Assembly (NCBI RefSeq): GCF_003856835.1
Contig: NZ_CP034145.1
Location: 2,108,001 to 2,172,000 of the forward strand
Source: Haloplanus aerogenes
GTDB lineage: Archaea > Halobacteriota > Halobacteria > Halobacteriales > Haloferacaceae
Length of the DNA: 64,000 bases
Direction of reading: 5' to 3'
Part shown: positions 1 through 64,000 of the stretch, in pieces
How the letters are laid out: every line of letters begins with the position of its first letter
Position numbering within the stretch: position 1 is the stretch's first letter
Position numbers and translations under genes: made by a program
The notes under the pieces: model-generated
The model's database searches: none
Told to the model about the DNA's origin: nothing
Seen by the model: only the letters and a program-made list of their open reading frames with translations

Positions 1-42
1 GACGCCGGCGCCGACGCGTGGCACGCCGACCTCTCGCTCTAG
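1..42 (+). CDS. C-terminal end of an unidentified protein
   Basis: The first 13 codons read DAGADAWHADLSL and end in TAG at 40-42. The codon use and acidic composition match the rest of the window, so this is probably the tail of a real gene that begins before the window. Too little remains to name it. Confidence 0.55.
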   Translation, partial: DAGADAWHADLSL

Positions 43-113
43 AAATCGACGGTCGTCGACATCAAATTCGACAAACGGCCGATACAGGCGCTCTCGCAGG
101 CGTTTCAACACCC

Positions 114-120
114 CTATAAC
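114..120 (+). promoter_or_regulatory. TATA box of the NADH dehydrogenase-like gene
   Basis: CTATAAC lies 23 nt before the ATG at 143, the spacing expected for a haloarchaeal TATA box driving a leaderless or almost leaderless transcript. Confidence 0.5.
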
Positions 121-142
121 TGCCCCCGGACGACAGGGACGT

Positions 143-1321
143 ATGACTGCTCAGGTCGTCGTTCTCGGGTCCGGGTACGCGGGCGCGGGCGCCGTAAAAC
201 GGTTCGAAGACGTGAACGACGGGACTGCCGAGCTGACGTGGATCTCCGAACACGACTACCATCTCGTCCTCCACGAGTCACACCGTGTCATCCGGGACAC
301 GAGTGTCGCCTCCAAGGTCACCATCCCCGTCGACGAGATCAAGTCCCCGGAGACGACGTTCCGGCAGGATCGTGTCACCGACATCGACGTCGACGAGCGG
401 ACCGTCCACTGCGAGGACGGCGAGCCGGTCGACTACGACTATCTTCTGGTCGCGCTGGGGAGCCGCACCGCCTTCTACGGGATCGAGGGGCTGAAGGAGT
501 ACGCCCACACCCTCAAGAGCCTCGACGACGCGCGCGAGATGCACGAGGACGTGGCCGCCGCGGGGAGCGACGCCACTCGCTCCGACCCCGCACAGGTCGT
601 CGTCGGCGGCGCCGGCCTCTCCGGTATCCAGTCTGCGGGCGAAGTCGCCGCCTATCGCGACGAACACCGCGCACCCATCGACGTGACGCTCGTCGAGGGC
701 CTCGACGAGGTGTTCCCCGGGAACGACCCCGAACTGCAGGGGGCGCTCCGCAAGCGACTCGAAGAGGCCGGCGTCGACATCATGTGCGGCGAGTTCGTCT
801 CGAAAGTCGACGAGGACACCATCTACGTCGGCGGCGGCGAGGACGAGGACCCGACGGAACTCGACTACGACGTCTTCCTCTGGACCGGCGGGATCACGGG
901 ACAGGAAGAACTCGAAGACGCCAGCGTCGACAAGGACGACCGGAGTAACCGGGTGTACGCCGACCGCGACTTCCGCACGAGCGACGAGCGCGTGTTCGCC
1001 ATCGGTGACACCGCGCTGATCGAACAGGGGCCGGAGGAGTTCGCGCCGCCCACCGCACAGGCCGCGTGGCAGGCCGCCGAAGTCGCCGGCGAGAACCTCG
1101 TCCGGGCTGCGAAGGGGCAGTCGCTCCGAACGTGGACCTACGACGACAAGGGGACGCTCGTCTCCATCGGTGACGAGGCGGTCGCCCACGGTGTCGACGT
1201 ACTGCCGTTCAACACGTTCGGCGGTCTCGGCGCCGAGACGCTCAAGAAGTTCGTCGCCGCGCGCTGGATCGCGGACGTTTCCTCTATCGGCCGGGCGATC
1301 GACGCCTGGTCGGACATGTAA
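143..1321 (+). CDS. NAD(P)/FAD-dependent oxidoreductase, type II NADH dehydrogenase-like
   Basis: A 392-residue flavoprotein of the pyridine-nucleotide-disulfide oxidoreductase superfamily. The N-terminus has the FAD-binding Rossmann motif GSGYAG (residues 9-14), a second dinucleotide motif GGAGLSG near 155 for NAD(P)H, and the late FAD motif FAIGDTA near 285. Length and order fit type II NADH dehydrogenases (NDH-2), which pass electrons from NADH to quinone at the cytoplasmic membrane face without pumping protons; sulfide:quinone reductase-like enzymes share this layout, but I do not see their conserved cysteine pair. The start is the ATG just after a TATA box. It converges directly on the transporter gene, whose stop begins at the next base. 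Confidence 0.8.
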   Translation: MTAQVVVLGSGYAGAGAVKRFEDVNDGTAELTWISEHDYHLVLHESHRVIRDTSVASKVTIPVDEIKSPETTFRQDRVTDIDVDERTVHCEDGEPVDYDYLLVALGSRTAFYGIEGLKEYAHTLKSLDDAREMHEDVAAAGSDATRSDPAQVVVGGAGLSGIQSAGEVAAYRDEHRAPIDVTLVEGLDEVFPGNDPELQGALRKRLEEAGVDIMCGEFVSKVDEDTIYVGGGEDEDPTELDYDVFLWTGGITGQEELEDASVDKDDRSNRVYADRDFRTSDERVFAIGDTALIEQGPEEFAPPTAQAAWQAAEVAGENLVRAAKGQSLRTWTYDDKGTLVSIGDEAVAHGVDVLPFNTFGGLGAETLKKFVAARWIADVSSIGRAIDAWSDM

Positions 1322-2218
1322 TCAGCGAGCGAACCACGCCGCGAGCGCCGCGCTCGACACCATTTCGACGACGCCGAACGCGACCGCCGGGAGGGACGAC
1401 ACTGTCGGCAGGCCAGCGGCGATCACGAGTGCCGCCGCGACGGCGAAATCCCGCATGCCGACCGAGAGTACCGACGCGATACGCGCCCGTCTGGACGCCC
1501 GACTCCCGACGAGATAGCCGACACCGTAGCCGGCGCCGTTCAGGGCGATGGCACCTATCACCACGCCGACCAACAGCGACATGTTCGAGCGGACGACGCC
1601 AGCGTTGGCGGCCGTCACACCGCCGATGATGAGCACGACCATCACGGCCGACACCGCCGGATAGTAGTCGTCGTAGCGGCCGACGCGGGACGGACGCCAC
1701 GTCCGCAGACCCACCGCGACGACCATCGGCACGACGACGGCCACGAGCAACTGTTCGACGAGTGGGAACACCGGCACGGCGACGCCGCCGCCGAGAATCG
1801 TGACGACCACGGGGACGAAGCCGACACTCCCGAGACCGACGAGAACGAGTACCGTCGTCGCCAGTGCCGTGTCGCCGTCGGCGAGGTCGGTCATCACCGG
1901 CGTCACGAGTTCTGGCGTCACCGCTCCCAGCACGACGAAGCCGACGGTAAGGGCTGGCGACAGCCCGAGTCCCCGGGCCACGCCGGCGGCCAGCAACGGC
2001 ATCGTCGCGTGGCCGACGAGAACGAGGCCGAGCGTTCGGCGGTCGACGCGCCGGAACTGCCCGACCGAAAGCGTCAGCGAGATGCTCCCGATCATCACCG
2101 CGAGCACGAGCGTCGAGGCCCGCGTCACGACGGCGATTCGTGGGACGGTGATTCCGATAGCGACCGAGAGAACGACCCAGAGGAGGAGGTAGTCCTCGAC
2201 GAGGGTGGTCAGTCGCAT
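1322..2218 (-). CDS. BASS-type (bile acid:sodium symporter-like) membrane transporter
   Basis: About 298 residues, almost entirely hydrophobic helices (8-10 predicted segments) with short charged loops. The pattern, including GAVTPELVTPVMTDLADGD in the middle and a late conserved segment around SVGMRDFAVAAAL, resembles the bile acid:sodium symporter / arsenite transporter fold (BART superfamily). The substrate cannot be told. I chose the ATG at 2218; a GTG four codons upstream (2230) is also possible. It ends against the stop of the oxidoreductase gene on the other strand. Confidence 0.65.
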   Translation of the reverse strand: MRLTTLVEDYLLLWVVLSVAIGITVPRIAVVTRASTLVLAVMIGSISLTLSVGQFRRVDRRTLGLVLVGHATMPLLAAGVARGLGLSPALTVGFVVLGAVTPELVTPVMTDLADGDTALATTVLVLVGLGSVGFVPVVVTILGGGVAVPVFPLVEQLLVAVVVPMVVAVGLRTWRPSRVGRYDDYYPAVSAVMVVLIIGGVTAANAGVVRSNMSLLVGVVIGAIALNGAGYGVGYLVGSRASRRARIASVLSVGMRDFAVAAALVIAAGLPTVSSLPAVAFGVVEMVSSAALAAWFAR

Positions 2219-2318
2219 AGGTGACGGCACGAATGGGTCGGGGTGTGACGATTCGGAGAGAGTGCTGTAGAGGAGGGGGCGAACCGATCAGATGGGGTGA
2301 GAGGCTGGATCGGGACGC

Positions 2319-2852
2319 TCAGTGATTTGGCTCCTCCGCCGGCGCGCGCATGTCGTCGATGCGAAGGATGAGGATGTTGTCGGTGTCGTCCTTGCCGTCG
2401 ACCGTCCCGTCGATGACGAGTTTCGAGAGGGGCGTGGGACCGACGCGTACCTTGTCACCCTCGTGGAACTCTCGAACCGATCCCTGCACGTGAATCTCGG
2501 CGCGACACAGATCGGGGTGGTGGACCGAGGAGAGATCGATTTCGCCGACGTTCGCGGTGTCGACGGGTTCGCCGTTGTGGAGGAGGGGGACGGCGGCGGG
2601 TTCGTCCATCTGATCCACGTCGAGTGCTTCGTAGGCGTTCGCCGTCGGCTTGTAGCCACCTTTCGGCCCGGGTACCCCCTCGACGAGTTGAAGGGCTTTC
2701 AGACTCTGCATCTGGTTACGGATCGTCCCCGGGTTCCGGTCGACTTCCTCGGCGATGTCCTCCCCTTTGACCGCGTCTTCGGTTTCACGGTGGAGGTTGA
2801 TGAGGGCCGTGAGGATCGTCTTCTGACTCGACGTTAGTTCGATTGATGACAT
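2319..2852 (-). CDS. Haloarchaeal winged-helix transcriptional regulator
   Basis: A 177-residue protein with an N-terminal winged helix-turn-helix (about residues 5-65: AVKGEDIAEEVDRNPGTIRNQM is the recognition region) followed by an unassigned domain rich in beta strands (about 85-170) that ends with a highly conserved stretch around VIDGTVDGKDDTDNILIL. This combination is widespread in Halobacteria, where I recall it being annotated as Rrf2- or TrmB-like. The ATG at 2852 is preferred because a TATA box lies 23 nt upstream. Ligand and targets are unknown. Confidence 0.65.
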   Translation of the reverse strand: MSSIELTSSQKTILTALINLHRETEDAVKGEDIAEEVDRNPGTIRNQMQSLKALQLVEGVPGPKGGYKPTANAYEALDVDQMDEPAAVPLLHNGEPVDTANVGEIDLSSVHHPDLCRAEIHVQGSVREFHEGDKVRVGPTPLSKLVIDGTVDGKDDTDNILILRIDDMRAPAEEPNH

Positions 2853-2874
2853 ACTACATGGTTGGTCACTCGCA

Positions 2875-2882
2875 TTATTAAA
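2875..2882 (-). promoter_or_regulatory. TATA box of the regulator gene
   Basis: On the minus strand TTTAATAA sits 23 nt before the ATG at 2852, typical of a leaderless haloarchaeal promoter. Confidence 0.5.
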
Positions 2883-2973
2883 TTCGATGGATGTACGGAT
2901 CGGTGCTGGATTTCGCTCGGGCCATGGACGAGAAAACGATACGGCTTTGCATCTGTCTGGAGTGTGACGAGCC

Positions 2974-3939
2974 ATGAGAGGCAAGCGTGTCCTCGTCACG
3001 GGCGGTGCGGGGTTCATCGGATCGAATCTGGCGAATCACCTGGCCGCCGACAACGAGGTAATCGCCCTCGACGACTGCCACCTCGGAACCCCCGAGAACC
3101 TGGACGGCGTCGACGCCGACGGGAACGCCAGCGGCCCGATCGAGTTCGTCGACGGGAGCGTCCTCGACGACGACCTGCCGACCGACGTGGACGTCGTCTT
3201 TCACCTCGCCGCCTACTCCTCCTACACGATGGTCGAGGAGAACAAACGCGAGGCCACGCGCGTCAACGTCGAGGGGTTCGTCAACGCGGTCGAACAGGCC
3301 CGCGAAGACGGCTGTGACACCGTCGTCTACGCCACCACCTCCTCCATCTACGGCTCCCGAACCGAGCCGTCACCCGAGGATATGGACGTCGAGGCGCGCA
3401 CCTGCTACGAGGCGTCGAAACTCGCCCGCGAACAGTACGGCGAGTACTTCGGCAACCACTACGACATGACCCTCGCCGGCCTGCGTTTCTTCTCGGTCTA
3501 TCAGGGCTACGGCGGCGCCGAGGAACACAAAGGCGAGTACGCCAACACCGTCGCGCAGTTCGCCGACGATATCGCGAACGGCGAGGCGCCCGTCCTCTTC
3601 GGTGACGGCACGCAGACACGCGATTTCACCCACGTCGACGACGTGGTGCGAGCCATCGAACTCGCCGCCGACCACGAGTTACACGGCATCTACAACGTCG
3701 GCACCGGCGAGAGCTACGACTTCAACACGATGGTCGAGATGATCAACGACGAACTCGGGACGGACATCCAGCCGGAGTATATCGAGAACCCGCTGCCCGT
3801 CTACGTCCACGACACGATGGCCGACGCGTCGAAGCTCCGCGAGGCGACGGGGTGGGAACCGGAGGTTAGTTTCGAGGAGGGCGTCGCGCGGGTGTGTGCG
3901 CCGTATCGAGAGAGCCCGAACGCGACGCCAGACGAGTAG
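2974..3939 (+). CDS. NAD-dependent epimerase/dehydratase (UDP-glucose 4-epimerase-like)
   Basis: An extended short-chain dehydrogenase of 321 residues. Residues 5-17 carry the NAD-binding glycine motif TGGAGFIGSN; the catalytic set is seen as the Ser/Thr-rich TTSSIYGS and the YxxxK motif in CYEASK. GDGTQTRDFTHVDDVVRAI matches the substrate-binding region of sugar-nucleotide epimerases. It likely interconverts UDP-sugars for surface glycans or protein glycosylation, but the exact substrate is not set by sequence. A GGAG sequence sits just ahead of the ATG. No glycosyltransferase is adjacent; the next gene on the same strand is arginase with its own promoter. Confidence 0.75.
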   Translation: MRGKRVLVTGGAGFIGSNLANHLAADNEVIALDDCHLGTPENLDGVDADGNASGPIEFVDGSVLDDDLPTDVDVVFHLAAYSSYTMVEENKREATRVNVEGFVNAVEQAREDGCDTVVYATTSSIYGSRTEPSPEDMDVEARTCYEASKLAREQYGEYFGNHYDMTLAGLRFFSVYQGYGGAEEHKGEYANTVAQFADDIANGEAPVLFGDGTQTRDFTHVDDVVRAIELAADHELHGIYNVGTGESYDFNTMVEMINDELGTDIQPEYIENPLPVYVHDTMADASKLREATGWEPEVSFEEGVARVCAPYRESPNATPDE

Positions 3940-3985
3940 CGGAGGGCGTCGCGCCCCTTTTCTCCACACCCGCACAACGTTCCGT

Positions 3986-4873
3986 ATGAGCGACACGATC
4001 CGCATCCTCGGCGCTCCCACCGACTACGGCGCGAGCCGCCGCGGCGTCGACATGGGCCCCTCGGCCATCCGCTACGCCGGCCTCGCGGCCACGCTGTCCA
4101 CCCTCGGCGTCGACCCGCTGGACGCGGGCGACCTCTCGGTCCCACCGGTCGAGGCCGACGACCCCGGCCGCGCCGACGCGAAGTATCTCCCCGCCATCGA
4201 GTCCGTCTGCACCGAACTGGCCGACCGGGTGGCCGACGCCCTCGCTGACGGCGACCGACCGCTGGTGCTCGGTGGCGACCACTCCGTCGCCATCGGGAGC
4301 GTCGTCGGCTCAACCCGTGACGCCGACATCGGCGTCCTCTGGTTCGACGCCCACGGCGACCTGAACACGCCGGCGACGACGCCGAGCGGCAACGTTCACG
4401 GCATGGCTCTGGCCGCGCTCCTCGGTCACGGGGAGTTCGCGTCGATGTCGTGGACGGGAACGGGAATCGATCCCGAGAACGTCGCCCTCGTCGGCGTCCG
4501 CGACCTCGACCCCGGCGAGCGCGAGGCGATCCGCGACCACGGCATCACCACCTTCTCAATCTCCGAAATCGACCGCCGGGGCGTCACGAGCGTCGTCGAG
4601 GACGCCCTCGACGTTGTGACCGGTCGCGACGGCGTCCACGTCAGCCTCGATCTGGACTGGATCGACCCGACCGAGGCACCGGGCGTCGGGACACCCGTCC
4701 GCGGCGGCGTCACCTACCGCGAGGCGCACGCGGCGCTCGAACGGGTGGCCGACGAGGCGACAGTGCGGTCGCTCGAACTGGTGGAAGTGAACCCCATTCT
4801 CGACGACCACAACCGAACGGCGGAGTTGGCGATCGAACTCGCCGCGAGCGCGCTGGGAAAACAGATCCTGTAG
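3986..4873 (+). CDS. rocF: Arginase (agmatinase/arginase family)
   Basis: A 295-residue ureohydrolase. The dimanganese ligands are all present: His99 in GGDHS, Asp121, His123 and Asp125 in FDAHGDL, and Asp222 and Asp224 in SLDLDWIDP. The N-terminal GAPTDYGASRRGVDMGPSAI resembles arginases more than agmatinases, so hydrolysis of arginine to ornithine and urea is the likely reaction. The start ATG at 3986 follows a T-rich TATA-like CCTTTTCTCC by about 25 nt. It converges on gyrA, whose stop is two bases past its own. Confidence 0.82.
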   Translation: MSDTIRILGAPTDYGASRRGVDMGPSAIRYAGLAATLSTLGVDPLDAGDLSVPPVEADDPGRADAKYLPAIESVCTELADRVADALADGDRPLVLGGDHSVAIGSVVGSTRDADIGVLWFDAHGDLNTPATTPSGNVHGMALAALLGHGEFASMSWTGTGIDPENVALVGVRDLDPGEREAIRDHGITTFSISEIDRRGVTSVVEDALDVVTGRDGVHVSLDLDWIDPTEAPGVGTPVRGGVTYREAHAALERVADEATVRSLELVEVNPILDDHNRTAELAIELAASALGKQIL

Positions 4874-4874
4874 G

Positions 4875-9546
<4,672 letters not shown>

Positions 9547-12500
9547 ATGACATCGTTCCAGTCGACGCTCGGCGAGGAAGGGGGGATCGCCGAGGAGCTG
9601 GCCGAGAACCAGCGGGCCATCTCCATCGCCGAGTTCTTCGAGAAGAACAAACACATGCTCGGCTTCGACTCCGGAGCCCGAGGGCTCGTGACCGCCGTCA
9701 AGGAAGCGGTCGACAACGCCCTCGACGCCACGGAGGAAGCCGGCATCGCACCCGACATCTACGTCGAAATCGCGGAGGCGGGCGACTACTACAAACTCGT
9801 CGTCGAGGACAACGGACCGGGCATCACGAAAGAGCAAATTCCTCGTGTGTTCGGAAAATTGCTGTACGGTTCCCGGTTTCATGCACGGGAACAGTCGCTG
9901 ACACCCGATCAGCGACTCCTCGTCCGCCGCGGCGGCGACGTGGAAGTCGTTCCCATTGGTGTCCTCTGTGACGCCTATCTCCCAGCCGACGGCGAGGGAA
10001 CTGCCCCGATCCCCGACGATATCGAGGCACCGTCCTTCGACCGTGAAACGCACGAGATGACCTGGGAGCCGGTGACGCACGCGATTCGTCACGAGACGGC
10101 GGAGCAAACGTACGAAATCACCACCGAGAAGGGTCGGACAGTCGAAGTGACGGGCAACCACAGCGTCTTCGGCGTCACGAAAGACGGTGAGACGACGGAA
10201 GTTCGAGCGGGGGAACTCGAACCCGGCGATGCGATCCTGACGCCGCGTCGACTCCCCAGTTCCGACGGAACGGTCGAGTCGGTGAATCTCCTCGAACACA
10301 TCACGGTCGATCAACTCGACGGTCGGCGGGTCTACGTCTACGGCTTCGACGAGGAGACGCTGGCGGAGATTCGAACCGGCGAGACGATCAGAAAGAAGCC
10401 GAATCCGGACAGCGACCGTGAACGGTACTACTACCGATACGACGGCGTCGATATCCTGCGCGACAGTCTGGAGCAAAACTACGTGGAGAAGGGGTATCTG
10501 CCGGCGGAGACGGTACTCGAACTCGGCTGGGAGGAGAAAGCGGCCGACTGCGAGTTCAAGACCTACCAGGTAGGTGGCGACGAGACGACGGTACCGGTTT
10601 CGATTCCAGTCGACGACGCGTTCGTCAAGTTACTCGCGTACTACGTCTCGGAAGGGCACACCGACGATCGACAGATCGGACTCACCTTCGGGAGCCACGA
10701 GGCAGAGCTGATCGAATCGACCGAACGGGCAGTGGCCGGGATCACCGGATCGACGACGACGGTCGAGCGCAACCGGAATTCGACGCGGGTGAAGGCGTTC
10801 GGGTCGCCGCTGGCGATGTTTCTCGAATCGGCCTGCGGCGACGCCGCGACGAACAAGCGGATTCCGGGCTTCGTCTTCGAGATGGCTCCCGAGTACCGAC
10901 GGCGGTTCGTCGCCGCCCTCTACGAGGGTGACGGGTCGGATTCCCACCCCAGCAACGAACTCTCGCACACGACGACGAGCGAAACGCTCGCTCGACAGCT
11001 CTCGGTACTCTGGAACATGCAGGGGGTGCTAGCGAGTACGGAGGTTCACGAGAACGCGAGCGGCTACGCCGACGATCCGTCGCCGACCTACCGGACGAAG
11101 GTGTACAGTGACGACGCGACGGTGAGCGACGTATTCGAGGCGACGACCGATCCCGGCGAACAGGGATACAAACGGATTCCCGTCTCGCTCCTCGACGACG
11201 TTCGGGTCGAGGACGTTCCCCACGAGACGGTTCCCGACACGATACCGGGGCTGTTGATGGGTGCCGGCGTCGGCTCGAAAGTCGAACACGCCGAAGTGTA
11301 CCGGTCGCTTATCGAACGTTCCCTCGCGGGCGAACACGTCGAAGAGCCACGCTACGTCCACAGCCTCGTGGAGAATGGACTCCTCGACGACGACCATCAG
11401 CCGACTGAACTCCTGGAAGAACTCTGGGAAACCTTGACGAACCTCCATGGACTCACCGACAGCGACATGTGCCTCCTGCCGGTGAAATCGGTCGAAGAAA
11501 CCGAACCACCTGAATACGTTTACGACATCTCGGTTCCCGGCGCGACCGGGCGAGACGAGAACTTCGTCGTCGTCAACGAGGGCGCACTGAGCGTGAAGAA
11601 CAGCCGCGGCCAGCAGGGGATCGGAATTTCTGCCGCCGTCCTCTACTCCCAGCTCACCTCCGGCAAACCCGCCAAGATCACCAGCCGTACCCAGGGGAGC
11701 GCCGACGCCGAGTACTTCGAACTGATCGTCGACACCGACGACAACGAACCCGAGATCAGGGAGGATCGAACCACGTCGTGGGACCGTCCCCACGGCACCC
11801 GGATCGAACTGGAGATGGAGGCGAACATGCGGGCGCGCAACCAACTCCACGACTACATCAAGCACACGGCGGTCGTCAACCCACACGCCAGAGTGGAGCT
11901 TCGGGAACCGGGACTCGACGAGCCGCTGAAATTCGAGCGCGGCACCGATCAGTTGCCCGCCGAGACGGAGGAGATCCGCCCCCACCCCCACGGCGTCGAA
12001 CTGGGCACGCTCCTGAAGATGCTCGACGCGACGGAGTCGTACTCCGTCTCGGGGTTCCTCCAGAGCGAGTTCACGCGTGTCGGCGGCAAGACGGCGACGA
12101 AGGTGTGTGATCGCTTCCGCGACAACCACTTCGGGCGGGAGATGGCGTGGACGACGCCGAACCCGCACGACGAGGCCGACGTCGAGGACGCGACCATCGA
12201 CGCCGTCGCCAACAAGAGCGCCGACGCGACCGAGTGGTTCGGCGAGAAGGTAGCCGAGACGGTGGGCGACCGCGAGCGGATCGCCCACCACGAACTCGTC
12301 GGAATCGTCGAGAATCTCGCGGACGCGGCCGAAGACGAGTTCGGGGAGACGTTCGGCTCGACGGTCCGGGAGAACGCCGTCGACGCGGCGTGGGCGGAAC
12401 TCACCCGCCCCGACCTGCTGACGGCGTCGCTCTACGAGCGGATCGACGCCGCAACCAGCACTCGGAAGGACGACGCGGCGGTGCAGGGGCTGGCCGAGCG

Positions 12501-13656
12501 CCTCGCGGACAAGTTCGCGGAGGCCGACGACCCGCGACACCGAGCCACCCGGGGTGAACTCGTCGCCTACGTCGACCGGTCCGCGGACCGTGTCGAGGAG
12601 GCCGAGGACGCCACGTTCGGTGAGACGGCCCGCGAGAACGTCGTCGACGCCATCTGGACCCACATGCGGACGGTCCCGGACGACCTGCCGAAAGTGAAGT
12701 CGATTGCCGACGACCGCGACACCGCCTCCGAACTCCTCGAGGCGATGCGCGAGACGGACATCCTCGCGCCGCCGACGGACTGTCTCTCACCGATTACGGA
12801 CGAACTCGTCGAAGCGGGGCTCCGCAAGGAGTTCGACGCCGACTTCTACGCGGCGTCGACCCGCGACGCCGAAGTCCACGGCGGCGACCCCTTCATCGTC
12901 GAGGCGGGTATCGCCTACGGTGGTGATCTGGAGCACGAGGGGTCGGTCGACGTGATGCGCTTCGCCAATCGCGTCCCCCTCGTCTACCAGCGCGGGGCGT
13001 GTGCCATCACCGACGTGGTGAAGACGATTGGCTGGCGCAACTACGGGCTAGATCAGCCGGGAGGAAGCGGCCTCCCTTCCGGCCCTGCGGTCATCATGGT
13101 CCACGTCGCCTCCACAAACGTCCCCTTCACCAGCGAGTCGAAGGACGCCGTGGCGAACGTGCCCGAAATCGAAGACGAAATCGAACTCGCCATCCGCGAG
13201 GCGGCACGGGAGCTGAAATCCTACCTCAACCGCCGGCGGTCGCTGGAGAAACGCCGGAAGAAACAGGACGTACTCGGGCGCATCCTGCCCGAGATGGCCG
13301 ACAAACTCGCTGCGGTGACCGGCCGCGAACGGCCCAACATCGACGGCGCGCTCGGACGCATCATGAATAACGTGATCGTCGAGCGCGCGGTAGACGACGG
13401 GACGGTCACGCTCGCGATCCGAAACCACTCCGATCGAAAGGAGACGCTGGACGTGACCGACATCGTCACCGCGGAGCCGACGGCGGTGAGCGACGGCGCG
13501 TCGGTCGTCGACCTGGAGGGCGAGTGGTTCGTACAGTGGTCCCCGTCGGTGTCGGCGGGCGAGACGGCGACGCTCACCTACGAGGTGGGTGACGACGCGA
13601 CCTTCGATATCGACATCGAGGGCGTCGAGAGCGAGAAACTCACGGTGAATACATGA
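9547..13656 (+). CDS. top6B: DNA topoisomerase VI subunit B, interrupted by an intein
   Basis: The reading frame encodes 1369 residues: an 800-residue TopVI-B split by a 569-residue intein (residues 117-685). The exteins show the GHKL ATPase: [32 protein letters not shown], then after the intein [13 protein letters not shown], followed by the transducer region and the long acidic segment common in haloarchaeal TopVI-B. TopVI decatenates and relaxes DNA using ATP. Start at ATG 9547 follows a TATA box by 25 nt. The stop overlaps the top6A start (ATGA). Splicing is required for function, since the intein sits inside the ATP-binding fold. Confidence 0.93.
9895..11601 (+). mobile_element. Intein with LAGLIDADG homing endonuclease in top6B
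   Basis: The insertion separates REQ from SRGQQGIG, a join uninterrupted in the family. It begins with Ser (SLTPDQRLL, block A) and ends VKN, with Ser as the +1 extein residue, so splicing would use Ser1 and Ser+1 with the terminal Asn. Block B is seen in TGNHSVFG, block F in [23 protein letters not shown]. Two dodecapeptide endonuclease motifs are visible as [12 protein letters not shown] and [12 protein letters not shown]. The second conserved acidic residue of each motif appears intact, so the endonuclease may be active. The penultimate residue is Lys rather than the usual His. Codon use looks less GC-biased than in the exteins. Confidence 0.9.
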
Positions 13657-14741
13657 GCACGCAAGACGAACGCGCCAGAGAGCAGTTGATCGACCTCGCG
13701 GCGGAGTTCTACGACCAGTTCGCCCGCGGCGAAGTGCCGGAGATGACCCTCCCGACGCGGACGAAGAGTAACATCGAGTACGACGAGGAGAGCGGCGTGT
13801 GGGTGTACGGCGACCGCACCTCCACCCGCTCGGCCAACTCGGTTCGGGGCGCCCGCAAGTTGCTGAAAGCGACCTACACCATCGACTTCCTCGCACGCCA
13901 GTTGGAGGAAGGTCGGTCGTCGACGCTGCGTGAACTCTACTACCTCTCGGAGTCGTGGGACGCCGACGAGGCGGCCTTCTCCGATCAGGACGAGTCGAAT
14001 CAGTTGATCGAGGACCTCGAAATCGTCTCGGAGGTGACCCGCGAGGACTTCCACATGCGCCCGGAGGAGTCGGGCGCGACGCTGATGGGTCCCCTCGAAC
14101 TCCGCGAACAGACCCGGCGCGGCGAGCGCGAAATCCACTGTCAGGAGGACGTGGGCGAGGGAGGGTACCAGATCCCGAACAACCCCGACACCATCGACTT
14201 TCTCGACCACGACATCGACTTCATCCTCTGTGTCGAGACGGGTGGGATGCGGGACCGCCTCGTCGAGAACGGCTTCGACACGGACTACAACGCCCTCATC
14301 GTCCACCTCAAGGGTCAGCCGGCGCGAGCGACCCGTCGGATCACCAAGCGCCTGCACGACGAACTCGACCTGCCCGTCGTGGTCTTCACTGACGGCGACC
14401 CGTGGTCGTATCGAATCTACGGCTCCGTCGCTTACGGGTCGATCAAGAGCGCGCACCTCTCGGAGTATCTCGCCACGCCCGAAGCGCGGTTCGTGGGCAT
14501 CCAGCCCGCAGACATCGTGGAGTACGACCTGCCGACCGACCCGCTCGCGGATTCGGACGTAAATGCACTGGAGTCGGAACTCGAAGACCCGCGGTTCATG
14601 ACCGACTACTGGGAGGAACAGATCGAACTCCAGCTCGACATCGGCAAGAAGGCCGAACAGCAGGCGCTCGCCTCCCGCGGCCTCGACTTCGTCACCGACG
14701 AGTATCTCCCGACGCGACTGACTGAAATGGGCGTGTTGTAG
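13653..14741 (+). CDS. top6A: DNA topoisomerase VI subunit A (Spo11 homolog)
   Basis: A 362-residue DNA-cleaving subunit of topoisomerase [10 protein letters not shown] carries the catalytic tyrosine (Tyr97, by alignment to Spo11), in the winged-helix domain; the Toprim domain has Glu195 in CVETGG and the DxD pair Asp247/Asp249 in FTDGDP that bind magnesium. It forms a heterotetramer with Top6B. The ATG overlaps the top6B stop by four bases, so the two are co-translated. Confidence 0.95.
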
Positions 14742-14752
14742 TCTCGATCACA

Positions 14753-14760
14753 CTTATCTA
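14753..14760 (+). promoter_or_regulatory. TATA box for the gene at 14782
   Basis: CTTATCTA ends 22 nt before the ATG at 14782, immediately after the top6A stop. It suggests a promoter separate from the topoisomerase operon. Confidence 0.4.
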
Positions 14761-14781
14761 CCCCGAAGACACATCGGGTGT

Positions 14782-15300
14782 ATGGCGTTCGAATTCGACA
14801 TCGAGCGGCTCCGACATCTGCCCGAAACGCCGCTTCGCGCGCTCAAGCGGTCGTTCTGGTGGCTCCGCAAGACGTTCTTCTCGAAGCCGAAACCCGATAA
14901 TCCGGCCGTCGTCGTCGCGATGGACGAACCGGAAGTCGATGCATTTCTCGGCGAACACTTCTTCGAACCCGGCTGGGAGATGTCGTACCACTACCGGAAT
15001 GAAATCGTGAACGTGCGACGGGCCCAGTACGTCCGCGACCACCCGACGGGGATGAAGTGGTGGCAGACCCACATCCGCGGCTACGCTCATCCGGACGGCA
15101 TCGAACTCGCGGCTCACTTCGAACCCGAACCCGCCGAACATCCGGACGCACACGTCGACGGCAACCACATCGACGTGCCGCGGGGGAACGCGACGCTGGT
15201 CGGGATACTGGTGGAAGAAGGGGTGGCGTTCGAGCGAATCGGCGACTGGAGCGACGCGGACGAGACGACCGACCGGGTGACCACCAGCGTCGACGCCTGA
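14782..15300 (+). CDS. Conserved haloarchaeal protein of unknown function
   Basis: 172 residues, no membrane segment or signal. The N-terminal third is basic and aromatic (LKRSFWWLRKTFFSKPK), the middle has conserved-looking HYRNEIVNVRRAQYVRDHPTG and KWWQTHIRGYAH, and the C-terminus is acidic. The shape suggests a compact alpha/beta protein; I do not recognise the fold. It is transcribed just after top6A but has its own TATA box, and converges on the MBL hydrolase gene. Confidence 0.7.
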   Translation: MAFEFDIERLRHLPETPLRALKRSFWWLRKTFFSKPKPDNPAVVVAMDEPEVDAFLGEHFFEPGWEMSYHYRNEIVNVRRAQYVRDHPTGMKWWQTHIRGYAHPDGIELAAHFEPEPAEHPDAHVDGNHIDVPRGNATLVGILVEEGVAFERIGDWSDADETTDRVTTSVDA

Positions 15301-15306
15301 TCGATT

Positions 15307-16068
15307 TCACTCCCACCCTTCGTCGAGGACGACGGGAACCCCGCAAGCGGCCACGTCGGCCGCGAACGCCCGCGAATCCGCCGCGAGGAACGATTGGGTG
15401 TCGTAGTGGATCGGGCAGACCAGATCGGGGTCCAGCGTCTCGGCGAGGTCGGCGGCCTCGTGGCGGTCCATGCAGACCGATCCCGAGATGTTGGCCAGCA
15501 AGAGGGAGACGTCGAGGTCGGCGTGGAAGGGGAGGACGTCCGAGTCGCCGGGCCAGAACACCGGGATGTCACCGAGTTCGAACCGATAGCCGACGCCGAA
15601 CCCCTCCGGGTGGACGACGGAGCCGTCCGGCCTCGTGTGTGGCCCCTCCGGGTCGTTGTAGGCGGGGAGGCTTCGGATCGGGACGCCTGCGGCCTCGACG
15701 CTCTCGCGTTCGCCGATCCGAATCAGGTCGTACCCCTCCCGCTCCGCGAGCGATTCGGGCGACGGCGGCCGGCCCGCGCGCTCGGCGTCGACACCCTCGT
15801 AGACGACCAGCGTAGCGCCCGGCGCGGCGACACGTCGTATCCCGTCGGGGTCGTAGTGGTGGTCGTGGGTGACGAGGACGAGGTCACCGTCGCGGGCGTC
15901 GTAGGCAGGGCCGGCAGGGTGGCGGGTGTCGACACCGTCGGGCGCCCGCCACTCGCCCGTGAGCACGCCGTAGCGGCCCGGATCGGTGTAGACGACCGTC
16001 TCGTCGTCGATGCGGGCAGTCGCGTATCCGAGCCAGCGGACGGTAAGGGTGTCGTGGCGGATGGTCAT
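15307..16068 (-). CDS. MBL-fold metallo-hydrolase
   Basis: 253 residues of the metallo-beta-lactamase superfamily, closest in layout to the UPF0173/UlaG-like group. The metal motif appears as THDHHYDPDGI (about 70-80), a variant of HxHxDH in which the final His is not seen. Later ligands may be FWPGDSDVLP and CPIHYDTQSF. The start is taken at MTIRHDTLTV (16068), since the family begins close to the first beta strand (VRWLGYATARI). The substrate is unknown. Confidence 0.7.
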   Translation of the reverse strand: MTIRHDTLTVRWLGYATARIDDETVVYTDPGRYGVLTGEWRAPDGVDTRHPAGPAYDARDGDLVLVTHDHHYDPDGIRRVAAPGATLVVYEGVDAERAGRPPSPESLAEREGYDLIRIGERESVEAAGVPIRSLPAYNDPEGPHTRPDGSVVHPEGFGVGYRFELGDIPVFWPGDSDVLPFHADLDVSLLLANISGSVCMDRHEAADLAETLDPDLVCPIHYDTQSFLAADSRAFAADVAACGVPVVLDEGWE

Positions 16069-16155
16069 GTGTCGATGAACGGGTCGCGCGTACAAATGTG
16101 CGGCGTGCAGAATCGAGCGAAAAGAGACGCTTCGGAACTGGCGTATACCAGCCAG

Positions 16156-17676
16156 TTATTCGAGGTTCACGTCGACGTAGGTGCTCGCGTCGTCGAAGCC
16201 GTCCGGCCCGAAGCAGAACTCGGGCGTGAAGTTGACGACGACGTTGCCGCTCCCGCTCGGCGGGGTCTCGCTCGCGTAGCCCGCCTTGCCACCCACGGCG
16301 AAGCTGGTACCGAGCAGACTGCGATCGATTTCGATGGTGTACCGACCGTTACCCTCGGCCGTGCCGTCGATACCGCTCGGGAGGCCAGGCGAGGACCCTG
16401 TCGCGACCGGCGACTCGTACGAGAAGCCGCTCCCGGCCGTGTAGAGCACCTGGAAGTCGCCAGCGTCGTCGGCAGCGTCGTCGTCGTTCGTGTTGAACGC
16501 CAATCCGAAGTTGTCGGGGTACTGCCCGCCGACGAGTTCCTTCGCCAGATCGATCTCGATTTCGACCGGATCGCTGAACAGGTCGATACTGAGGACCTGT
16601 TCGCTCCCGAGACCACCGTACGGGAGGCTGATCGGGCTACCGAAGTTGCAGTTCTGCGAGTCGCTCCCGCTGAACGCTCGTTCGGTCGTGATGGTCATCG
16701 CTCGGTTGCCGCTGCCGTCGTTGTGTCGGCACTGCTCCGTATAGAAGCCCAGATCGAACGTCACGGAGTCGGACTGCACCTGATTCCCGTGGTCGATGGG
16801 GAGCCACCAGACCACGCTCACCTGGTGGACCGCCGAGCCGGTCTCCGGACTGCCAGCGAAACAGTTGCGGCCCGTGCCGCCACCCTGTTCTGCGGGCGTG
16901 TCGCCCTCGAGGGCGATGCCGGTCCCGCTGTTGACCATCTCCAGGAACTCGCGGAGGCTCTGCTGGTTCGTCGGCTGGAAGCCCGAGTCGGTGTCCTCGA
17001 AGGCCGACGTGTCGCCGTTGATCGGCCCGACGCCGTAGGCGACCTGAATCTCGTCGAGGAGTTCGACCGTTCCCGCTTCCTCGTCGGGGTCGTCACCTTC
17101 GGGTTCGGTCACGCCGTTCTCGCTGGCGCTCTCGAGTCCCCCGGTGAGCCAGACGTAGCCGGGGTTGTCACAGAGTTCGAACGCGAACTGCGCCCCCCCG
17201 AAGTCGCCGGGCTTCACGTCGCCGATATCGATGATGACCGGGCCGTCCGCGTCGCTCTCGGTGCCACAGAGTCCCTCCGCCGCGGCCGCCACGCCGCCGT
17301 TGACGCGGTTATACGGGTTGCCGTCCGCGTCCGTCGAGATGGCGTCGAAGAAGTTGGCGTAGTTGTCGCCGTCGATATCGATGGCGATGTCCTGTGCGTC
17401 GGACTGTTCATCGCCTGCGGGCAGGCGAATGTCCGTCGACGCGGCGTCGGCGGCCATGCCCGCATACGCCGCTTCGTCGCTACTCCAGTCGGAGTAGTAC
17501 TCCGTCGCGGCCACCTTCATGTCCAGCGTCCCCGCGGTAAGCTGGTTGTTCTCGAACGTTTCCTGATCGCTGAAGTACGCACTCGTCCCGAGGCCTGCGC
17601 CCGCGGAGGCGACGCCGATACTGCCGAGGGCAGCGAGCGCCTTCCGACGGGAGAGGTTGAATGTCTCGTCTGTCAT
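16156..17676 (-). CDS. Secreted SipW-dependent-type (TasA/CalY-like) protein
   Basis: 506 residues. The N-terminus NLSRRKALAALGSIGVASAGAG is a signal of the SipW-dependent class, followed by AYFSDQETFENNQLTAGTLD, the usual start of TasA/camelysin-like extracellular domains. The body is very acidic with several cysteines (NCFAG, CRHND, NCNFG), as in secreted haloarchaeal matrix or surface proteins. In Bacillus such proteins form biofilm fibres after cleavage by a dedicated signal peptidase; none lies next to it here. The start at 17676 places the signal peptide at the N-terminus. It has an unusually long upstream region with inverted repeats. Confidence 0.78.
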   Translation of the reverse strand: MTDETFNLSRRKALAALGSIGVASAGAGLGTSAYFSDQETFENNQLTAGTLDMKVAATEYYSDWSSDEAAYAGMAADAASTDIRLPAGDEQSDAQDIAIDIDGDNYANFFDAISTDADGNPYNRVNGGVAAAAEGLCGTESDADGPVIIDIGDVKPGDFGGAQFAFELCDNPGYVWLTGGLESASENGVTEPEGDDPDEEAGTVELLDEIQVAYGVGPINGDTSAFEDTDSGFQPTNQQSLREFLEMVNSGTGIALEGDTPAEQGGGTGRNCFAGSPETGSAVHQVSVVWWLPIDHGNQVQSDSVTFDLGFYTEQCRHNDGSGNRAMTITTERAFSGSDSQNCNFGSPISLPYGGLGSEQVLSIDLFSDPVEIEIDLAKELVGGQYPDNFGLAFNTNDDDAADDAGDFQVLYTAGSGFSYESPVATGSSPGLPSGIDGTAEGNGRYTIEIDRSLLGTSFAVGGKAGYASETPPSGSGNVVVNFTPEFCFGPDGFDDASTYVDVNLE

Positions 17677-18045
17677 CGTTGTGTTCCCCCTCGCGGGGAG
17701 ACCCACCGACGGAGTCGAACCGCCGTTGGCGAAATCCGGTGTCGCCGAACACCCTGTGGGACGCGGACGACCACTCGCCGCCGCATCGAATATCCACGAC
17801 GACACCCGGTTAGCTATTGAGCGCTTAATAGCGCTAAGGCGGCGATTAGCGTGACTAACCCGCAATTAATAGTTAGCAGAGTGATGTATGTCCGAGCCTG
17901 TAACCCGATCCTCGGGTCATTACCGGGTGACAAGGAGCCGATTACCGAGGCGAGGATCGACCTGTCGAAAGCGTTATTAATTCAATAGTACCGTGCCGGA
18001 GGCGGTCGCGTCGTGATCCCCTCGATAGCGCCCACCCTCTCGTCG
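17677..18045. promoter_or_regulatory. Upstream region of the TasA-like gene with repeated TTAG/CTAA elements
   Basis: 369 bp without a gene. Between about 17809 and 17880 the sequence is AT-rich and repetitive: GGTTAGC, the self-complementary pair AGCGCT-TAAT-AGCGCT (17819-17834), TTAG-CGTGA-CTAA just after it, and GTTAGC further on. On the minus strand TATTAAG and CTATTAATT provide possible TATA boxes for the secreted-protein gene, implying a 5' leader above 100 nt. A second AT-rich patch (TTATTAATTC) is near 17972. Confidence 0.45.
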
Positions 18046-19698
18046 CTATTCGTGCTCATCGACGAGACGCTCGATCCGAGACAGCGAATCGGCCTCGCTC
18101 GGCGTCTTGTCCTCCCGAACGGCGACGAACCGCGGGAATCGGAGCGCGTGCCCCGAGCCGTAGGTGGACGACGCCTGAATCTCCTCGTACCCCACCTCGA
18201 AGACGACTTCCGGCTCGATATCGACTTCGGTGCCCTCCTGGTTCCGGATCAGCGGTTCGAGGCGGTCGCTCAACTCGGCCAGTCGCTCGTCGGTGATGCC
18301 CGTCGCCACCTTGCCGATGGTCGCGAACTCGTCCTCGTCCCGCGCCGACAACAGAAACGTACCGAGGTGGTTCGCCCGGCGCCCCTCACCCCACTCCGCA
18401 CCCGTGACGACCAGGTCCAGCGTCTCCACGTCCGGCTTGCGTTTCAGCCAGTTCTGCCCACGCTTGCCCGGCGTGTACGCCGACTCGGGATTCTTGAGCA
18501 TGATCCCCTCGTGGCCCGCGTCGAGGGCCGTCGCCTCGTGGTCGGCGATGGTCTCCACGTCCTCGGCGACCGTGAGCGGCGAGAGTCCGTCCGACAACAC
18601 CGACGACAGCCGCTCCCGCCGGTCGAGAAGCGGCGCATCGAGCAGATCCGTCCCGTCGACGTGAAGGCAGTCGAACGCTCGGAACTCGACGGTCACCTCC
18701 TCGCGCATCCGCGCCACGTCGTGTTTCCGGCGGAATCGCCGGAGTACCTCCTGAAAGGGGAGCGGATCGCCCGCGTCGTCGACGGCGATGGCTTCACCGT
18801 CGAGGATGACGGGCACGTCGAGGTCGGCCACGAACTCGACGATCTCCGGCAGGGCGTCGGTCACGTCCTCCAGATTCCGGGAGAACACGCGGGTCTCGTC
18901 AGCCGGGTCGTGGTGGATCTGCACCCGTGCGCCGTCGAATTTGGTCTCGACGGCGACCGACTCCCACGCTTCGACGGCGTCGGCGGCCGTCCCGGTCTGG
19001 GCGAGCATCGCTTGCACCGGTCGGCCAACGGCGAGTTCGGCCGCCGCCAGCCCCGCTTCCCCCTCGTCGCAGGCGCGGACGGCCATCGATCCGTAATCGT
19101 TGGTGACCTGTAGGGCGCGTTCGACGTCGTCGGCCGGCACGTCGAACGCCTCGGCAATCGCGTCGCGGACGGTGCCCTCGCCGACCCCGATCCGCATCTC
19201 CGAGAGGACGAGTCGGGCGAGATAGCGCGCCGCGACCGGATCGGTCCGGTTGAACAGGCCGAAGAGCACGTCGACCTTGTGGTCGCGACTCCCTGCCCCC
19301 TCGGCGGCGGCGAGGTCCCGCAGGCGGTCGTCCACCTCGGCGACGGTCAGCGGATCGGGCTCGGCGGCGCCGAACGCGGCCAGGCCCTGTTGGCCGCCGA
19401 GATCCAGCGACTCGGCGACTGCACCGATCTCGCCAGCGTCGGCCAGCGTCGCCGCCACGTCGTCGGCGGTGACGTTCGGCCCGGCGGCGCGGGCGAGCGC
19501 CTCGTGACAGAGGTTCGGTCCGACGTCGAGGGTCGTCGAGTCCCACGCGGGGAAGACCCGCCCGAGCAACAGTCGGGCGACCACGGGAAGGTCGGCGCCA
19601 GCGTCGACGAATAGGTCCGCGACCAGCGATGTGATCGCGAGGTCGGCAGATTCGGCCTCGATGGCGTCGACGCGGTCGGCGAAGTCGGCGAAATCCAT
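18046..19698 (-). CDS. lig: ATP-dependent DNA ligase
   Basis: 550 residues, the usual length of archaeal replicative ligases. An N-terminal DNA-binding domain (about 1-220) is followed by the nucleotidyltransferase domain with the adenylated lysine Lys253 in the KFDG motif, then FSRNLEDVT, VEFRAFDCLHVDG and EGIMLKNPESAYTPGKRG with the late lysine motif, and an OB-fold C-terminus ending in a conserved FVAVREDK segment. It seals nicks during Okazaki fragment joining and repair. MDFADFADRV at 19698 is the family start; the open frame continues upstream only because it is antisense to the next gene. Confidence 0.93.
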   Translation of the reverse strand: MDFADFADRVDAIEAESADLAITSLVADLFVDAGADLPVVARLLLGRVFPAWDSTTLDVGPNLCHEALARAAGPNVTADDVAATLADAGEIGAVAESLDLGGQQGLAAFGAAEPDPLTVAEVDDRLRDLAAAEGAGSRDHKVDVLFGLFNRTDPVAARYLARLVLSEMRIGVGEGTVRDAIAEAFDVPADDVERALQVTNDYGSMAVRACDEGEAGLAAAELAVGRPVQAMLAQTGTAADAVEAWESVAVETKFDGARVQIHHDPADETRVFSRNLEDVTDALPEIVEFVADLDVPVILDGEAIAVDDAGDPLPFQEVLRRFRRKHDVARMREEVTVEFRAFDCLHVDGTDLLDAPLLDRRERLSSVLSDGLSPLTVAEDVETIADHEATALDAGHEGIMLKNPESAYTPGKRGQNWLKRKPDVETLDLVVTGAEWGEGRRANHLGTFLLSARDEDEFATIGKVATGITDERLAELSDRLEPLIRNQEGTEVDIEPEVVFEVGYEEIQASSTYGSGHALRFPRFVAVREDKTPSEADSLSRIERLVDEHE

Positions 19699-19788
19699 CG
19701 GTCCGGGCTCCGTCCGCGTGGCGGTTAAGCGCGACGGGTTCGGCGCGGAGGCATCGGATTCAAGACGCTGTATCGTGCAGGGAGGGGT

Positions 19789-21336
19789 ATGAACAGCGAC
19801 CTGGCGGCGCAGGTCCGAGCAGTGCTCGACGTCGACGTCTCGGAGTTCCGGGCGCAGGCGCAGGCAGACGCCGAGGTGGTCAAAAGCGAACTCAAGGACG
19901 GCACCTTCGACAACCACCGCTCGATCATCGGGCTGGAGTACGAGTTCTACGCCGTCGCGGACGGCCGGTGGCGCCAGGAGCGCGAGGACGCGGAGACGGG
20001 CGCGGAACTCGTCCGCGTTCCCCGTCGGCTCCTCGAACTCATCCGCTTCGAGAAGGAACTCGGCCTCCACAACGCCGAACTGACGACGAGCCCCCAGCCA
20101 CTGAACGCCGAAGGCCTCCGGGCGCAGTCGGCTGGCGTTCGCTCGCACCTCCTCTCTGCGCTCCAGACGACGCGCATCGAGGGGATGCGCCTCGTCAGCG
20201 ACGGCATCTGGACCATCCCGCCGTCGGGCGAGACGGCCCGTGACTACCTGACCGACAGCATCTCCGACGGCGGCGTCCGCATCGCGACGAACATGACCGA
20301 CGCGGTCCGGTATCACGCGATGGCCAACGGGCCGAACACGCCGACGCCGTTTACCGTCGACGCGCCACACGTCACCCTCGAAGCCGACACCGTGATGCCG
20401 GAGAGCCTCATCACGTCGATCCAACCACATTATCAGGTGCCCCACGCCTCCGACCTGCCGACCTACCACAACTACGCCCTGCGGGTCGCCGGACCCCTCC
20501 TCGCCCTCGGCGGCAACTCCCCCTTCTTCCCGCCGGACCTCTACGACGACGGCGTCGCTCCGGAGACGGTCGTCGCCGACGCGCGCGCCGAGAACCGCAT
20601 CTTCGTCTTCGAATCCGTCCTGAACAGCGAGAACGCCCAGAAGGTTCGGTTCCCGGAGGATCTGGACACCGTCGAGGAAGCCGTCGACCGCGTCGCCAAC
20701 GACCCGACGGTCGTTCCCATGCCCGTCGAGGGTGGCGACCGCTTCGACGACAAGTTCGCCACGCTCCGGCGCAAACACGGCACGTTCTGGCGGTGGGTGC
20801 GGCCGGTGTTCGACGGCGCCGACCGCTCCTCCGCCAACGCTCGCATCGAGTTCCGCCCCATCGCCGCGCAACCGACCGTCCGCGACTCCATGTCGTTCAT
20901 GGCGACGTTCGCCGGGTTGATGGAGAGCCTGCCACGGAACGAACACCCGGTGATCGACCAGGACTGGAGCGTCGCCCGGGAGAACTTCTACGCCGCCGCT
21001 CGTGAGGGGTTCACGAGCGATCAGCGCTGGATCACCAACAGTGGGGAGGAAACGACCGACACGGAGATGATCTACGACGACATCTTCTCACACGCCGTCG
21101 AAGGCCTGCGGAACGCCGGCTGTACCGAGTCGGACGCGGTGTCGTACGTCGCGCCGCTCCGGGCGCGCGTCGAATCGGGCATCACGCCCGCCCGGTGGAA
21201 GCGCGACCGCGTACGTGACCGGGTGGAGAACGGTGAGCCGCTCGGAAAGGCCATTCCTGCGATGCAGCGCGCCTACGTGGACGAACAGACGGAGACGCTC
21301 CTCGACGGGGCGTTCACCGACTGGTGGTCGCAGTAG
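19789..21336 (+). CDS. GCS2-like carboxylate-amine ligase family protein
   Basis: 515 residues. LEYEFYAV near residue 50, HNAELTTSPQPL (about 98-110) and RIEFRPIAAQPT (about 350-360) are the acidic substrate and metal-binding segments expected of the glutamate-cysteine ligase type 2 fold. Haloarchaea make gamma-glutamylcysteine as their main thiol, but I recall their verified GshA as a shorter protein, so the substrate here is open. The gene has its own upstream region, divergent from the ligase gene, and converges on psmB. A clear paralog of similar length lies at 58662-60137. Confidence 0.65.
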   Translation: MNSDLAAQVRAVLDVDVSEFRAQAQADAEVVKSELKDGTFDNHRSIIGLEYEFYAVADGRWRQEREDAETGAELVRVPRRLLELIRFEKELGLHNAELTTSPQPLNAEGLRAQSAGVRSHLLSALQTTRIEGMRLVSDGIWTIPPSGETARDYLTDSISDGGVRIATNMTDAVRYHAMANGPNTPTPFTVDAPHVTLEADTVMPESLITSIQPHYQVPHASDLPTYHNYALRVAGPLLALGGNSPFFPPDLYDDGVAPETVVADARAENRIFVFESVLNSENAQKVRFPEDLDTVEEAVDRVANDPTVVPMPVEGGDRFDDKFATLRRKHGTFWRWVRPVFDGADRSSANARIEFRPIAAQPTVRDSMSFMATFAGLMESLPRNEHPVIDQDWSVARENFYAAAREGFTSDQRWITNSGEETTDTEMIYDDIFSHAVEGLRNAGCTESDAVSYVAPLRARVESGITPARWKRDRVRDRVENGEPLGKAIPAMQRAYVDEQTETLLDGAFTDWWSQ

Positions 21337-21339
21337 GGT

Positions 21340-22077
21340 CTAGATCAGCGACTCGAAGTCCTTGTGCTTCGAGATGTCGACGCCCTCGTCGGTGACGACG
21401 GCGACGTTGATCCCGTTGCCGGACGCCAGGTCGCGTTCGACGGCGCTCTGGATGGCCTGCGCCGCGACGCCCCGCGCCTCGTCGATCGAGAGGTCGTCCT
21501 CGTACTCCTGTTCGAGAACACCGAGAGCGTACTGGCTCCCGGAGCCGGAGACGGCGTAGTCCTCTTCCATCATGCCGCCGAGGGGGTCGAGACTGTAGAC
21601 GTGCGCGCCGTCCTCGTCGACGCCGCCGAGGAGCGGCGAAACGATGAAGAAGGCCCCGGAGCGGAGGAAGTTGCTCGTGAGCGTCGACAGCGCTTCCATA
21701 CTCATCTCCTTGCCCCGACGGGTCTCGTAGAGGCTGGTCTCGGAGCGAAGCGAGCGGATGAGCGACTGGGCGGCCGACACCGATCCCGCGATAGTGAGGG
21801 CGGCGTTCGGGTGGATCTGTTCGACCTTCTGGACGTCCTTGCTGGAGACCATCCGGCCGGCGCTCGCGCGCATGTCGGTGGCCATGACGACGCCGTTCTC
21901 GGTCGAGAGGCCGACGGTCGTCGTGCCCGTTTTCATCTCCTTGTCCTCGCTACCCGCGGCAGCGAGGCGCTCGTCGGTGTCCGTGAATTCGCCGATCTCC
22001 GGCCCGAACACCGGGCGGTCCTGCCCGTCGAGACGGTCCTGCGTCCGTGAAAAGTCCTGATTCGTCGGGGTACGCAT
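21340..22077 (-). CDS. psmB: Proteasome beta subunit
   Basis: 245 residues. A propeptide of about 51 residues is removed at KTG/TTTVGLST, exposing the catalytic N-terminal threonine (Thr52). The active-site lysine/aspartate region (ATDMRAS) and the late SGSGSQYALGVLE and DEGVDISKH segments are typical. It forms the two inner rings of the 20S proteasome. Start at ATG 22077; a GTG directly before it is less likely. The alpha subunit gene is not in this window. Confidence 0.93.
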   Translation of the reverse strand: MRTPTNQDFSRTQDRLDGQDRPVFGPEIGEFTDTDERLAAAGSEDKEMKTGTTTVGLSTENGVVMATDMRASAGRMVSSKDVQKVEQIHPNAALTIAGSVSAAQSLIRSLRSETSLYETRRGKEMSMEALSTLTSNFLRSGAFFIVSPLLGGVDEDGAHVYSLDPLGGMMEEDYAVSGSGSQYALGVLEQEYEDDLSIDEARGVAAQAIQSAVERDLASGNGINVAVVTDEGVDISKHKDFESLI

Positions 22078-22127
22078 CACCTGCCCTTGCGGGGGCGCGC
22101 TGATAAATGCAACCCTTCGGTATCGAG

Positions 22128-22298
22128 CTACCGACGCATGCGGTCGTAGGCCCGCCCCGTCGCCGCCACGAGGTCACCGAGCGGAATGGTGACGCCGAGT
22201 CGACGGGCGAGTAACGCCAGCGGCATCAACGCGATGCCGACGGCGAGGGTGATCTGATATGCCGCGAACGCGCCAGCGCGATACAGTGGTTCCAACAT
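22128..22298 (-). CDS. Small membrane protein next to psmB
   Basis: 56 residues starting MLEPLYRAG with one or two hydrophobic helices (about 8-30) and a C-terminal RAYDRMRR. A TATA box lies 29 nt before the ATG at 22298, which supports this start and the reality of the gene. I recall a similar short membrane protein beside psmB in other Halobacteria. Function unknown. Confidence 0.6.
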   Translation of the reverse strand: MLEPLYRAGAFAAYQITLAVGIALMPLALLARRLGVTIPLGDLVAATGRAYDRMRR

Positions 22299-22326
22299 CT
22301 GCGTAGCCGTGGTCGAGCGACCGGAG

Positions 22327-22333
22327 TATATAA
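22327..22333 (-). promoter_or_regulatory. TATA box of the small membrane protein gene
   Basis: Minus-strand CTTATATACT includes a very good archaeal TATA element, 29 nt from the ATG at 22298. Confidence 0.6.
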
Positions 22334-22433
22334 GCTTTCCTGCTCGCGTCACGCGTCTATCCCGCTCACGTCTCTCGATTACGTCGAACGACGAGAATCC
22401 ACGGCGGCACACGCGGCCGTCGCCCGCTCAACC

Positions 22434-22480
22434 GCGATACTGAGAGTGCGGTATCGCCGTCTGACGCATAAGTTATGCGT
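22434..22480. promoter_or_regulatory. Two adjacent palindromes between divergent genes
   Basis: In the 250-bp gap between the small membrane gene and the gene at 22551 are GCGATAC-N10-GTATCGC (22434-22457) and, seven bases later, ACGCATAA-G-TTATGCGT (22464-22480). The second is a perfect 17-bp palindrome with an AT-rich centre. Both are candidates for operators of a dimeric regulator. The rest of the gap shows no coding signal. Confidence 0.45.
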
Positions 22481-22550
22481 GTGATCGAGACGGCGTACGC
22501 GCCAGACGGCGTGGGAAACCCTGATACGTCGGGTCGGCGTAGGGGCGTCC

Positions 22551-22988
22551 ATGTCGAACTGGACCGACAGGATCGTCGGCGACCGGATGGCCGTCGACCG
22601 GGAGTTCAACGATCGGGTCCGCAACTCGGAGTTCTCGAATCAGGAGTGGGGGTTGATCATGACCGCCGTCGACTTCGAAATCGAAGACGCGGACGACCCC
22701 GAACGGGCGCGGATCGTTCCCGACACGGAGAGCCTGCCCCAGATGATGCCCGAACTGGAGAAGGTACAACAGGGGATGCCCGGCGGACCGGGCGGCCAGA
22801 GTCAGCAGGACAGCGGCACCGGCGTCTTCGACGCCATCCGCGGTGCCCTCGGAATGGGTGGCGACGACGAGGCCGACAGACTCGAAGCGGCCGAACGACT
22901 CGTCGGCGAGTACGCCGACGCGCTCCAAGCGCGCCTAGAGGAGAAGGGGAAGTGGGACGATATCCGCGAGCGGTACGCCGACGAGTAG
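22551..22988 (+). CDS. Conserved haloarchaeal protein (DUF5799-like)
   Basis: 145 residues beginning MSNWTDRIVGDRM. The N-terminal half is a conserved alpha/beta segment with SNQEWGLIMTAVDFEIED; a Gly/Gln-rich linker (about 80-95) leads to a helical C-terminus. I recall this pattern as the haloarchaeal family DUF5799, of unknown function. No signal peptide or membrane span. It converges on a 49-residue gene that starts at the base after its stop. Confidence 0.7.
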   Translation: MSNWTDRIVGDRMAVDREFNDRVRNSEFSNQEWGLIMTAVDFEIEDADDPERARIVPDTESLPQMMPELEKVQQGMPGGPGGQSQQDSGTGVFDAIRGALGMGGDDEADRLEAAERLVGEYADALQARLEEKGKWDDIRERYADE

Positions 22989-23138
22989 CTACACTTCGTC
23001 GCCGCTGTGGAACAGCGTCAGTTCCTCCGCCTCGTAGATGTTGATGAGTTCGGTGACGAGCTCGTCGTACTCCTCGTCGTCCTGTCGCAGGCTGTCGAGG
23101 CGGGCGACCGTCTCGTCGTCGAGGTGGATCTGCGGCAT
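22989..23138 (-). CDS. Very small conserved protein, ribbon-helix-helix antitoxin-like
   Basis: 49 residues: MPQIHLDDETVARLDSLR then an acidic helical tail ending in FHSGDEV. The start strand followed by two helices resembles the ribbon-helix-helix fold of small antitoxins and regulators. A second member of the same family lies at 45820-45969. I recall such proteins grouped as DUF7557 in Halobacteria. No toxin gene is adjacent. Confidence 0.6.
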   Translation of the reverse strand: MPQIHLDDETVARLDSLRQDDEEYDELVTELINIYEAEELTLFHSGDEV

Positions 23139-23163
23139 GGTCGGAAGAAGACGCTACGCCCTT

Positions 23164-24144
23164 TTAAGATAGGCGGTCGACGACCGCGTCCGCAACCTCG
23201 TCGGTCGTCGCATTCCCGCCGAGGTCGGGCGTTCGCGGCCCCTCGGCCAGCGTCGTCTCGACGGCCGTCCGGACGGCCGCCGCCTCGTCGTCGTAGTCGA
23301 GGAAGTCGAGTAACATCGCGGCCGAGAAGATGGTCGCCGCCGGATTGGCGACGCCCTCGCCCGCGATGTCGGGCGCACAGCCGTGGACGGGTTCGAAGAT
23401 GCCCCGCTCCGAGCCGACGTTCGCGCTCGGCAGGAGGCCGAGACCGCCGACCAGCCCCGCGGCCAGATCGGAGAGCACGTCACCCGCGAGATTGGGACAG
23501 ACGATCACGTCGTACTGAGTAGGGTCCATGGCGAGATGGGTCGCCATCGCGTCCATGTACGCGTCGTCGGCGTCGACGCCGCGTTCGCTCGCCACCTCCC
23601 GAATCGTGTCGACGAACAGCCCGTCGGTTACGCGCATCACGTTGTTCTTGTGCGCGATGGTGAAGCCGTCGTGGCCGTTCGAGTCGGCGTAGTCGCAGGC
23701 GAACTCCGCGAGGCGGCGGGAGGCCGACTGCGTGACCAGCCGCGTCAGCGTCGACACGTCCTCGGTCAGGCGGTCCTCCATCCCCGCGTAGACGCCCTCC
23801 GTGTTCTCCCGGAGGATGACCAGATCCGTCTCCGGCTGGACGGCGTCGACGCCGGGGTAGGTCCGCGCCGGGCGGATGTTGACGAAGGAGTCAACCGCGT
23901 CCCGGAGCGGGAGGATCACGTCCGCCGAGGTTTCGCCGGTCGCACCGAACAGCGTCGCGTCGGCGTTCGTGACCGCCTCCAGCGTCTCCGCGGGCAGGGG
24001 TTCGCCCGTCCGCTCCGCGACCGCGTCGCCCGCCTCGACGTGGTCGTACTCGAACTCGACCACCGCATCGAGGACGCGTAGCGTCGCCGGGACGACTTCG
24101 TGGCCGATGCCGTCGCCGGGGATGACGGCGATGCGCTCGGTCAT
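23164..24144 (-). CDS. leuB: 3-isopropylmalate dehydrogenase
   Basis: 326 residues of the isocitrate/isopropylmalate dehydrogenase family. [13 protein letters not shown] opens the protein, NIRPARTYP and [14 protein letters not shown] mark substrate binding, [14 protein letters not shown] holds the catalytic Lys, and [22 protein letters not shown] holds metal-binding Asp residues. It oxidises and decarboxylates 3-isopropylmalate in leucine synthesis, using NAD. It is the last gene of the ilv-leu operon and overlaps leuD by ATGA; the operon context favours LeuB over isocitrate dehydrogenase. Confidence 0.9.
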
Positions 24145-24782
24145 CGGTCGACGTACGGCAGGTCCGCCGCCGTCTCGTCGATAGCGTCCATGTTGGACCG
24201 GAGCAGGGCGACCGTGTCCCAGATGCCCTGCACCAGCGCCCCGCGCATCGCCTCGTCGATGTCCACGTCGACGGTCTTGCCGTCGTAAGTGACCGTCTCG
24301 TCGACCACGTCGAGTTCGATGCCCACCTCGGGGGCCTCCTCGATGAACGACTGGAGTTCCTCGACCGTCTCGGCGTCCGTCGTCGCCGCCGGGATGCCCA
24401 GCGACTTGCAGTTGTCCGCGAAGATTTCCGCGAACGACTCGCCGACGATTGCCTCGACACCCCAGCGAGCCAGCGCCCGCGGCGCGTGCTCACGCGAGGA
24501 GCCACAGCCGAAGTTGTCGTTGACGACGAGCACGTTCGCCCCCTTGTACTCGTTGAAGGGGTGGTCGTTGAGGGTCCCGTCGTCGTCGCGGCGGGCGTCG
24601 TAGAAGGCGTACTGATCCATCCCCTCCCACGTCGTCGTCTTGAGGAAGCGGGCGGGGATGATCTGGTCCGTGTCGATGTCGTCGCCACGGACGGGGACGC
24701 CGGTACCGGCGACACGGCGGACCTTCATCTCCTCGACGCCGACGCCGTCTTCCCGAGGGCTCTCCGACCCCTCGCCGCTCAT
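24141..24782 (-). CDS. leuD: 3-isopropylmalate dehydratase small subunit
   Basis: 213 residues. After a short acidic N-terminal extension (about 18 residues), [22 protein letters not shown] and [14 protein letters not shown] define the swivel domain of the aconitase family. With LeuC it isomerises 2-isopropylmalate to 3-isopropylmalate. The start at 24782 is fixed by the ATGA overlap with the leuC stop; the frame is open further but that is an antisense-like shadow of leuC. Confidence 0.9.
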
Positions 24783-26197
24783 GCGTCCACCTCCAGATTC
24801 CGCACGTCGGTTACCTCGCCCTCGACGGCGGCCGCAGCGACCATCGCCGGACTCATCAACACGGTCCGGCCGCCCTTGCTCCCCTGTCGACCCACGTAGT
24901 TGCGGTTCGACGAGGACGCACACCGCTCGTCGCCCTCCAGGGAGTCGTCGTTCATGGCCAGACACATCGAACAGCCGGCCTCGCGCCAGTCGAAGCCCGC
25001 CTCGCGGAAGATGTCGTCGACGCCCTCCGCTTCGAGCTTCGATTTCACCGTCTGCGAGCCGGGCACCGCGAGTGCGCGCACGTCCGGGTGGACCTCTCGA
25101 CCCTCCAGCACCGCGGCGGCCTCGCGGAAGTCGCTCACGCGGCCGTTCGTACACGTGCCGAGGAAGGCCACGTCGATGTCGTAGCCGGCCATCGGCTCGC
25201 CGGGCGTGACGCCCGTGTGCTCCTGAGCGGTCCGGGCGGCCTCGCGTTCGCCTTCGGGGAGGTCCTCGGGAGCCGGGACTGGTTCCGAGATGCCGACGGC
25301 CTGTCCGGGGTTCGTCCCCCAGGTGACCATCGGTTCCAGATCCCCGGCGTCGAGGTGGACCACGTCGTCGTACTCGGCGTCGGAGTCGCTCTTGATCGAC
25401 TCCCAGTATTCCTTGCGCTCCTCGAAGGCCTCGCCCTCGGGGGCGAACTCGCGGCCGCGCAGGAACTCGTAGGTCGTCTCGTCGGGGTTGATGTAGCCCG
25501 CGCGAGCGCCGCCCTCGATGGACATGTTACAGACCGCGAGCCGTTCCTCCATCGAGAGGTCGTGGACCGCCTCACCGCCGTACTCGTAGACGTAGCCGAC
25601 GCCGCCGTCGACGCCGAGTTCGGCGATGATCTTCAGGATCAGGTCCTTCGAGTGGACGCCCTCGCCGAGCCGACCGTCGACCTCGATCCGACGGACCTCG
25701 GCCTTGTCGGCGGCGACACACTGCGAGGCCAGCACGTCCCGCACCTGACTCGTCCCGATGCCGAACGCAATGGAGCCGAAGGCGCCGTGGGTGGCGGTGT
25801 GGGAGTCGCCACAGACGATCGTCATCCCCGGCTGGGTCAGACCCAACTCGGGCGCGACGACGTGCGTGATACCCTGCTTGTCCGAATCCAGCCCGTAGAA
25901 CTGGATGCCAGTCTCCGAGGTGTTGCGCTCCAGCGCCGTGAGCATCCCCTCGGCCGACTCGTCGGCCAGCGGGCGCTCCCGACCCTCTGGGCGCGTGGGG
26001 ACGATGTGGTCCACCGTCGCCACGTTGCGCTCGGGATAGGGCACCTCGATGCCCCGCTCCCGCAACTCGGAGAACGGCTGCGGACTCGTCACCTCGTGGA
26101 TCAGGTGCAGGCCGATGAACAGCTGGTCCTGCCCGTTCGGCAGGTCGGCCACCTTGTGCCGGTCCCACACCTTGTCGTAGAGCGTGCCCTCACTCAT
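24779..26197 (-). CDS. leuC: 3-isopropylmalate dehydratase large subunit
   Basis: 472 residues, full length. VCGDSHTATHGAFGSIAFGIGTS and NMSIEGGARAG are family motifs, and the three 4Fe-4S cysteines are present in GTCTNGR and GCSMCLAMN. SSSNRNYVGRQG near the C-terminus is also diagnostic. Start at [10 protein letters not shown] (26197). It overlaps the small gene upstream by 8 bp and leuD downstream by 4 bp. Confidence 0.92.
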   Translation of the reverse strand: MSEGTLYDKVWDRHKVADLPNGQDQLFIGLHLIHEVTSPQPFSELRERGIEVPYPERNVATVDHIVPTRPEGRERPLADESAEGMLTALERNTSETGIQFYGLDSDKQGITHVVAPELGLTQPGMTIVCGDSHTATHGAFGSIAFGIGTSQVRDVLASQCVAADKAEVRRIEVDGRLGEGVHSKDLILKIIAELGVDGGVGYVYEYGGEAVHDLSMEERLAVCNMSIEGGARAGYINPDETTYEFLRGREFAPEGEAFEERKEYWESIKSDSDAEYDDVVHLDAGDLEPMVTWGTNPGQAVGISEPVPAPEDLPEGEREAARTAQEHTGVTPGEPMAGYDIDVAFLGTCTNGRVSDFREAAAVLEGREVHPDVRALAVPGSQTVKSKLEAEGVDDIFREAGFDWREAGCSMCLAMNDDSLEGDERCASSSNRNYVGRQGSKGGRTVLMSPAMVAAAAVEGEVTDVRNLEVDA

Positions 26198-26435
26198 CGT
26201 CGTCACGTACCTCGTCCGTCTCGCCACGCGCCCAGACGTCGTTCGCCCCGTCGCCGTCCGTCGGCGTGTGGGACACGTCGCGCATGCGGGCTGTCTCGGG
26301 GTCGGTCTCGGCGTCCGAGTCGTCGCCGGCGCCGTCGGCTCGCAGCCCGTCAGCCTGCCGACCGCGTCGGTACGCGCCCGCGACGGCGTCCTGCGTCGGG
26401 TGGGTGTGATCGACCGCGGCCATCCGGTCAGTCAT
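26190..26435 (-). CDS. Small conserved gene inside the ilv-leu operon
   Basis: 81 residues beginning [20 protein letters not shown]. The N-terminal 25 residues look structured; the remainder is acidic, low-complexity and probably disordered. It overlaps the end of ilvC by 8 bp and the start of leuC by 8 bp, which argues it is translated with them. A start at the second Met (26423) would leave 7 bp after the ilvC stop. I recall a short gene at this position in other Halobacteria; no function is known. Confidence 0.65.
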
Positions 26436-27474
26436 CGGCCGGGGCCTCTGCCTCCTCCTCCTCCTCGGCCTCCTCGGCCCAGGAGAACAGCGCGCGCAGC
26501 CGAGCGCCAACCTCCTCGATGTCGTGGTTCCGGTCGGCCGCGTGGAGCTGCGTGTAGGAGGGGCGACCCGCCTGGTTCTCGAGGATCCACTCACGAGCGA
26601 ACTCGCCGTTCTGGACCTGTTCGAGCGCTTCGTCCATGTTCTCGCGGACGCCTTCGCCGACGATCTCCGGCCCCACGGCGAGGCCGCCGTACTCGGCGGT
26701 GTCGGAGACCGAGTTCCACATCTCGGCCATCCCGCCCTCGTACATCAGGTCGACGATCAGCTTCATCTCGTTGAGACACTCGAAGTACGCCATCTCGGGG
26801 CTGTAGCCCGCGTCGACCAGCGTCTCGTAGCCCTTCTTGATGAGCGACGTGATGCCGCCACAGAGGACCGCCTGCTCGCCGAACAGGTCCGTCTCGACTT
26901 CCTCCTGGAACGTCGTCTCGACGACGCCCGCGCGGGTGCAGCCGATGGCCTGCGCGTACGCCAGCGCTTCCTCCTTCGCCCCGTCCGTCGTATTCTGGTA
27001 GACGGCGAGGAGCGCGGGCGTGCCGGTATCCTCGACGTAGTTGCGCCGGAGGAGGTGACCCGGGGTCTTGGGCGCGATCATCGTCACGTCCACGTCCTCG
27101 GGGGGCTGGATCTGGTTGTAGTGGATGTTGAACCCGTGGGCGAACTGGAGGGTGTCGCCGGCTTCCAGTCCGTCGCTGATGGCCTCGAACACCGCCGGCT
27201 GGACGGTGTCGGGGACGAGCATCGAGACGATGTCCGCCTCCGCGGCGGCGTCGTCCGGGGTCGCGACGCGCAGGCCGTCGTTCTCGGCCTGCGTCCACGA
27301 GTCGGAGTCCTTCCGGAGGCCGACGACCACGTCGACCCCGCTGTCGTCGAGGTTCTGGGCGTGGGCGTGGCCCTGACTGCCGTAGCCGAGGACGGCTACG
27401 GTCTTGTTGGCGATTGCGTCACTGTTCGCGTCGTTGTCGTAGTACACTGGGACGGTGAATTCGGTTTCGCTCAT
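26428..27474 (-). CDS. ilvC: Ketol-acid reductoisomerase
   Basis: 348 residues, class I length. The NAD(P)-binding motif is [33 protein letters not shown] and the knotted C-terminal domain with [12 protein letters not shown] and [14 protein letters not shown] carry the magnesium ligands. It converts 2-acetolactate to 2,3-dihydroxyisovalerate in valine/leucine synthesis and acts similarly for isoleucine. The C-terminus is an acidic Glu-rich tail. It starts two bases after the ilvN stop. Confidence 0.93.
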
Positions 27475-27476
27475 GG

Positions 27477-28067
27477 TTATGTCGTCTTGTGTGTGCCGCG
27501 TTCGAGCGCCGCCGTGCCGGTCCGGACGATCTCGTGGATACCGAACCGGCCGAACGTCTCGACCGCCGCGTCGATTTTCTGCTCGCTACCCGTGATCTCG
27601 ACCGTCACCGACTCCTGAGAGACGTCGACGGTCTTGCCGTCGTACATCTCCGCCACGGCCCCGACCTGATCGGGGGCGGAGCCGTCCACCTTGATCAGCG
27701 CGAGTTCGCGCCGGATGGCGCTAGCTTCGAGCTCCGTGACGGCGATGACCGGGACGAGCTTCTGCAGTTGTTTCTTCGCCTGTTCGATGCCCGGTTCGGG
27801 CTCCTCGATTTCGAGCGTGATCCGCGCTCTATCCGGATCGGTGGTCGGCCCCACGGTGAGGCTTTCGATATTGAACTGCCGCCGCCGGAAGAGCCCGGAG
27901 ATGTTCGCCAGCACACCGGGTTCGTGTTTCACGAGCGCCGAGAGGACGGCCCGACGAGCGTCGGGCTCCGCCTCGACCTCGGGGTCGATCCGAATCCCCT
28001 GCGAGTTGCGTCGGCCCTCGGGAGTCGGTCGCTCCTCCGGCTCGGGGCCTTCGAGTCCGCCGCTCAT
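27477..28067 (-). CDS. ilvN: Acetolactate synthase small (regulatory) subunit
   Basis: 196 residues: a charged N-terminal extension of about 38 residues, an ACT domain ([27 protein letters not shown]) that in the family binds valine, and the C-terminal IlvN domain ending with [12 protein letters not shown]. It stimulates IlvB and mediates feedback inhibition. The ATG at 28067 overlaps the ilvB stop. Confidence 0.9.
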
Positions 28068-29836
28068 AGCTGATCCTCCGAGAGTGCGAACTTGTCGTTT
28101 GCGCCGCCGCTCGGCACCATCGGGTAGACGTTCTCTGCGGGGTCGATGTGGAAGTCGATCACCGACGGCCCGTCGTAGGCGAGTGCCTCCTCGATGGCGT
28201 CGGCCACCTCGTCGTAGTCGTCGACGCGCCAGCCGCGGGCGCCGAACGCCTCCGCGAGTTTGTCGAACTCCGGAATCCAGCTGTAGCCGGCGGCCATGTG
28301 TCGCCCCTCGAAGAAGGCGTCCTGCCACTGACGGACCATCCCGATGTACTCGTTGTTCAGGATGGCGACGGTGATGTCGAGGTTCTCGCGAACCGCGACG
28401 GAGAGTTCCTCGACCGTCATCAGGAAGGAGCCGTCACCGTCGATGCAGACGACTTCCTCGTCGCCGTCGGCCGCCAGCCGTGCGCCGATGGCCGCGGGCA
28501 GGCCGTAGCCCATCGTCCCGAGGCCGTGGGAGGAGATCCACTTGCGCGGGTCGCGGAACGTCCAGTACTGGGACGCCCACATCTGGTGCTGGCCGACACC
28601 CGAGGTGACGATGGCCTCGTCGCTCGTGGCCTCGTCCAGCGCCTCGACGACGAACTGCGGTTTGAGCGGTTCGTCGTCCGGCGCCGCGTAATCCATCGGA
28701 TACTCCGCTTTCCACGTCTGGCACTGCTCGCGCCACTCGTCGGCGTCAGGTGCCTCGCTCACTGCGTCGTGAAGCTGTTCGACGACACGTCCCGCGTCGC
28801 CGATCAGCGGGTAGTCGGCGTGGATGTTCTTGCTGATCTCCGCGGGGTCGATGTCGACGTGGATGACCTCCGCGCTCGGCGCGAACGTCTCGATACCGCC
28901 CGTCAGGCGGTCGTCGAACCGGGTACCCACGGCGATCAGCAGGTCCGTGTGGTTGATCGCCATGTTGGCGTAGCCGGTGCCGTGCATGCCCGCCCACGAC
29001 AGACAGAGGTCGTGGTCCTCGGGCATGGTGCCGATGCCGGGCATCGTCGTCACGACCGGAATGTCGTATTCGATGGCGAACTCGCGGGCCACGTCCGACG
29101 CGTTCGCCTTCACGACGCCGCCGCCGAACAGGAGCAGCGGTTTCTCGGCCGACTCGATGGCACGGGCCGCCTCCGCGACGGCCGCCTCGTCGGCTTCGTC
29201 CTGTGGCGTGTACGTCTCCGGCGTCTGGGGCATGCCGGGTTCGCGATCCGTCTCGCCGTTCGTGACGTCTTTGGGCAGGTCGACCAGCGTGGGCCCCGGT
29301 CGCCCGCTACTCGCGAGGGCGACCGCCTCGCCGACGGTGTCGCCGACGGTGTCGGGGTCGCTCGCGAAGTAGTTGTTCTTCGTGATGGGCGCGGTGATGC
29401 CCGTGGTGTCGGTCTCCTGGAAGGCGTCGCTACCGACCATGTGCTGGGGCACCTGTCCGGTCAGCGCCACCACGGCGTCCGAGTCCATGTTGGCGTCGGC
29501 GAGTCCGGTCACGAGGTTGGTCGCGCCGGGGCCCGACGTGGCCAGGCAGACGCCCGGCTGGCCGGACACCACGTTGTACGCGTCGGCGGCGTGGGCCGCC
29601 CCCTGCTCGTGGGCCATCATGACGTGGCGGAGATCAGAGTCCCAGAGCGCGTCGTAGACCGGCATGATCGCGCCGCCCTGCACGCCGAACATCACTTCGA
29701 TGCCGGCGTTTTCGAGGGCGCGGACGGTCGACGTCGCGCCGTCGGTGACCGTCGTCGGCGTCGGCTCGGGCTCCGTCTCCCCGCCCGTATCGGTCGCCTC
29801 CTCCGTCTCGGGTGGTTGGGTCGTTCGTTCGCTCAT
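28064..29836 (-). CDS. ilvB: Acetolactate synthase large (catalytic) subunit
   Basis: 590 residues, thiamine-diphosphate enzyme. FGVQGGAIMPVYDAL and HEQGAAHAADAY carry the N-terminal ThDP-activating Glu region; LATSGPGATNLVTGLADA is family-typical; GDGSFLMTVEEL to NNEYIGMVRQWQ is the ThDP/magnesium motif of the C-terminal domain. It condenses pyruvate (or pyruvate and 2-oxobutyrate), the first common step of valine, leucine and isoleucine synthesis. It leads the ilvBNC-orf-leuCDB operon, and its ATG overlaps the stop of a 14-codon upstream reading frame. Confidence 0.93.
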   Translation of the reverse strand: MSERTTQPPETEEATDTGGETEPEPTPTTVTDGATSTVRALENAGIEVMFGVQGGAIMPVYDALWDSDLRHVMMAHEQGAAHAADAYNVVSGQPGVCLATSGPGATNLVTGLADANMDSDAVVALTGQVPQHMVGSDAFQETDTTGITAPITKNNYFASDPDTVGDTVGEAVALASSGRPGPTLVDLPKDVTNGETDREPGMPQTPETYTPQDEADEAAVAEAARAIESAEKPLLLFGGGVVKANASDVAREFAIEYDIPVVTTMPGIGTMPEDHDLCLSWAGMHGTGYANMAINHTDLLIAVGTRFDDRLTGGIETFAPSAEVIHVDIDPAEISKNIHADYPLIGDAGRVVEQLHDAVSEAPDADEWREQCQTWKAEYPMDYAAPDDEPLKPQFVVEALDEATSDEAIVTSGVGQHQMWASQYWTFRDPRKWISSHGLGTMGYGLPAAIGARLAADGDEEVVCIDGDGSFLMTVEELSVAVRENLDITVAILNNEYIGMVRQWQDAFFEGRHMAAGYSWIPEFDKLAEAFGARGWRVDDYDEVADAIEEALAYDGPSVIDFHIDPAENVYPMVPSGGANDKFALSEDQL

Positions 29837-29877
29837 GCTCGTCTGTACGTCGGTGACTGTCGATGTGGATGGTTCAT
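29833..29877 (-). CDS. Possible 14-residue upstream ORF of ilvB
   Basis: ATG at 29877 opens MNHPHRQSPTYRRA and stops at a TGA that overlaps the ilvB ATG (ATGA). Codon coupling of this kind is used throughout this operon. It contains no Leu, Ile or Val codons, so it is not a classical attenuation peptide; it may couple translation or be chance. Confidence 0.3.
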   Translation of the reverse strand: MNHPHRQSPTYRRA

Positions 29878-30151
29878 GGTCGTGTGGCCGTCTGGCTATG
29901 TACGGTACGGTCGGGGCCGAGGAATGGAGTGTGAGGGGCTATACAGCCCCTACAATTGGGTCGATCGGACCGCCGGCTCCGCGTCCGCGCCGGCGACTCC
30001 GACGATCGACGCTCGCGGGCGTGCCGCGAGCGGGATCGAACCCTCGCATCGTACCCGTTGAGTGCCTCTCCGGCCGTATAACTGTTTCCGTCGCAGTCCG
30101 GTAGATGGGCCACCCGCCGCTCCACGGGAGGAGCGGCCGGGGGCGATCCCA
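29878..30151 (-). promoter_or_regulatory. Promoter and structured leader of the ilvBNC-leuCDB operon
   Basis: Minus-strand CAGTTATAC (30076-30084) is a likely TATA box, giving a start near 30050 and a leader of about 215 nt, unusually long for a haloarchaeon. The leader contains two overlapping stems: GCGAG/CTCGC with inner GG/CC (30026-30047) and the stronger CGCTCGCGG-N5-CCGCGAGCG (30010-30032). They share 30026-30032 and so exclude each other. Nearer the gene is GGGGCT-ATAC-AGCCCC (29935-29950). This arrangement looks like a regulated leader, though an operator function for any stem is equally possible. Confidence 0.45.
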
Positions 30152-31312
30152 TTACGCGCGGACCTCCTCCTCGCGAGTGACGTTCTCCTCGCGGGCGAAG
30201 CGCCGCAGGTCGGCCATCGTCACGCGCTGTTTGTCCGCGCCGTAATCCTTGACCAGTCGCGTGACGGCCCGGACTTCGGAGTCGGTCGGCTCGTAGCCGA
30301 TTTCTTCGAGGCGCTTGCGGACCGAGTGAGTCCCCGTATGCTTGCCGAGGACGAACTCGCGGGTCGCCCCCACCATCTCCGGCGTCATCACGCCCGGTTC
30401 GAACGTGGACGAGTTCTCGATGACGCCCGCGGCGTGGATGCCGCTCTCGTGGGAGAAGGCGTTGCGCCCCACGACCGGCTTGTTCGGCGGGTTGGGGATG
30501 TCGCTGTAGTCCTCAACCATCCGGGACAGCTCCGTGATCCGGGTCGTGTCGATTCCGGTGTCCACGTCGTACAGCGCCTCGGAGGCCATGACGACCTCCT
30601 CGAAGGCGGCGTTGCCGGCGCGTTCACCGATGCCGTTGACCGACACCTGCGCCTGTGCGGCGCCCGCCTCGAAGCCGGCGATGGCGTTGGCCGTCGCCAG
30701 CCCGAAGTCGTCGTGGGCGTGCACGTCGACGCGTGCGTCGGTGTTTTCGCGGACCATCTGGACCAGATCCATGAACCGCGTGGGCGTCGCCACCCCGCAG
30801 GTGTCCGGAATGTTGATCCAGTCGGCTCCCACCTCGCTGACCGCCTCCACCACCTCGACGAGGAAGTCGTCGTCGGTGCGGGTGGCGTCCATCGGCGAGA
30901 ACATACACTCCACGCCGGCCTCCTTCACGCGTTCGACCGCCTGAACCGCGCGGTTGACCGCCTCCTCGCGCGAGGCGTGCATGGAGTCCTGCAACTGTAC
31001 GTCGCTCGTACTCACGAAGACGTGGACCAGTTCCACGCCCGAGTCGAGCGCCGCCTCCACGTCCTTGTCGACGACGCGGGCGAGGCCACACACCGTCGTG
31101 TTGGTCGCGTTCGAGATGTCTCGAACGGCCTCGAACTCCGCGTCGGAGTTGACCGGGAACCCCGCCTCGATGACGTGGGTGCCCATCTCGTCAAGGACTG
31201 CGGCGATGTCTCGCTTCTCGTCGTAACTGAACGACGTGCGTGGCGACTGCTCGCCGTCTCGGAGCGTCGTGTCGAAAATTCGTACACCGTCTATTTCACC
31301 AGTGCGGGCCAA
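30152..31312 (-). CDS. leuA: 2-isopropylmalate synthase/homolog, 5' end apparently frameshifted
   Basis: 386 residues in the main frame, a DRE-TIM metallolyase: FDTTLRDGEQSPRTSFS opens the barrel with metal and catalytic residues, HAHDDFGLATANA holds the metal-binding His pair, NGIGERAGNAAFEE and HESGIHAAGV are diagnostic. It lacks the C-terminal allosteric LeuA domain. (R)-citramalate synthase is an alternative. The frame has only a TTG start (31312), yet conserved-looking residues RIEFFQGTL are encoded upstream in the same frame without a start, while the promoter-proximal ATG (31373, MSNDMEDSSDTP) is in another frame. A one-base change in the four-base run at 31339-31342 would join them, extending the gene to 31373. 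Confidence 0.8.
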   Translation of the reverse strand: MARTGEIDGVRIFDTTLRDGEQSPRTSFSYDEKRDIAAVLDEMGTHVIEAGFPVNSDAEFEAVRDISNATNTTVCGLARVVDKDVEAALDSGVELVHVFVSTSDVQLQDSMHASREEAVNRAVQAVERVKEAGVECMFSPMDATRTDDDFLVEVVEAVSEVGADWINIPDTCGVATPTRFMDLVQMVRENTDARVDVHAHDDFGLATANAIAGFEAGAAQAQVSVNGIGERAGNAAFEEVVMASEALYDVDTGIDTTRITELSRMVEDYSDIPNPPNKPVVGRNAFSHESGIHAAGVIENSSTFEPGVMTPEMVGATREFVLGKHTGTHSVRKRLEEIGYEPTDSEVRAVTRLVKDYGADKQRVTMADLRRFAREENVTREEEVRA

Positions 31313-31370
31313 CGTGCCCTGGAAGAACTCGATCCGCCGGGGTATCCGACGAATCCTCCATGTCGTTAGA

Positions 31371-31407
31371 CATTGTATCCTATCAGAGGATAGCCTTCGT
31401 ATATAAA
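31371..31407 (-). promoter_or_regulatory. leuA promoter with palindromic operator
   Basis: Minus-strand TTTATAT (31401-31407) is a strong TATA box. Between it and the ATG at 31373 lies a perfect inverted repeat TATCCT-N5-AGGATA (31376-31392) that would cover the transcription start, an ideal repressor site. The expected transcript starts almost at the ATG, supporting 31373 as the original leuA start. Confidence 0.6.
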
Positions 31408-31603
31408 CCTGTCCCTGTCGATCCCGGAGTCAGCGACCTGACGCGTTCTCACCGCCCCCGACGGCGTCCGGGATTTTTCCGGTATCGGGTGGTGGAGACG
31501 TGTCACCGAATCGCCAGAGGGACGGGGCGAATCGGCCTACTCGCCACCCTCACCGAACACGTTCGGGCGAACCCTTCCGACCGACGGGCGCCGATCCATA
31601 CCT

Positions 31604-31978
31604 ATGCCGATCACCGACTTCGACGCCGAACGCGCCTACGACGACGAGCAGTTCGCCGCCCACAAAGTGTTCAAGACCGACAACCTGCAGGTCGTCTGTG
31701 GCTACTTCGACCCCGGGCAGTTCATCCCGGTCCACGCGCCGGACAGCGACCTCGTCGTCGCCGTTCAGTCCGGCACCGGTGTCGTCCGCGAGGGCGAGAC
31801 GGACCACCGCGTCGAGCCGGGCGACGTGGTGACCGTCGCCGCCGGTACGGATCGGGGCGTGAAAGCCGACGACGACTCCCAGCTCGAAGCCCTCCTCGTG
31901 ACCGCGCCGCCGCCGAGCGAGGCGGAACACGAGCCGGTTCGGGTGGGGCTCAGGCGCGGCGAGTTCGACCCCAGTTAG
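31604..31978 (+). CDS. Cupin-domain protein
   Basis: 124 residues forming a single small beta barrel. FDPGQFIPVHAPDSDLVVAVQSGTG and VEPGDVVTVAAGTDRGVKA are the two cupin motifs; the usual second His of motif 1 is replaced (HAPDSD), and the late His of motif 2 is not evident, so metal binding may be weak or absent. Substrate unknown. The 290-bp gap before it holds the leuA promoter and otherwise nothing recognised. Confidence 0.7.
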   Translation: MPITDFDAERAYDDEQFAAHKVFKTDNLQVVCGYFDPGQFIPVHAPDSDLVVAVQSGTGVVREGETDHRVEPGDVVTVAAGTDRGVKADDDSQLEALLVTAPPPSEAEHEPVRVGLRRGEFDPS

Positions 31979-32022
31979 TGGTCGGACCGAACGGCTAGCG
32001 CGAACGCACCACGCTCGGAGAG

Positions 32023-32808
32023 TTACCCCGCGGCGGTGGTGTTGTCGGCGCTCAGTTCCCGGGCGCGATCAACCCACTCGTGCTCCGGAAACGGGGCCGG
32101 CTTCACCGCGTACGTGTAGTGATACCGTTCGTCCGCGTCGACGGTGATATTGAACGCGTAAACGACGCCGTCCTCGGCGCCGAGCCGGAGCGTCCCGTCG
32201 ACGATCGGTGGCGCGCGGGTATCCGCGCGGCTACCGGTCGCTCGGTAGGTGATGACGGGGACGCCGTGATGTGTCGTCGTGTCGGTGGCTTCCCACGTGT
32301 ACGCTTCGAGCAGGTCGGGATGACGCCCGATGTTGGTCGGCGCGACGCTTCCGTAGTGCCGGTCGTACCGATAGTACGCGTCGGTGGCCTCGTGGTAGAC
32401 GAAGCTGTCGTCCGATTCGAATCGCTCGCGCTCGTGTTCGGGCACACTCGCAGCTGGCTGGACGAACGCGTACGTCGACCCGTTTATGTAGACGGTGGCG
32501 TCGTTCCAGCGCTCGCCGATGATTGCTCCCGTGGTGGAGTCGATGGAGTAGTTCCCTTCCACGAGCCGACGCTCGGCCGGCGCCGTATAGACGATGGCGT
32601 ACGACGCCCAGTGGGCTCGGGGGCTGTACTCGACACGTTCGTTGTCGGCGTCGAGCGCCGAGAAGTCGATGTGGTTCGGTCCAGCACCCTCGGGATATGC
32701 TCGGTCGGCAGTCGGAGTGGGTGTCCCGTCGGATGGAGCCACCGGACCCATACAGCCGGCCAGGACGACTACCATCGCCAAGAGAACGCTCGCGGGGCGC
32801 CGTGTCAT
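32023..32808 (-). CDS. Haloarchaeal secreted lipoprotein of unknown function
   Basis: 261 residues. MTRRPASVLLAMVVVLAGC is a signal peptide with lipobox LAGC; the mature protein would be lipid-anchored outside the membrane after a Thr/Pro-rich linker. The remainder is a predicted beta-rich domain with repeated aromatic/threonine segments (YINGSTYAFVQ, YRYDRHYGS). This resembles the large haloarchaeal lipoprotein families annotated only as DUFs. It may bind a hydrophobic ligand, as LolA-like folds do, but that is a guess. Confidence 0.7.
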   Translation of the reverse strand: MTRRPASVLLAMVVVLAGCMGPVAPSDGTPTPTADRAYPEGAGPNHIDFSALDADNERVEYSPRAHWASYAIVYTAPAERRLVEGNYSIDSTTGAIIGERWNDATVYINGSTYAFVQPAASVPEHERERFESDDSFVYHEATDAYYRYDRHYGSVAPTNIGRHPDLLEAYTWEATDTTTHHGVPVITYRATGSRADTRAPPIVDGTLRLGAEDGVVYAFNITVDADERYHYTYAVKPAPFPEHEWVDRARELSADNTTAAG

Positions 32809-33031
32809 CGGTCTATCGGAATAGCTCGAACAGGAGGGACGTAATGGTCCTGATAGGTCAAAGAGTGATCGTGGGGTTCCGGAACGTCACGGACGGGCGT
32901 CCGATCACCCACTGACGGATCCGACGGCACCGATGGTGACCACCGCGAACGCCCCGATTCGTCGGCGTCTCCGGACACCACCGGACCGACGCGCCCGAAC
33001 GCTTTTCTCCCGGCCGAGCGACCCTACGGAC

Positions 33032-33325
33032 ATGAGCGAGTTCGACCTCGACCTCCGGAACGCGGAGGAACAACTGGAGGGGGGCGAGGACGGCGGGTCG
33101 GAGGTGGTCCTCGGGATCCTCGACGGCAGCACCGACCCCGACGAGTGGATCGGCGCCGTCGAGGACGGCAAGATCCTCGTGTTGAACGTCGAGGGCGACC
33201 TGAACCGCCTCGCGGCCGGGTTCGCCCGTGAGATTCGCGACGCCGGCGGCACCCTCATGCGCTTCCGGGGCTTCCTCGTCGTGACGCCGCCCGGCGTCGG
33301 CATCGACACCGACCGCCTTTCCTAA
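33032..33325 (+). CDS. Conserved haloarchaeal protein (DUF5779-like)
   Basis: 97 residues with an alpha/beta pattern: VVLGILDGSTDPDEWIGAVEDGKILVL and MRFRGFLVVTPPGVGIDTDRL. I recall this as a small family restricted to Halobacteria (DUF5779), of unknown function. A T-rich box GCTTTTCTC lies about 24 nt before the ATG. Its TAA and the stop of the VOC gene on the opposite strand overlap in CTAA. Confidence 0.7.
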   Translation: MSEFDLDLRNAEEQLEGGEDGGSEVVLGILDGSTDPDEWIGAVEDGKILVLNVEGDLNRLAAGFAREIRDAGGTLMRFRGFLVVTPPGVGIDTDRLS

Positions 33326-34011
33326 CCGCGGAACGTCACCCAGTGGCCGTCGCCGTCGCGCACCCGGACGCCGTCGGCGACCGACTCGCGTGCCGTCGTC
33401 CACGCCGCAATCGCGTCGGCGGCCGCCGCCGGATCCCCCGTTTCGAATCCCAGATCGACGTGGACGCCGCCGCGAGCGTCCGCGAGGCCGAGTTGTGGCT
33501 CCCAGAGTTCCAGATCCATCGGTCCCCGAAGCCTGACGCGTCGCCGTGACTCCCCACGATCGACCGGTTCGAACCCCAGCGCCGTGTACGTCGCCTCGGC
33601 GGTATCGAGGTCCCTGACTTCGAGGACAACCTCGAAGATGCCGGTCGGGGTGTCGGCGTCGCCGCGTCCGTTCCCCTCCTCGCCGCCGATTTCGACGCAG
33701 TTGCCGTCGGGGTCGTAGACGTACAGCGACCGGTAGCCGCCGAAGTCGACTTCCTCGGGGTCGAGGGCGGCGAGTCGCTCCCGCCACGCCGCCAGCGTCC
33801 CCGGCGCGGCCGAGAAGGCGAAATGCGTGTGCAGGCCACCCCGAGGGACGCCGGTCGGCCGCCTGAGGACGAGATCCGTCTCACCGACCGGGAACCGGAG
33901 TTCGGTGGCCGTCTCGCTGGCGGCCTGCAGGCCGAAGCGGTCGACGTAGAACGATCGCGCGGCGTCGAGATCCTTGATCTCGAGGGCCAGGTGGGCGAGC
34001 CGAGTGAGCAC
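33322..34011 (-). CDS. VOC-family (glyoxalase/dioxygenase-like) protein
   Basis: 229 residues with two tandem vicinal-oxygen-chelate domains: the first opens LAHLALEIKDLDAARSFYVDRFGLQ and ends YVYDPDGNCVEIGG, the second opens VLEVRDLDTAEATYTALGF and ends VRDGDGHWVTF. His in the first strand and Glu at CVEIGG fit metal binding. Catechol dioxygenase or glyoxalase activity cannot be separated by sequence. Confidence 0.72.
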   Translation of the reverse strand: MLTRLAHLALEIKDLDAARSFYVDRFGLQAASETATELRFPVGETDLVLRRPTGVPRGGLHTHFAFSAAPGTLAAWRERLAALDPEEVDFGGYRSLYVYDPDGNCVEIGGEEGNGRGDADTPTGIFEVVLEVRDLDTAEATYTALGFEPVDRGESRRRVRLRGPMDLELWEPQLGLADARGGVHVDLGFETGDPAAAADAIAAWTTARESVADGVRVRDGDGHWVTFRG

Positions 34012-34086
34012 GGTCGACGTAGGGGCCGAACCGGGTTAATCCTCCCCAATCGAGGGTTTATGCGCGTCCCGTCCCCACACGTCGGT

Positions 34087-34761
34087 ATGCCTCTGAAGGG
34101 CGGTCGCGCGGAGCTGCGTGAGATCGACCGCTGGGACGGCGGCCTCGGCTGGATCGCCTATCCCGACGAACGGATGCAACGGGCGAGTCACGCCCTCGAC
34201 ACCGACGACGGCGTGTGGGTGATCGACCCAGTGGACGCGCCGGCCGTCGACGACTTGCTCGCCGACCTGGGCGAGGTGACCGGCGTCGCACTCTGTCTCG
34301 ACCGCCACAAACGCGACGCCGCGGCCGTCGCTCGCCGTCACGACGTGCCCGTCTCCATCCCCGAGTGGATGGACGGCGTCGCGTCGAAACTCGACGCGCC
34401 GGTCGAACGGTTCGGCCACGAACTCGGCGATTCGGGCTACCGCGTCCGGCGCGTCCGCGACGCCTCGCTCCCGCCGTGGCAGGAGGCCGCGCTCTACGGC
34501 CCCGACGACACCCTCCTCGTCGCCGAGGCGGTGGGGACGGCCTCGTTCTTCCGTGCCGGCGACGAACGTCTCGGCGTCCACCCCATGCTCCGACCCATTC
34601 CGCCGCGGGACGCTCTCGGCGACCTCACTCCCGAGCGCATTCTCGTCGGGCACGGAGAAGGCGTCTTCGACGATGCGACCGCGGCGCTCCGGGATGCCCT
34701 CTCTGGCGCACGCCGACGCATCCCGGCTGCGTACGCGAAGATGATCCGCGAGATGGTGTGA
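34087..34761 (+). CDS. Degenerate MBL-fold-like protein
   Basis: 224 residues. The order of segments follows metallo-beta-lactamases (VWVIDPVDA, then VTGVALCLDRHKRDAAAVARRHDVPV, then ILVGHGEGVF), but the metal motif HxHxDH reads DRHKRDA, so it is probably not a metal hydrolase. I recall similar haloarchaeal proteins without assigned function. ATG 34087 is preferred; another in-frame ATG is at 34060, directly after an AT-rich stretch. It leads a run of three tightly packed genes to folD. Confidence 0.6.
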   Translation: MPLKGGRAELREIDRWDGGLGWIAYPDERMQRASHALDTDDGVWVIDPVDAPAVDDLLADLGEVTGVALCLDRHKRDAAAVARRHDVPVSIPEWMDGVASKLDAPVERFGHELGDSGYRVRRVRDASLPPWQEAALYGPDDTLLVAEAVGTASFFRAGDERLGVHPMLRPIPPRDALGDLTPERILVGHGEGVFDDATAALRDALSGARRRIPAAYAKMIREMV

Positions 34762-34762
34762 C

Positions 34763-35203
34763 GTGAGTGGGAGGAACGAAAACGGGGACACACCCGTCTA
34801 CGCGACCCGCGGCCTGATCGACCTGCTCCTCGAACGGGCAGCGGCGACCGAACCCGCGCAGATGAACGTCGTCCTCGACGCGACGCCCGCCGGCGACTTC
34901 GAGACCGACCTCGGCGTCGACCCGTCGACGCCCGTCCTGAGCCACGTCTACTTCCCGACGGCGGGCCGGGCCGTCAGCGACGTGTTCGGTGTCGACCTCG
35001 GAACGCCCGCCGGCCGGGGACGCGCCCGCTTTCTCACCCACCCGCAGGGCCCCGCGGAACTCACCCGCCGCGACGACCTCGCGGGCGTCGTGTTGCTCGC
35101 AGTTCCGCCGTGGGAGCGAATCACCGCCTTCGACCGCCGGGGGCGCGAACTGTCGCTGACGATTCTGGACGCCGAACCGCCGGCGGAGTCGTTACCCGAG
35201 TGA
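34763..35203 (+). CDS. Conserved haloarchaeal protein of unknown function
   Basis: 146 residues starting at GTG two bases after the upstream stop and ending in a TGA that overlaps the GTG of folD. VYATRGLIDLLLERA, VLSHVYFPTAGRAVSDVFGVDLGTPAG and VVLLAVPPWERITAFDRRGREL look like conserved alpha/beta elements. No known domain recognised. Position suggests co-translation with its neighbours. Confidence 0.65.
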   Translation: MSGRNENGDTPVYATRGLIDLLLERAAATEPAQMNVVLDATPAGDFETDLGVDPSTPVLSHVYFPTAGRAVSDVFGVDLGTPAGRGRARFLTHPQGPAELTRRDDLAGVVLLAVPPWERITAFDRRGRELSLTILDAEPPAESLPE

Positions 35204-36123
35204 GCGGCCGAACGGCTTTGAGTCCGCGGCTCCTCGGGGGAGCCGTGCCACCGACCGAGCCACGCCGACTCGCTGGCGACGACCCGGCCGCGACCCTCCG
35301 GGACGAGGCGCTCGAACGGCTCGCTGCGTGCCGCGAGGCCGGTGTCGATCCGTGTCTCGCCACCCTCCTCGTGAGCGACGCCGAGGGAGCGACGGCGTTC
35401 ATGGACCGCAAACACGACCGCTGTGCCGAGGTAGGAATCGACACCCGCCGGATCGACCTGCCGGCCGACGCGCCTGCCGAGCGAGTCTACCGAGCGGTGG
35501 AGGATCTGGCCGCCGATCCCGACGTGACCGCGCTGTTCGTACAGGTGCCGCTCCCGACCCACGTCGACGAGGGGGCAGTTAGGGAGCGCGTTCCCCCCGA
35601 GAAGGACGTTGACTGTTTCGCGCCCGCGAACGTCGGACGGTTCGTGGCCGGTGATCCCCGCGTCTCCCCCGTCACCACGCTGGCCGTCGACCAGTTGCTA
35701 TCGGCACACGGCGTCGAGGTGGCGGGCCAGGACGCCGTCGTCGTCGGGCGCACGCCGACGATTGGCTCGCCGCTCGCGCACCTGCTCTGCCGGCGTGACG
35801 CGACGGTGACGGTCTGTCACTCGAAGACCCGCGAACTGGGTGCGAAGACGCGGACCGCGGACCTCCTCGTCACCGCGGCGGGGGCGCCCGGCCTCGTCGA
35901 CGGGTCGATGGTCTCCGAGGGCGTCGTGGTGGTCGACGTGAGCGCCACGCGGGTGGAGCGGGACGGTGAGACGGCAGTCGTGGGCGACGTGGACGCCGCG
36001 AGCGTCGGGGCAAAGGCGGCCGCGATGACTCCCGTTCCCGGTGGCGTCGGGCCGATGACGATGGCGGCGTTGCTGTACAACGTTGCGACGGTGAGTCTGC
36101 CGTCCTCGGCGGCGACGGGTTAG
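35200..36123 (+). CDS. folD: FolD-like methylenetetrahydrofolate dehydrogenase/cyclohydrolase, divergent
   Basis: 307 residues from GTG 35200 (a later GTG at about 35245 is possible). FVQVPLP keeps the active-site Gln, KDVDCFAP keeps the Asp, and VVGRTPTIGSPLAHLL and MTPVPGGVGPMTMAALLYN are the NADP-binding and C-terminal signatures. However the usual YxxxK motif reads FMDRK (AFMDRKHDRC), so the catalytic-site Tyr is Phe, and the usual PCTP motif is SPVTT. It may interconvert methylene- and formyl-folates or may have shifted function. Its TAG overlaps the stop of the opposite-strand gene. Confidence 0.75.
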   Translation: MSGRTALSPRLLGGAVPPTEPRRLAGDDPAATLRDEALERLAACREAGVDPCLATLLVSDAEGATAFMDRKHDRCAEVGIDTRRIDLPADAPAERVYRAVEDLAADPDVTALFVQVPLPTHVDEGAVRERVPPEKDVDCFAPANVGRFVAGDPRVSPVTTLAVDQLLSAHGVEVAGQDAVVVGRTPTIGSPLAHLLCRRDATVTVCHSKTRELGAKTRTADLLVTAAGAPGLVDGSMVSEGVVVVDVSATRVERDGETAVVGDVDAASVGAKAAAMTPVPGGVGPMTMAALLYNVATVSLPSSAATG

Positions 36124-36329
36124 TCGAGGTAGCCGAGGTCGGCCAACTGGTCGGTGATCTCCTCGAACTCGGCCTCGGTCAACTCGCCCCGGCGCTGGTA
36201 CTGGATGACGATGCTCCGGAGCAGGAACCGGACGAGGTCGCTCGTGCTGGAGAAACTGGTGCCTTCGATAGTCTCCTCGACGCGGTCGCCGAGTTCCTTC
36301 GGAATCGAGACCGTCGTGTACTCGGTCAT
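36120..36329 (-). CDS. Ribbon-helix-helix DNA-binding protein
   Basis: 69 residues: MTEYTTVSIPKELGDRVEETI with a strand then two helices around SSTSDLVRFLLRSIV, matching CopG/Arc/MetJ regulators, and a C-terminal helix of unknown role. I recall very similar proteins across Halobacteria. Probably a dimeric transcription factor; target unknown. Confidence 0.75.
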   Translation of the reverse strand: MTEYTTVSIPKELGDRVEETIEGTSFSSTSDLVRFLLRSIVIQYQRRGELTEAEFEEITDQLADLGYLD

Positions 36330-36424
36330 GGTGGACGGAAGGTGGGCCGGCGGGATATGCGTAGCGTTCGACGGAGCGGAGCGGATGGCGGTCGTTTTTA
36401 GTGGCTCGGTGACAACGCCCGGTA

Positions 36425-36751
36425 ATGGCAGCTAGGCCGCCACAGCAGGATACGTCGTCGCCGGACGCGGTCGAATTCGGTATCGCCGCACTCGTCGGAT
36501 ACCTCGACCACGCGGATCTCGAGTATCCGGCGACCCGCGACGAAATCGTCCGGGCGCTGGGTGATCCCGAGATTCCCTACGACGGCTCCGGGAACGCCGT
36601 CGCCCTGTCGGAGGCCATGGACGCACTCCCCAAACGCACGTTCGAATCCGAGTCCGAACTGCTCGACCTGCTCCATCCGGTGTTCGAGGAGTACCGTGTC
36701 TCGACGGGTGGCAGCATCTTCGGCCGCATCCGTTCGATCCTTCCCTTCTAG
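36425..36751 (+). CDS. Conserved haloarchaeal protein of unknown function
   Basis: 108 residues. AVEFGIAALVGYLDHADLEYPAT leads into DEIVRALGDPEIPYDGSGNAVALSEAM, and the C-terminus SIFGRIRSILPF is short and hydrophobic. The helical pattern with YPATRDEIVRAL recalls the DUF5789/DUF2795-type small proteins. A T-rich TATA-like TTTTTAGTG lies about 22 nt upstream. Its stop overlaps that of the regulator gene on the other strand. Confidence 0.65.
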   Translation: MAARPPQQDTSSPDAVEFGIAALVGYLDHADLEYPATRDEIVRALGDPEIPYDGSGNAVALSEAMDALPKRTFESESELLDLLHPVFEEYRVSTGGSIFGRIRSILPF

Positions 36752-37419
36752 TCTTTCGACACCGCACGTGGCGGCTCGTCGAGCGTCACGTCGAGGCGCT
36801 CGGCGACGAACTCCTTGACGACCGTCTCCTCCGCCCGATGGAGCGTGACGCTCGTCGTCGACTTCGCGAGCCCCACCTCCTCGGCCAGTTCCGTCAGCGT
36901 ACACTCCCGTGGCGTGTCGTAGTAGCCCATCTCGACGGCGGTCACGAGCAGGTCGCGCTGCTGGTCGGTCAGCAGGTCCGGCGTGTCGGTGGCGTCGTAC
37001 ACCCGATTGAGCGTGTAGGACATCCCGAACGTCTCTAGCTGGCGCCCGAACTCCGAGAGCCGGTCCCGCGACGCCGTGAGTTCGATGACGGCCTGCCCGT
37101 CCCGGATGGTCAGCGGGAGCTCGATGGGCGCACCCGACTGCTGAATCGACAGCAACAGCAGGGGCTCGGTCGTCTCGAACTGGACGATGGCGGTGTCCTC
37201 GGAGCGCTGCATCAACTGGACGGAGGAGATTCCCGGGCGGTCCTCGATGGCGTCCAGAACGGCCGGCATCGACTCGCTCTCGATTTCGAGCAGGCCGAAC
37301 CCGGCGTCACCGGAGGGAACCGCCGACAACACCCGGAACGTCGTCGCCGGAAATTCCCGTGACACCTCCCCGATCCAGATGGCCTCCGGCAGGTCGATGG
37401 TGAGTTTGGCGTAGGGCAT
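36748..37419 (-). CDS. Bat-type (HTH_10) transcriptional regulator
   Basis: 223 residues. The C-terminal third (about 155-215) is the HTH_10 domain of bacterioopsin-activator-like proteins: LTDQQRDLLVTAVEMGYYDTPR, ELAEEVGLAKSTTSVTLHRAE. The N-terminal region (about 1-140) is the sensor-like domain usual for this group, without visible cysteines for a metal cluster. It is divergent from the nitric oxide reductase gene, with paired palindromes between them, so it probably controls that gene. Related haloarchaeal regulators (NarO, DmsR) control anaerobic respiration. Confidence 0.75.
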   Translation of the reverse strand: MPYAKLTIDLPEAIWIGEVSREFPATTFRVLSAVPSGDAGFGLLEIESESMPAVLDAIEDRPGISSVQLMQRSEDTAIVQFETTEPLLLLSIQQSGAPIELPLTIRDGQAVIELTASRDRLSEFGRQLETFGMSYTLNRVYDATDTPDLLTDQQRDLLVTAVEMGYYDTPRECTLTELAEEVGLAKSTTSVTLHRAEETVVKEFVAERLDVTLDEPPRAVSKD

Positions 37420-37464
37420 GGCCCTTCACGTCGTGAGAGACAGCCCACCCCTACAGGACTTTAC

Positions 37465-37530
37465 CCGAACATCTTCGTTTCGACCCCCGTGAACGTCCCG
37501 CACGATCCGATACGAGACGAATATGTTCGG
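37465..37530. promoter_or_regulatory. Paired CGAA-N4-TTCG operators between regulator and nor
   Basis: CCGAACATCTTCG at 37465-37477 and its inverted near-copy CGAATATGTTCGG at 37518-37530 (12 of 13 bases match after reversal). Each is itself a palindrome CGAA-N4-TTCG. Their centres are 52 bp apart, about five helical turns, in the 150-bp divergent gap. They are good candidates for binding by the adjacent Bat-type regulator. Confidence 0.6.
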
Positions 37531-37570
37531 ACCAACGTCCAACGGGATCGGGTGTGGAGAATCAGATGTC

Positions 37571-39865
37571 ATGCAAGTACGCAGACGGACACTCGCGAAA
37601 CTGCTGCTCGTCGTCTTCGTCGGCAACCTCGTGGTGATGGGTGCCGGGGCGTGGTACTCGTACCAGCAGGCCCCACCCATCCCGCAGGAGTTCGTCGGCC
37701 CCGACGGCGAGACGGTCGTCACGGGCGAACAGATACGCGAAGGGAAGACCGTATTTCAGTCGGACGCCCTGATGAACCACGGCTCCATTCTCGGTAACGG
37801 GGCGTACTTCGGGAGCGACTACACCGCCGATGCCTTGGATCGGAAGGTACAGTATATGCAGTCGTACTACGCCGAGGAACGGTACGGTGAGGCCTATAGC
37901 GACCTCTCCGGGGCCGAACAGGCCGCGGTCGACAGCCTCGTCGAGGAGGACCTCGCCTCCACCGACACGACGGAGCCGGTCGAGTATTCGGCGGCCGAAG
38001 TGTACGCCCACCAGCAGGTGCGTGCGGACTACGTCGAGCGCTACCACGAGGGCAGTCTCGAACACGGCCTCCCCGAGGGCACTATCGAGTCCGCTGACGA
38101 CGCGCGTCGGTTCGCGGACTTCGCCCTCTGGACCGCGTGGTTCTCCCACACCGAACGCCCGGGTACGGACCACACCTACACGAACGACTGGCCCTACGCG
38201 CCCCTCGCCGGTAACGAACCCACCGCGGGCACGATGACCTGGAGCGTCATCGCCATGGTGTTGCTCGTCGCCGGCGCGGGCATCGGCGTCTGGCTCTACA
38301 AGTCGGTCGAGTTGCCGGAACCGGAGACGAAGGGCGTCTCGATTCCTCACCCCGACGACATCGACCTCCTCCCGAGTCAGCGCGCGGCGACGCGGTTCAT
38401 CCCGATCGGTGCCGCGCTCTTTCTCGGGCAGGTCATGCTGGGCGGACTTCTGGCCCACTACTACATCGAGCGCGACGGCTTCTTCGGCCTCGGTGAACTC
38501 CTCGGTGTCGACGTGGTGGGCATCCTCCCGTTCGCGCTGGCGAAGACCTACCACATCGACCTCGGCGTCGTCTGGATCGCGGCGCTGTGGCTCGGCGCCG
38601 GCCTGTTCCTCCCACCGCTGCTGACGGGGACCGAACCTTCGAATCAGAAGCGGTACGTCCACGCCCTGATCGGCGCCCTGCTGGTCGTGGTCGTCGGCGG
38701 CTTCGCGGGCATCTGGCTCGGAGCCAACGGCTACATCGACGGGGCACTCTGGTGGATCATCGGCAACGAGGGGCTGGAGTACCTGGAAGTCGGTCGCCTC
38801 TGGCAGTTCGGCCTGCTCGCCGGCTTCGTCTTCTGGGCGTTCCTCGTCGCTCGCGGGTTCAAGCCCTTGCTGGACCGGGAGGAACCCTTCGGCCTCGCGC
38901 ACATGATCCTCTACGCCGGTGGCTCCATCGCCCTCCTCTTTACCGCCGGTATGTTCTACACCCCCCAGACCAACATCGTCGTCACCGAGTTCTGGCGGTG
39001 GTGGGTCGTCCACATGTGGGTCGAGGGCGCCTTCGAGTTCTTCATCGTCGCCATCGTCGGCATCACGCTGGTGTCGATGAACCTCCTCAAACGGCGCTCC
39101 GCCGAGAAGGCGGTCATGTTCCAGGCGCTGTTCGTGATGGGCTCGGGCGTCATCGGCGTCTCCCACCACTACTGGTGGATCGGCCAGCCCGACGTGTGGA
39201 TTCCGTTCGGCTCGGTCTTCTCGACGCTCGAGCTCATCCCCCTCGTCCTGATCCTCTTCGAGGCGCTCAACGAGTACCGCGCGCTCGTCACCGCCGGCGA
39301 GTCCTTCCCCTACTCCCTGCCGTTCGCGTTCATCATCGCGTCCGGGTTCTGGAACTTCGTCGGCGCGGGCGTCCTCGGCTTCTTCATCAACCTCCCGATC
39401 ATCAACTACTACGAACACGGCACGTACCTGACCGTCGGCCACGCCCACGCGGCCATGTTCGGCGCCTTTGGCTTCCTCGCGCTCGGCATGGTCACCTACA
39501 TGCTCCGCATCGCGGTCGATCCGGGCCAGTGGAATCCCCGGCGCCTGAAGTGGTCGTTCTGGCTCTGGAACGTCGGCCTCGCGGTGATGGTGTTCGGCTC
39601 CGTCCTGCCCGTAGGCTTCCTGCAACTCGAAACCGCATTCACCGTAAACTACGACGCCGCGCGCAGTCTGGCGTTCTACAACCGTGACCTGATCCAACTG
39701 CTGTTCTGGGCGCGGCTCCCGGGTGACACCATGCTCATCCTGGGGACGGTCGTCTTCGCCTACGACACGGTGAAACAGCGGTTCGCGCTCCGGGAGACCT
39801 CGGCCCCGTCGAGCATCCCCGGATCGAGCATCATCTCCAGCCGCGTCCTCCCCGAGGACGACTGA
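37571..39865 (+). CDS. norZ: Quinol-dependent nitric oxide reductase (qNor)
   Basis: 764 residues, heme-copper oxidase superfamily. One N-terminal helix (about 9-30) is followed by an extracytoplasmic domain of about 180 residues that replaces NorC, then 12-13 helices. Heme and iron ligands are in HMWVEGAFEF, GVSHHYWWIG and VGHAHAAMFG. No c-type heme motif is present, so electrons come from quinol. It reduces NO to N2O. I prefer ATG 37571 (MQVRRRTLAK) because the helix follows at once; 37523 is also in frame but lies within the second palindrome. Only this denitrification step is in the window, so it may serve NO detoxification. norB is an alternative symbol. Confidence 0.88.
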   Translation: MQVRRRTLAKLLLVVFVGNLVVMGAGAWYSYQQAPPIPQEFVGPDGETVVTGEQIREGKTVFQSDALMNHGSILGNGAYFGSDYTADALDRKVQYMQSYYAEERYGEAYSDLSGAEQAAVDSLVEEDLASTDTTEPVEYSAAEVYAHQQVRADYVERYHEGSLEHGLPEGTIESADDARRFADFALWTAWFSHTERPGTDHTYTNDWPYAPLAGNEPTAGTMTWSVIAMVLLVAGAGIGVWLYKSVELPEPETKGVSIPHPDDIDLLPSQRAATRFIPIGAALFLGQVMLGGLLAHYYIERDGFFGLGELLGVDVVGILPFALAKTYHIDLGVVWIAALWLGAGLFLPPLLTGTEPSNQKRYVHALIGALLVVVVGGFAGIWLGANGYIDGALWWIIGNEGLEYLEVGRLWQFGLLAGFVFWAFLVARGFKPLLDREEPFGLAHMILYAGGSIALLFTAGMFYTPQTNIVVTEFWRWWVVHMWVEGAFEFFIVAIVGITLVSMNLLKRRSAEKAVMFQALFVMGSGVIGVSHHYWWIGQPDVWIPFGSVFSTLELIPLVLILFEALNEYRALVTAGESFPYSLPFAFIIASGFWNFVGAGVLGFFINLPIINYYEHGTYLTVGHAHAAMFGAFGFLALGMVTYMLRIAVDPGQWNPRRLKWSFWLWNVGLAVMVFGSVLPVGFLQLETAFTVNYDAARSLAFYNRDLIQLLFWARLPGDTMLILGTVVFAYDTVKQRFALRETSAPSSIPGSSIISSRVLPEDD

Positions 39866-39879
39866 GGAGGCGACGACGG

Positions 39880-40332
39880 TCACTCCGTCGTCTCTGTCGT
39901 CTCGCACGGGTCGGGACCGGCCGTGTACCAGATCGAGAGCTCGGGCGGCCGACTCTCGTCGCCGATTTCGATCTGGAGTCCCAGACAGTCGGCCTCGTAC
40001 TCGGCGAAGTCGAACCGGTCGGCTGCCGAGAGCGACTGGCCGTCCAGTCGAGTGAGCAGCCGATTCGGCTCGACCCCTGCCGGATCCCCCTCGAACACCG
40101 CCGTTCCCAGCACGTCACCCTCGGCGGCGGGGACGCGTTTCGAGGTCCAGTAGGCAGGCTCGTCACCCTCCAAGAGCAGGACGTGGACGACGTGCGACTG
40201 CGTGTCGTAGTTCGTGACGCCGAGCTGGCCGAGCTGCGGCGAGTCCCCGAGACCGACGCCGGCACACCCGGCGAGGCTGCTCGCGACGGCGACACCCGCG
40301 CCGTACAGGAACGCGCGACGAGAGGGGACCAT
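39880..40332 (-). CDS. Small Tat-exported lipoprotein
   Basis: 150 residues. MVPSRRAFLYGAGVAVASSLAGC has the twin-arginine motif and a lipobox, so it is exported folded and lipid-anchored. The mature part has SHVVHVLLLEGDEPAYW and two cysteines (ADCLGLQ and DPCETT), possibly a disulfide, in a predicted beta-sandwich. It ends 15 bp from the nor stop on the opposite strand; function unknown. Confidence 0.72.
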   Translation of the reverse strand: MVPSRRAFLYGAGVAVASSLAGCAGVGLGDSPQLGQLGVTNYDTQSHVVHVLLLEGDEPAYWTSKRVPAAEGDVLGTAVFEGDPAGVEPNRLLTRLDGQSLSAADRFDFAEYEADCLGLQIEIGDESRPPELSIWYTAGPDPCETTETTE

Positions 40333-40459
40333 ACGCAAAAAATGTTGGATAGTTGGAAATATCTGTCGGCGCGACCCCGTCAGTCGCGCGCCGCGGGTCG
40401 CCGTCACACGGCCACCCGGAAACGAACCGTTGACGTGGTGGCGTTCCCGACCACCGAGC

Positions 40460-41689
40460 GTGTTCGGATCGACGCTCGACGCCGTCCGGGGATTCCGCCG
40501 CCCCGTCTACGCCGTCGCCGGCGGCCGCCTCATCAACGTCTTCGGCGCCGGTCTCGTCTACCCCTTCGCCAGCATCCACTTCCACCTGCAGATCGGACTG
40601 GCGCTCTCGGTCGTCGGCCTCGGCTTGCTGGCCAACAACGTCGCCACGGCGACGGGCACGGCCGTCGGCGGCTACCTCGCGGACCGCTACGGCCGCCGGC
40701 CGGTGATGGTCGGGAGCATGGTGCTGTCGGCGTTCACGTTGGCCGCCTACGCCCTCGTCACCACTGGCGCGGGCTTTATCGCCGTCGCGACCGCCGCCGG
40801 CCTGACGACCGGGCTGTACGCCCCGGCGAGTCAGGCGATGATCGCCGACCTGACCGATCCCGCGGAGCGCGAACGCGGCTACGGCCTCCTGAAAGTCGCT
40901 AGCAACGTCGGCTTCGGCTCCGGGTTCGTCGTCGGCGGCGTCCTCTACGAGTTCGCTAACACCGCCGTCTTCGTCGCCGACGGTCTCACCTCCGCCGTCG
41001 TCGCCGTCGTCCTCGTCGTCGCGCTCCCCCGGGTCCACGAGGGACGACCTGCGGCCACCCTCTCCGAGAGCGTCGGCGACTGGGGGCGGGCCATCTCTCG
41101 GCACCGCCTCGTCGCTCTCGCCCTCCTCAACGTCGGCTTCGCCGTCATGTACGCCCAGATGCAGGCGACGGTTCCCGTCGTCGCCAGCGAGACGCTGGGG
41201 CTGGATTCGGCCCAGATCGGGACGCTCTACGTGCTGAATCCGCTCGTCCTCGTCGTCTTCCAGATGCCCGTCCTCGGGATGATAGGGGACTGGCGGCGCA
41301 CCCGCGGCCTGATCGCCTCCACGGCGTTCTGGGGCGTGAGCTTTCTCGCCGTCGTGCTGGTCGACTTCGTCCCCACCCTCCTCGGCGTGGGGCTGATCGG
41401 CGCCTTCCTCGTCCTGCGGACGGTGGGCGAAGTCCTCCACTCGCCGCTGGTCACGTCGCTCGCCAGCGACCTGGGCCACGCCGACGAACGCGGTTCGCGG
41501 CTCTCGCTGATCGAAATCGCCAAGCGACTCGGGATGGGCCTCGGCGCCGCCATCGGCGGTGCCTTCTTCGACTTCGGGTACGCGGACCTGCTCTGGCCGA
41601 CGCTACTCGTCGGCTGTGTCGGTCTCGCGGTCGGCCTGCTAGCGCTCGAACGCCGGGTGTCACCCGCCGAGAACGGTGTGACGGGCTAG
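40460..41689 (+). CDS. MFS transporter
   Basis: 409 residues with 12 predicted helices in two halves. The loop 2-3 signature is GGYLADRYGRRPVMVGS, and a partial second copy is GMIGDWRRTRGLIAS; ADLTDPAERERGYGLLKVASNVGFGSG is typical of the drug/H+ antiporter-like branch. The start is GTG 40460, the first codon in frame that precedes the first helix. Substrate unknown. It converges on the MenE-like gene with overlapping stops. Confidence 0.8.
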   Translation: MFGSTLDAVRGFRRPVYAVAGGRLINVFGAGLVYPFASIHFHLQIGLALSVVGLGLLANNVATATGTAVGGYLADRYGRRPVMVGSMVLSAFTLAAYALVTTGAGFIAVATAAGLTTGLYAPASQAMIADLTDPAERERGYGLLKVASNVGFGSGFVVGGVLYEFANTAVFVADGLTSAVVAVVLVVALPRVHEGRPAATLSESVGDWGRAISRHRLVALALLNVGFAVMYAQMQATVPVVASETLGLDSAQIGTLYVLNPLVLVVFQMPVLGMIGDWRRTRGLIASTAFWGVSFLAVVLVDFVPTLLGVGLIGAFLVLRTVGEVLHSPLVTSLASDLGHADERGSRLSLIEIAKRLGMGLGAAIGGAFFDFGYADLLWPTLLVGCVGLAVGLLALERRVSPAENGVTG

Positions 41690-43194
41690 GCCAACCGCTC
41701 GCGCACCGCCGTCCGGTCGACCGTCCCCGAGTCAGTGCGGGGAATCTCGTCCGCGAAGCCGACCGTCCGCGGCACCTTGTACCCCGCGAGGCGTTCCCGG
41801 CAGTGGTCGTCGAGCGCCGATTCGAGTGCCGACGCCGAGCGTGCATCCTCCCGTGGCACGACCAGCGCGGCCACGCGCTCGCCCCACTCCTCGTCCGGCA
41901 GACCGACGACGGCCGTGTCGGCCACATCCGGATGGTCGCGGAGGGCGGCCGCGACTTCCGCGGGCGCGACGTTCTCACCGCCCGTGACGATCAGGTCGTC
42001 GGTGCGGCCGACGACCCAGAACAGCCCCCCTTCGTCGCGGTAGCCCACGTCGCCAGTGCGGAGGCCGTCGTCACCGAAGGCCTCGGCCGTCCGGTCGGCG
42101 TCGAGGTAGCCCGGCGACACCGTCGGCCCCGACACGACGAGTTCGCCCGTCTCGCCCGGCGGTCGCTCGTCGCCGTCGCCGTCGCGGACGGTGAGGTCGG
42201 TCCAGAACAGCGGCCGACCAACCGTCCCCGGATTCGTGCGCGCTTCCTCGGGCGTCGCCGTCGCGATTTGCGAGGCCGCTTCCGTCATGCCGTAGGTCGG
42301 GAAGACGGGCACCGAGCGCTCGGCACAGCGGTCGAGGAGAGCCTCGGTGGCGGGCGCTCCGCCGAGGAGGACCGTGCGGAGCGAGGGGGCGAGCGATCCG
42401 TCCGTCACATCCAGAATGCGGCCCAGTTGGGTCGGCACGAGCGAGGTGGCCGTCACGTCGTAGCGCTCCAGATCCGCGGCCACCGCGTCGGCGTCGAACG
42501 ACTCCCGGAGGACGACCGTCATCCCGTAGAGCGGCATCCGGAAGACGGGGGTGAAGCCGCCGACGTGGTGGAGGGGGAGGGTGACGTGCCACGTTTCGCG
42601 GCGGTCGAACCCGAGGCGGAAGACGGAGGCGACGGCGCTCGCGAGGAGGTTTCGGAGCGTGAGACGGACGCCTTTCGGCGCGCCCGTCGTGCCCGAGGTG
42701 AAGGGCACGAGTACCGTCGCGTCCAGCGGCCAGTCGTGAGGGACGACGGCCTCCGGCATCTGGGCGTCGAGGGCGACGGCGCGGTCCGTCGTAGGATCGT
42801 CGACGGACGTGACGGGAACGGCGGCGTCACCGTCCGACGCGGCGTCGACGGCCGCGACGGCGTCGGCCTCCGTCGACGCGTCACAGACGATCGTCGTCAC
42901 GTCCGCCCGGTCCAGTCGCGTGGCGAGTTCCGGCGGCGCGAGTGTCGGCCCCAGCGGAACGAGGACGGCACCGAGCCGAATCGCGGCGTGAATCACCCGG
43001 ACTGCGGCCGGGCGGGTCGGGAGACAGACGCCGAGACGGTCGCCGGGGCGGACGCCGAGCGCCGAGAGGCGGCCGGCGACCCGTTCAATCGCTGCGTCGA
43101 GGTCGGCCACCGACCACCGCTCCTCGCGGTCGGCGTCGATCAGCGCCGTCTCGTCGGGCGTCACGCCCGCCCGGTAGGTGAACGGGTCGTACAT
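41686..43194 (-). CDS. menE: MenE-like acyl-CoA ligase (O-succinylbenzoate-CoA ligase)
   Basis: 502 residues, ANL superfamily. PFTSGTTGAPKGVRLT is the phosphate-binding loop, FPTYGMTEAAS the A5 motif, GELVVSGPTVSPGYL and RTGDVGYRDEGG the A7-A8 motifs, and the catalytic lysine falls in PRTDSGTVDR, where the common GK is replaced by GT, so the adenylation lysine is not obvious. Length fits MenE, which activates O-succinylbenzoate for menaquinone. The gene is coupled by TGATG to methylmalonyl-CoA epimerase, so another acid as substrate is possible. Confidence 0.7.
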   Translation of the reverse strand: MYDPFTYRAGVTPDETALIDADREERWSVADLDAAIERVAGRLSALGVRPGDRLGVCLPTRPAAVRVIHAAIRLGAVLVPLGPTLAPPELATRLDRADVTTIVCDASTEADAVAAVDAASDGDAAVPVTSVDDPTTDRAVALDAQMPEAVVPHDWPLDATVLVPFTSGTTGAPKGVRLTLRNLLASAVASVFRLGFDRRETWHVTLPLHHVGGFTPVFRMPLYGMTVVLRESFDADAVAADLERYDVTATSLVPTQLGRILDVTDGSLAPSLRTVLLGGAPATEALLDRCAERSVPVFPTYGMTEAASQIATATPEEARTNPGTVGRPLFWTDLTVRDGDGDERPPGETGELVVSGPTVSPGYLDADRTAEAFGDDGLRTGDVGYRDEGGLFWVVGRTDDLIVTGGENVAPAEVAAALRDHPDVADTAVVGLPDEEWGERVAALVVPREDARSASALESALDDHCRERLAGYKVPRTVGFADEIPRTDSGTVDRTAVRERLA

Positions 43195-43586
43195 CAGTGT
43201 TCGACGAATTCGACGAGGACGCCACCGGTCGATTTGGGGTGGAGGAAGGCCACCTCGTGTCCCCACGCGCCCGGTCGGGGCGTCTCGTCGACGAGGGCGA
43301 CCCCGTGTTCCCGTGCCGTGTCGAGAGCGGCCGCCACGTCGGGCGTTTCGAGGGCGACGTGGTGGATGCCCGGCCCCTCGCGGTCGAGATACCGAGGGAT
43401 CGCCCCCTCGCCCTCGTCGTCGAGCGGTTCGAGCAGTTCGAGATAGCCGTTGCCCAGATCGAGAAAGGTCACGTCGAGGCCGTCGAACGTCTCCCGGTGG
43501 GCGACCGGCGCGTCGAACAGCGTGCCGAACAGGTCGGCCAGCGTGTCGGCGTCGCGCGTGGCGATGCCGACGTGGTCGAAGCGCAT
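43194..43586 (-). CDS. mce: Methylmalonyl-CoA epimerase
   Basis: 130 residues, single VOC pair. MRFDHVGIATRDADTLADLF opens the first metal-binding His strand, LELLEPL supplies Glu, HHVALETPDV supplies the second His and LVEFVEH the last Glu. It converts (S)- to (R)-methylmalonyl-CoA, the substrate of the mutase encoded at 48113-49789. Start at 43586 is where the family begins. The stop overlaps the menE-like start by one base. Confidence 0.85.
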   Translation of the reverse strand: MRFDHVGIATRDADTLADLFGTLFDAPVAHRETFDGLDVTFLDLGNGYLELLEPLDDEGEGAIPRYLDREGPGIHHVALETPDVAAALDTAREHGVALVDETPRPGAWGHEVAFLHPKSTGGVLVEFVEH

Positions 43587-43625
43587 GGCGCCCACTCGGG
43601 GATGCGCGGACAAATAGATGGCCGC

Positions 43626-43934
43626 CTACGACTCGTCGGCGTCGTCGTCTTCGTCCTCGTCGACCGCGAACGGCGAGTCGTCACGGTGGACGTACTCGAT
43701 CCGACGCGCCTCGTCGGCGACTTCGCCCAGATAGTCCAGCGCGACGAAGTCGATACCGCCCTCGTGGTGGAGCTTGAACCGGTCGTCGATGAAGCCGAGG
43801 TACTCGGTCTCCCGCCCGATCGGCTCGATTTCGAGTACCCAGTCGGGACCGTGCTTGTTCAGCCAGTTCGCCAACTGGCCGCCCGTGATCGTCTCCGGCT
43901 CCAACTCCTCAGCTGAAGGTTCGCTCTCGCTCAT
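43626..43934 (-). CDS. Small acidic haloarchaeal protein of unknown function
   Basis: 102 residues. TITGGQLANWLNKHGPDWVLEIEPIG is followed by YLGFIDDRFKLHHEGGIDFVALDYLGEVADEARRIEYV in scattered form, and a tail of Asp/Glu. It seems a compact cytoplasmic protein. No domain recognised. It lies 39 bp upstream of the epimerase start and may be in the same transcript. Confidence 0.6.
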   Translation of the reverse strand: MSESEPSAEELEPETITGGQLANWLNKHGPDWVLEIEPIGRETEYLGFIDDRFKLHHEGGIDFVALDYLGEVADEARRIEYVHRDDSPFAVDEDEDDDADES

Positions 43935-43987
43935 CACCCGGAGAATGGACGGGGGTGACTAAACGTTGTTCCTCGCCTCGGCTCGAG

Positions 43988-45223
43988 TCACGCCGGGTCG
44001 AACAGCGTCTCCCCCTCGACCATGTGCGCCTCGACGGCGTCGAGGTCGAGCGTCAGACCGAGCCCCGGTTTCTCGGGGACGGACATGCGTCCGCCCTCGA
44101 TCAGGTCGTCCTCCTCGACCAGATCCTCCCACCAGCCGAGCTGGTAGCTGTGGAACTCGACGGCGAGGGCGTTGGGGATGGTCGCCGCGACCTGTGCGCT
44201 CGCCATCGTCCCGACGGGCGAGGAGACGTTGTGCATCGCGATGGGGATGTAGTAGAGGTCGGCGTGGTTGGCGATCTTCTGCGTCTCGCGCATCCCACCG
44301 ACCTTCGGCAGGTCGGGCGCGAGAATGTCGACTGCCTGCTCCTCGATGAGGCGGCGCTGGCCGTGGGTTCGGTAGACGTTCTCGCCGACGGTGACCGGCG
44401 TTGTCGACGACTGCGTGACCTCGCGCTGTACGTCGTGGTTCTCCGGCGGGACGGGGTCCTCGATCCACCACACGTCGTAGTCTTCCACCGCTGCGAGGAG
44501 CTGTTTCGCGCTCCCGGCGCTGTACGACCAGTGGCAGTCGAAGGCCACGTCGGCGCGGTCGCCGACCGTCTCGCAGACCTGCCGGACGATCTCGGCCTTG
44601 TGCTCGATCTCGGGGCCGCGCATGTGGCGGTTGGCACGGTCGACCTCGTGGCCCGAGGGCACGTCGAGGTCGAACTTCAGCGCGTCGTAGCCGAGGTCGG
44701 AGACGACGCGTTCGGCCTCCTCGGCGTTCGACGCCGGTTCGGACTCGTCGCCCGCGTGGCAGTCGCAGTACACCCGCACGTCGTCGCGGTACTTCCCGCC
44801 GAGGAGTTGGTACGCGGGCAGGTCGAGGAGCTTGCCGGCCACGTCGTGCAACGCGATTTCGATGCCCGAGATGGCCGAGATCACCTTGCCCGAAATCGAC
44901 CCTTCGCCGGACATCTTCTGGATCAGATGTTCGTACAGGCGGTCGATGTCGAGGGGGTTCTCGCCGACGAGGAAGGGTGCCATCCGGTCGACGATGGCGG
45001 TGTCGCCGCCGCCCCAGTAGGCCTCGCCGTCGCCGACGACGCCGGCGTCGGTGTAGACGCGAACGAGCACCCAGGGGTAGTTGCCGTCGACCATCGTGGT
45101 CTGTACGTCGGTAATCTCGACATCGCGGGGACCGCGGTCGGCCGAGAGGCCCATCGTCTCGGCCGAGAGATCCCGCATCGTGTACTCCGCGTTGGGATCG
45201 TGGAGGGTTCGGTAGTTGGGCAT
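43988..45223 (-). CDS. gnaD: Gluconate/sugar-acid dehydratase (enolase superfamily)
   Basis: 411 residues, mandelate racemase/enolase fold. The N-terminal cap (EITDVQTTMVDGNYPW, GEAYWGGGD) covers the active site; metal ligands are in VAFDCHW, WWIEDPVPPEN and PVTVGENVYR, and the catalytic His in IAMHNVSSP. It closely resembles what I remember of haloarchaeal D-gluconate dehydratase, the first step of the semi-phosphorylative Entner-Doudoroff pathway; xylonate dehydratase is a close relative. I start at MPNYRTLHD (45223). No other pathway genes are adjacent. Confidence 0.8.
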   Translation of the reverse strand: MPNYRTLHDPNAEYTMRDLSAETMGLSADRGPRDVEITDVQTTMVDGNYPWVLVRVYTDAGVVGDGEAYWGGGDTAIVDRMAPFLVGENPLDIDRLYEHLIQKMSGEGSISGKVISAISGIEIALHDVAGKLLDLPAYQLLGGKYRDDVRVYCDCHAGDESEPASNAEEAERVVSDLGYDALKFDLDVPSGHEVDRANRHMRGPEIEHKAEIVRQVCETVGDRADVAFDCHWSYSAGSAKQLLAAVEDYDVWWIEDPVPPENHDVQREVTQSSTTPVTVGENVYRTHGQRRLIEEQAVDILAPDLPKVGGMRETQKIANHADLYYIPIAMHNVSSPVGTMASAQVAATIPNALAVEFHSYQLGWWEDLVEEDDLIEGGRMSVPEKPGLGLTLDLDAVEAHMVEGETLFDPA

Positions 45224-45332
45224 ACCTGTAGGCGCACGGCCCGACACCATCATAGTTGGCATCGTCGGGGCGGGGAGCAGTCGGTCCACTTTCCGCCTAC
45301 CTTCAAGGGAACCGCCCCCGTCGGGACGGACG

Positions 45333-45770
45333 ATGTACGAGACGATCCTCGTCCCGACGGACGGGAGTCCCGGGGCCGAGGCCGCGGCCGCCCACGCCGT
45401 CGCCCTCGCGAAGGCACACGGCGCGACCGTCCACGCACTCTACGTGGTCGACGTGCGCATGAGCCCCATCAGCGCCGACATGGACCACGACGAGGTCGTG
45501 GCACTGGTCGAGGAGTCGGACCGGAACCCGACGGCGGCGGTGCTCGACCGCGCCGAGGCGGCGGACGTGCCGGCGGTCGAGGCCATCCGCCTCGGCGTTC
45601 CCCACCGGTGTATCCGGGAGTACGCCGAGGCGGAAGGCGTCGACCTCGTCGTGATGGGCACCCACGGCCGGACCGGCATCCAGCACGCGCTGATCGGCAG
45701 CGTCACCGAACGGGTCGTTCGAACCCTCGACGTGCCCGTTCTGACGATCCATCCCGAACGCGGGGACTAG
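45333..45770 (+). CDS. Universal stress protein (UspA family)
   Basis: 145 residues. MYETILVPTDGSPGAEAA opens the Rossmann-like domain, and GTHGRTGIQHALIGSVTERVV is the ATP-binding G-2X-G-9X-GS motif, so it belongs to the nucleotide-binding Usp class. Probably a dimeric stress-related regulator. A 49-residue gene follows 49 bp downstream. Confidence 0.85.
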   Translation: MYETILVPTDGSPGAEAAAAHAVALAKAHGATVHALYVVDVRMSPISADMDHDEVVALVEESDRNPTAAVLDRAEAADVPAVEAIRLGVPHRCIREYAEAEGVDLVVMGTHGRTGIQHALIGSVTERVVRTLDVPVLTIHPERGD

Positions 45771-45819
45771 CTATTTCCATCGTGGCCGCGTTTGGGGAGG
45801 TACGGAGACGCCCACGCCC

Positions 45820-45969
45820 ATGACCCACACGCTCGAAATCAGCGACGAACTCAAAGAACGGCTGGACAAACACCTCGAAGAGGACGAGACCCACGAAGAG
45901 TTCATCGAAGAACTGGTCTCGATGTACGAGACGGAAGGCACGTTCCTGCAGGAAGGCTACTCCGAGTAA
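45820..45969 (+). CDS. Very small conserved protein, ribbon-helix-helix antitoxin-like
   Basis: 49 residues: MTHTLEISDELKERLDKHL followed by a helix IEELVSMYETEG. It matches the size and pattern of the gene at 22989-23138 (strand, helix, acidic helix), so both belong to one family that I recall as DUF7557. No partner toxin is adjacent. Confidence 0.6.
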   Translation: MTHTLEISDELKERLDKHLEEDETHEEFIEELVSMYETEGTFLQEGYSE

Positions 45970-45987
45970 TCGGCTTCCGCTGCCGAG

Positions 45988-46416
45988 CTACTCCCCGCGC
46001 GCCTCGTCCCACCCGCCGGCGTCGACCAGCTGGAAGAGCTTACCCCAGTTCTCGTCGTCTTCGTCTTCCGGAAGCTGATCGCGCAGTTGCTGGAAATCGG
46101 AGGCTGGCACCTGCGAGTGCATCAGGTCGACGACGACCTGTGCGTGGTACGCGGCGTCGGCGGCGTCGGCGTTCTCGATGTCGCTGACGCGGGCAACGAA
46201 CTCCCGCCAGTCGAAGCGCTGGCCGTGTTCGTGGACGGCACCGGTCAGGTACCAGCGAATCTCCATCGGGAGCGAGGCGGCGAGGTCCTCGGCGGCGCCG
46301 GCCGGAATGCGTTGTCCGAGCGTCGACAGCGTCGCGCGGATGGCGCGAACCGTCTCGCCGGTGCCGGGGAGTTCGAGGCGATGCTGGATCGTACCGGTGA
46401 ACTCGTCGAAGTCCAT
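45988..46416 (-). CDS. DUF2267-family protein
   Basis: 142 residues. MDFDEFTGTIQHRLEL and the repeated helical half AIRATLSTLGQRIPAGAAEDLAASLP then ADAAYHAQVVVDLMHSQVPASDFQQLRDQLP fit the two-lobed DUF2267 domain, common beside stress and CBS proteins. Function unknown. Just upstream TGTCGGCG is repeated twice within about 25 bp. It precedes the CBS gene on the same strand. Confidence 0.75.
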   Translation of the reverse strand: MDFDEFTGTIQHRLELPGTGETVRAIRATLSTLGQRIPAGAAEDLAASLPMEIRWYLTGAVHEHGQRFDWREFVARVSDIENADAADAAYHAQVVVDLMHSQVPASDFQQLRDQLPEDEDDENWGKLFQLVDAGGWDEARGE

Positions 46417-46502
46417 GGGTAGAAATGTCGGCGAATATTCATCAATGTCGGCGGGGATTCCTACGGCGTGAGAACGAGGGGTTGCGCCGGGCCGACACGC
46501 GT

Positions 46503-46922
46503 TCAGTAGGGTGGCGACTCGGCGCCGATGACGCCGGCGAGGTTCCCCAGTTCCGCGGTCAGGAGGACGATCAGGTCGTCGAGGGTCACGATGCCGACGA
46601 GTTCGCCGTCGTCAGTGACCGGCATCCGCCGAACTTCGTGGTCACACATCGTGGTACAGAGGTCGAACACGCCGGTATCGTCGTCGACCGTCACCGGGTC
46701 GGGCGTCATCGCCGACTCCGCGGTCAGCGTCGACGGGTCCTCCCCGCCGGCCGCGACGCGAACGGCGATGTCCCGGTCGGTCACGAGGCCGACCGGCGTG
46801 CCGTCCGCGACGACGACGACGCTCCCGACGTTCTCGTCTCGCATCACGGCCGCCACCTTGTCGACGGGCGTTTCCGGGGCTGTCGTTACGACGTCCGTCC
46901 GCATCAGGTCGTCGAGGGACAT
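46503..46922 (-). CDS. CBS-domain protein
   Basis: 139 residues made of two CBS domains (about 5-60 and 70-125), with GSVVVVADGTPVGLVTDRDIAVRV and RRMPVTDDGELVGIVTLDDLI as the paired adenosine-binding strands. A stand-alone sensor of AMP/ATP or S-adenosylmethionine. The start ATG at 46922 is preceded by GGTGA-GA-TCACC, a palindrome that also gives a Shine-Dalgarno-like GGTGA. It sits among universal stress and DUF2267 genes. Confidence 0.82.
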   Translation of the reverse strand: MSLDDLMRTDVVTTAPETPVDKVAAVMRDENVGSVVVVADGTPVGLVTDRDIAVRVAAGGEDPSTLTAESAMTPDPVTVDDDTGVFDLCTTMCDHEVRRMPVTDDGELVGIVTLDDLIVLLTAELGNLAGVIGAESPPY

Positions 46923-47005
46923 GGTGATCTCACCACTCGAAAGTTGTTGTCTTATTGATAATATTGTGAGGATGATTCTCACCCGCCGAGAACGGACGAC
47001 GCCGC

Positions 47006-47839
47006 TCAGGTCCGCTCGTGGTCGTCGAGCGTGAGCACCGGGCGGTCGCTGAGGCGGACGACCCGTTCGGTAACGCTACCGAGGAGGTAGCGGTCGAACC
47101 CGGTCCGGCCGTGGGTCCCCATCACGACGAGATCGACGTCCTCCGACTCGGCGTAGTCCACGATGGCGCGGTACGGGGACCCGCTCAGGACCGACGCCTG
47201 CACGCTCGATACGTCCTCGGCACGGTCGATGACCGATTCCAGCGCGTGCTGACCGGCCTGCTGGAGTTCCTCGATGAGGGCGCCCGACTCGTCGACCGGG
47301 AGGACGCCGAGGTCGACGACGTGGACGACGTGGAGCGACGCGCCGGTCGCTTCCGCGAGGGCGACGGCGTGGGCGGCCGCGGCCTCCGAACAGTCGCTCC
47401 CGTCGGTCGGGACGAGGATCGTCTCCAGATCCTCGTCGACGACCGTCTCCTCGTGGACGGTAACGACCGGGACCGGCGACTCCCGGAGCGTCCGCTCCGC
47501 GACGCTGCCGAGGATATAGCGGCCGAGGCCGGTCCGACCGTGGGTTCCCATGACGATACAGTCGACGCCGTGGTCGTCGGCGTAGTCGAGGATCGCACGA
47601 TAAACTGGCCCGTCGGCATCGACGACGGCCGTCGTGGCGGCGACATCGGCGGTCGCCGCCTGTTCCGCGACTGCCGTCGTCGCTATCTCCCCACCCTCGT
47701 CGGCTTCGTCCTCCCGGACGTACAGCGCGTGTACGTCGGCGCCGAACCGATCGGCGAGGGCGATGGCCTGCGTGGCCGCGACCCCTGCTACCCCGCTTCC
47801 GTCGGTCGGCACAAGTATCGTGTCGTACATCGGACTCAT
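47006..47839 (-). CDS. Tandem universal stress protein
   Basis: 277 residues with two fused Usp domains. Each has the opening ILVPTDGS (about 6 and 142) and the ATP-binding motif GTHGRTG with downstream GSV (about 112 and 252). Both nucleotide sites look intact. Start MSPMYDTILV at 47839; the Met at 47830 is possible. It forms a stress cluster with the CBS, DUF2267 and single-domain Usp genes. Confidence 0.85.
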   Translation of the reverse strand: MSPMYDTILVPTDGSGVAGVAATQAIALADRFGADVHALYVREDEADEGGEIATTAVAEQAATADVAATTAVVDADGPVYRAILDYADDHGVDCIVMGTHGRTGLGRYILGSVAERTLRESPVPVVTVHEETVVDEDLETILVPTDGSDCSEAAAAHAVALAEATGASLHVVHVVDLGVLPVDESGALIEELQQAGQHALESVIDRAEDVSSVQASVLSGSPYRAIVDYAESEDVDLVVMGTHGRTGFDRYLLGSVTERVVRLSDRPVLTLDDHERT

Positions 47840-47963
47840 GTGTTAGAAATTCGAACCGTGGGGGAATAAAGACGCGTCGTCGCTCCCACGGGTCGGGAGG
47901 CCCGTTTGTCGGGCGCACCACAATCTATAAGAGCCGACAGTAGGTATAATGTAATGAAAGACC

Positions 47964-48116
47964 ATGAACAAAGGAGAGGGGACGGGCTGCCCGCTGTGTG
48001 CCCGGGCAGTCGAGGGACGCACCGAACTCCGGATTCACCTGATGGTCGAACACCGGAAGAGTACGGTTATCGACGAGTACGTCGAGCGATTGGGGCAGCA
48101 GGTCGTGGCGCCCTAA
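47964..48116 (+). CDS. 50-residue zinc-finger-like protein
   Basis: [18 protein letters not shown] has a CxxC knuckle, followed by [11 protein letters not shown] with two His four apart, so a C2H2-type zinc site is likely. The C-terminus [12 protein letters not shown] is helical. Such micro-proteins are common in Halobacteria and often regulatory. Upstream GGTATAATG and TCTATAAG are AT-rich promoter candidates. Its TAA overlaps the stop of the mutase gene on the other strand. Confidence 0.6.
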
Positions 48117-49789
48117 CGGCCGGGCTGATACTCACCGAACTCGTCGCGAAGCACGTTCGCGATCTCGCCGACGGTGGCGTACGTTTTGACGGCGTCGACG
48201 ATGGGAGGAAGCAAGTTATCGTCACCACGGGCCGTTTCACGGAGAGCGGCGAGCGCGGCGTCGACCGCCTCGTCGTCGCGTTCGGCACGAACGGTTTCGA
48301 GGTGGTCGATCTGTCGGCGTTCGTCTTCCTCGGTCACTTCCTCCAGATCGACTTCGGGGTCCTCGTCGACCCGGTACTCGTTGACGCCGACGATGATCCG
48401 TTCACCCTCCTCGATCTCCTGCTGGCGGTCGAAAGCCACGTCCTGAATCTGGCCCTGCACCCACTGGGATTTCACCGCGTCGAGCATCCCGCCACGCTGG
48501 TCGATCTCCTCCAAGATCCCGAACGCCTCCTGCTCTAGCTCGTCGGTCAGCGACTCGACGTAGTAACTCCCAGCTAGCGGGTCGATGGTGTCGGCCGCGC
48601 CTGATTCGTGGGCGAGGATCTGTTGGGTGCGGAGCGCGGTGCGGACGCTCTGCTCGGTCGGCAGGGAGAGCGCTTCGTCCTTGCCGTTGGTGTGGAGGCT
48701 CTGGGTGCCGCCCAACACGGCGGCGAGCGCCTGATACGCCACCCGGACGACGTTGTTCTCGATCTGCTGAGCGGTGAGCGTCGAGCCGCCGGTCTGGGCG
48801 TGGAACTTGAGCTGTTTGGATTTGGGGTTCTCGGCGCCGAACCGTTCTTCCATGATCTGCGCCCACATCCGCCGGGCGGCGCGGAACTTCGCCACCTCCT
48901 CGAAGATGTTGTTGTGAGCGTTGAAGAAAAAGGAGAGCTGCGGGGCGAACTCGTCCACGTCGAGGCCGGCGTCGAGGGCGGCGTTCACGTACTCGATACC
49001 GTCCCCCAGGGTGAAGGCGATTTCCTGGGCCGCCGTGGAGCCGGCCTCGCGGATGTGGTAGCCCGAGATGGAGATGGTGTTGAACTTCGGCGTCTCCGCG
49101 GCGCAGAACTCGAAGATGTCCGTGATCAGGCGCATGGAGGGCTCGGGCGGGTAGATGTAGAGGTTGCGCGCGATGTACTCCTTCATGATGTCGTTCTGGA
49201 TGGTACCCCGGAGTTCGGACCGGGGAACGCCCTGCTGATCGCCGATGGCGACGTACATCGCGAGCAGAATGGCCGCGGGGGCGTTGATCGTCATGCTGGT
49301 CGACACCTCGTCCAGCGGGATGCCGTCGAACACCGTCTCCATGTCCCGGAGGGAGTCGATGGCGACGCCCGACTTCCCGACTTCGCCCGCGGCCATCGTC
49401 GCGTCGGAGTCGTAGCCCATCTGCGTCGGCAGGTCGAACGCCATCGACAGGCCGGTCTGCCCCTCGTCGAGCAGGTAGTTGAAGCGCTCGTTGGTCTCCG
49501 CGGCCGTCCCCATGCCCGCGTACTGGCGCATCGTCCACAGGCGGCCACGGTGCATCGTCGAGTAGACGCCCCGAGTGTACGGCTCCTCACCCGGGAAGCC
49601 GATATCCTCGCGGTAGTCCAGGTCGGTCACGTCGGCGGGGGTGTAGAGCGGATCGACCGCCTGCCCTCCGGTGTCGGTGGTGAACGTGTCCTTTCGTTCC
49701 CCGAACCGATCCACGGTCGGCCCGTACGTCTCGGCCTCCCACTCGGCCTTGGCCTCGCGGATCGCGTCGAGGTCGTCGGGGTCGAACAT
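48113..49789 (-). CDS. mutA: Methylmalonyl-CoA mutase large subunit
   Basis: 558 residues: the substrate-binding TIM-barrel subunit without the C-terminal B12 domain, which in archaea is a separate small gene (not in the window). [46 protein letters not shown] and [13 protein letters not shown] are diagnostic. It interconverts (R)-methylmalonyl-CoA and succinyl-CoA in propionate and amino-acid metabolism. Start [10 protein letters not shown] at 49789 lies after a TTAAG box. The epimerase gene is 4.5 kb away. Confidence 0.92.
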
Positions 49790-49915
49790 AGACGGTCGGA
49801 GGAGCGCCGCAGACTTAAGTGTTCGAACCTGCCGTACGCGTCCGATTCCCGGGTCTCGGGAACCAGCGAAGACGGTATCGTCTCGGACGACCATTCTCTA
49901 ACTGAGGTGAGCACG

Positions 49916-50284
49916 ATGACTATCATATCCACACTCTCCACCCTACTCGCACAGTGGCAGCCCGGCCCTCACGGCCCCCACGGTCCCGGACCGCACGGCC
50001 CCCACTGGGGCGGGGGCGGTCACCACTGGGGTGCCGGCCCCGGTCCCGGAACCGGCATGGGCGGCGTCGGCTTCGGTCTCGGCATGGGTGGCTGGTGGCT
50101 CGTGCTTCTGCTCGCGCTCCTCGCTCTCGGCATCGTCGCCGCGGCGCTCTACCTGAGAGCCCACGAGGGCGAGGGCGGCGAGGACGGGGCACTGACCGTC
50201 CTCCGCGAACGGTACGCCGCCGGCGACCTCGACGAGGAGGAGTTCGAGCGCCGTCGGGAGCGCCTGACCGGTGGGACGGGCTGA
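49916..50284 (+). CDS. Membrane protein with SHOCT domain
   Basis: 122 residues. A Gly/Pro/His-rich N-terminus (about 14-45, repeated PHGPHG) could bind metal; one membrane helix follows (about 60-82); the C-terminus DGALTVLRERYAAGDLDEEEFERRRERL is a SHOCT motif, often the tail of small membrane proteins in prokaryotes. Function unknown. The 125 bp before it hold the mutA promoter and a TTCCCG-N5-CGGGAA inverted repeat (49846-49862). Confidence 0.72.
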   Translation: MTIISTLSTLLAQWQPGPHGPHGPGPHGPHWGGGGHHWGAGPGPGTGMGGVGFGLGMGGWWLVLLLALLALGIVAAALYLRAHEGEGGEDGALTVLRERYAAGDLDEEEFERRRERLTGGTG

Positions 50285-50414
50285 AGCCGAACGCTCACCG
50301 TTCTCTCGTTTGATAATCGCAACCTGCTCTCTTTATACCAGTCGTCAAATCGGGCCATATGTCGAGCCATAGGAGACGAGGGTGTTGTTCGGAACCCACA
50401 GTGGGGGGACGTGT

Positions 50415-52796
50415 ATGAAATTCCTGCCGTCGTTCGTTCGTGATAGTTATCTGAAACAGTTCGCGGCTATCGTCGCAATCGTGTTGGTCGTCGTGGCCGG
50501 CGCCGGGTTCTTCTTCCAAGGCGAGGTGACCGAAGAACTCCGCCACGAGCGACAGAACGAACTGCGGACGATTGCCGAACTGGAGGCCGACGCAGTCAGC
50601 GATTGGCTGAACCGCAACAGCGAGAAGACGCGCTTGCTCTCCGAGTTCGGAGCGGTGCGCTCCGGCGACCGGGAGCGCATCGATTCGACGCTCGACCACG
50701 AACTCGAACAGTTCGAGTCGACGCGAGCGATTCACTACGTCGACCTCGACTCCCGACAGATCGTCGAGAGCACCAGCGACGACCGCGTGGGGACGACGGT
50801 GCCCGAAGTGACGTGGGCGCACGGATCGTTCCGGATGGACGATCCCTCGGCCGTCGCGATCACCGAGGGGTACCGACAGGACGGCACCGAAGTGATCGCG
50901 TTCCTCAGCCGGATCGAGGGAACGGATCGGGCGATCATGCTGACTGCGAACGCCCGGGAGCGCGCCGACAAGTTCCGAACCCCGACCGAGTCGAGTTTCA
51001 CACAGGTGGTCGACAGTCACGGCGTCGTCGAGTTCGCCCAGAACGAGGAGGCGGCGCTCGAACCGTATCAGCACGGTGACGGACACATCCAGAAGGCGCA
51101 GAACGGCGAGACGGGCGTGATGGATATGCCCGGAAAGGATCTTGTCGTCGGCTACGCACCGGTCGAGGGCGCCGACTGGGTCGTCGTCACGCACCTGCCG
51201 CGGTCGGAGGCGTACGCGCTGGCCGGCATCGTCACGCGCGATTTCCTGTCGCTCATCGGCATCTCGCTCGCCGGCTTCCTCCTGATCGGCCTGACGCTCG
51301 GCCGCGATACGGTGACCGTGCTGGATCGCCTCACCGAGGACGCACAGTCCATCGCACAGGGGAACCTCGACGTCGAAGTCGAATCGTCCGACCGCGAGGA
51401 CGAGATCGGTGAGATGACGGCCGCGTTCGCCGAGATGCAGGACTACCTCTCGACGGTCGCGGCGCAGGCCGAAGCGGTCGCGGAGCAACGGTTCGACGCA
51501 CCGGTACTCGATCAGGAGGTGCCGGGCGCGTTTGGCGAAACCATCGACCGCATGAGCGACGACGTGGAGCGCGCACAACGCGAGGCCAAGGAGGCAAAGC
51601 AGAACGCCGAAGCGGCACGCCGAGAGGTCGAAGACCTGAACGACGATCTGGAGGCCACGGCCGAAACGTTCGGTGAGACGATGGCGGCGGCCGCCGACGG
51701 CGACCTGACCCAGCGGATGGACACGGACAGTCGGAGTGCGGCGATGGAGACCATCGCCGAGTCGTTCAACGACATGATGGCGGAGATGGAGGGGACCCTG
51801 AGCCGGATTCGGTCGTTCGCCGACGAGGTGGCGACCGCGAGCCAGCAGGTGACCGCGAGCACCGAGGAAGTTCGGAGCGCGAGCGCCGAGGTCAGCGAGT
51901 CGATTCAGGAGGTGTCGGCAGGGGCCGAACGACAGGACGAACGGCTCACGGAGATTTCGGGCGAGATGCAGAGCCTCTCGGGCGCTATCGAGGAAGTGGC
52001 GTCGTCGGCCGACGAAGTGGCGTCGACCGCCGACCGTGCCGCCGAGATCAGCGAGTCCGGGAGCGACGCGGCCGCGGATGCTATCGACGAACTGGCGCAG
52101 ATCGAAGCCCGTACCGACGAAACGGTCGACGAGGTCGTGTCGCTGGCCGAGGAGATCGACGAGATCAGCGAGATCGTCGAGTTGATCGCGGATATCGCCG
52201 AGCAGACCAACATGCTGGCGCTGAACGCCTCCATCGAGGCCGCCCGCGCCGACGTGGACGGCGACGGCTTCGCCGTCGTCGCGGACGAGATCAAGTCACT
52301 CGCCAGCGAAGCCGCCGACGCCACCGAACGGATCGACCGCCGGATCGCGGACGTGCAGGCGTCCGCGAACGGGGCCGTCGACGACATGCAGGCGATGGGC
52401 GAGGGCGTCGAACACGGCGCCGAAACCATCGACGAGGCGCTCACCTCCCTCGACGAGGTGGCCGACCACGTCGAGGATCTTCACACGGGTGTGCGTGAGA
52501 TCAGCGAGGCGACGGACGATCAGGCCGCCTCGACCGGCGACGTGGTCTCGATGCTCGACGAAGTCGAACGCGTCGCCGACCGGTCGAGCGCGGAGGCGGC
52601 GAACGTCTCCGCCGCCGCGGAGGAACAGACATCGACGCTCGCGGACGTTTCCCAGAGCGCACAGGCGCTCACGGAACAAGCCGACTCGCTTCAGGAACTA
52701 CTCGATCAGTTCACGGCCGACGCCCGGACGGTCTCGACGGACGCGACTGGAGCGACCGACGCACGCGCGTCGACGGACGGCGGCCTCGACGGCTGA
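50415..52796 (+). CDS. Methyl-accepting chemotaxis transducer (Htr family)
   Basis: 793 residues. A membrane helix (about 13-33), an extracellular sensor (about 34-270, Cache-like), and a second helix (about 276-296) are followed by HAMP (about 300-350), a second HAMP-like region (about 410-460) and the long signalling coiled coil with hairpin tip IADIAEQTNMLALNASIEAARA (near 595-616). It relays stimulus to CheA/CheW. Ligand unknown. I start at MKFLPSFVRD; the frame opens 33 nt earlier. No other che genes are nearby. Confidence 0.88.
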   Translation: MKFLPSFVRDSYLKQFAAIVAIVLVVVAGAGFFFQGEVTEELRHERQNELRTIAELEADAVSDWLNRNSEKTRLLSEFGAVRSGDRERIDSTLDHELEQFESTRAIHYVDLDSRQIVESTSDDRVGTTVPEVTWAHGSFRMDDPSAVAITEGYRQDGTEVIAFLSRIEGTDRAIMLTANARERADKFRTPTESSFTQVVDSHGVVEFAQNEEAALEPYQHGDGHIQKAQNGETGVMDMPGKDLVVGYAPVEGADWVVVTHLPRSEAYALAGIVTRDFLSLIGISLAGFLLIGLTLGRDTVTVLDRLTEDAQSIAQGNLDVEVESSDREDEIGEMTAAFAEMQDYLSTVAAQAEAVAEQRFDAPVLDQEVPGAFGETIDRMSDDVERAQREAKEAKQNAEAARREVEDLNDDLEATAETFGETMAAAADGDLTQRMDTDSRSAAMETIAESFNDMMAEMEGTLSRIRSFADEVATASQQVTASTEEVRSASAEVSESIQEVSAGAERQDERLTEISGEMQSLSGAIEEVASSADEVASTADRAAEISESGSDAAADAIDELAQIEARTDETVDEVVSLAEEIDEISEIVELIADIAEQTNMLALNASIEAARADVDGDGFAVVADEIKSLASEAADATERIDRRIADVQASANGAVDDMQAMGEGVEHGAETIDEALTSLDEVADHVEDLHTGVREISEATDDQAASTGDVVSMLDEVERVADRSSAEAANVSAAAEEQTSTLADVSQSAQALTEQADSLQELLDQFTADARTVSTDATGATDARASTDGGLDG

Positions 52797-52868
52797 ACGC
52801 GGCGGCCACCCGCTGTTCTCACCGCGAGTGATACGATTGAAGGGCATGCCCCCCCGAACACGGGTAGG

Positions 52869-53639
52869 ATGTACATCGCAGACGAGACGTGGCCCGAACT
52901 GGGCGACTACTTTTCCGACGAATCGCTGGCGCTCGTGCCTCTCGGCTCCACCGAACAGCACGGCCCTCACCTCCCACTCGCGACCGACCACCTGATCGCC
53001 GAAGCGTTCGCCCGCGAGGCCGCGGAGCGAACCGGCTACCTCTGTACCCCGACGATCAACGTCGGCGTCAGCCCCCACCACCGGCAGTTCAACGGAACGA
53101 TGTGGGTCGACGCCCCGCAGTTCCGCGACTACGTCGAGTCGTTCACCCGCAACCTCACCTACCACGGCATCGACCGCGTCATCTACGTCAACGCCCACGG
53201 CGGGAACATAGAGCATCTGCGCGAGGTGGGCCGTCGCCTCCGCGACGACGAAGAACTCTACGCCATCGAGTGGATGTGGAACGACAGCATCCCCGAACTC
53301 GTCGACGACCTGTTCGCCCAGAACGGCCCCCACGGCGGGCCGAAAGAGACGGCCATGATCCAGCACCTCCACCCGCACCTCGTCCGCGACGACCAACTGG
53401 CGGCCGCCCGCGACGGCGGCGTCCCCGACGTGGAAGCTGCGGAGACGATCAAATACGGCTCGCGCACCTTCTACGACGCCGCCGACAACACGGAAAACGG
53501 CGTCCTCGGCGACCAGACGGACGCCACCGCGGAGAAGGGCGCCCGGATGTTCGAGGAAGCGACCGACCAGCTCTGCCAGCTCTGTGAGTGGCTGGCCGAC
53601 CAGCGGTTCGAGAATCTGATGCCGAAACCGCACGTGTAG
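52869..53639 (+). CDS. Creatininase-family amidohydrolase
   Basis: 256 residues. VPLGSTEQHGPHLPLATDHLIAE holds metal-binding Glu, His and Asp; GVSPHHRQFNGTMWV, YVNAHGGNIEHLRE and HGGPKETAMI complete the creatininase signature. In archaea one member (ArfB) removes formate from a riboflavin/F420 precursor; that is a plausible role in an organism using F420, but no flavin gene is adjacent. Confidence 0.8.
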   Translation: MYIADETWPELGDYFSDESLALVPLGSTEQHGPHLPLATDHLIAEAFAREAAERTGYLCTPTINVGVSPHHRQFNGTMWVDAPQFRDYVESFTRNLTYHGIDRVIYVNAHGGNIEHLREVGRRLRDDEELYAIEWMWNDSIPELVDDLFAQNGPHGGPKETAMIQHLHPHLVRDDQLAAARDGGVPDVEAAETIKYGSRTFYDAADNTENGVLGDQTDATAEKGARMFEEATDQLCQLCEWLADQRFENLMPKPHV

Positions 53640-53682
53640 CGGTCACCGGCGCAGCGAACGCTGCACCGCCGTGTGCGATACG

Positions 53683-53690
53683 GCTATATG
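53683..53690 (+). promoter_or_regulatory. TATA box of tspO
   Basis: GCTATATG ends 23 nt before the GTG at 53714, supporting that GTG as the start of a leaderless message. Confidence 0.5.
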
Positions 53691-53713
53691 TCAATGAATA
53701 CTACAGTCGGGCA

Positions 53714-54229
53714 GTGTCGATCCTGACCACGCTCCGTCGCCTGCCCGACAGACGCCCGCGACTCTCGCTGGTTCTCGCCGTCATCGCGGTGGAACTCGTC
53801 GGCGCGTCGGGCGCCGTCTTCACCGCCCGCGGCCTCACCCCGTGGTACGGCACGCTCCAGCGACCGGCGCTCGCGCCGCCGAACTGGGTGTTCGGGCCGG
53901 TCTGGACGGTGCTGTTCGCGCTCATGGGTATCGCGGTGTGGCTGGTCTGGCGGCGACTGCACGGGTCGGCGGCCGACCGCCGCGCCCGGGTCGCACTCGC
54001 CGTCTTCGCGATCCACTTCGTCGCCAACCTCGCGTGGTCGGCCGCCTTCTTCGGCCTCCAGTCGGTCGACCTTGGCCTGGCCGTGATCCTCGTCCTCCTG
54101 GCGTTGATCCTGCTCACGATCCGAGCGTTCGCCTGGGTCGACCGCCGGGCGGCGCTCTTGCTGGTGCCGTACCTCCTCTGGGTGTGTTTCGCGGCCTACC
54201 TCAACTACCGGTTCTGGGTGTTGAACTGA
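53714..54229 (+). CDS. tspO: TspO/MBR family tryptophan-rich sensory protein
   Basis: 171 residues, five membrane helices. [23 protein letters not shown] and [12 protein letters not shown] with [10 protein letters not shown] are family signatures; conserved Trp and Arg/Pro residues line the porphyrin pocket. It binds tetrapyrroles or cholesterol-like ligands and modulates pigment-related regulation. Start is GTG 53714 because no ATG is in frame after the TATA box. Confidence 0.85.
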
Positions 54230-54312
54230 ACGGTCGGCCGTACGTCGATAGTACGACCGCACGACGCCGCCCCTTCGCCATCCTTTTGGCCTCGCACCCC
54301 CACCCACGAGCT

Positions 54313-54711
54313 ATGTTTGGTGGCGGCGGCATGAACCCGCGAAAGATGAAACAGATGATGAAACAGATGGGCATCGACGTGACCGAACTCGATGCCGAGG
54401 AGGTCGTCATCCGGACGGCCGACGAGGAACTCGTCTTCTCCGACGTGCAAGTGACGCGCATGGACGCGCAGGGTCAGGAGACGTACCAGGTCGTCGGCGA
54501 GCCCGAGGTTCGGGAGGCCGGTGAGGCAGCTGGCGCCGTCGAATCGGCTGACGAGGCCGACGAGGCCGACGAGAGTGGCGACGACGACGCCATCCCCGAG
54601 GACGACGTGGAACTCGTCGCGACCCGTGCTGGCGCGAGCAAGTCGGACGCGCGCGAGGCCCTCGAAGCCGAGGACGGCGACCTGGCGGCGGCCATCGCCC
54701 GACTGGAGTGA
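54313..54711 (+). CDS. nac: Nascent polypeptide-associated complex alpha-type protein
   Basis: 132 residues. [21 protein letters not shown] opens the NAC beta-barrel; [32 protein letters not shown] follows in parts; after an acidic linker the C-terminal UBA domain is [22 protein letters not shown]. It binds nascent chains at the ribosome exit as a homodimer. Its TGA overlaps the GTG of the methyltransferase gene. Confidence 0.92.
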
Positions 54712-55445
54712 CGCCGACGTTCCTGCTGGTCCACGGCGACCGGGAGTATCTCCGGGCGCCCGGCGAGGAACTCCAGACCGACCTCGGCGTGTTGACGGTC
54801 CCCGACGACGCCGAACCCGGCGACCGACTGGAGACGCATCTGGGCGACGAGTTCGTCGTCCGCGACCCACGCGGCCCAGACCTGTTCGACCACTTCGAAC
54901 GGACGGGCGCGCCGATGATGCCTCGAGATATCGGACTCGTCGTCGGCTTCACCGGCGCGGCGGCGGGTGACCGCGTCCTCGATGCGGGGACCGGCACCGG
55001 CGTCCTCGCGGCCTACCTCGGTCGCCTCGACGCAGACGTGGTGACCTACGAGCGCGACGCGGAGTTCGCCGAGGTGGCCCGGGAGAACATGCGGCTCGCG
55101 GGCGTCGCGGAGACGGTGGACGTGCGGACGGGCGACGTACTGGAGTCGATGGGGACACTCGTCGACGGGCCGGGGTTCGACATCCTCACCCTCGATACGG
55201 AGGACGCGCCAGCCGTGGTCCGCCGAGCGCCCGACCTCCTCGTGAGCGGCGGCTTCGTCGTCGTCTACTCGCCGTTCGTCGAGGGGTCGCGCGCGGCCGT
55301 CGAGGCCGCCGCGGACGCGGGGCTGACCGACGTGACGACTCACGAGACGATTCAGCGGCGGATGAAATTCGACGACCGAGGGTCGCGCCCCGACACCCGG
55401 GGCGTCGGCCACACGGGGTATCTCACCGTCGCGCGGTGGGAGTAG
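54708..55445 (+). CDS. trmI: tRNA (adenine-N1) methyltransferase, TrmI family
   Basis: 245 residues. A short N-terminal beta domain precedes [37 protein letters not shown] (in parts), the SAM-binding motif I with [25 protein letters not shown] is motif [13 protein letters not shown] and [13 protein letters not shown] complete it. Archaeal TrmI makes m1A at positions 57/58 of tRNA. Co-translated with NAC (GTGA overlap), a pairing I recall in other Halobacteria. Confidence 0.85.
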
Positions 55446-55488
55446 GCGCCGTCGGCGTCGCTCCCACGCACCGGGAGCCCGACCGACT

Positions 55489-55496
55489 GTATAAGT
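55489..55496 (+). promoter_or_regulatory. TATA box for the gene pair at 55520
   Basis: TGTATAAG ends 24 nt before the ATG at 55520, giving a leaderless transcript for the two small overlapping genes. Confidence 0.5.
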
Positions 55497-55519
55497 GCGT
55501 GGCTTCCGAATCGACATTC

Positions 55520-55753
55520 ATGAGTCGGGAGCGCGGCGCGGACATCGACGACGTGCGGACGTGGCCCGAACTGGCGGTCGGTCTCTACGAACGCCTCACG
55601 GGTCGTGGCGCCGAAATCACCTACGAGTTCGACGACCTGGAGATACGGGTGCCGGACCGGATGGGACCGGACGCCGACCACGCCCGCTGGCGACTCGACG
55701 GCACGGTTCGCATCAGGACCCGCGAACGCGTCGGCGACGGCGACGACGAGTGA
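55520..55753 (+). CDS. Small haloarchaeal protein of unknown function
   Basis: 77 residues. DIDDVRTWPELAVGLYERLTGRGAEITYEFDDLEIRVPD (in parts) suggests a helix then beta strands; the remainder is acidic and charged. I recall a short gene of this type in other Halobacteria. Its TGA overlaps the GTG start of the next gene, so the pair is probably co-translated. Confidence 0.65.
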   Translation: MSRERGADIDDVRTWPELAVGLYERLTGRGAEITYEFDDLEIRVPDRMGPDADHARWRLDGTVRIRTRERVGDGDDE

Positions 55754-56100
55754 CTGACCTCGACCGGGCGCTGGATATCGACGCCGATCTGACTCTCACC
55801 GTCGACGAGGCGACAGTATCGATCCGGGGGTACGGCGACCTCGTCGTCGTCGCCGCGCCGTCGCTCGCGGTGTTGCGGACGCTGATCGACGGCGGCCCGC
55901 CCCTCCCCGACCGGTCGCATCTCGTCGCAGGCCTGCGCGACGCGGACGTGACCCTCGACGTGCGGGTGCGCGGCCGGAGCGTCGCGCGGGCGGGGCCCGG
56001 ATACGACCCCGGACCACTCTCCCGCGCCCTCGGCGTCGCCCCTGCCCGTATCAGCCTCGGCGGCCTCCTTCTCGCGGCGCTGACCGAGTGGCGGGCGTGA
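55750..56100 (+). CDS. Small haloarchaeal protein of unknown function
   Basis: 116 residues beginning at GTG. Alternating hydrophobic stretches LTLTVDEATVSIRGYGDLVVVAAPSLAVL (in parts) and VTLDVRVRGRSVARAGPG give a predicted beta-rich fold; the C-terminus LGGLLLAALTEWRA is a hydrophobic helix. No family recognised. Partner of the upstream 77-residue gene. Confidence 0.65.
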   Translation: MTDLDRALDIDADLTLTVDEATVSIRGYGDLVVVAAPSLAVLRTLIDGGPPLPDRSHLVAGLRDADVTLDVRVRGRSVARAGPGYDPGPLSRALGVAPARISLGGLLLAALTEWRA

Positions 56101-56682
56101 TCACGCAATTCCGCGGAGCAACGCGAACAGGTCCGACCGGAACGCCGACGGATCGAGGCAGTCGCGGAGCGCGTCGGCCGTCTCGTCGTCGGTCGCGTCG
56201 ACGACGCCGGTCGGGTAGGCGCCGCCGGCCAGCCGAAACGCCCGATCCGGCGCCCACACCGCGAGCCAGCCGTCGACCGAGAGCGTGACGCTGTCCACGG
56301 GACAGCGAGAGTCGTAGCCGAACAGGCGGGCCTCGTGGTCGCCGATCCGGAGCATGCGGCGCTCGACGCGGTCGACGGCGTCGAATCCGCGGTCGCCAAG
56401 GCGGTTGGCGAAGCCGCGACTCGCCTGCGCGGCGACGAGGCCCCGGAGCGCGCCAGTCACCGGCGGCTGGGGCGTGAGTTCGAGTCGGGCGGCGAGGAAG
56501 AACCGCCAGCTTCGGTCGACGCCGGCCCGTTCGCGGATGCGCGCTCGGAGGTAGTCGTCCTCGTAGCGCAGGAGTCGTGCGGTGACGGTGACGCCGGCAG
56601 CCGAGAAGAGCGTCTCCGTCGTGTCGTCGGCGCGGCGCCAGTCCGTGAGCAGGTCGTCGGGGACCGACGGCGGGTCGACCAT
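56101..56682 (-). CDS. Haloarchaeal protein of unknown function
   Basis: 193 residues. RYEDDYLRARIRERAGVDRSWRFFLAARLELTP (in parts) and GYDSRCPVDSVTLSVDGWLAVWAPDRAFRLAGG (in parts) look like a conserved core; no signal or membrane span. CTAAATATG at about 56707 reversed gives a TATA box 25-30 nt upstream of the ATG. It ends directly against the stop of the opposite-strand gene at 56100. Confidence 0.65.
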   Translation of the reverse strand: MVDPPSVPDDLLTDWRRADDTTETLFSAAGVTVTARLLRYEDDYLRARIRERAGVDRSWRFFLAARLELTPQPPVTGALRGLVAAQASRGFANRLGDRGFDAVDRVERRMLRIGDHEARLFGYDSRCPVDSVTLSVDGWLAVWAPDRAFRLAGGAYPTGVVDATDDETADALRDCLDPSAFRSDLFALLRGIA

Positions 56683-56800
56683 CTCGCCTACACTGACTCG
56701 GCGGCGGCTAAATATGTTGGTCCGACAGCGAGGGACCGGCGACGCGTCGGGGAATAGGAGTTATCGGCGCCGTTGAAATACTCAGTTACTGGTCGGGTGG

Positions 56801-56824
56801 TGAATACAGAGCGCGTATTCATCA
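56801..56824 (-). repeat. Cassette-border repeat copy 1
   Basis: Minus strand TGATGAAT then ACGCGCTCTGTATT, the best match to the family consensus (two differences). The plus strand here is also a perfect inverted repeat TGAATAC-N7-GTATTCA. It lies about 66 bp past the stop of the OsmC gene, pointing away from it. Confidence 0.65.
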
Positions 56825-56889
56825 CGGGCAGAGCCGAAAGCGGAGTCGGCTCACCCCATCCGGCTAGCCACGTGCAACTCCCGATCAGT

Positions 56890-57303
56890 TCAATCGAGTG
56901 TAACGTTGAGTCCAGTCTCGTGTTCGACGTTGTCAGTGACCGGACACCGCTCTTTGACGGCCGAAAGCCAAGCGTCGAGGTCAGCGTCGCCCTCCGTCTC
57001 AACCGAGAGGGATACGTCTAGTCCTTGCAGACCGGGACGGTCCTCGGAGTCCTTGCCCAGATACATCGCGTAGTTCACGTCACCCTCGACCGTTGCCTCG
57101 AGTGACACGATGTCGATATCCATGTCGCGGGCGACCATCGTCCCGGTCGAGTTGAGACAGCCCAGAACGGATCCGAGGAGATACTCGACGGGATTCACGT
57201 CGTGTCCGACGACGAACTCCCCGTCTTCAGTCGTCACTCGGGTCCGGTGCGGACTGACACGCGAAGCACTGACTTCGTAGTGTGTTAGTTTGGAATTACC
57301 CAT
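56890..57303 (-). CDS. OsmC-family protein
   Basis: 137 residues. GNSKLTHYEVSASRVSPHRTRV, then GEFVVGHDVNPVEYLLGSVLGCLNSTGTMVARDMD (in parts) with the resolving/peroxidatic Cys in the central helix, and ERCPVTDNVEHETGLNV with the second Cys. These are the two redox cysteines of OsmC/Ohr hydroperoxide reductases. It probably detoxifies organic peroxides with a thiol donor. Start at 57303, just 13 bp from repeat copy 6. Base composition is less GC-rich than upstream genes. Confidence 0.82.
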   Translation of the reverse strand: MGNSKLTHYEVSASRVSPHRTRVTTEDGEFVVGHDVNPVEYLLGSVLGCLNSTGTMVARDMDIDIVSLEATVEGDVNYAMYLGKDSEDRPGLQGLDVSLSVETEGDADLDAWLSAVKERCPVTDNVEHETGLNVTLD

Positions 57304-57316
57304 ACGAGTGTTTCGC

Positions 57317-57324
57317 TGCTGAAT
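57317..57324 (+). repeat. Cassette-border repeat copy 6 (core only)
   Basis: TGCTGAAT followed by GCAGTATAG. Only the 8-base core matches the family. It is 14 bp upstream of the OsmC start and points away from the gene, forming an outward pair with copy 1. Confidence 0.45.
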
Positions 57325-57518
57325 GCAGTATAGTTTGGGACCGACCGGTCCCCCTTCGAGCAAACCGCTGCGGGAACACCTGCCGCAAGAGCTGCGTGAA
57401 TCCACTGGCTTCGGCGTGCCGAGACCATCGGCGGCGTCCACCTGCTCATCGCCGACTCCGCTTTTATAACTGTCAGACCAGTACCACCGAAGTCGAACAG
57501 TTGCGAGCGATGTTGCGG

Positions 57519-57540
57519 CATACATAGCGCATATTCAGCA
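57519..57540 (-). repeat. Cassette-border repeat copy 2
   Basis: Minus strand TGCTGAAT then ATGCGCTATGTATG. Its plus-strand end ATATTCAGCACGCC is identical for 14 bases to the right edge of the inverted repeat at 60242. It points away from the NTF2-like gene that starts 100 bp later. Confidence 0.6.
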
Positions 57541-57639
57541 CGCCTCCCGGCTGGTCGGTCGTGTGTAATTCATTCATTGGTAACACCACCGCAGCGTGAA
57601 AATGCTACCAGTTCACACGTCTGGGCGTCCTCTGTGAGT

Positions 57640-58119
57640 ATGGAGAGCCAGCACATGAATCAATCACGTACCGAAGCAGACGAGCCCTCGAAGACAACCG
57701 CTGAAGAGGACGTCCGAGCTGCATCTGACCAGTTCTACAGTGCACTAGAAGAGATGATGAACGGGGATGCCGGTCCCATGGCGGAGATCTGGTCACACGA
57801 GGGCGACGTGACGGCCACGACCGAACTCGGTGGACGGGAGGAGGGCTGGGACGCCATCAGTGGGTCTATGGAGGGAGTCGCGGCAGCGTGTACGGATGGC
57901 ACGGCCACCCGCACGGACCAGCTCATCCGCGTCACCGGTGACCTTGCATACGAACTCTGCACCGAGTCGCTGTCGGCGACCTTAGCGGGTGAACCGATCA
58001 CCTGGGAGCACCGGGCGACGAACATCTATCGGAAGGAGGACGGCAAGTGGAAGATCGTCCACCAGCACGCCGACCGCAACCCCGAACTCGCCGAGAAAGT
58101 GGCAGACATGGATGCCTGA
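57640..58119 (+). CDS. NTF2-like (SnoaL/DUF4440-type) protein
   Basis: 159 residues. After an acidic, probably disordered stretch (1-25) the cone-shaped alpha+beta fold is marked by DQFYSALEEMMNGDAGPMAEIWSHEGDV (in parts), GGREEGWDAISGSME, and YRKEDGKWKIVHQHAD at the end. Such proteins bind or isomerise small hydrophobic molecules; the ligand is unknown. Start could also be the second Met (57655). It is in a module with the DUF5789-like gene. Confidence 0.72.
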   Translation: MESQHMNQSRTEADEPSKTTAEEDVRAASDQFYSALEEMMNGDAGPMAEIWSHEGDVTATTELGGREEGWDAISGSMEGVAAACTDGTATRTDQLIRVTGDLAYELCTESLSATLAGEPITWEHRATNIYRKEDGKWKIVHQHADRNPELAEKVADMDA

Positions 58120-58202
58120 GCGACCGACGAACGTGCGGCGTCCAGATTCGACGGCGAGTCCACCCTCAAAAAATAGCATGTCCGACCACCCAAAAATCTC
58201 CA

Positions 58203-58460
58203 ATGGCACGTAAAATTAGATTCGGTGACATTTCGACCTTGCTCGGAGACGTCAAATACCCCCTCGAACGAACTGCTGCAGCAGAAGAGTTCGCGGATGT
58301 CACGCTGGTGTTAGCCGATGGCGAGGCAGACCTCGGCAACCTAATTTCGGAGACCACCAATGAGACGTTCGACTCCGCTGCTGATATTGAGACGGCACTC
58401 CACAACGTGCTTCCACGCAGGGCTGTCGGTGAACCCTACCAATCAGACGGAGACGCATAA
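58203..58460 (+). CDS. DUF5789-like protein, module copy
   Basis: 85 residues. Same length and pattern as the gene at 60726-60983: both have LGDVKYP or ERLDYPVT, then FADVTLVLADGEADLG / FVDVTVTFADGEANLG, and end VGEP-QSDGDA. I recall this family as DUF5789 in Halobacteria, of unknown function. It follows the NTF2-like gene by 83 bp. The TAA is 43 bp before border repeat copy 3. Confidence 0.7.
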   Translation: MARKIRFGDISTLLGDVKYPLERTAAAEEFADVTLVLADGEADLGNLISETTNETFDSAADIETALHNVLPRRAVGEPYQSDGDA

Positions 58461-58503
58461 CACGGGACCAGACAGCGACCACACCGCCAGCGACGCGCGA
58501 CTC

Positions 58504-58525
58504 TGCTGAATCCACGCTCTGTATC
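58504..58525 (+). repeat. Cassette-border repeat copy 3
   Basis: TGCTGAAT then CCACGCTCTGTATC, just downstream of the DUF5789-like gene and pointing away from it, opposite in orientation to copy 2 on the other side of the module. Confidence 0.6.
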
Positions 58526-58574
58526 GGTCACGCCGATACTGACAGTTGCCCGGTAGCTCGAGAAGGTGCTGCGA

Positions 58575-58620
58575 GATACACCGCGCGTATTCAGCAGAAG
58601 GAGAGTCCTACTGAATACGC
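58575..58620. repeat. Cassette-border repeat copies 4 and 5 forming an inverted repeat
   Basis: Minus strand from 58596: TGCTGAAT then ACGCGCGGTGTATC (copy 4). Sixteen bases further right CTGAATACGC (58611-58620) is the exact complement of GCGTATTCAG (58585-58594), so the two halves can pair over 10 bp. It lies 41 bp upstream of the GCS2-like gene. Confidence 0.6.
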
Positions 58621-58661
58621 GGACCGAGGGTTCATGTGCTAACGAGTACCAAAGTAGTTTG

Positions 58662-60137
58662 ATGGACTCCCTGGCGCTCGTCCGGGCCACCCGCCGAGAG
58701 GAGGTCCACGAGGAGTTCGAACGGCGGATGACCGACCAAGCCGCGCGGCTGCGCGAAGCATTCGCTGACGGGCGGTTCGACGGAGGGTACACCCTCGGGC
58801 TCGAGTTGGAGGGCATCGCTGTCGACGGTGAGGAACGAATAGCCGCGGTTCCCGAACCCGCGTTCGGCACGGTCTGTGAACGCGAACTCGGCCGGCACAA
58901 CGCCGAGTTGAACACGCCAGCGACGGAGTTCACTCCAGAGGGTATCGACGAGCAAGTCGCCGCCATCACCGAGCGGATCGACCGTGTGAACCGGGCGTTC
59001 AGGGACGCGGGTCGTCGGTTCGTCACCGACGGGATGTGGACGATTCCGCCACGAGGTGGCTCGCTCGCGTACCTGACCGCGGTGGACCGCGACGACGACG
59101 TTGTGATCCCGCCGAACATGGCACCGGAGCCACGGTACTACGCCCTCAACGCCGACATCATGGCCCACGGACCGGTCGAACTCGACGTGTTCGGCTGTCG
59201 ACGCACGTTCCCCACTATCCTGGTCGAATCCCTGGCCACGTCGATGCAGATACACCTCCAGATGCCAACCTGCGAATTTCCGAACTACTTCAACGTCGCG
59301 CTCCGGACCCTCGGGCCGGTCCTCGCGCTGTCGACGAACGCCCCCTTCCTGCCACCGGATCTCTACGATGTGGATGATCCCGAGGTGGTGCTCGATGGTC
59401 CCGTCGAACACCGACTCCCCGTATTCGAAGCGATGAACGTGGGCGATCCGGGGAAGGTCCGGTTCCCACGGGATATCGAATCTCCCGTCGACGTCGTCGA
59501 GCGAGTGGTCGACGACCGCCGGTGTGCGCCGTACCTCCGCGAGTGGACCACGGACGCCCCTCGAGAGGGATTCGTCGACGAGTTCTGGGAGTTCTTGCAC
59601 GGACAGGGAACGTGCTGGCGGTGGGTGCGCCCCGTCCTCGGACCCGAGGGACCACGCATCGAGTACCGCCCGCTGGCGTCCCAACCGGGAGTCGATGACG
59701 TGGTCGGGTTGCAGGCGCTGGTCGTCGGCGTGATTCACGGCGTCGTCGCGACTGACCACCCGCTGCCCTCCCTGCCGTGGTCCGCGGCAAAGGAGTCGCT
59801 GTACGCCGCGGCGCGTGATGGCCTCGACGCCGATCTGGCGTGGGTCATCCGCGACGGCGACCGGACTACCGACCTCACCGTAATCTACGACGAAGTGTTC
59901 GAGCTGGCCCGCCGTGGACTCGAGGACCGCGGACTCGAACCGGCCCACATCGACGAGTTACTCGGGCCCGTCGCGGCCCGGTGGGATGCCCGGACGACCC
60001 CCAGCACGTGGAAACGGCGGCAGGTCCGCGACCGGATCGAGGCGGGCGAGGACCTCTCGGACGCGATAACCGGGATGCAACGCGAGTACATCCGACGAGC
60101 CGAGGCGACCGATTCCTTCGCCGAGTGGCTCGAATGA
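58662..60137 (+). CDS. GCS2-like carboxylate-amine ligase family protein, module copy
   Basis: 491 residues, paralogous to the protein at 19789-21336: shared segments include [46 protein letters not shown] and [10 protein letters not shown]. The acidic residues expected to bind metal and substrate are kept in ELEGI, HNAEL and IEYRP. It may ligate an amino acid to an amine or thiol; substrate unknown. The two paralogs look less than half identical, so this is not a recent duplication. It stands alone between border repeats. Confidence 0.65.
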
Positions 60138-60215
60138 CCGGTCGCCGTCCCGGGAGGCTTACGTCATCGATGTGAGCGAGAGTACCTGACTCTGTAACCC
60201 ACACCGGTATCGCCC

Positions 60216-60242
60216 TGCTGAATCTACTCCCTATATTCAGCA
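60216..60242. repeat. Cassette-border repeat copies 7 and 8 forming an inverted repeat
   Basis: TGCTGAAT-N11-ATTCAGCA, 79 bp after the stop of the GCS2-like gene. The right edge shares ATATTCAGCACGCC with copy 2. Confidence 0.6.
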
Positions 60243-60298
60243 CGCCACATCTATCAAATTCTGAGGGATTCTACAGAGCCGAGTTATCGCAACTGTGG

Positions 60299-60334
60299 AT
60301 AGATTCTCGCCGGGACAGTCCGGCGAGAATCTAT
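60299..60334. repeat. Perfect 15-bp stem with 6-nt loop
   Basis: ATAGATTCTCGCCGG, loop GACAGT, then its exact complement. It begins 22 bp downstream of the tfs stop (tfs is on the minus strand), so it could be a 3' RNA structure ending that message; no T-run follows. It could also be a relic of a mobile element. Confidence 0.55.
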
Positions 60335-60355
60335 GATGACTTCCGAGAAACTCAC

Positions 60356-60673
60356 TCAGTGGTCGTCTTCGCGCCACTTGTGTTCGCACTCGGTACAGAC
60401 GAAAAAGCGCGTCTCGGATTCGTCGGCCGAGCGGATCTGTTGCATATACCAGTAGGCTTCGTCGTTGTCACAGTTGGGACAGTTGGCACTCGTGGTGGGC
60501 AGGCCGCTGGAGCCGCCGCCGGATTCGATGATCTCCGACTCCTCCTGGGCCTGTGTGGTGACCATCTCGGCCTCCGCGGCCTCGTCACGAAGCGTCTCGT
60601 AGCCACACTGCGTGCAGACCCACTTGTCGCCCTCCGTCTGCATCATCGACCCGCATTCGTCGCAGAACTTCAT
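60356..60673 (-). CDS. tfs: Transcription elongation factor S (TFS)
   Basis: 105 residues. An N-terminal zinc ribbon (MKFCDECGSMM and WVCTQCGYE), a variable linker, and a C-terminal TFIIS-type zinc ribbon (CPNCDNDEAYWYMQQIRSADE, then VCTECEHKWRE) with the acidic DE pair that enters the polymerase active site to stimulate transcript cleavage. Minus-strand GGTTAAAGG lies about 30 nt before the ATG. Confidence 0.93.
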   Translation of the reverse strand: MKFCDECGSMMQTEGDKWVCTQCGYETLRDEAAEAEMVTTQAQEESEIIESGGGSSGLPTTSANCPNCDNDEAYWYMQQIRSADESETRFFVCTECEHKWREDDH

Positions 60674-60725
60674 GCTGGCTCGAATCCTGACGCTCGACTG
60701 CCTTTAACCCACGGATACGGCGCGT

Positions 60726-60983
60726 CTACGCGTCGCCGTCCGACTGCCCGGGTTCGCCCACCGCCTCGACCGGGAGGACGTTCTGGAGTTCGGCGTGCAG
60801 TTCGTCGGGACCGTGGAAAGCGTCGCTCCCGACTTCGGAGACGAGTTCCCCGAGGTTGGCCTCGCCGTCCGCGAAGGTGACGGTGACGTCGACGAATTCG
60901 GCGGCTGCGTCGTCGCGGGTGACCGGGTAGTCGAGTCGCTCGAACGCGGACTCGACTCGGCTCAGTTTCACGCGTTCGCTCAT
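60726..60983 (-). CDS. DUF5789-like protein, chromosomal copy
   Basis: 85 residues: MSERVKLSRVESAFERLDYPVTRDDAAAEF, VDVTVTFADGEANLGELV, then QNVLPVEAVGEPGQSDGDA (in parts). Family of unknown function. It follows immediately upstream of tfs on the same strand, a place I would expect for a conserved gene, whereas the second copy at 58203 is in a repeat-bordered module. Confidence 0.7.
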   Translation of the reverse strand: MSERVKLSRVESAFERLDYPVTRDDAAAEFVDVTVTFADGEANLGELVSEVGSDAFHGPDELHAELQNVLPVEAVGEPGQSDGDA

Positions 60984-61127
60984 ACCCGGTCGTACGACCC
61001 CTCGACACTTAGAGGCGTGGGCCCGGCGTGAACAGTTATGGCGAGAATCGAACCATGAGCAATCGCGAGTGTCTAGTGATGGGACTGGGCTGAGTGGAAG
61101 TCCAACTACCGGGCGTTTTGAGCGCTG

Positions 61128-61207
61128 ATACTGGCGACTGTAAGTCAATCAAGATACTCGTCACTCCGAGGCGACGAGTATCTTGAAACAGTTACAGCCG
61201 CCAGTAT
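61128..61207. repeat. 80-nt near-perfect inverted repeat
   Basis: Stems from outside in: ATACTGGCG / CGCCAGTAT (9 bp), CTGTAA / TTACAG (6 bp), CAAGATACTCGTC / GACGAGTATCTTG (13 bp), with one-base mismatches and a 6x6 internal loop between, and a 10-nt terminal loop. 28 of about 35 possible pairs form. It lies in a 290-bp gap and has no coding capacity; it may be a structured RNA, a MITE-like element or a recombination site. Confidence 0.7.
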
Positions 61208-61218
61208 GAGTCAGCAGT

Positions 61219-61242
61219 TCTATCGCTTAGTCCCGCGATAGA
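61219..61242. repeat. Second hairpin next to the 80-nt inverted repeat
   Basis: TCTATCGC-N8-GCGATAGA, 11 bp to the right of the large inverted repeat and 33 bp downstream of the stop of the minus-strand gene at 61275. It may be a 3' end structure for that gene. Confidence 0.5.
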
Positions 61243-61274
61243 TCCTCTCTTGTAACTTGCACCTCCGAAACTGG

Positions 61275-61649
61275 TTAACGAACCACTGTCCGGAGATACT
61301 CGAAACAGTCCTCCAGATCAGCGACCGTCACGTCCCCGCGGTCGAGCGTTACGAGATAGCCCGTCTTTCGCCCAGTAGGATCAGTCTGTACGGCGACGAG
61401 TGCCTCGTCGAATATGTGGACTGTTCCGGTGAGCTGTCCACATTTGAACTCGCTTTCGAGTCGTTGAGACATTAACTGTCCGAGTGTGATTTCGTCGACG
61501 ACGCGCTGATCTTCGCGGTCCGTGTAGAGACTTCGGACATCATCTCGCATCCGCGTCTCGAACTCTCCGTTTCGAAAGCTCGTGACTGCCCGGAGTGAGT
61601 CCCCATACTGCGTAACGAGTTGTTCCCACGCTTCGTCAACCGGCAACAT
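61275..61649 (-). CDS. Haloarchaeal protein of unknown function
   Basis: 124 residues. Predicted helical first half (VDEAWEQLVTQYGDSLRAVTSF) and a C-terminal beta region HIFDEALVAVQTDPTGRKTGYLVTLDRGD (in parts). One Cys each in FKCGQ and LEDCFEYL. I recall small haloarchaeal DUF7522-like proteins with this pattern but am not sure. Minus-strand TATTAAAG sits about 27 nt upstream of the ATG, fitting a leaderless start. Confidence 0.6.
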   Translation of the reverse strand: MLPVDEAWEQLVTQYGDSLRAVTSFRNGEFETRMRDDVRSLYTDREDQRVVDEITLGQLMSQRLESEFKCGQLTGTVHIFDEALVAVQTDPTGRKTGYLVTLDRGDVTVADLEDCFEYLRTVVR

Positions 61650-61718
61650 ATCGTCTCCAATCCCCCGCAGCGTCTTTAATATCCCGCCGATTACCGTGTT
61701 GGTAGAGTGATGCTTGAT

Positions 61719-61755
61719 GCGGAGCTGTGACCTCTCTCAGGGAGGTCAACTCCGC
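61719..61755. other. Bipartite hairpin downstream of the gene at 61800
   Basis: GCGGAG and CTCCGC (6 bp) enclose TGACCTC-N7-GAGGTCA (7 bp) with small internal bulges. It begins 45 bp past the stop of the minus-strand gene 61800-62483, consistent with a 3' end structure. Confidence 0.45.
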
Positions 61756-61799
61756 GATCGGACTTGCGTTGAGAGCAGCACCAATCGGCCGCCGTCGTC

Positions 61800-62483
61800 T
61801 CAGCGGGCATCGTAGACGCCATCGATATCGACCGCCACGCAATCGGCTCGCTGTTGCGTCTTTGAAAGTGCCTGTTCTTGTTTCTCTAAAATCTCGTCTA
61901 CCTTTTCGATCCGGGTCGTCTCGTCTTTCGGTGGTATGTCCATAATGAATCCGCCGAACATGAAGAGCGCCCGTTCGTACTCTCGACCCTTTCCGTCAGG
62001 GCAGGCTTGACTGAATTTCTGGCAGAAGTCTTCGTACTTGGATGGACTGTGGCTCGCTGCGGTGTACAGGTGGTCTCCTTTGCCGCGATGTCCCCACAGA
62101 TAGACGTATGCATTCCAGACACGACGGTCGTAAATTGGGAATTTCACCGAGTACTGATCCGGTTCGCTTGCCGCCAGATGGAGCAGAAAGGCCGGTGTGA
62201 CGAGACTCCCCGAGTTTAGAATCTCGTGGTCGCACAGCCGCGAAGACAACGATTCGACTGCGTTTTGCTGGGGGCAGCGGACGTACTCCTCGAAATCCAC
62301 CTGTTCGATTATCGGCGCTATGTCGTCAAACGGGATGCTTCGATTCAGACCTTTCCAGTTCCAGAGCGACTCGGCCCGATCTAGCAGCTGTGTGCATTCC
62401 ATCGCATCGCGGTATTTTTCACCGTAGTTGGTGTAGACGGGATACAGCGAGGACCAATAGTCGACATTAAGTCGTGTGGACAT
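61800..62483 (-). CDS. Accessory protein of unknown function
   Basis: 227 residues from ATG 62483 (a GTG three codons earlier is possible). It is unlike its neighbours: less acidic, richer in Cys, Tyr and Lys, and encoded by noticeably less GC-rich DNA. VDYWSSLYPVYTNYGEKYRDAMECTQLL, then a mid region with FPIYDRRVWNAYVYLWGHRGKGDHLYTAA (in parts) and a Lys/Glu C-terminus. The composition suggests horizontal transfer. I recognise no domain; the WNAYVYLWG segment vaguely recalls HhH-type DNA-repair proteins but is not enough for a call. Confidence 0.6.
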   Translation of the reverse strand: MSTRLNVDYWSSLYPVYTNYGEKYRDAMECTQLLDRAESLWNWKGLNRSIPFDDIAPIIEQVDFEEYVRCPQQNAVESLSSRLCDHEILNSGSLVTPAFLLHLAASEPDQYSVKFPIYDRRVWNAYVYLWGHRGKGDHLYTAASHSPSKYEDFCQKFSQACPDGKGREYERALFMFGGFIMDIPPKDETTRIEKVDEILEKQEQALSKTQQRADCVAVDIDGVYDAR

Positions 62484-62789
62484 ACAGTTCACCCGATTCT
62501 TTGATCAAATAATTGTAGTGGTGGCCTCAGTATTGCTCACGGAAGACGGTTGTGAGCGAGGGTGAGACGGTCAGGTTCCGGGCCATCGTGCTCGGCCCCT
62601 CTCAGAACTCTCGACAAATTATCACAATTGACCGTGGGTGTGACGGGACGAACGGTACCCGTGGTGAGGTTCCAGAATGAAAGTCACCCGGGGTCGATCC
62701 TCTAACAGATTCCCGACACTTTGAGGACGCTGTTCCAAGGGCCAGCCCGTGCAGAAAGCTTTTCTCCGGGTATGAGACACAAATCGTCC
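62484..62789. other. Non-coding gap between divergent genes
   Basis: 306 bp. Near 62505 the minus strand has an AT-rich TTATTTGATC that can act as the promoter of the 61800-62483 gene; near 62756 GAAAGCTTTTCTC fits a TATA box for the LURP-one-like gene. In between I see no gene, only scattered short repeats such as ACGGTACCCGT. Confidence 0.4.
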
Positions 62790-63392
62790 ATGTCCGAGCC
62801 CTCCACGTCCGCATCGGGATCGTCACCGTACGATATCTCCACAGTCAATCTCGACGATGACCGCTACGAGGTCAAGCAGTCGGCGGTACGGAACAAGTAC
62901 ACCGTCCGCGACAGTACCGGTGAGGTCGTCCTGCGCGGGAAGCAGAAGATGTTCAAGATGAAAGAGGAGTTCCCGTTCGTAACCGGCGATGGCGAGGACG
63001 CGTTCACGGTGAAAGCGGGCGGCATCATGGACGTGGCCGGGAACTACGCAATCACGGATTCGGGGACCGGCAACGAGGTCGTCGTCCTCGACGAGGACTT
63101 CTCGTTGTTCGTGGAGAACTGGACGATCCGTGACCCCGAGACGGGGGAAGCGCTGGCGACCATTCGATCGAAGAGCAAACTTTTCGCAGCGCTCCGGCAC
63201 CTCATCTCCATCGCGAACCTCATTCCGAACAAGTACGAGATATTCGACGCCGACGGCGAGCATGTCGGCGACATCGAGGGACAGCTCTCGCTGCGGGATA
63301 CCTACACGGTCAGCATCGACGACGCCAGCTCGATCCCGAAAGAGGCGGTCGTCGCCGCCGCGTGTATTCTCGACGCTCTCGAAAACCAGTAA
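62790..63392 (+). CDS. LURP-one-related protein
   Basis: 200 residues. RYEVKQSAVRNKYTVRDSTGEVVL, KQKMFKMKEEFPF and WTIRDPETGEALATIRSKSKLF form the repeating beta strands of the Tubby-like/LURP-one fold, with SIPKEAVVAAACILDALEN as the central helix. In plants and phospholipid scramblase relatives the fold binds lipids; the archaeal role is unknown. Start MSEPSTS (62790) suits the TATA box at about 62756; MRHKSS at 62772 is possible. Confidence 0.75.
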   Translation: MSEPSTSASGSSPYDISTVNLDDDRYEVKQSAVRNKYTVRDSTGEVVLRGKQKMFKMKEEFPFVTGDGEDAFTVKAGGIMDVAGNYAITDSGTGNEVVVLDEDFSLFVENWTIRDPETGEALATIRSKSKLFAALRHLISIANLIPNKYEIFDADGEHVGDIEGQLSLRDTYTVSIDDASSIPKEAVVAAACILDALENQ

Positions 63393-63552
63393 TCTGACAT
63401 CTCGTACGCTGTAGTCTCCGGGTATCATTTCGATAGCTGAAAGGAAGATAGACTATGGGTGGCGACTCTATCAGACGCACAGACGCGCAAGTCGCTCGCA
63501 GACCTCGCGTTGCCGCAAACCGGACTCGACAGCAAAGCGACGGCTAACATTA

Positions 63553-63564
63553 ATGTGTACACAT
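63553..63564. promoter_or_regulatory. Palindrome before vapB
   Basis: ATGTGTACACAT is a perfect 12-bp palindrome ending 16 bp before the vapB GTG, overlapping where the promoter should be. Antitoxin-toxin complexes usually bind such sites to repress their own operon. Confidence 0.5.
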
Positions 63565-63580
63565 ACCCATACGCAAAACA

Positions 63581-63841
63581 GTGGCCTCGAAGAATATCGC
63601 GATCAAGGAAGACGTCTACGAGCGGCTCAAGGCGCACAAACGAGGGGGCGAGAGTTTTAGTGAGACCCTCGATCGCCTTCTCCACGAACTCGATTCCGAT
63701 TGGCGGACGAACGCAGGCTTTCTCACAGACGAGGAGGCCGCCGAACTCGAAGCAGAAGTCGTCCGGGGCCTCGAAGATCTCGGCGAATCGTTCGACGGAC
63801 TCGGCGACGAGATCGATGAGCGCCTCTCGGGAGAATCGTGA
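63581..63841 (+). CDS. vapB: VapB-type antitoxin
   Basis: 86 residues from GTG. ASKNIAIKEDVYERLKAHKRGGESFSETLDRLLHEL (in parts) is the N-terminal DNA-binding strand-helix-helix; the acidic C-terminal helix would wrap the toxin. It overlaps the toxin start by GTGA, the normal layout of VapBC operons. The 188 bp before it contain no gene that I can support. Confidence 0.8.
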   Translation: MASKNIAIKEDVYERLKAHKRGGESFSETLDRLLHELDSDWRTNAGFLTDEEAAELEAEVVRGLEDLGESFDGLGDEIDERLSGES

Positions 63842-64000
63842 AGCTCGTCGACGCCTCGTTTCTGATCGACTACGCCAAAGGTGACGACGCTGCAATCGCC
63901 TACCTGATTACCCACGACGACGAGGAGATCGGCGCGTCGACGATCGTTCTGTCCGAACTCTACCGCGGGCTGATGATCACGCAGGAGATGCCTCAGGAAG
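63838..64000 (+). CDS. vapC: VapC PIN-domain toxin, cut by the window end
   Basis: The first 54 residues begin MKLVDASFLIDYAKGD with the PIN-domain catalytic Asp5, and STIVLSELYRG gives the second acidic residue (Glu40). PIN toxins are magnesium-dependent RNases that cut tRNA or rRNA. The gene continues beyond position 64000. Confidence 0.8.
   Translation, partial: MKLVDASFLIDYAKGDDAAIAYLITHDDEEIGASTIVLSELYRGLMITQEMPQE

Follow-up and report, generated by a model that had tools for sequence, protein, structure and literature searches.

The core gene and its paralogues

The window, by which we mean the whole 64,000-nucleotide stretch of Haloplanus aerogenes DNA analysed, contains a long open reading frame (the core gene) that is divergent from a gene for an ATP-dependent DNA ligase (LigA) and convergent with one for a proteasome beta subunit (PsmB); further downstream it holds a second member of the same family (copy 2), near an OsmC-like gene (Table 1). 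The core gene is a real gene: its third-position GC content is high and its composition acidic, as in the window's real genes, and it has full-length relatives in 143 of 145 Halobacteria genomes. A minus-strand open reading frame of 966 residues (18046-20946) overlaps much of the core gene in antisense, the LigA frame remaining open upstream of its probable start.

Table 1. Features of the core gene locus, the copy 2 locus and the third family member of the genome
Feature	Position	Strand	Remarks
LigA, ATP-dependent DNA ligase	18049..19698	-	Probable start 19698; divergent neighbour of core gene
Core gene, clade-A long GCS-fold ligase	19789..21336	+	515 aa from ATG
GhExE signature GLEYE, residues 48-52	19930..19944	+	E50, E52, putative Mg/ATP site; G48, E50, E52 invariant in 46/46
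ELGLHNAE, residues 90-97	20056..20079	+	E90, N95, E97 invariant
QPH, residues 212-214	20422..20430	+	Q212, H214 invariant; H214 aligns with GshA H139 in the profile alignment
RIEFR, residues 352-356	20842..20856	+	R352, E354, R356 invariant; E354/R356 align with GshA E238/R240
PsmB, proteasome beta subunit	21340..22080	-	PF00227, E 3.6e-52; convergent neighbour of core gene
OsmC-like protein	56893..57525	-	PF02566, E 1.3e-12; near copy 2
SnoaL-like/DUF4440 protein	57577..58116	+	PF14534, PF13474; between OsmC and copy 2
Copy 2, clade B, 491 aa	58662..60137	+	Second family member; catalytic-type residues intact
TFS (archaeal TFIIS-like)	60359..60673	-	PF01096, E 3.5e-19; convergent neighbour of copy 2
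Copy 3, clade B	G000:C1:3133598-3135106	-	41% identical to core gene; same genome, outside the window

Copy 2 was the only other convincing tblastn match to the core gene in the window (58665-60128, plus strand, 37% over 518 columns, E 1.8e-82), and the identity between the two is 37-40%. The first-pass annotation counted two members, which is right for the window; the genome, however, has a third (copy 3). Another genome of the window's genus carries a second clade-A-like copy, 69% identical to the core gene (G135:C1:2821830-2823356). Just downstream of copy 2, GC content is 0.58-0.57 (window 60001-64000) against 0.63-0.71 elsewhere, a possible sign of acquired DNA; no tRNA that could mark an island was found in the window.

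Predicted fold and catalytic-type residues

The AlphaFold2 models of the core gene product and of copy 2, both confident (pLDDT 94.9, pTM 0.94 each), place these proteins in the glutamate-cysteine-ligase fold, closest to the carboxylate-amine ligase YbdK and to plant glutamate-cysteine ligase (GCL). YbdK was the best PDB match of the core gene model (Foldseek E 8.7e-12; VIA-align Z 33.0 over 345 residues at 2.8 Å), followed in VIA-align by plant GCL (Z 29.9), yeast GCL (24.8), bacterial GshA and GshF (18.3-20.9), Dop/PafA (13.0-16.9) and glutamine synthetases (14.2 and below), in lists that showed GCS, PafA/Dop and glutamine-synthetase-type entries only, so that the absence of other folds from them is no test. 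Copy 2 gave a similar overall picture, with YbdK at Z 34.3.

The core gene has no Pfam match of any kind at E 10, including GCS2 (PF04107) and Pup_ligase, in searches whose HMMER filters can drop weak matches, and neither it nor copy 2 has an NCBIfam match at E 0.01. At E 1, copies 2 and 3 have no GCS2 match, copy 3 has no NCBIfam match, and copy 2 touches only NF010043 in NCBIfam (13.7 bits against a cut-off of 409). GCS2 was matched by 5 of 46 aligned family members (best E 1.7e-5), so single members may pass the cut-off. None of the core gene, copy 2 and copy 3 matches the GshA equivalog model NF010045. The EgtA (ergothioneine) model TIGR03444 gave no match for the core gene and 17.2-19.8 bits, against a cut-off of 370.8, for the actinobacterial relatives described below.

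In a comparison of profiles, the family profile matched one of haloarchaeal GshA (15 GshA sequences plus YbdK) with Prob 95.6 and E 1.2e-8 over 301 columns. Against the single E. coli YbdK sequence it was not significant (E 0.16), and against PDB sequences it found no GCS entry, the only match being an acyl carrier protein at E 1.5, which we take as chance. The GCS2-like nature claimed for these proteins thus holds at the level of fold and profile, the core gene itself being without a Pfam match.

Fifteen residues are invariant in all 46 members aligned (G48, E50, E52, E90, N95, E97, R174, Y175, Q212, H214, R270, R338, R352, E354 and R356), and the core gene's invariant residues are also unchanged in three actinobacterial relatives. 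In our reading of the profile alignment with GshA, E50/E52 pair with E18/E20, E90 with E54, E97 with E61, H214 with H139, N243 with N168, R270 with R183, R338 with R229 and E354/R356 with E238/R240. The core gene product thus has, in its predicted model, the fold and, in its sequence, the GhExE motif of the GS-fold carboxylate-amine ligase superfamily, for which GhExE is the signature of the Mg/ATP site (available text of PMC2588565). The first histidine of the GshA LHVH motif (H137) is replaced by Q212 in all family members examined and, because of this, the acceptor side may differ from that of GshA. In clade-B copies of one family (f3; L190, L193-L197 and L207) an acidic low-complexity insert, estimated at about 65-140 residues, separates the GhExE motif, itself intact, from the conserved block that follows it.

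A near-universal clade A and its neighbourhood

Members of the family are present in those 143 of 145 Halobacteria genomes and in all 58 genera, with a best match per genome of E 4.8e-148 or better, and these best matches are all at clade-A level. In the rest of the phylum, two genomes match: a first search found 53 of 294 genomes (51 of them Halobacteria) and a profile search of the phylum 81 of 392 (79 of them Halobacteria). Relatives outside the archaea were seen only in a plasmid collection; viral contigs scanned with the family profile gave 19 pattern matches, none of them a relative, and we rejected a viral origin on this account.

In a tree of 72 rows the core gene falls in clade A (20 rows, SH-aLRT 99), and copies 2 and 3 fall in clade B (43 rows, SH-aLRT 100). 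The tree was made by a quick method; because the program flagged that the long actinobacterial and GshA branches meet, its rooting is unsure.

The order Top6A - LigA - core gene - PsmB is found, whole or in part, at loci of several families, and a Natrinema relative annotated 'hypothetical protein' likewise has an annotated ATP-dependent DNA ligase upstream. PsmB is convergent with the core gene within 3 kb in at least 47 of 130 genomes, and no other orientation within 3 kb was listed; the 130 are those of the 143 genomes for which a psmB position was available, at one psmB per genome, so that an adjacent copy in one genome (G001, L133) was missed. Two of the 145 Halobacteria genomes lack the family, G018 and G050. 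In G018 the core gene has been lost from between retained neighbours, PsmB and LigA now adjoining at a distance of 144 bp (L216, 7112-9652); since this loss left both neighbours in place, the core gene is dispensable at least in that genome. The synteny of clade A with LigA and PsmB gives no clue to the substrate.

In Haloferax volcanii LigA is HVO_1565 and PsmB is HVO_1562 (available texts of PMC7776575, PMC8406309 and PMC2841640), and in the literature on locus tags HVO_1562-1565 we found nothing naming HVO_1563 or HVO_1564. Judging by other Haloferax loci, the orthologue of the core gene would be expected between these ligA and psmB genes. The literature on GCS-type ligases in haloarchaea or together with PspA, within the portions available, held nothing recognisable as about this family. 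For H. mediterranei, the accessible part of PMC9240420 names gshA alone as GCS2 family; the text of PMC8305020 contains neither gshA nor GCS2.

A family separate from GshA

The core gene is not GshA. The GshA of this genome is another gene (G000:C1:1716767-1717609), scoring 685.6 bits with NF010045, which disposes of a possibility that the first-pass annotation had left open, namely that the canonical GshA was one of the long proteins; its proposal of an unassigned GCS-fold ligase family apart from GshA is borne out. A strong GshA-type match (GCS2, at least 225 bits) is present, apart from the family gene, in all 97 Halobacteria genomes examined; NF010045 was run on this genome's GshA and the GshA-type calls in the other 96 rest on GCS2 matches. 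Haloarchaea use gamma-glutamylcysteine, the H. volcanii GshA being HVO_1668 (according to the available text of PMC7278568). Long branches (2.84 to either side of the root as drawn) divide the family from GshA/YbdK in the tree. We conclude that these proteins of about 490-520 residues form a distinct and unnamed family.

Besides the strong GshA-type matches, 37 of the 97 genomes hold 43 further, weaker GCS2 matches (22-65 bits). These lie in open frames of 370-702 residues, away from the family's places, and point to one or more other GCS2-type groups.

Clade B and its association with PspA

The distribution of clade B is patchy: at least 53 copies (counting matches down to 396 bits, below which the listed matches fall at core-gene places) occur in at least 48 of 145 Halobacteria genomes. 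At least 26 of the 53 lie within 20 kb of PspA, in a count that partly includes second PspA copies, and in all 26 the two genes share a strand with PspA upstream; for the other 27, copy 2 among them, no listed PspA is that close. All 12 genomes of the window's genus have copy 3 behind PspA, and in each of them the PspA stop overlaps the copy-3 start by one base (TGATG). Copy 3 is thus physically coupled to PspA. Such an overlap is found neither at copy 2, which lies beside TFS, nor at the clade-A gene. Our distances to PspA and DgcN run between the ends of Pfam or tblastn matches and real gene gaps are smaller, a printed 102 bp being in fact the one-base overlap.

At many clade-B loci a DgcA-like gene (L-Ala-D/L-Glu epimerase / N-acetyl-D-Glu racemase) lies downstream in convergent orientation, with a DgcN-like DUF1611 gene behind it. 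The former scores 225.1 and 261.2 bits against cut-offs of 343 and 400, so its membership is not confirmed, and the latter 267.6 bits against 480. DgcN lies within 20 kb of at least 21 of the 53 clade-B copies, on the opposite strand in all 21. In the genome of the window, copy 3 and the DgcA-like/DgcN-like pair are 4-5 kb apart, with other genes in the interval. PspA and DgcN also occur within 20 kb of each other in at least 64 of 85 genomes without clade B, and in at least 28 of 40 with it (each genome contributing a single DgcN and a single PspA position, in 131 and 139 genomes respectively). The epimerase/DgcN link is therefore primarily one with the PspA locus and only secondarily one with the ligase, and the closeness of clade B to DgcN and DgcA may be positional only. 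These genes are convergent with the ligase and not in its operon. Conserved position among related genomes is in part inheritance, and a binomial p for the closeness to PspA, which rests on the false assumption of independent genomes, is given no weight.

In the genomes without clade B, PspA and the DgcN-like DUF1611 gene are convergent in 60 of 64, which describes a recurrent haloarchaeal PspA-DgcN locus. Two surveys of PSP systems, in the portions available (PMC11237479, PMC9239133), mention no epimerase or DUF1611 in their main text, and no GCS-type ligase under the terms looked for; the literature listed for DgcN and DgcA showed nothing recognisably haloarchaeal.

The neighbourhood of copy 2 differs. 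Within the window's genus copy 2 is private to this genome (an orthologue in 1 of 12 genomes), and the best matches to it in the other 11 are the copy-3 orthologues behind PspA, at 47-50%. The OsmC-like gene reported near copy 2 is indeed there. OsmC and SnoaL-like genes were beside no other family locus scanned (L114-L127 and L199-L210; 12 loci with 1.5-kb flanks), in a scan made with one OsmC query at E 1e-9 that could miss a distant OsmC. The redox link drawn from OsmC is so far a property of one genome, and, since OsmC does not recur as a neighbour, we reject it as a general feature. It is PspA that recurs beside the paralogue clade.

Possible function and alternatives

We propose that the core gene product is probably a carboxylate-amine ligase of the GCS fold that depends on ATP and Mg, from a long non-GshA family and likely gamma-glutamyl in its chemistry, with clade A serving a housekeeping role and clade B concerned with a related compound. 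Going by the fold, MgATP would phosphorylate a carboxylate and an amine would attack it, giving an amide and phosphate. With less certainty, the acyl group would come from the gamma-carboxylate of glutamate or of some small molecule that contains glutamate, since the conserved acidic and basic residues of GshA have invariant counterparts here. The product of clade A would be a gamma-glutamyl amide or peptide with a housekeeping role. Clade B, meaning copy 3 and through shared descent copy 2, would synthesise or modify a related compound, in the case of copy 3 and its relatives at the PspA envelope-stress locus that also carries the DgcA-like and DgcN-like genes.

Could the long protein instead be a second gamma-glutamylcysteine ligase, a GshA isozyme providing ordinary redundancy in thiol synthesis? 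Its fold and its set of acidic and basic residues match GshA, haloarchaea do use gamma-glutamylcysteine (PMC7278568, as available), and the closest relatives that have a name carry the label 'glutamate-cysteine ligase family protein'. We nevertheless consider this unlikely, given the strong GshA-type match beside the family gene in every one of the Halobacteria genomes examined, the long branches between the groups, the glutamine in place of the first LHVH histidine, and the tie of clade B to PspA. That the enzyme runs in reverse or not at all, either hydrolysing amides as Dop does or serving as a regulatory homologue without activity, is most unlikely. The deamidase-depupylase Dop does have the same fold (Z 16.9), but the best overall structure matches are ligases, and an inactive protein would not be expected to keep its catalytic-type positions invariant in both haloarchaeal clades and in the actinobacterial relatives.

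The proteasome gene next door raises the question of a protein-modifying ligase like PafA, the Pup ligase. The fold is common to PafA and Dop (Z 16.0 and 16.9 for the core gene, 19.7 and 20.1 for copy 2), and the convergent PsmB recurs as described above; YbdK and plant GCL are, however, far closer in structure. PsmB is convergent rather than co-transcribed, with LigA on the other side, and 83 of the 130 genomes have their listed PsmB farther away than 3 kb. Moreover copy 2, with the higher PafA/Dop scores, has no PsmB neighbour, and the core gene has no Pup_ligase match in Pfam, leaving this explanation a very slight chance. We give scarcely any credence to a redox module in which copy 2 and OsmC form a thiol-peroxide system: the two genes are 1.1 kb apart but on opposite strands with the SnoaL-like gene between them, copy 2 occurs in one of 12 genus genomes, and OsmC accompanies no other clade-B locus scanned.

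Taking the housekeeping carboxylate-amine ligase as the preferred reading, a further-reaching proposal would be that Halobacteria have a pathway dedicated to small peptides or gamma-glutamyl amides. In it clade A would make a basal product in nearly every species, and PspA-coupled clade B, with the DgcA-like and DgcN-like genes, would make a derivative containing D- or L-glutamate that has a protective or signalling role at the stressed membrane. We regard this as rather unlikely, and found no description of such a pathway in Halobacteria in the parts of the literature available. The suggestion that the long proteins make other small peptides gains modestly from the nearness of clade-B copies to DgcA-like and DgcN-like genes, and is weakened by these genes staying with PspA where the ligase is missing.

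A near-universal haloarchaeal enzyme, with an intact GCS-type site and no Pfam or NCBIfam match, suggests that a core metabolite may have been missed. In the window's genus its paralogue overlaps the gene of PspA, the membrane-stress effector, which hints at where such chemistry is used.

Relation to known systems

Among solved structures, YbdK (TIGR02050; PDB 1r8g, 1tt4) is the closest in fold; at 12-14% identity it is about 140 residues shorter, and the core gene matches no family model. The second closest is plant-type glutamate-cysteine ligase (PDB 2gwc; 377 residues aligned, 18% identity), which the PDB profile search did not pick up by sequence. The plant enzyme has a defined cysteine acceptor and is under redox control. 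Haloarchaeal GshA (the NF010045, HVO_1668 type) occurs in the same organisms and shares the GCS fold, GhExE and the corresponding acidic and basic positions, but is about 360 residues long against about 500 for the family, is a separate gene in 97 of 97 genomes, and has H137 where the family has Q212. PafA and Dop of pupylation belong to the same fold superfamily and are of similar length, and clade A often has a proteasome gene next to it; they differ in a much weaker fold match, in the missing Pup_ligase match and in the convergent, rather than co-transcribed, arrangement with the proteasome gene.

The long architecture itself is shared with actinobacterial proteins of about 495 residues (such as WP_068522771.1 and WP_121549401.1), which have the same invariant catalytic-type positions. 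The family profile matches three of them at full length (Prob 100, E 1.1e-45, 454 columns); all three pass the Pfam GCS2 cut-off, and two are annotated 'glutamate-cysteine ligase family protein'. Identity is nonetheless only 25-26%, on a long branch, and no PspA, LigA or PsmB is present in their two annotated neighbourhoods.

For the coupling to PspA, the nearest parallel is bacterial: one operon (available part of PMC11237479) combines PspA with an ATP-grasp ligase akin to glutathionylspermidine synthetase, so that there too PspA is coupled to a small-molecule amide ligase. As described there, that operon has an ATP-grasp enzyme and polyamine genes, whereas here the enzyme has a GCS fold, the hosts are Halobacteria and the neighbours are epimerase-like and DgcN-like. 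A recurring link between PspA and small amide ligases, of which the bacterial case would be one instance, would become testable in genetically tractable haloarchaea.

Follow-up and report, generated by a model that had tools for sequence, protein, structure and literature searches.

The palindrome in the window, a 64,000-nt stretch of the Haloplanus aerogenes genome, is almost certainly one copy of a nonautonomous, MITE-like DNA transposon that forms a foldback structure of ∼78 bp. The element is short and noncoding, carries terminal inverted repeats (TIRs), is flanked by a TNA duplication of a fixed length of 3 bp, occurs in many copies, and differs in presence or absence between relatives. 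Its kind is ordinary, but its design is uncommon and its bias toward stop codons was not expected. An earlier note on this DNA had named a MITE among several options and many copies with target duplications as its mark; such copies exist. The note's further wording, that the feature would then be "simply a MITE," holds for the class but leaves out the stop-codon bias and the lack of a detectable parent transposon among those searched.

Structure of the Element in the Window

The palindrome lies where the earlier note had placed it, and both sequence and fold bear out the description as a near-perfect inverted repeat in an intergenic gap. Its proposed extent of 80 nt with three stems of 9, 6, and 13 bp needs revision: comparison with relatives sets the limits of the element at 78 bp, and the outermost pair, A61128/T61207, is part of the flanking TGA duplication (Table 1). 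The fold comprises helices of 8 bp, 6 bp, and 14 bp plus a 2-bp tip, separated by one mismatch and an internal loop. The RNA energy of positions 61100 to 61240 (141 nt) is −66.7, compared to −36.2 ± 3.65 in dinucleotide shuffles (z of −8.36; 0/200 as good), in agreement with the claim that a random origin is very unlikely. As also noted before, no T-run follows the palindrome.

Table 1. Features of the element and of a related hairpin, in window coordinates
Feature	Position	Strand	Evidence
Left target-site duplication copy, TGA	61126..61128		Sequence; same 3-mer on both sides in 60/89 copies
78-bp MITE-like foldback element; in canonical orientation (GTC...CAG) on + strand	61129..61206	+	Profile match, E 6e-21; alignment of 89 copies
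Left terminal inverted repeat TACTGGCGACTGTAA (family consensus TACTGYCGGCTGTAA)	61129..61143	+	Alignment; 55/293 genomes of the order carry the TIR pattern
Asymmetric internal loop, left side GTCAA	61144..61148		Mismatch with the partner at columns 16 and 18 in 70/70 copies of length 78
Inner hairpin, 17-bp stem, 4-nt tip; varies among subfamilies, arm changes coupled	61149..61186		Arm covariation; folds
Asymmetric internal loop, right side AACAG	61187..61191		Arm covariation analysis
Right terminal inverted repeat (TACTGGCGGCTGTAA as read on - strand)	61192..61206	-	Sequence; alignment
Right target-site duplication copy, TGA	61207..61209		Sequence; alignment
Second hairpin, matches inner part of element	60288..60348	-	Weak profile match, E 0.0024

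The element is located in a gap of ∼0.29 kb. One neighbor is a DUF5789 gene on the minus strand that starts at 60983, and the other is a 124-aa minus-strand open reading frame (ORF) with its 3' end at 61275. According to codon-usage gene calls, no coding signal ends at 61128, and no recognizable stop codon is found at this insertion. In the sister genomes, the upstream gene alone is syntenic and the downstream ORF matches elsewhere, which makes an empty-site comparison impossible at this locus. The adjoining ORF (61275 to 61649) has no Pfam match and is found at nonsyntenic places in three genomes (G008, G002, and G003).

Two further hairpins occur in the window. One, GGAGCTGTGACCTCTCTCAGGGAGGTCAACTCC (61716 to 61756), lies in the gap between the 124-aa ORF and a 230-aa minus-strand ORF. 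The other (60288 to 60348), ATAGATTCTCGCCGG/CCGGCGAGAATCTAT, is a strong hairpin flanked by two convergent genes; its match covers profile positions 14 to 65, and it retains AACTGT...TGACTT. This hairpin may be a degraded relative of the element without its ends.

Distribution and Consensus of the Repeat Family

The family alignment contains 89 distinct copies with both ends, collected from related genomes. Most copies have a core of 78 bp without coding capacity, with the consensus TACTGYCGGCTGTAA - GTCAA - TCAAGATATTCGCCACC - CCGG - GGTGGCGAATATCTTGA - AACAG - TTACAGCCGRCAGTA. The TIRs of 15 bp are found at both ends, and the interiors differ among lineages; TIR sequences recorded are TACTGYCGGCTGTAA, TACGGTCGGTTGTAA, and TACTGGTGGCTATAC. 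Since both bubble columns are mismatched in every copy of length 78, the bubble belongs to the invariant design of the 78-bp subfamily. Other lineages show the same ends with other, less palindromic interiors of 102 to 108 bp and mostly have TNA duplications; two loci (L169 and L170; family f17, genus g41) hold elements of 105 to 108 bp whose interiors are weakly conserved and nonpalindromic between the same ends. G139, a genome of another family with a recent burst, carries three subfamilies with related ends.

Contrary to a unique sequence, for which the earlier note had proposed a search, the element has many haloarchaeal copies. The genome of the window contains three other copies detected in the first search and one read later (L081). 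Copies are present in 8/11 other genomes of the genus Haloplanus, with up to 16 reported per genome, and the TIR pattern alone occurs in 11/12 Haloplanus genomes. Among 60 relatives searched, copies are numerous within the genus, whereas two other families contribute isolated, weaker matches. Across the order, the terminal repeat alone gives the count in Table 1, and the reversed-pattern control is nearly empty. An orientation-specific pattern applied to 84,980 genomes identifies 41 loci, haloarchaeal wherever named specifically, with Halomicrobium katesii, Natrarchaeobius, Natronomonas, Salinirussus, Halovenus, and Natrinema among the carriers. Copies are also located on plasmids of Haloarcula, Halomicrobium, and Haloplanus, and they lack annotation in the plasmid records examined; through a plasmid match, one genome of the genus, G001, was recognized as Haloplanus sp. 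HW8-1. The viral contigs and phages searched contain no copies.

Several other repeats occur near members of the family. A second dispersed repeat of ∼45 bp, GATACGGGTTATCGGAAGTCAGTACCGGTGGTTCGC, is found with ∼90% identity at dozens of places in four Haloplanus genomes (G007, G009, G002, and G003), and one element copy (L023) sits inside such a repeat. A different palindromic element with the ends TAGTGGCCTTTGTAA/TTCCAAATGCTACTA and an apparent TA duplication lies inside an element copy of G009 (L065:2055-2214). The left flank of the copy at L008 contains, shortly before the insertion, GAATCCTCGCGCTTCAGCGCGGGGAGGATGTCAA, which resembles IS200/IS605 (TnpB) right ends and recurs in several genomes.

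Evidence for Transposition

Direct duplication of the target is evident from the flanks. The 3-bp flank identity given in Table 1 compares to a mean of 26.6 and a maximum of 42 copies in 10,000 shuffles, and in G139, the triplets are identical in 46/47 copies. The triplets are almost always TNA, with C-TNA-G as the target consensus. An inverted flank match occurs in 1 copy only, and matches of 4 to 6 bp in none of the 89. A 2-bp TA duplication of the IS630-like type was considered and rejected because the middle base of the TNA also agrees in 60 of the 67 copies with T.A on both sides.

Empty sites were searched for in sister genomes with the flanks of ten insertions joined at one triplet. Uninterrupted sites with a single TNA were found in sister species for L024 (versus L204, L205, and L216), L002 (versus L210), L023 (versus L199), and L050 (versus L211 and L212); an example is ...cggcTCAtcggcg in comparison to the filled site ...cggcTCA[element]TCAtcggcg. 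Sister species therefore hold the preinsertion state, which demonstrates transposition. At L224, a related element harbors a nested copy flanked by duplicated TAA. The proposed mechanism involves an enzyme supplied in trans that would recognize the terminal repeats and, in the manner of DDE transposases, cut the target with a 3-bp stagger for insertion of the element.

Insertion at Stop Codons

Several of the empty sites ended in the stop codon of a gene, and the association with stop codons was therefore tested, with genes taken from a purpose-built codon-usage caller trained on the window instead of a standard gene finder. In the first set, 32/86 insertions lie exactly on a predicted stop codon, and no other offset within 60 nt holds more than 2. 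With insertions in coding sequences (CDS) excluded, 32/71 are at stops, versus 8.1% of noncoding TNA sites (p 7e-17) and 14% of C-TNA-G sites (p 2e-10). In G139, which serves as an independent set, 12/40 non-CDS insertions are at stops, versus 7.2% (p 1.5e-5), and with both sets pooled, 44/133 insertions lie exactly on a predicted stop. The deposited annotation agrees in the case of Haloarcula hispanica, where the end of HAH_RS18455 (RefSeq), at locus position 1504, coincides with the duplicated left triplet. Insertions at stop codons are thus strongly overrepresented.

Pooled insertions per TNA site amount to 0.169 at stops, 0.056 at +1 to +30, 0.027 at +31 to +90, 0.021 in other noncoding DNA, and 0.0035 in CDS interiors; only the ratios of these rates are meaningful because the stretches counted were centered on insertions. 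The rate at stops is ∼3-fold that of the TNA sites immediately behind them and ∼8-fold that of other noncoding TNA sites. Stop codons are possible targets since TGA and TAA, which read TCA and TTA on the opposite strand, have the form TNA. The target duplication would rebuild the stop and so leave the gene intact, with a hairpin gained directly behind the last codon.

With regard to targeting only, purifying selection alone is a serious candidate for the cause of this enrichment, though a somewhat doubtful one. Here, any TNA would be struck, and the insertions that spare genes and promoters would survive. The strong depletion of CDS interiors relative to other noncoding DNA fits this explanation, as does the suitability of TGA and TAA as TNA triplets. 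However, TNA sites 1 to 30 nt behind the stop should be equally harmless, yet they carry about threefold fewer insertions, and the excess at stops persists against the C-TNA-G context. The stop bias probably reflects a target preference combined with the survival of harmless insertions. A bolder proposal, unlikely on present evidence, is a widespread haloarchaeal system in which an enzyme, perhaps without mobile ends of its own, disperses minimal palindromes with active targeting of stop codons as a safe harbor at gene ends; every insertion would restore the stop and provide the transcript with a 3'-terminal hairpin.

Search for the Mobilizing Enzyme and Comparison with Known Systems

No TIR pair at the distance of an insertion sequence (IS) was detected in the Haloplanus loci examined or, with both arm lists, in G139, save for one interrupted element copy. 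This TIR pair of 1.49 kb in G139 was rejected as a parent: its two ends belong to one element copy, interrupted by a DDE_Tnp_1 (IS4/ISH8-like) IS that is flanked by a 10-bp duplication of its own, CTTTACGAAC. The transposase search covered the DDE_Tnp_1 family, and none of its loci (20 matches in G139 and 30 loci in Haloplanus) shows a TNA duplication together with matching ends. Among the DDE_Tnp_1 loci of Haloplanus and G139, no cognate parent transposon was found. One genome contains ∼100 very similar elements and no obvious transposase.

Duplications of 3-bp TNA targets are known from the IS1031 group of the IS5 superfamily, PIF/Harbinger transposons, and Tourist MITEs. The resemblance to IS5 and PIF/Harbinger (Tourist) lies in this duplication; no IS5-like parent was found among the loci examined, and the analogy may serve as a lead only.

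Of the described kinds, haloarchaeal MITEs such as ISH2 and MITEHsal and, from Haloquadratum, the SMRs and PATEs come nearest. Prokaryotic MITEs such as Correia/NEMIS, RUP, and ERIC and the haloarchaeal ISH2, MITEHsal1/2, and Haloquadratum MITEs are likewise short, noncoding, multicopy, and dispersed, with TIRs and a target duplication. Unlike those, the present element is palindromic over nearly its whole length, with an asymmetric bubble that is fixed; it duplicates TNA, often lies on stop codons, and yielded no parent IS in the searches. ISH2, one of the haloarchaeal MITEs along with MITEHsal, has ends in common with ISH8 and a target duplication of 10 bp (PMC10264941). The SMRs of Haloquadratum walsbyi are 80 to 110 bp long, with prominent terminal repeats and no related transposon known; no target duplication is reported for them, and their targets are PATE/IS605 palindromes or other mobile elements (PMC3119063). 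The present element resembles SMRs in size, prominent terminal repeats, and lack of a known related transposon but duplicates TNA and favors gene ends, a distinction based on the SMR descriptions. PATEs (IS200/IS605 type) have neither TIRs nor target duplications (PMC3119063), in contrast to the TIRs and TNA duplication seen here. PATEs and SMRs differ from the element by definition because neither makes target duplications. REPs are elements of 20 to 40 bp, mostly tagged with GTAG/CGTC (PMC3733652). REP/BIME elements with RAYT are also intergenic palindromes in many copies, but they differ from the present element with its long TIRs and TNA duplication. In the open-license literature searched, no description of this element family or of stop-codon-targeting MITEs was found.

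Hairpin as RNA or DNA

Selection for an RNA fold, as in a structured RNA or a 3'-untranslated-region hairpin (e.g., a transcription terminator or mRNA stabilizer) that spread by chance, is a very improbable origin. The fold is very strong, many copies immediately follow a stop codon, and the arms of the inner stem covary, with 912/1190 Watson-Crick cells compared to a mean of 761 and a maximum of 794 after shuffling of the arms. Relatedness within subfamilies contributes to this covariation, and a palindromic repeat family can hold its arms equal via conversion or shared subfamily ancestry. Selection on one RNA strand should favor G.U over A.C mismatches, whereas both number 100 over the two stems (18 versus 43 in stem 1 and 82 versus 57 in stem 2), which gives no sign of selection as RNA. 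The orientation of the element relative to the gene at stops is near random (18 to 14), and Rfam models show no match. From the mismatch counts, the Rfam result, and the orientation, the hairpin is read as a property of mobile DNA. Its presence or absence between species, with target duplication, also argues against the structured RNA that the earlier note had considered.

Least probable of all is a recombinase site or a single-strand element of the IS200/IS605 or REP/RAYT type mobilized via its hairpin: the conserved hairpin with its conserved asymmetric bubble, the absence of a DDE parent among the loci searched, and the palindromic basis of REP/RAYT elements and haloarchaeal PATEs would suit it, but Y1/HUH transposition leaves no target duplication, whereas the copies here are dispersed insertions, each with its own clear 3-bp duplication. 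The recombinase site put forward in the earlier note is not supported, on the same grounds, and PATEs differ in their lack of TIRs and target duplications (PMC3119063).

Implications

As a MITE-like family with ∼100 near-alike elements in one genome and no obvious transposase, these elements offer a clean test case. If the preference for stop codons is a property of the enzyme, it would provide a natural route into dense archaeal genomes without the breaking of genes. It would also equip many mRNAs with a defined hairpin at their 3' ends, on which an effect is possible.
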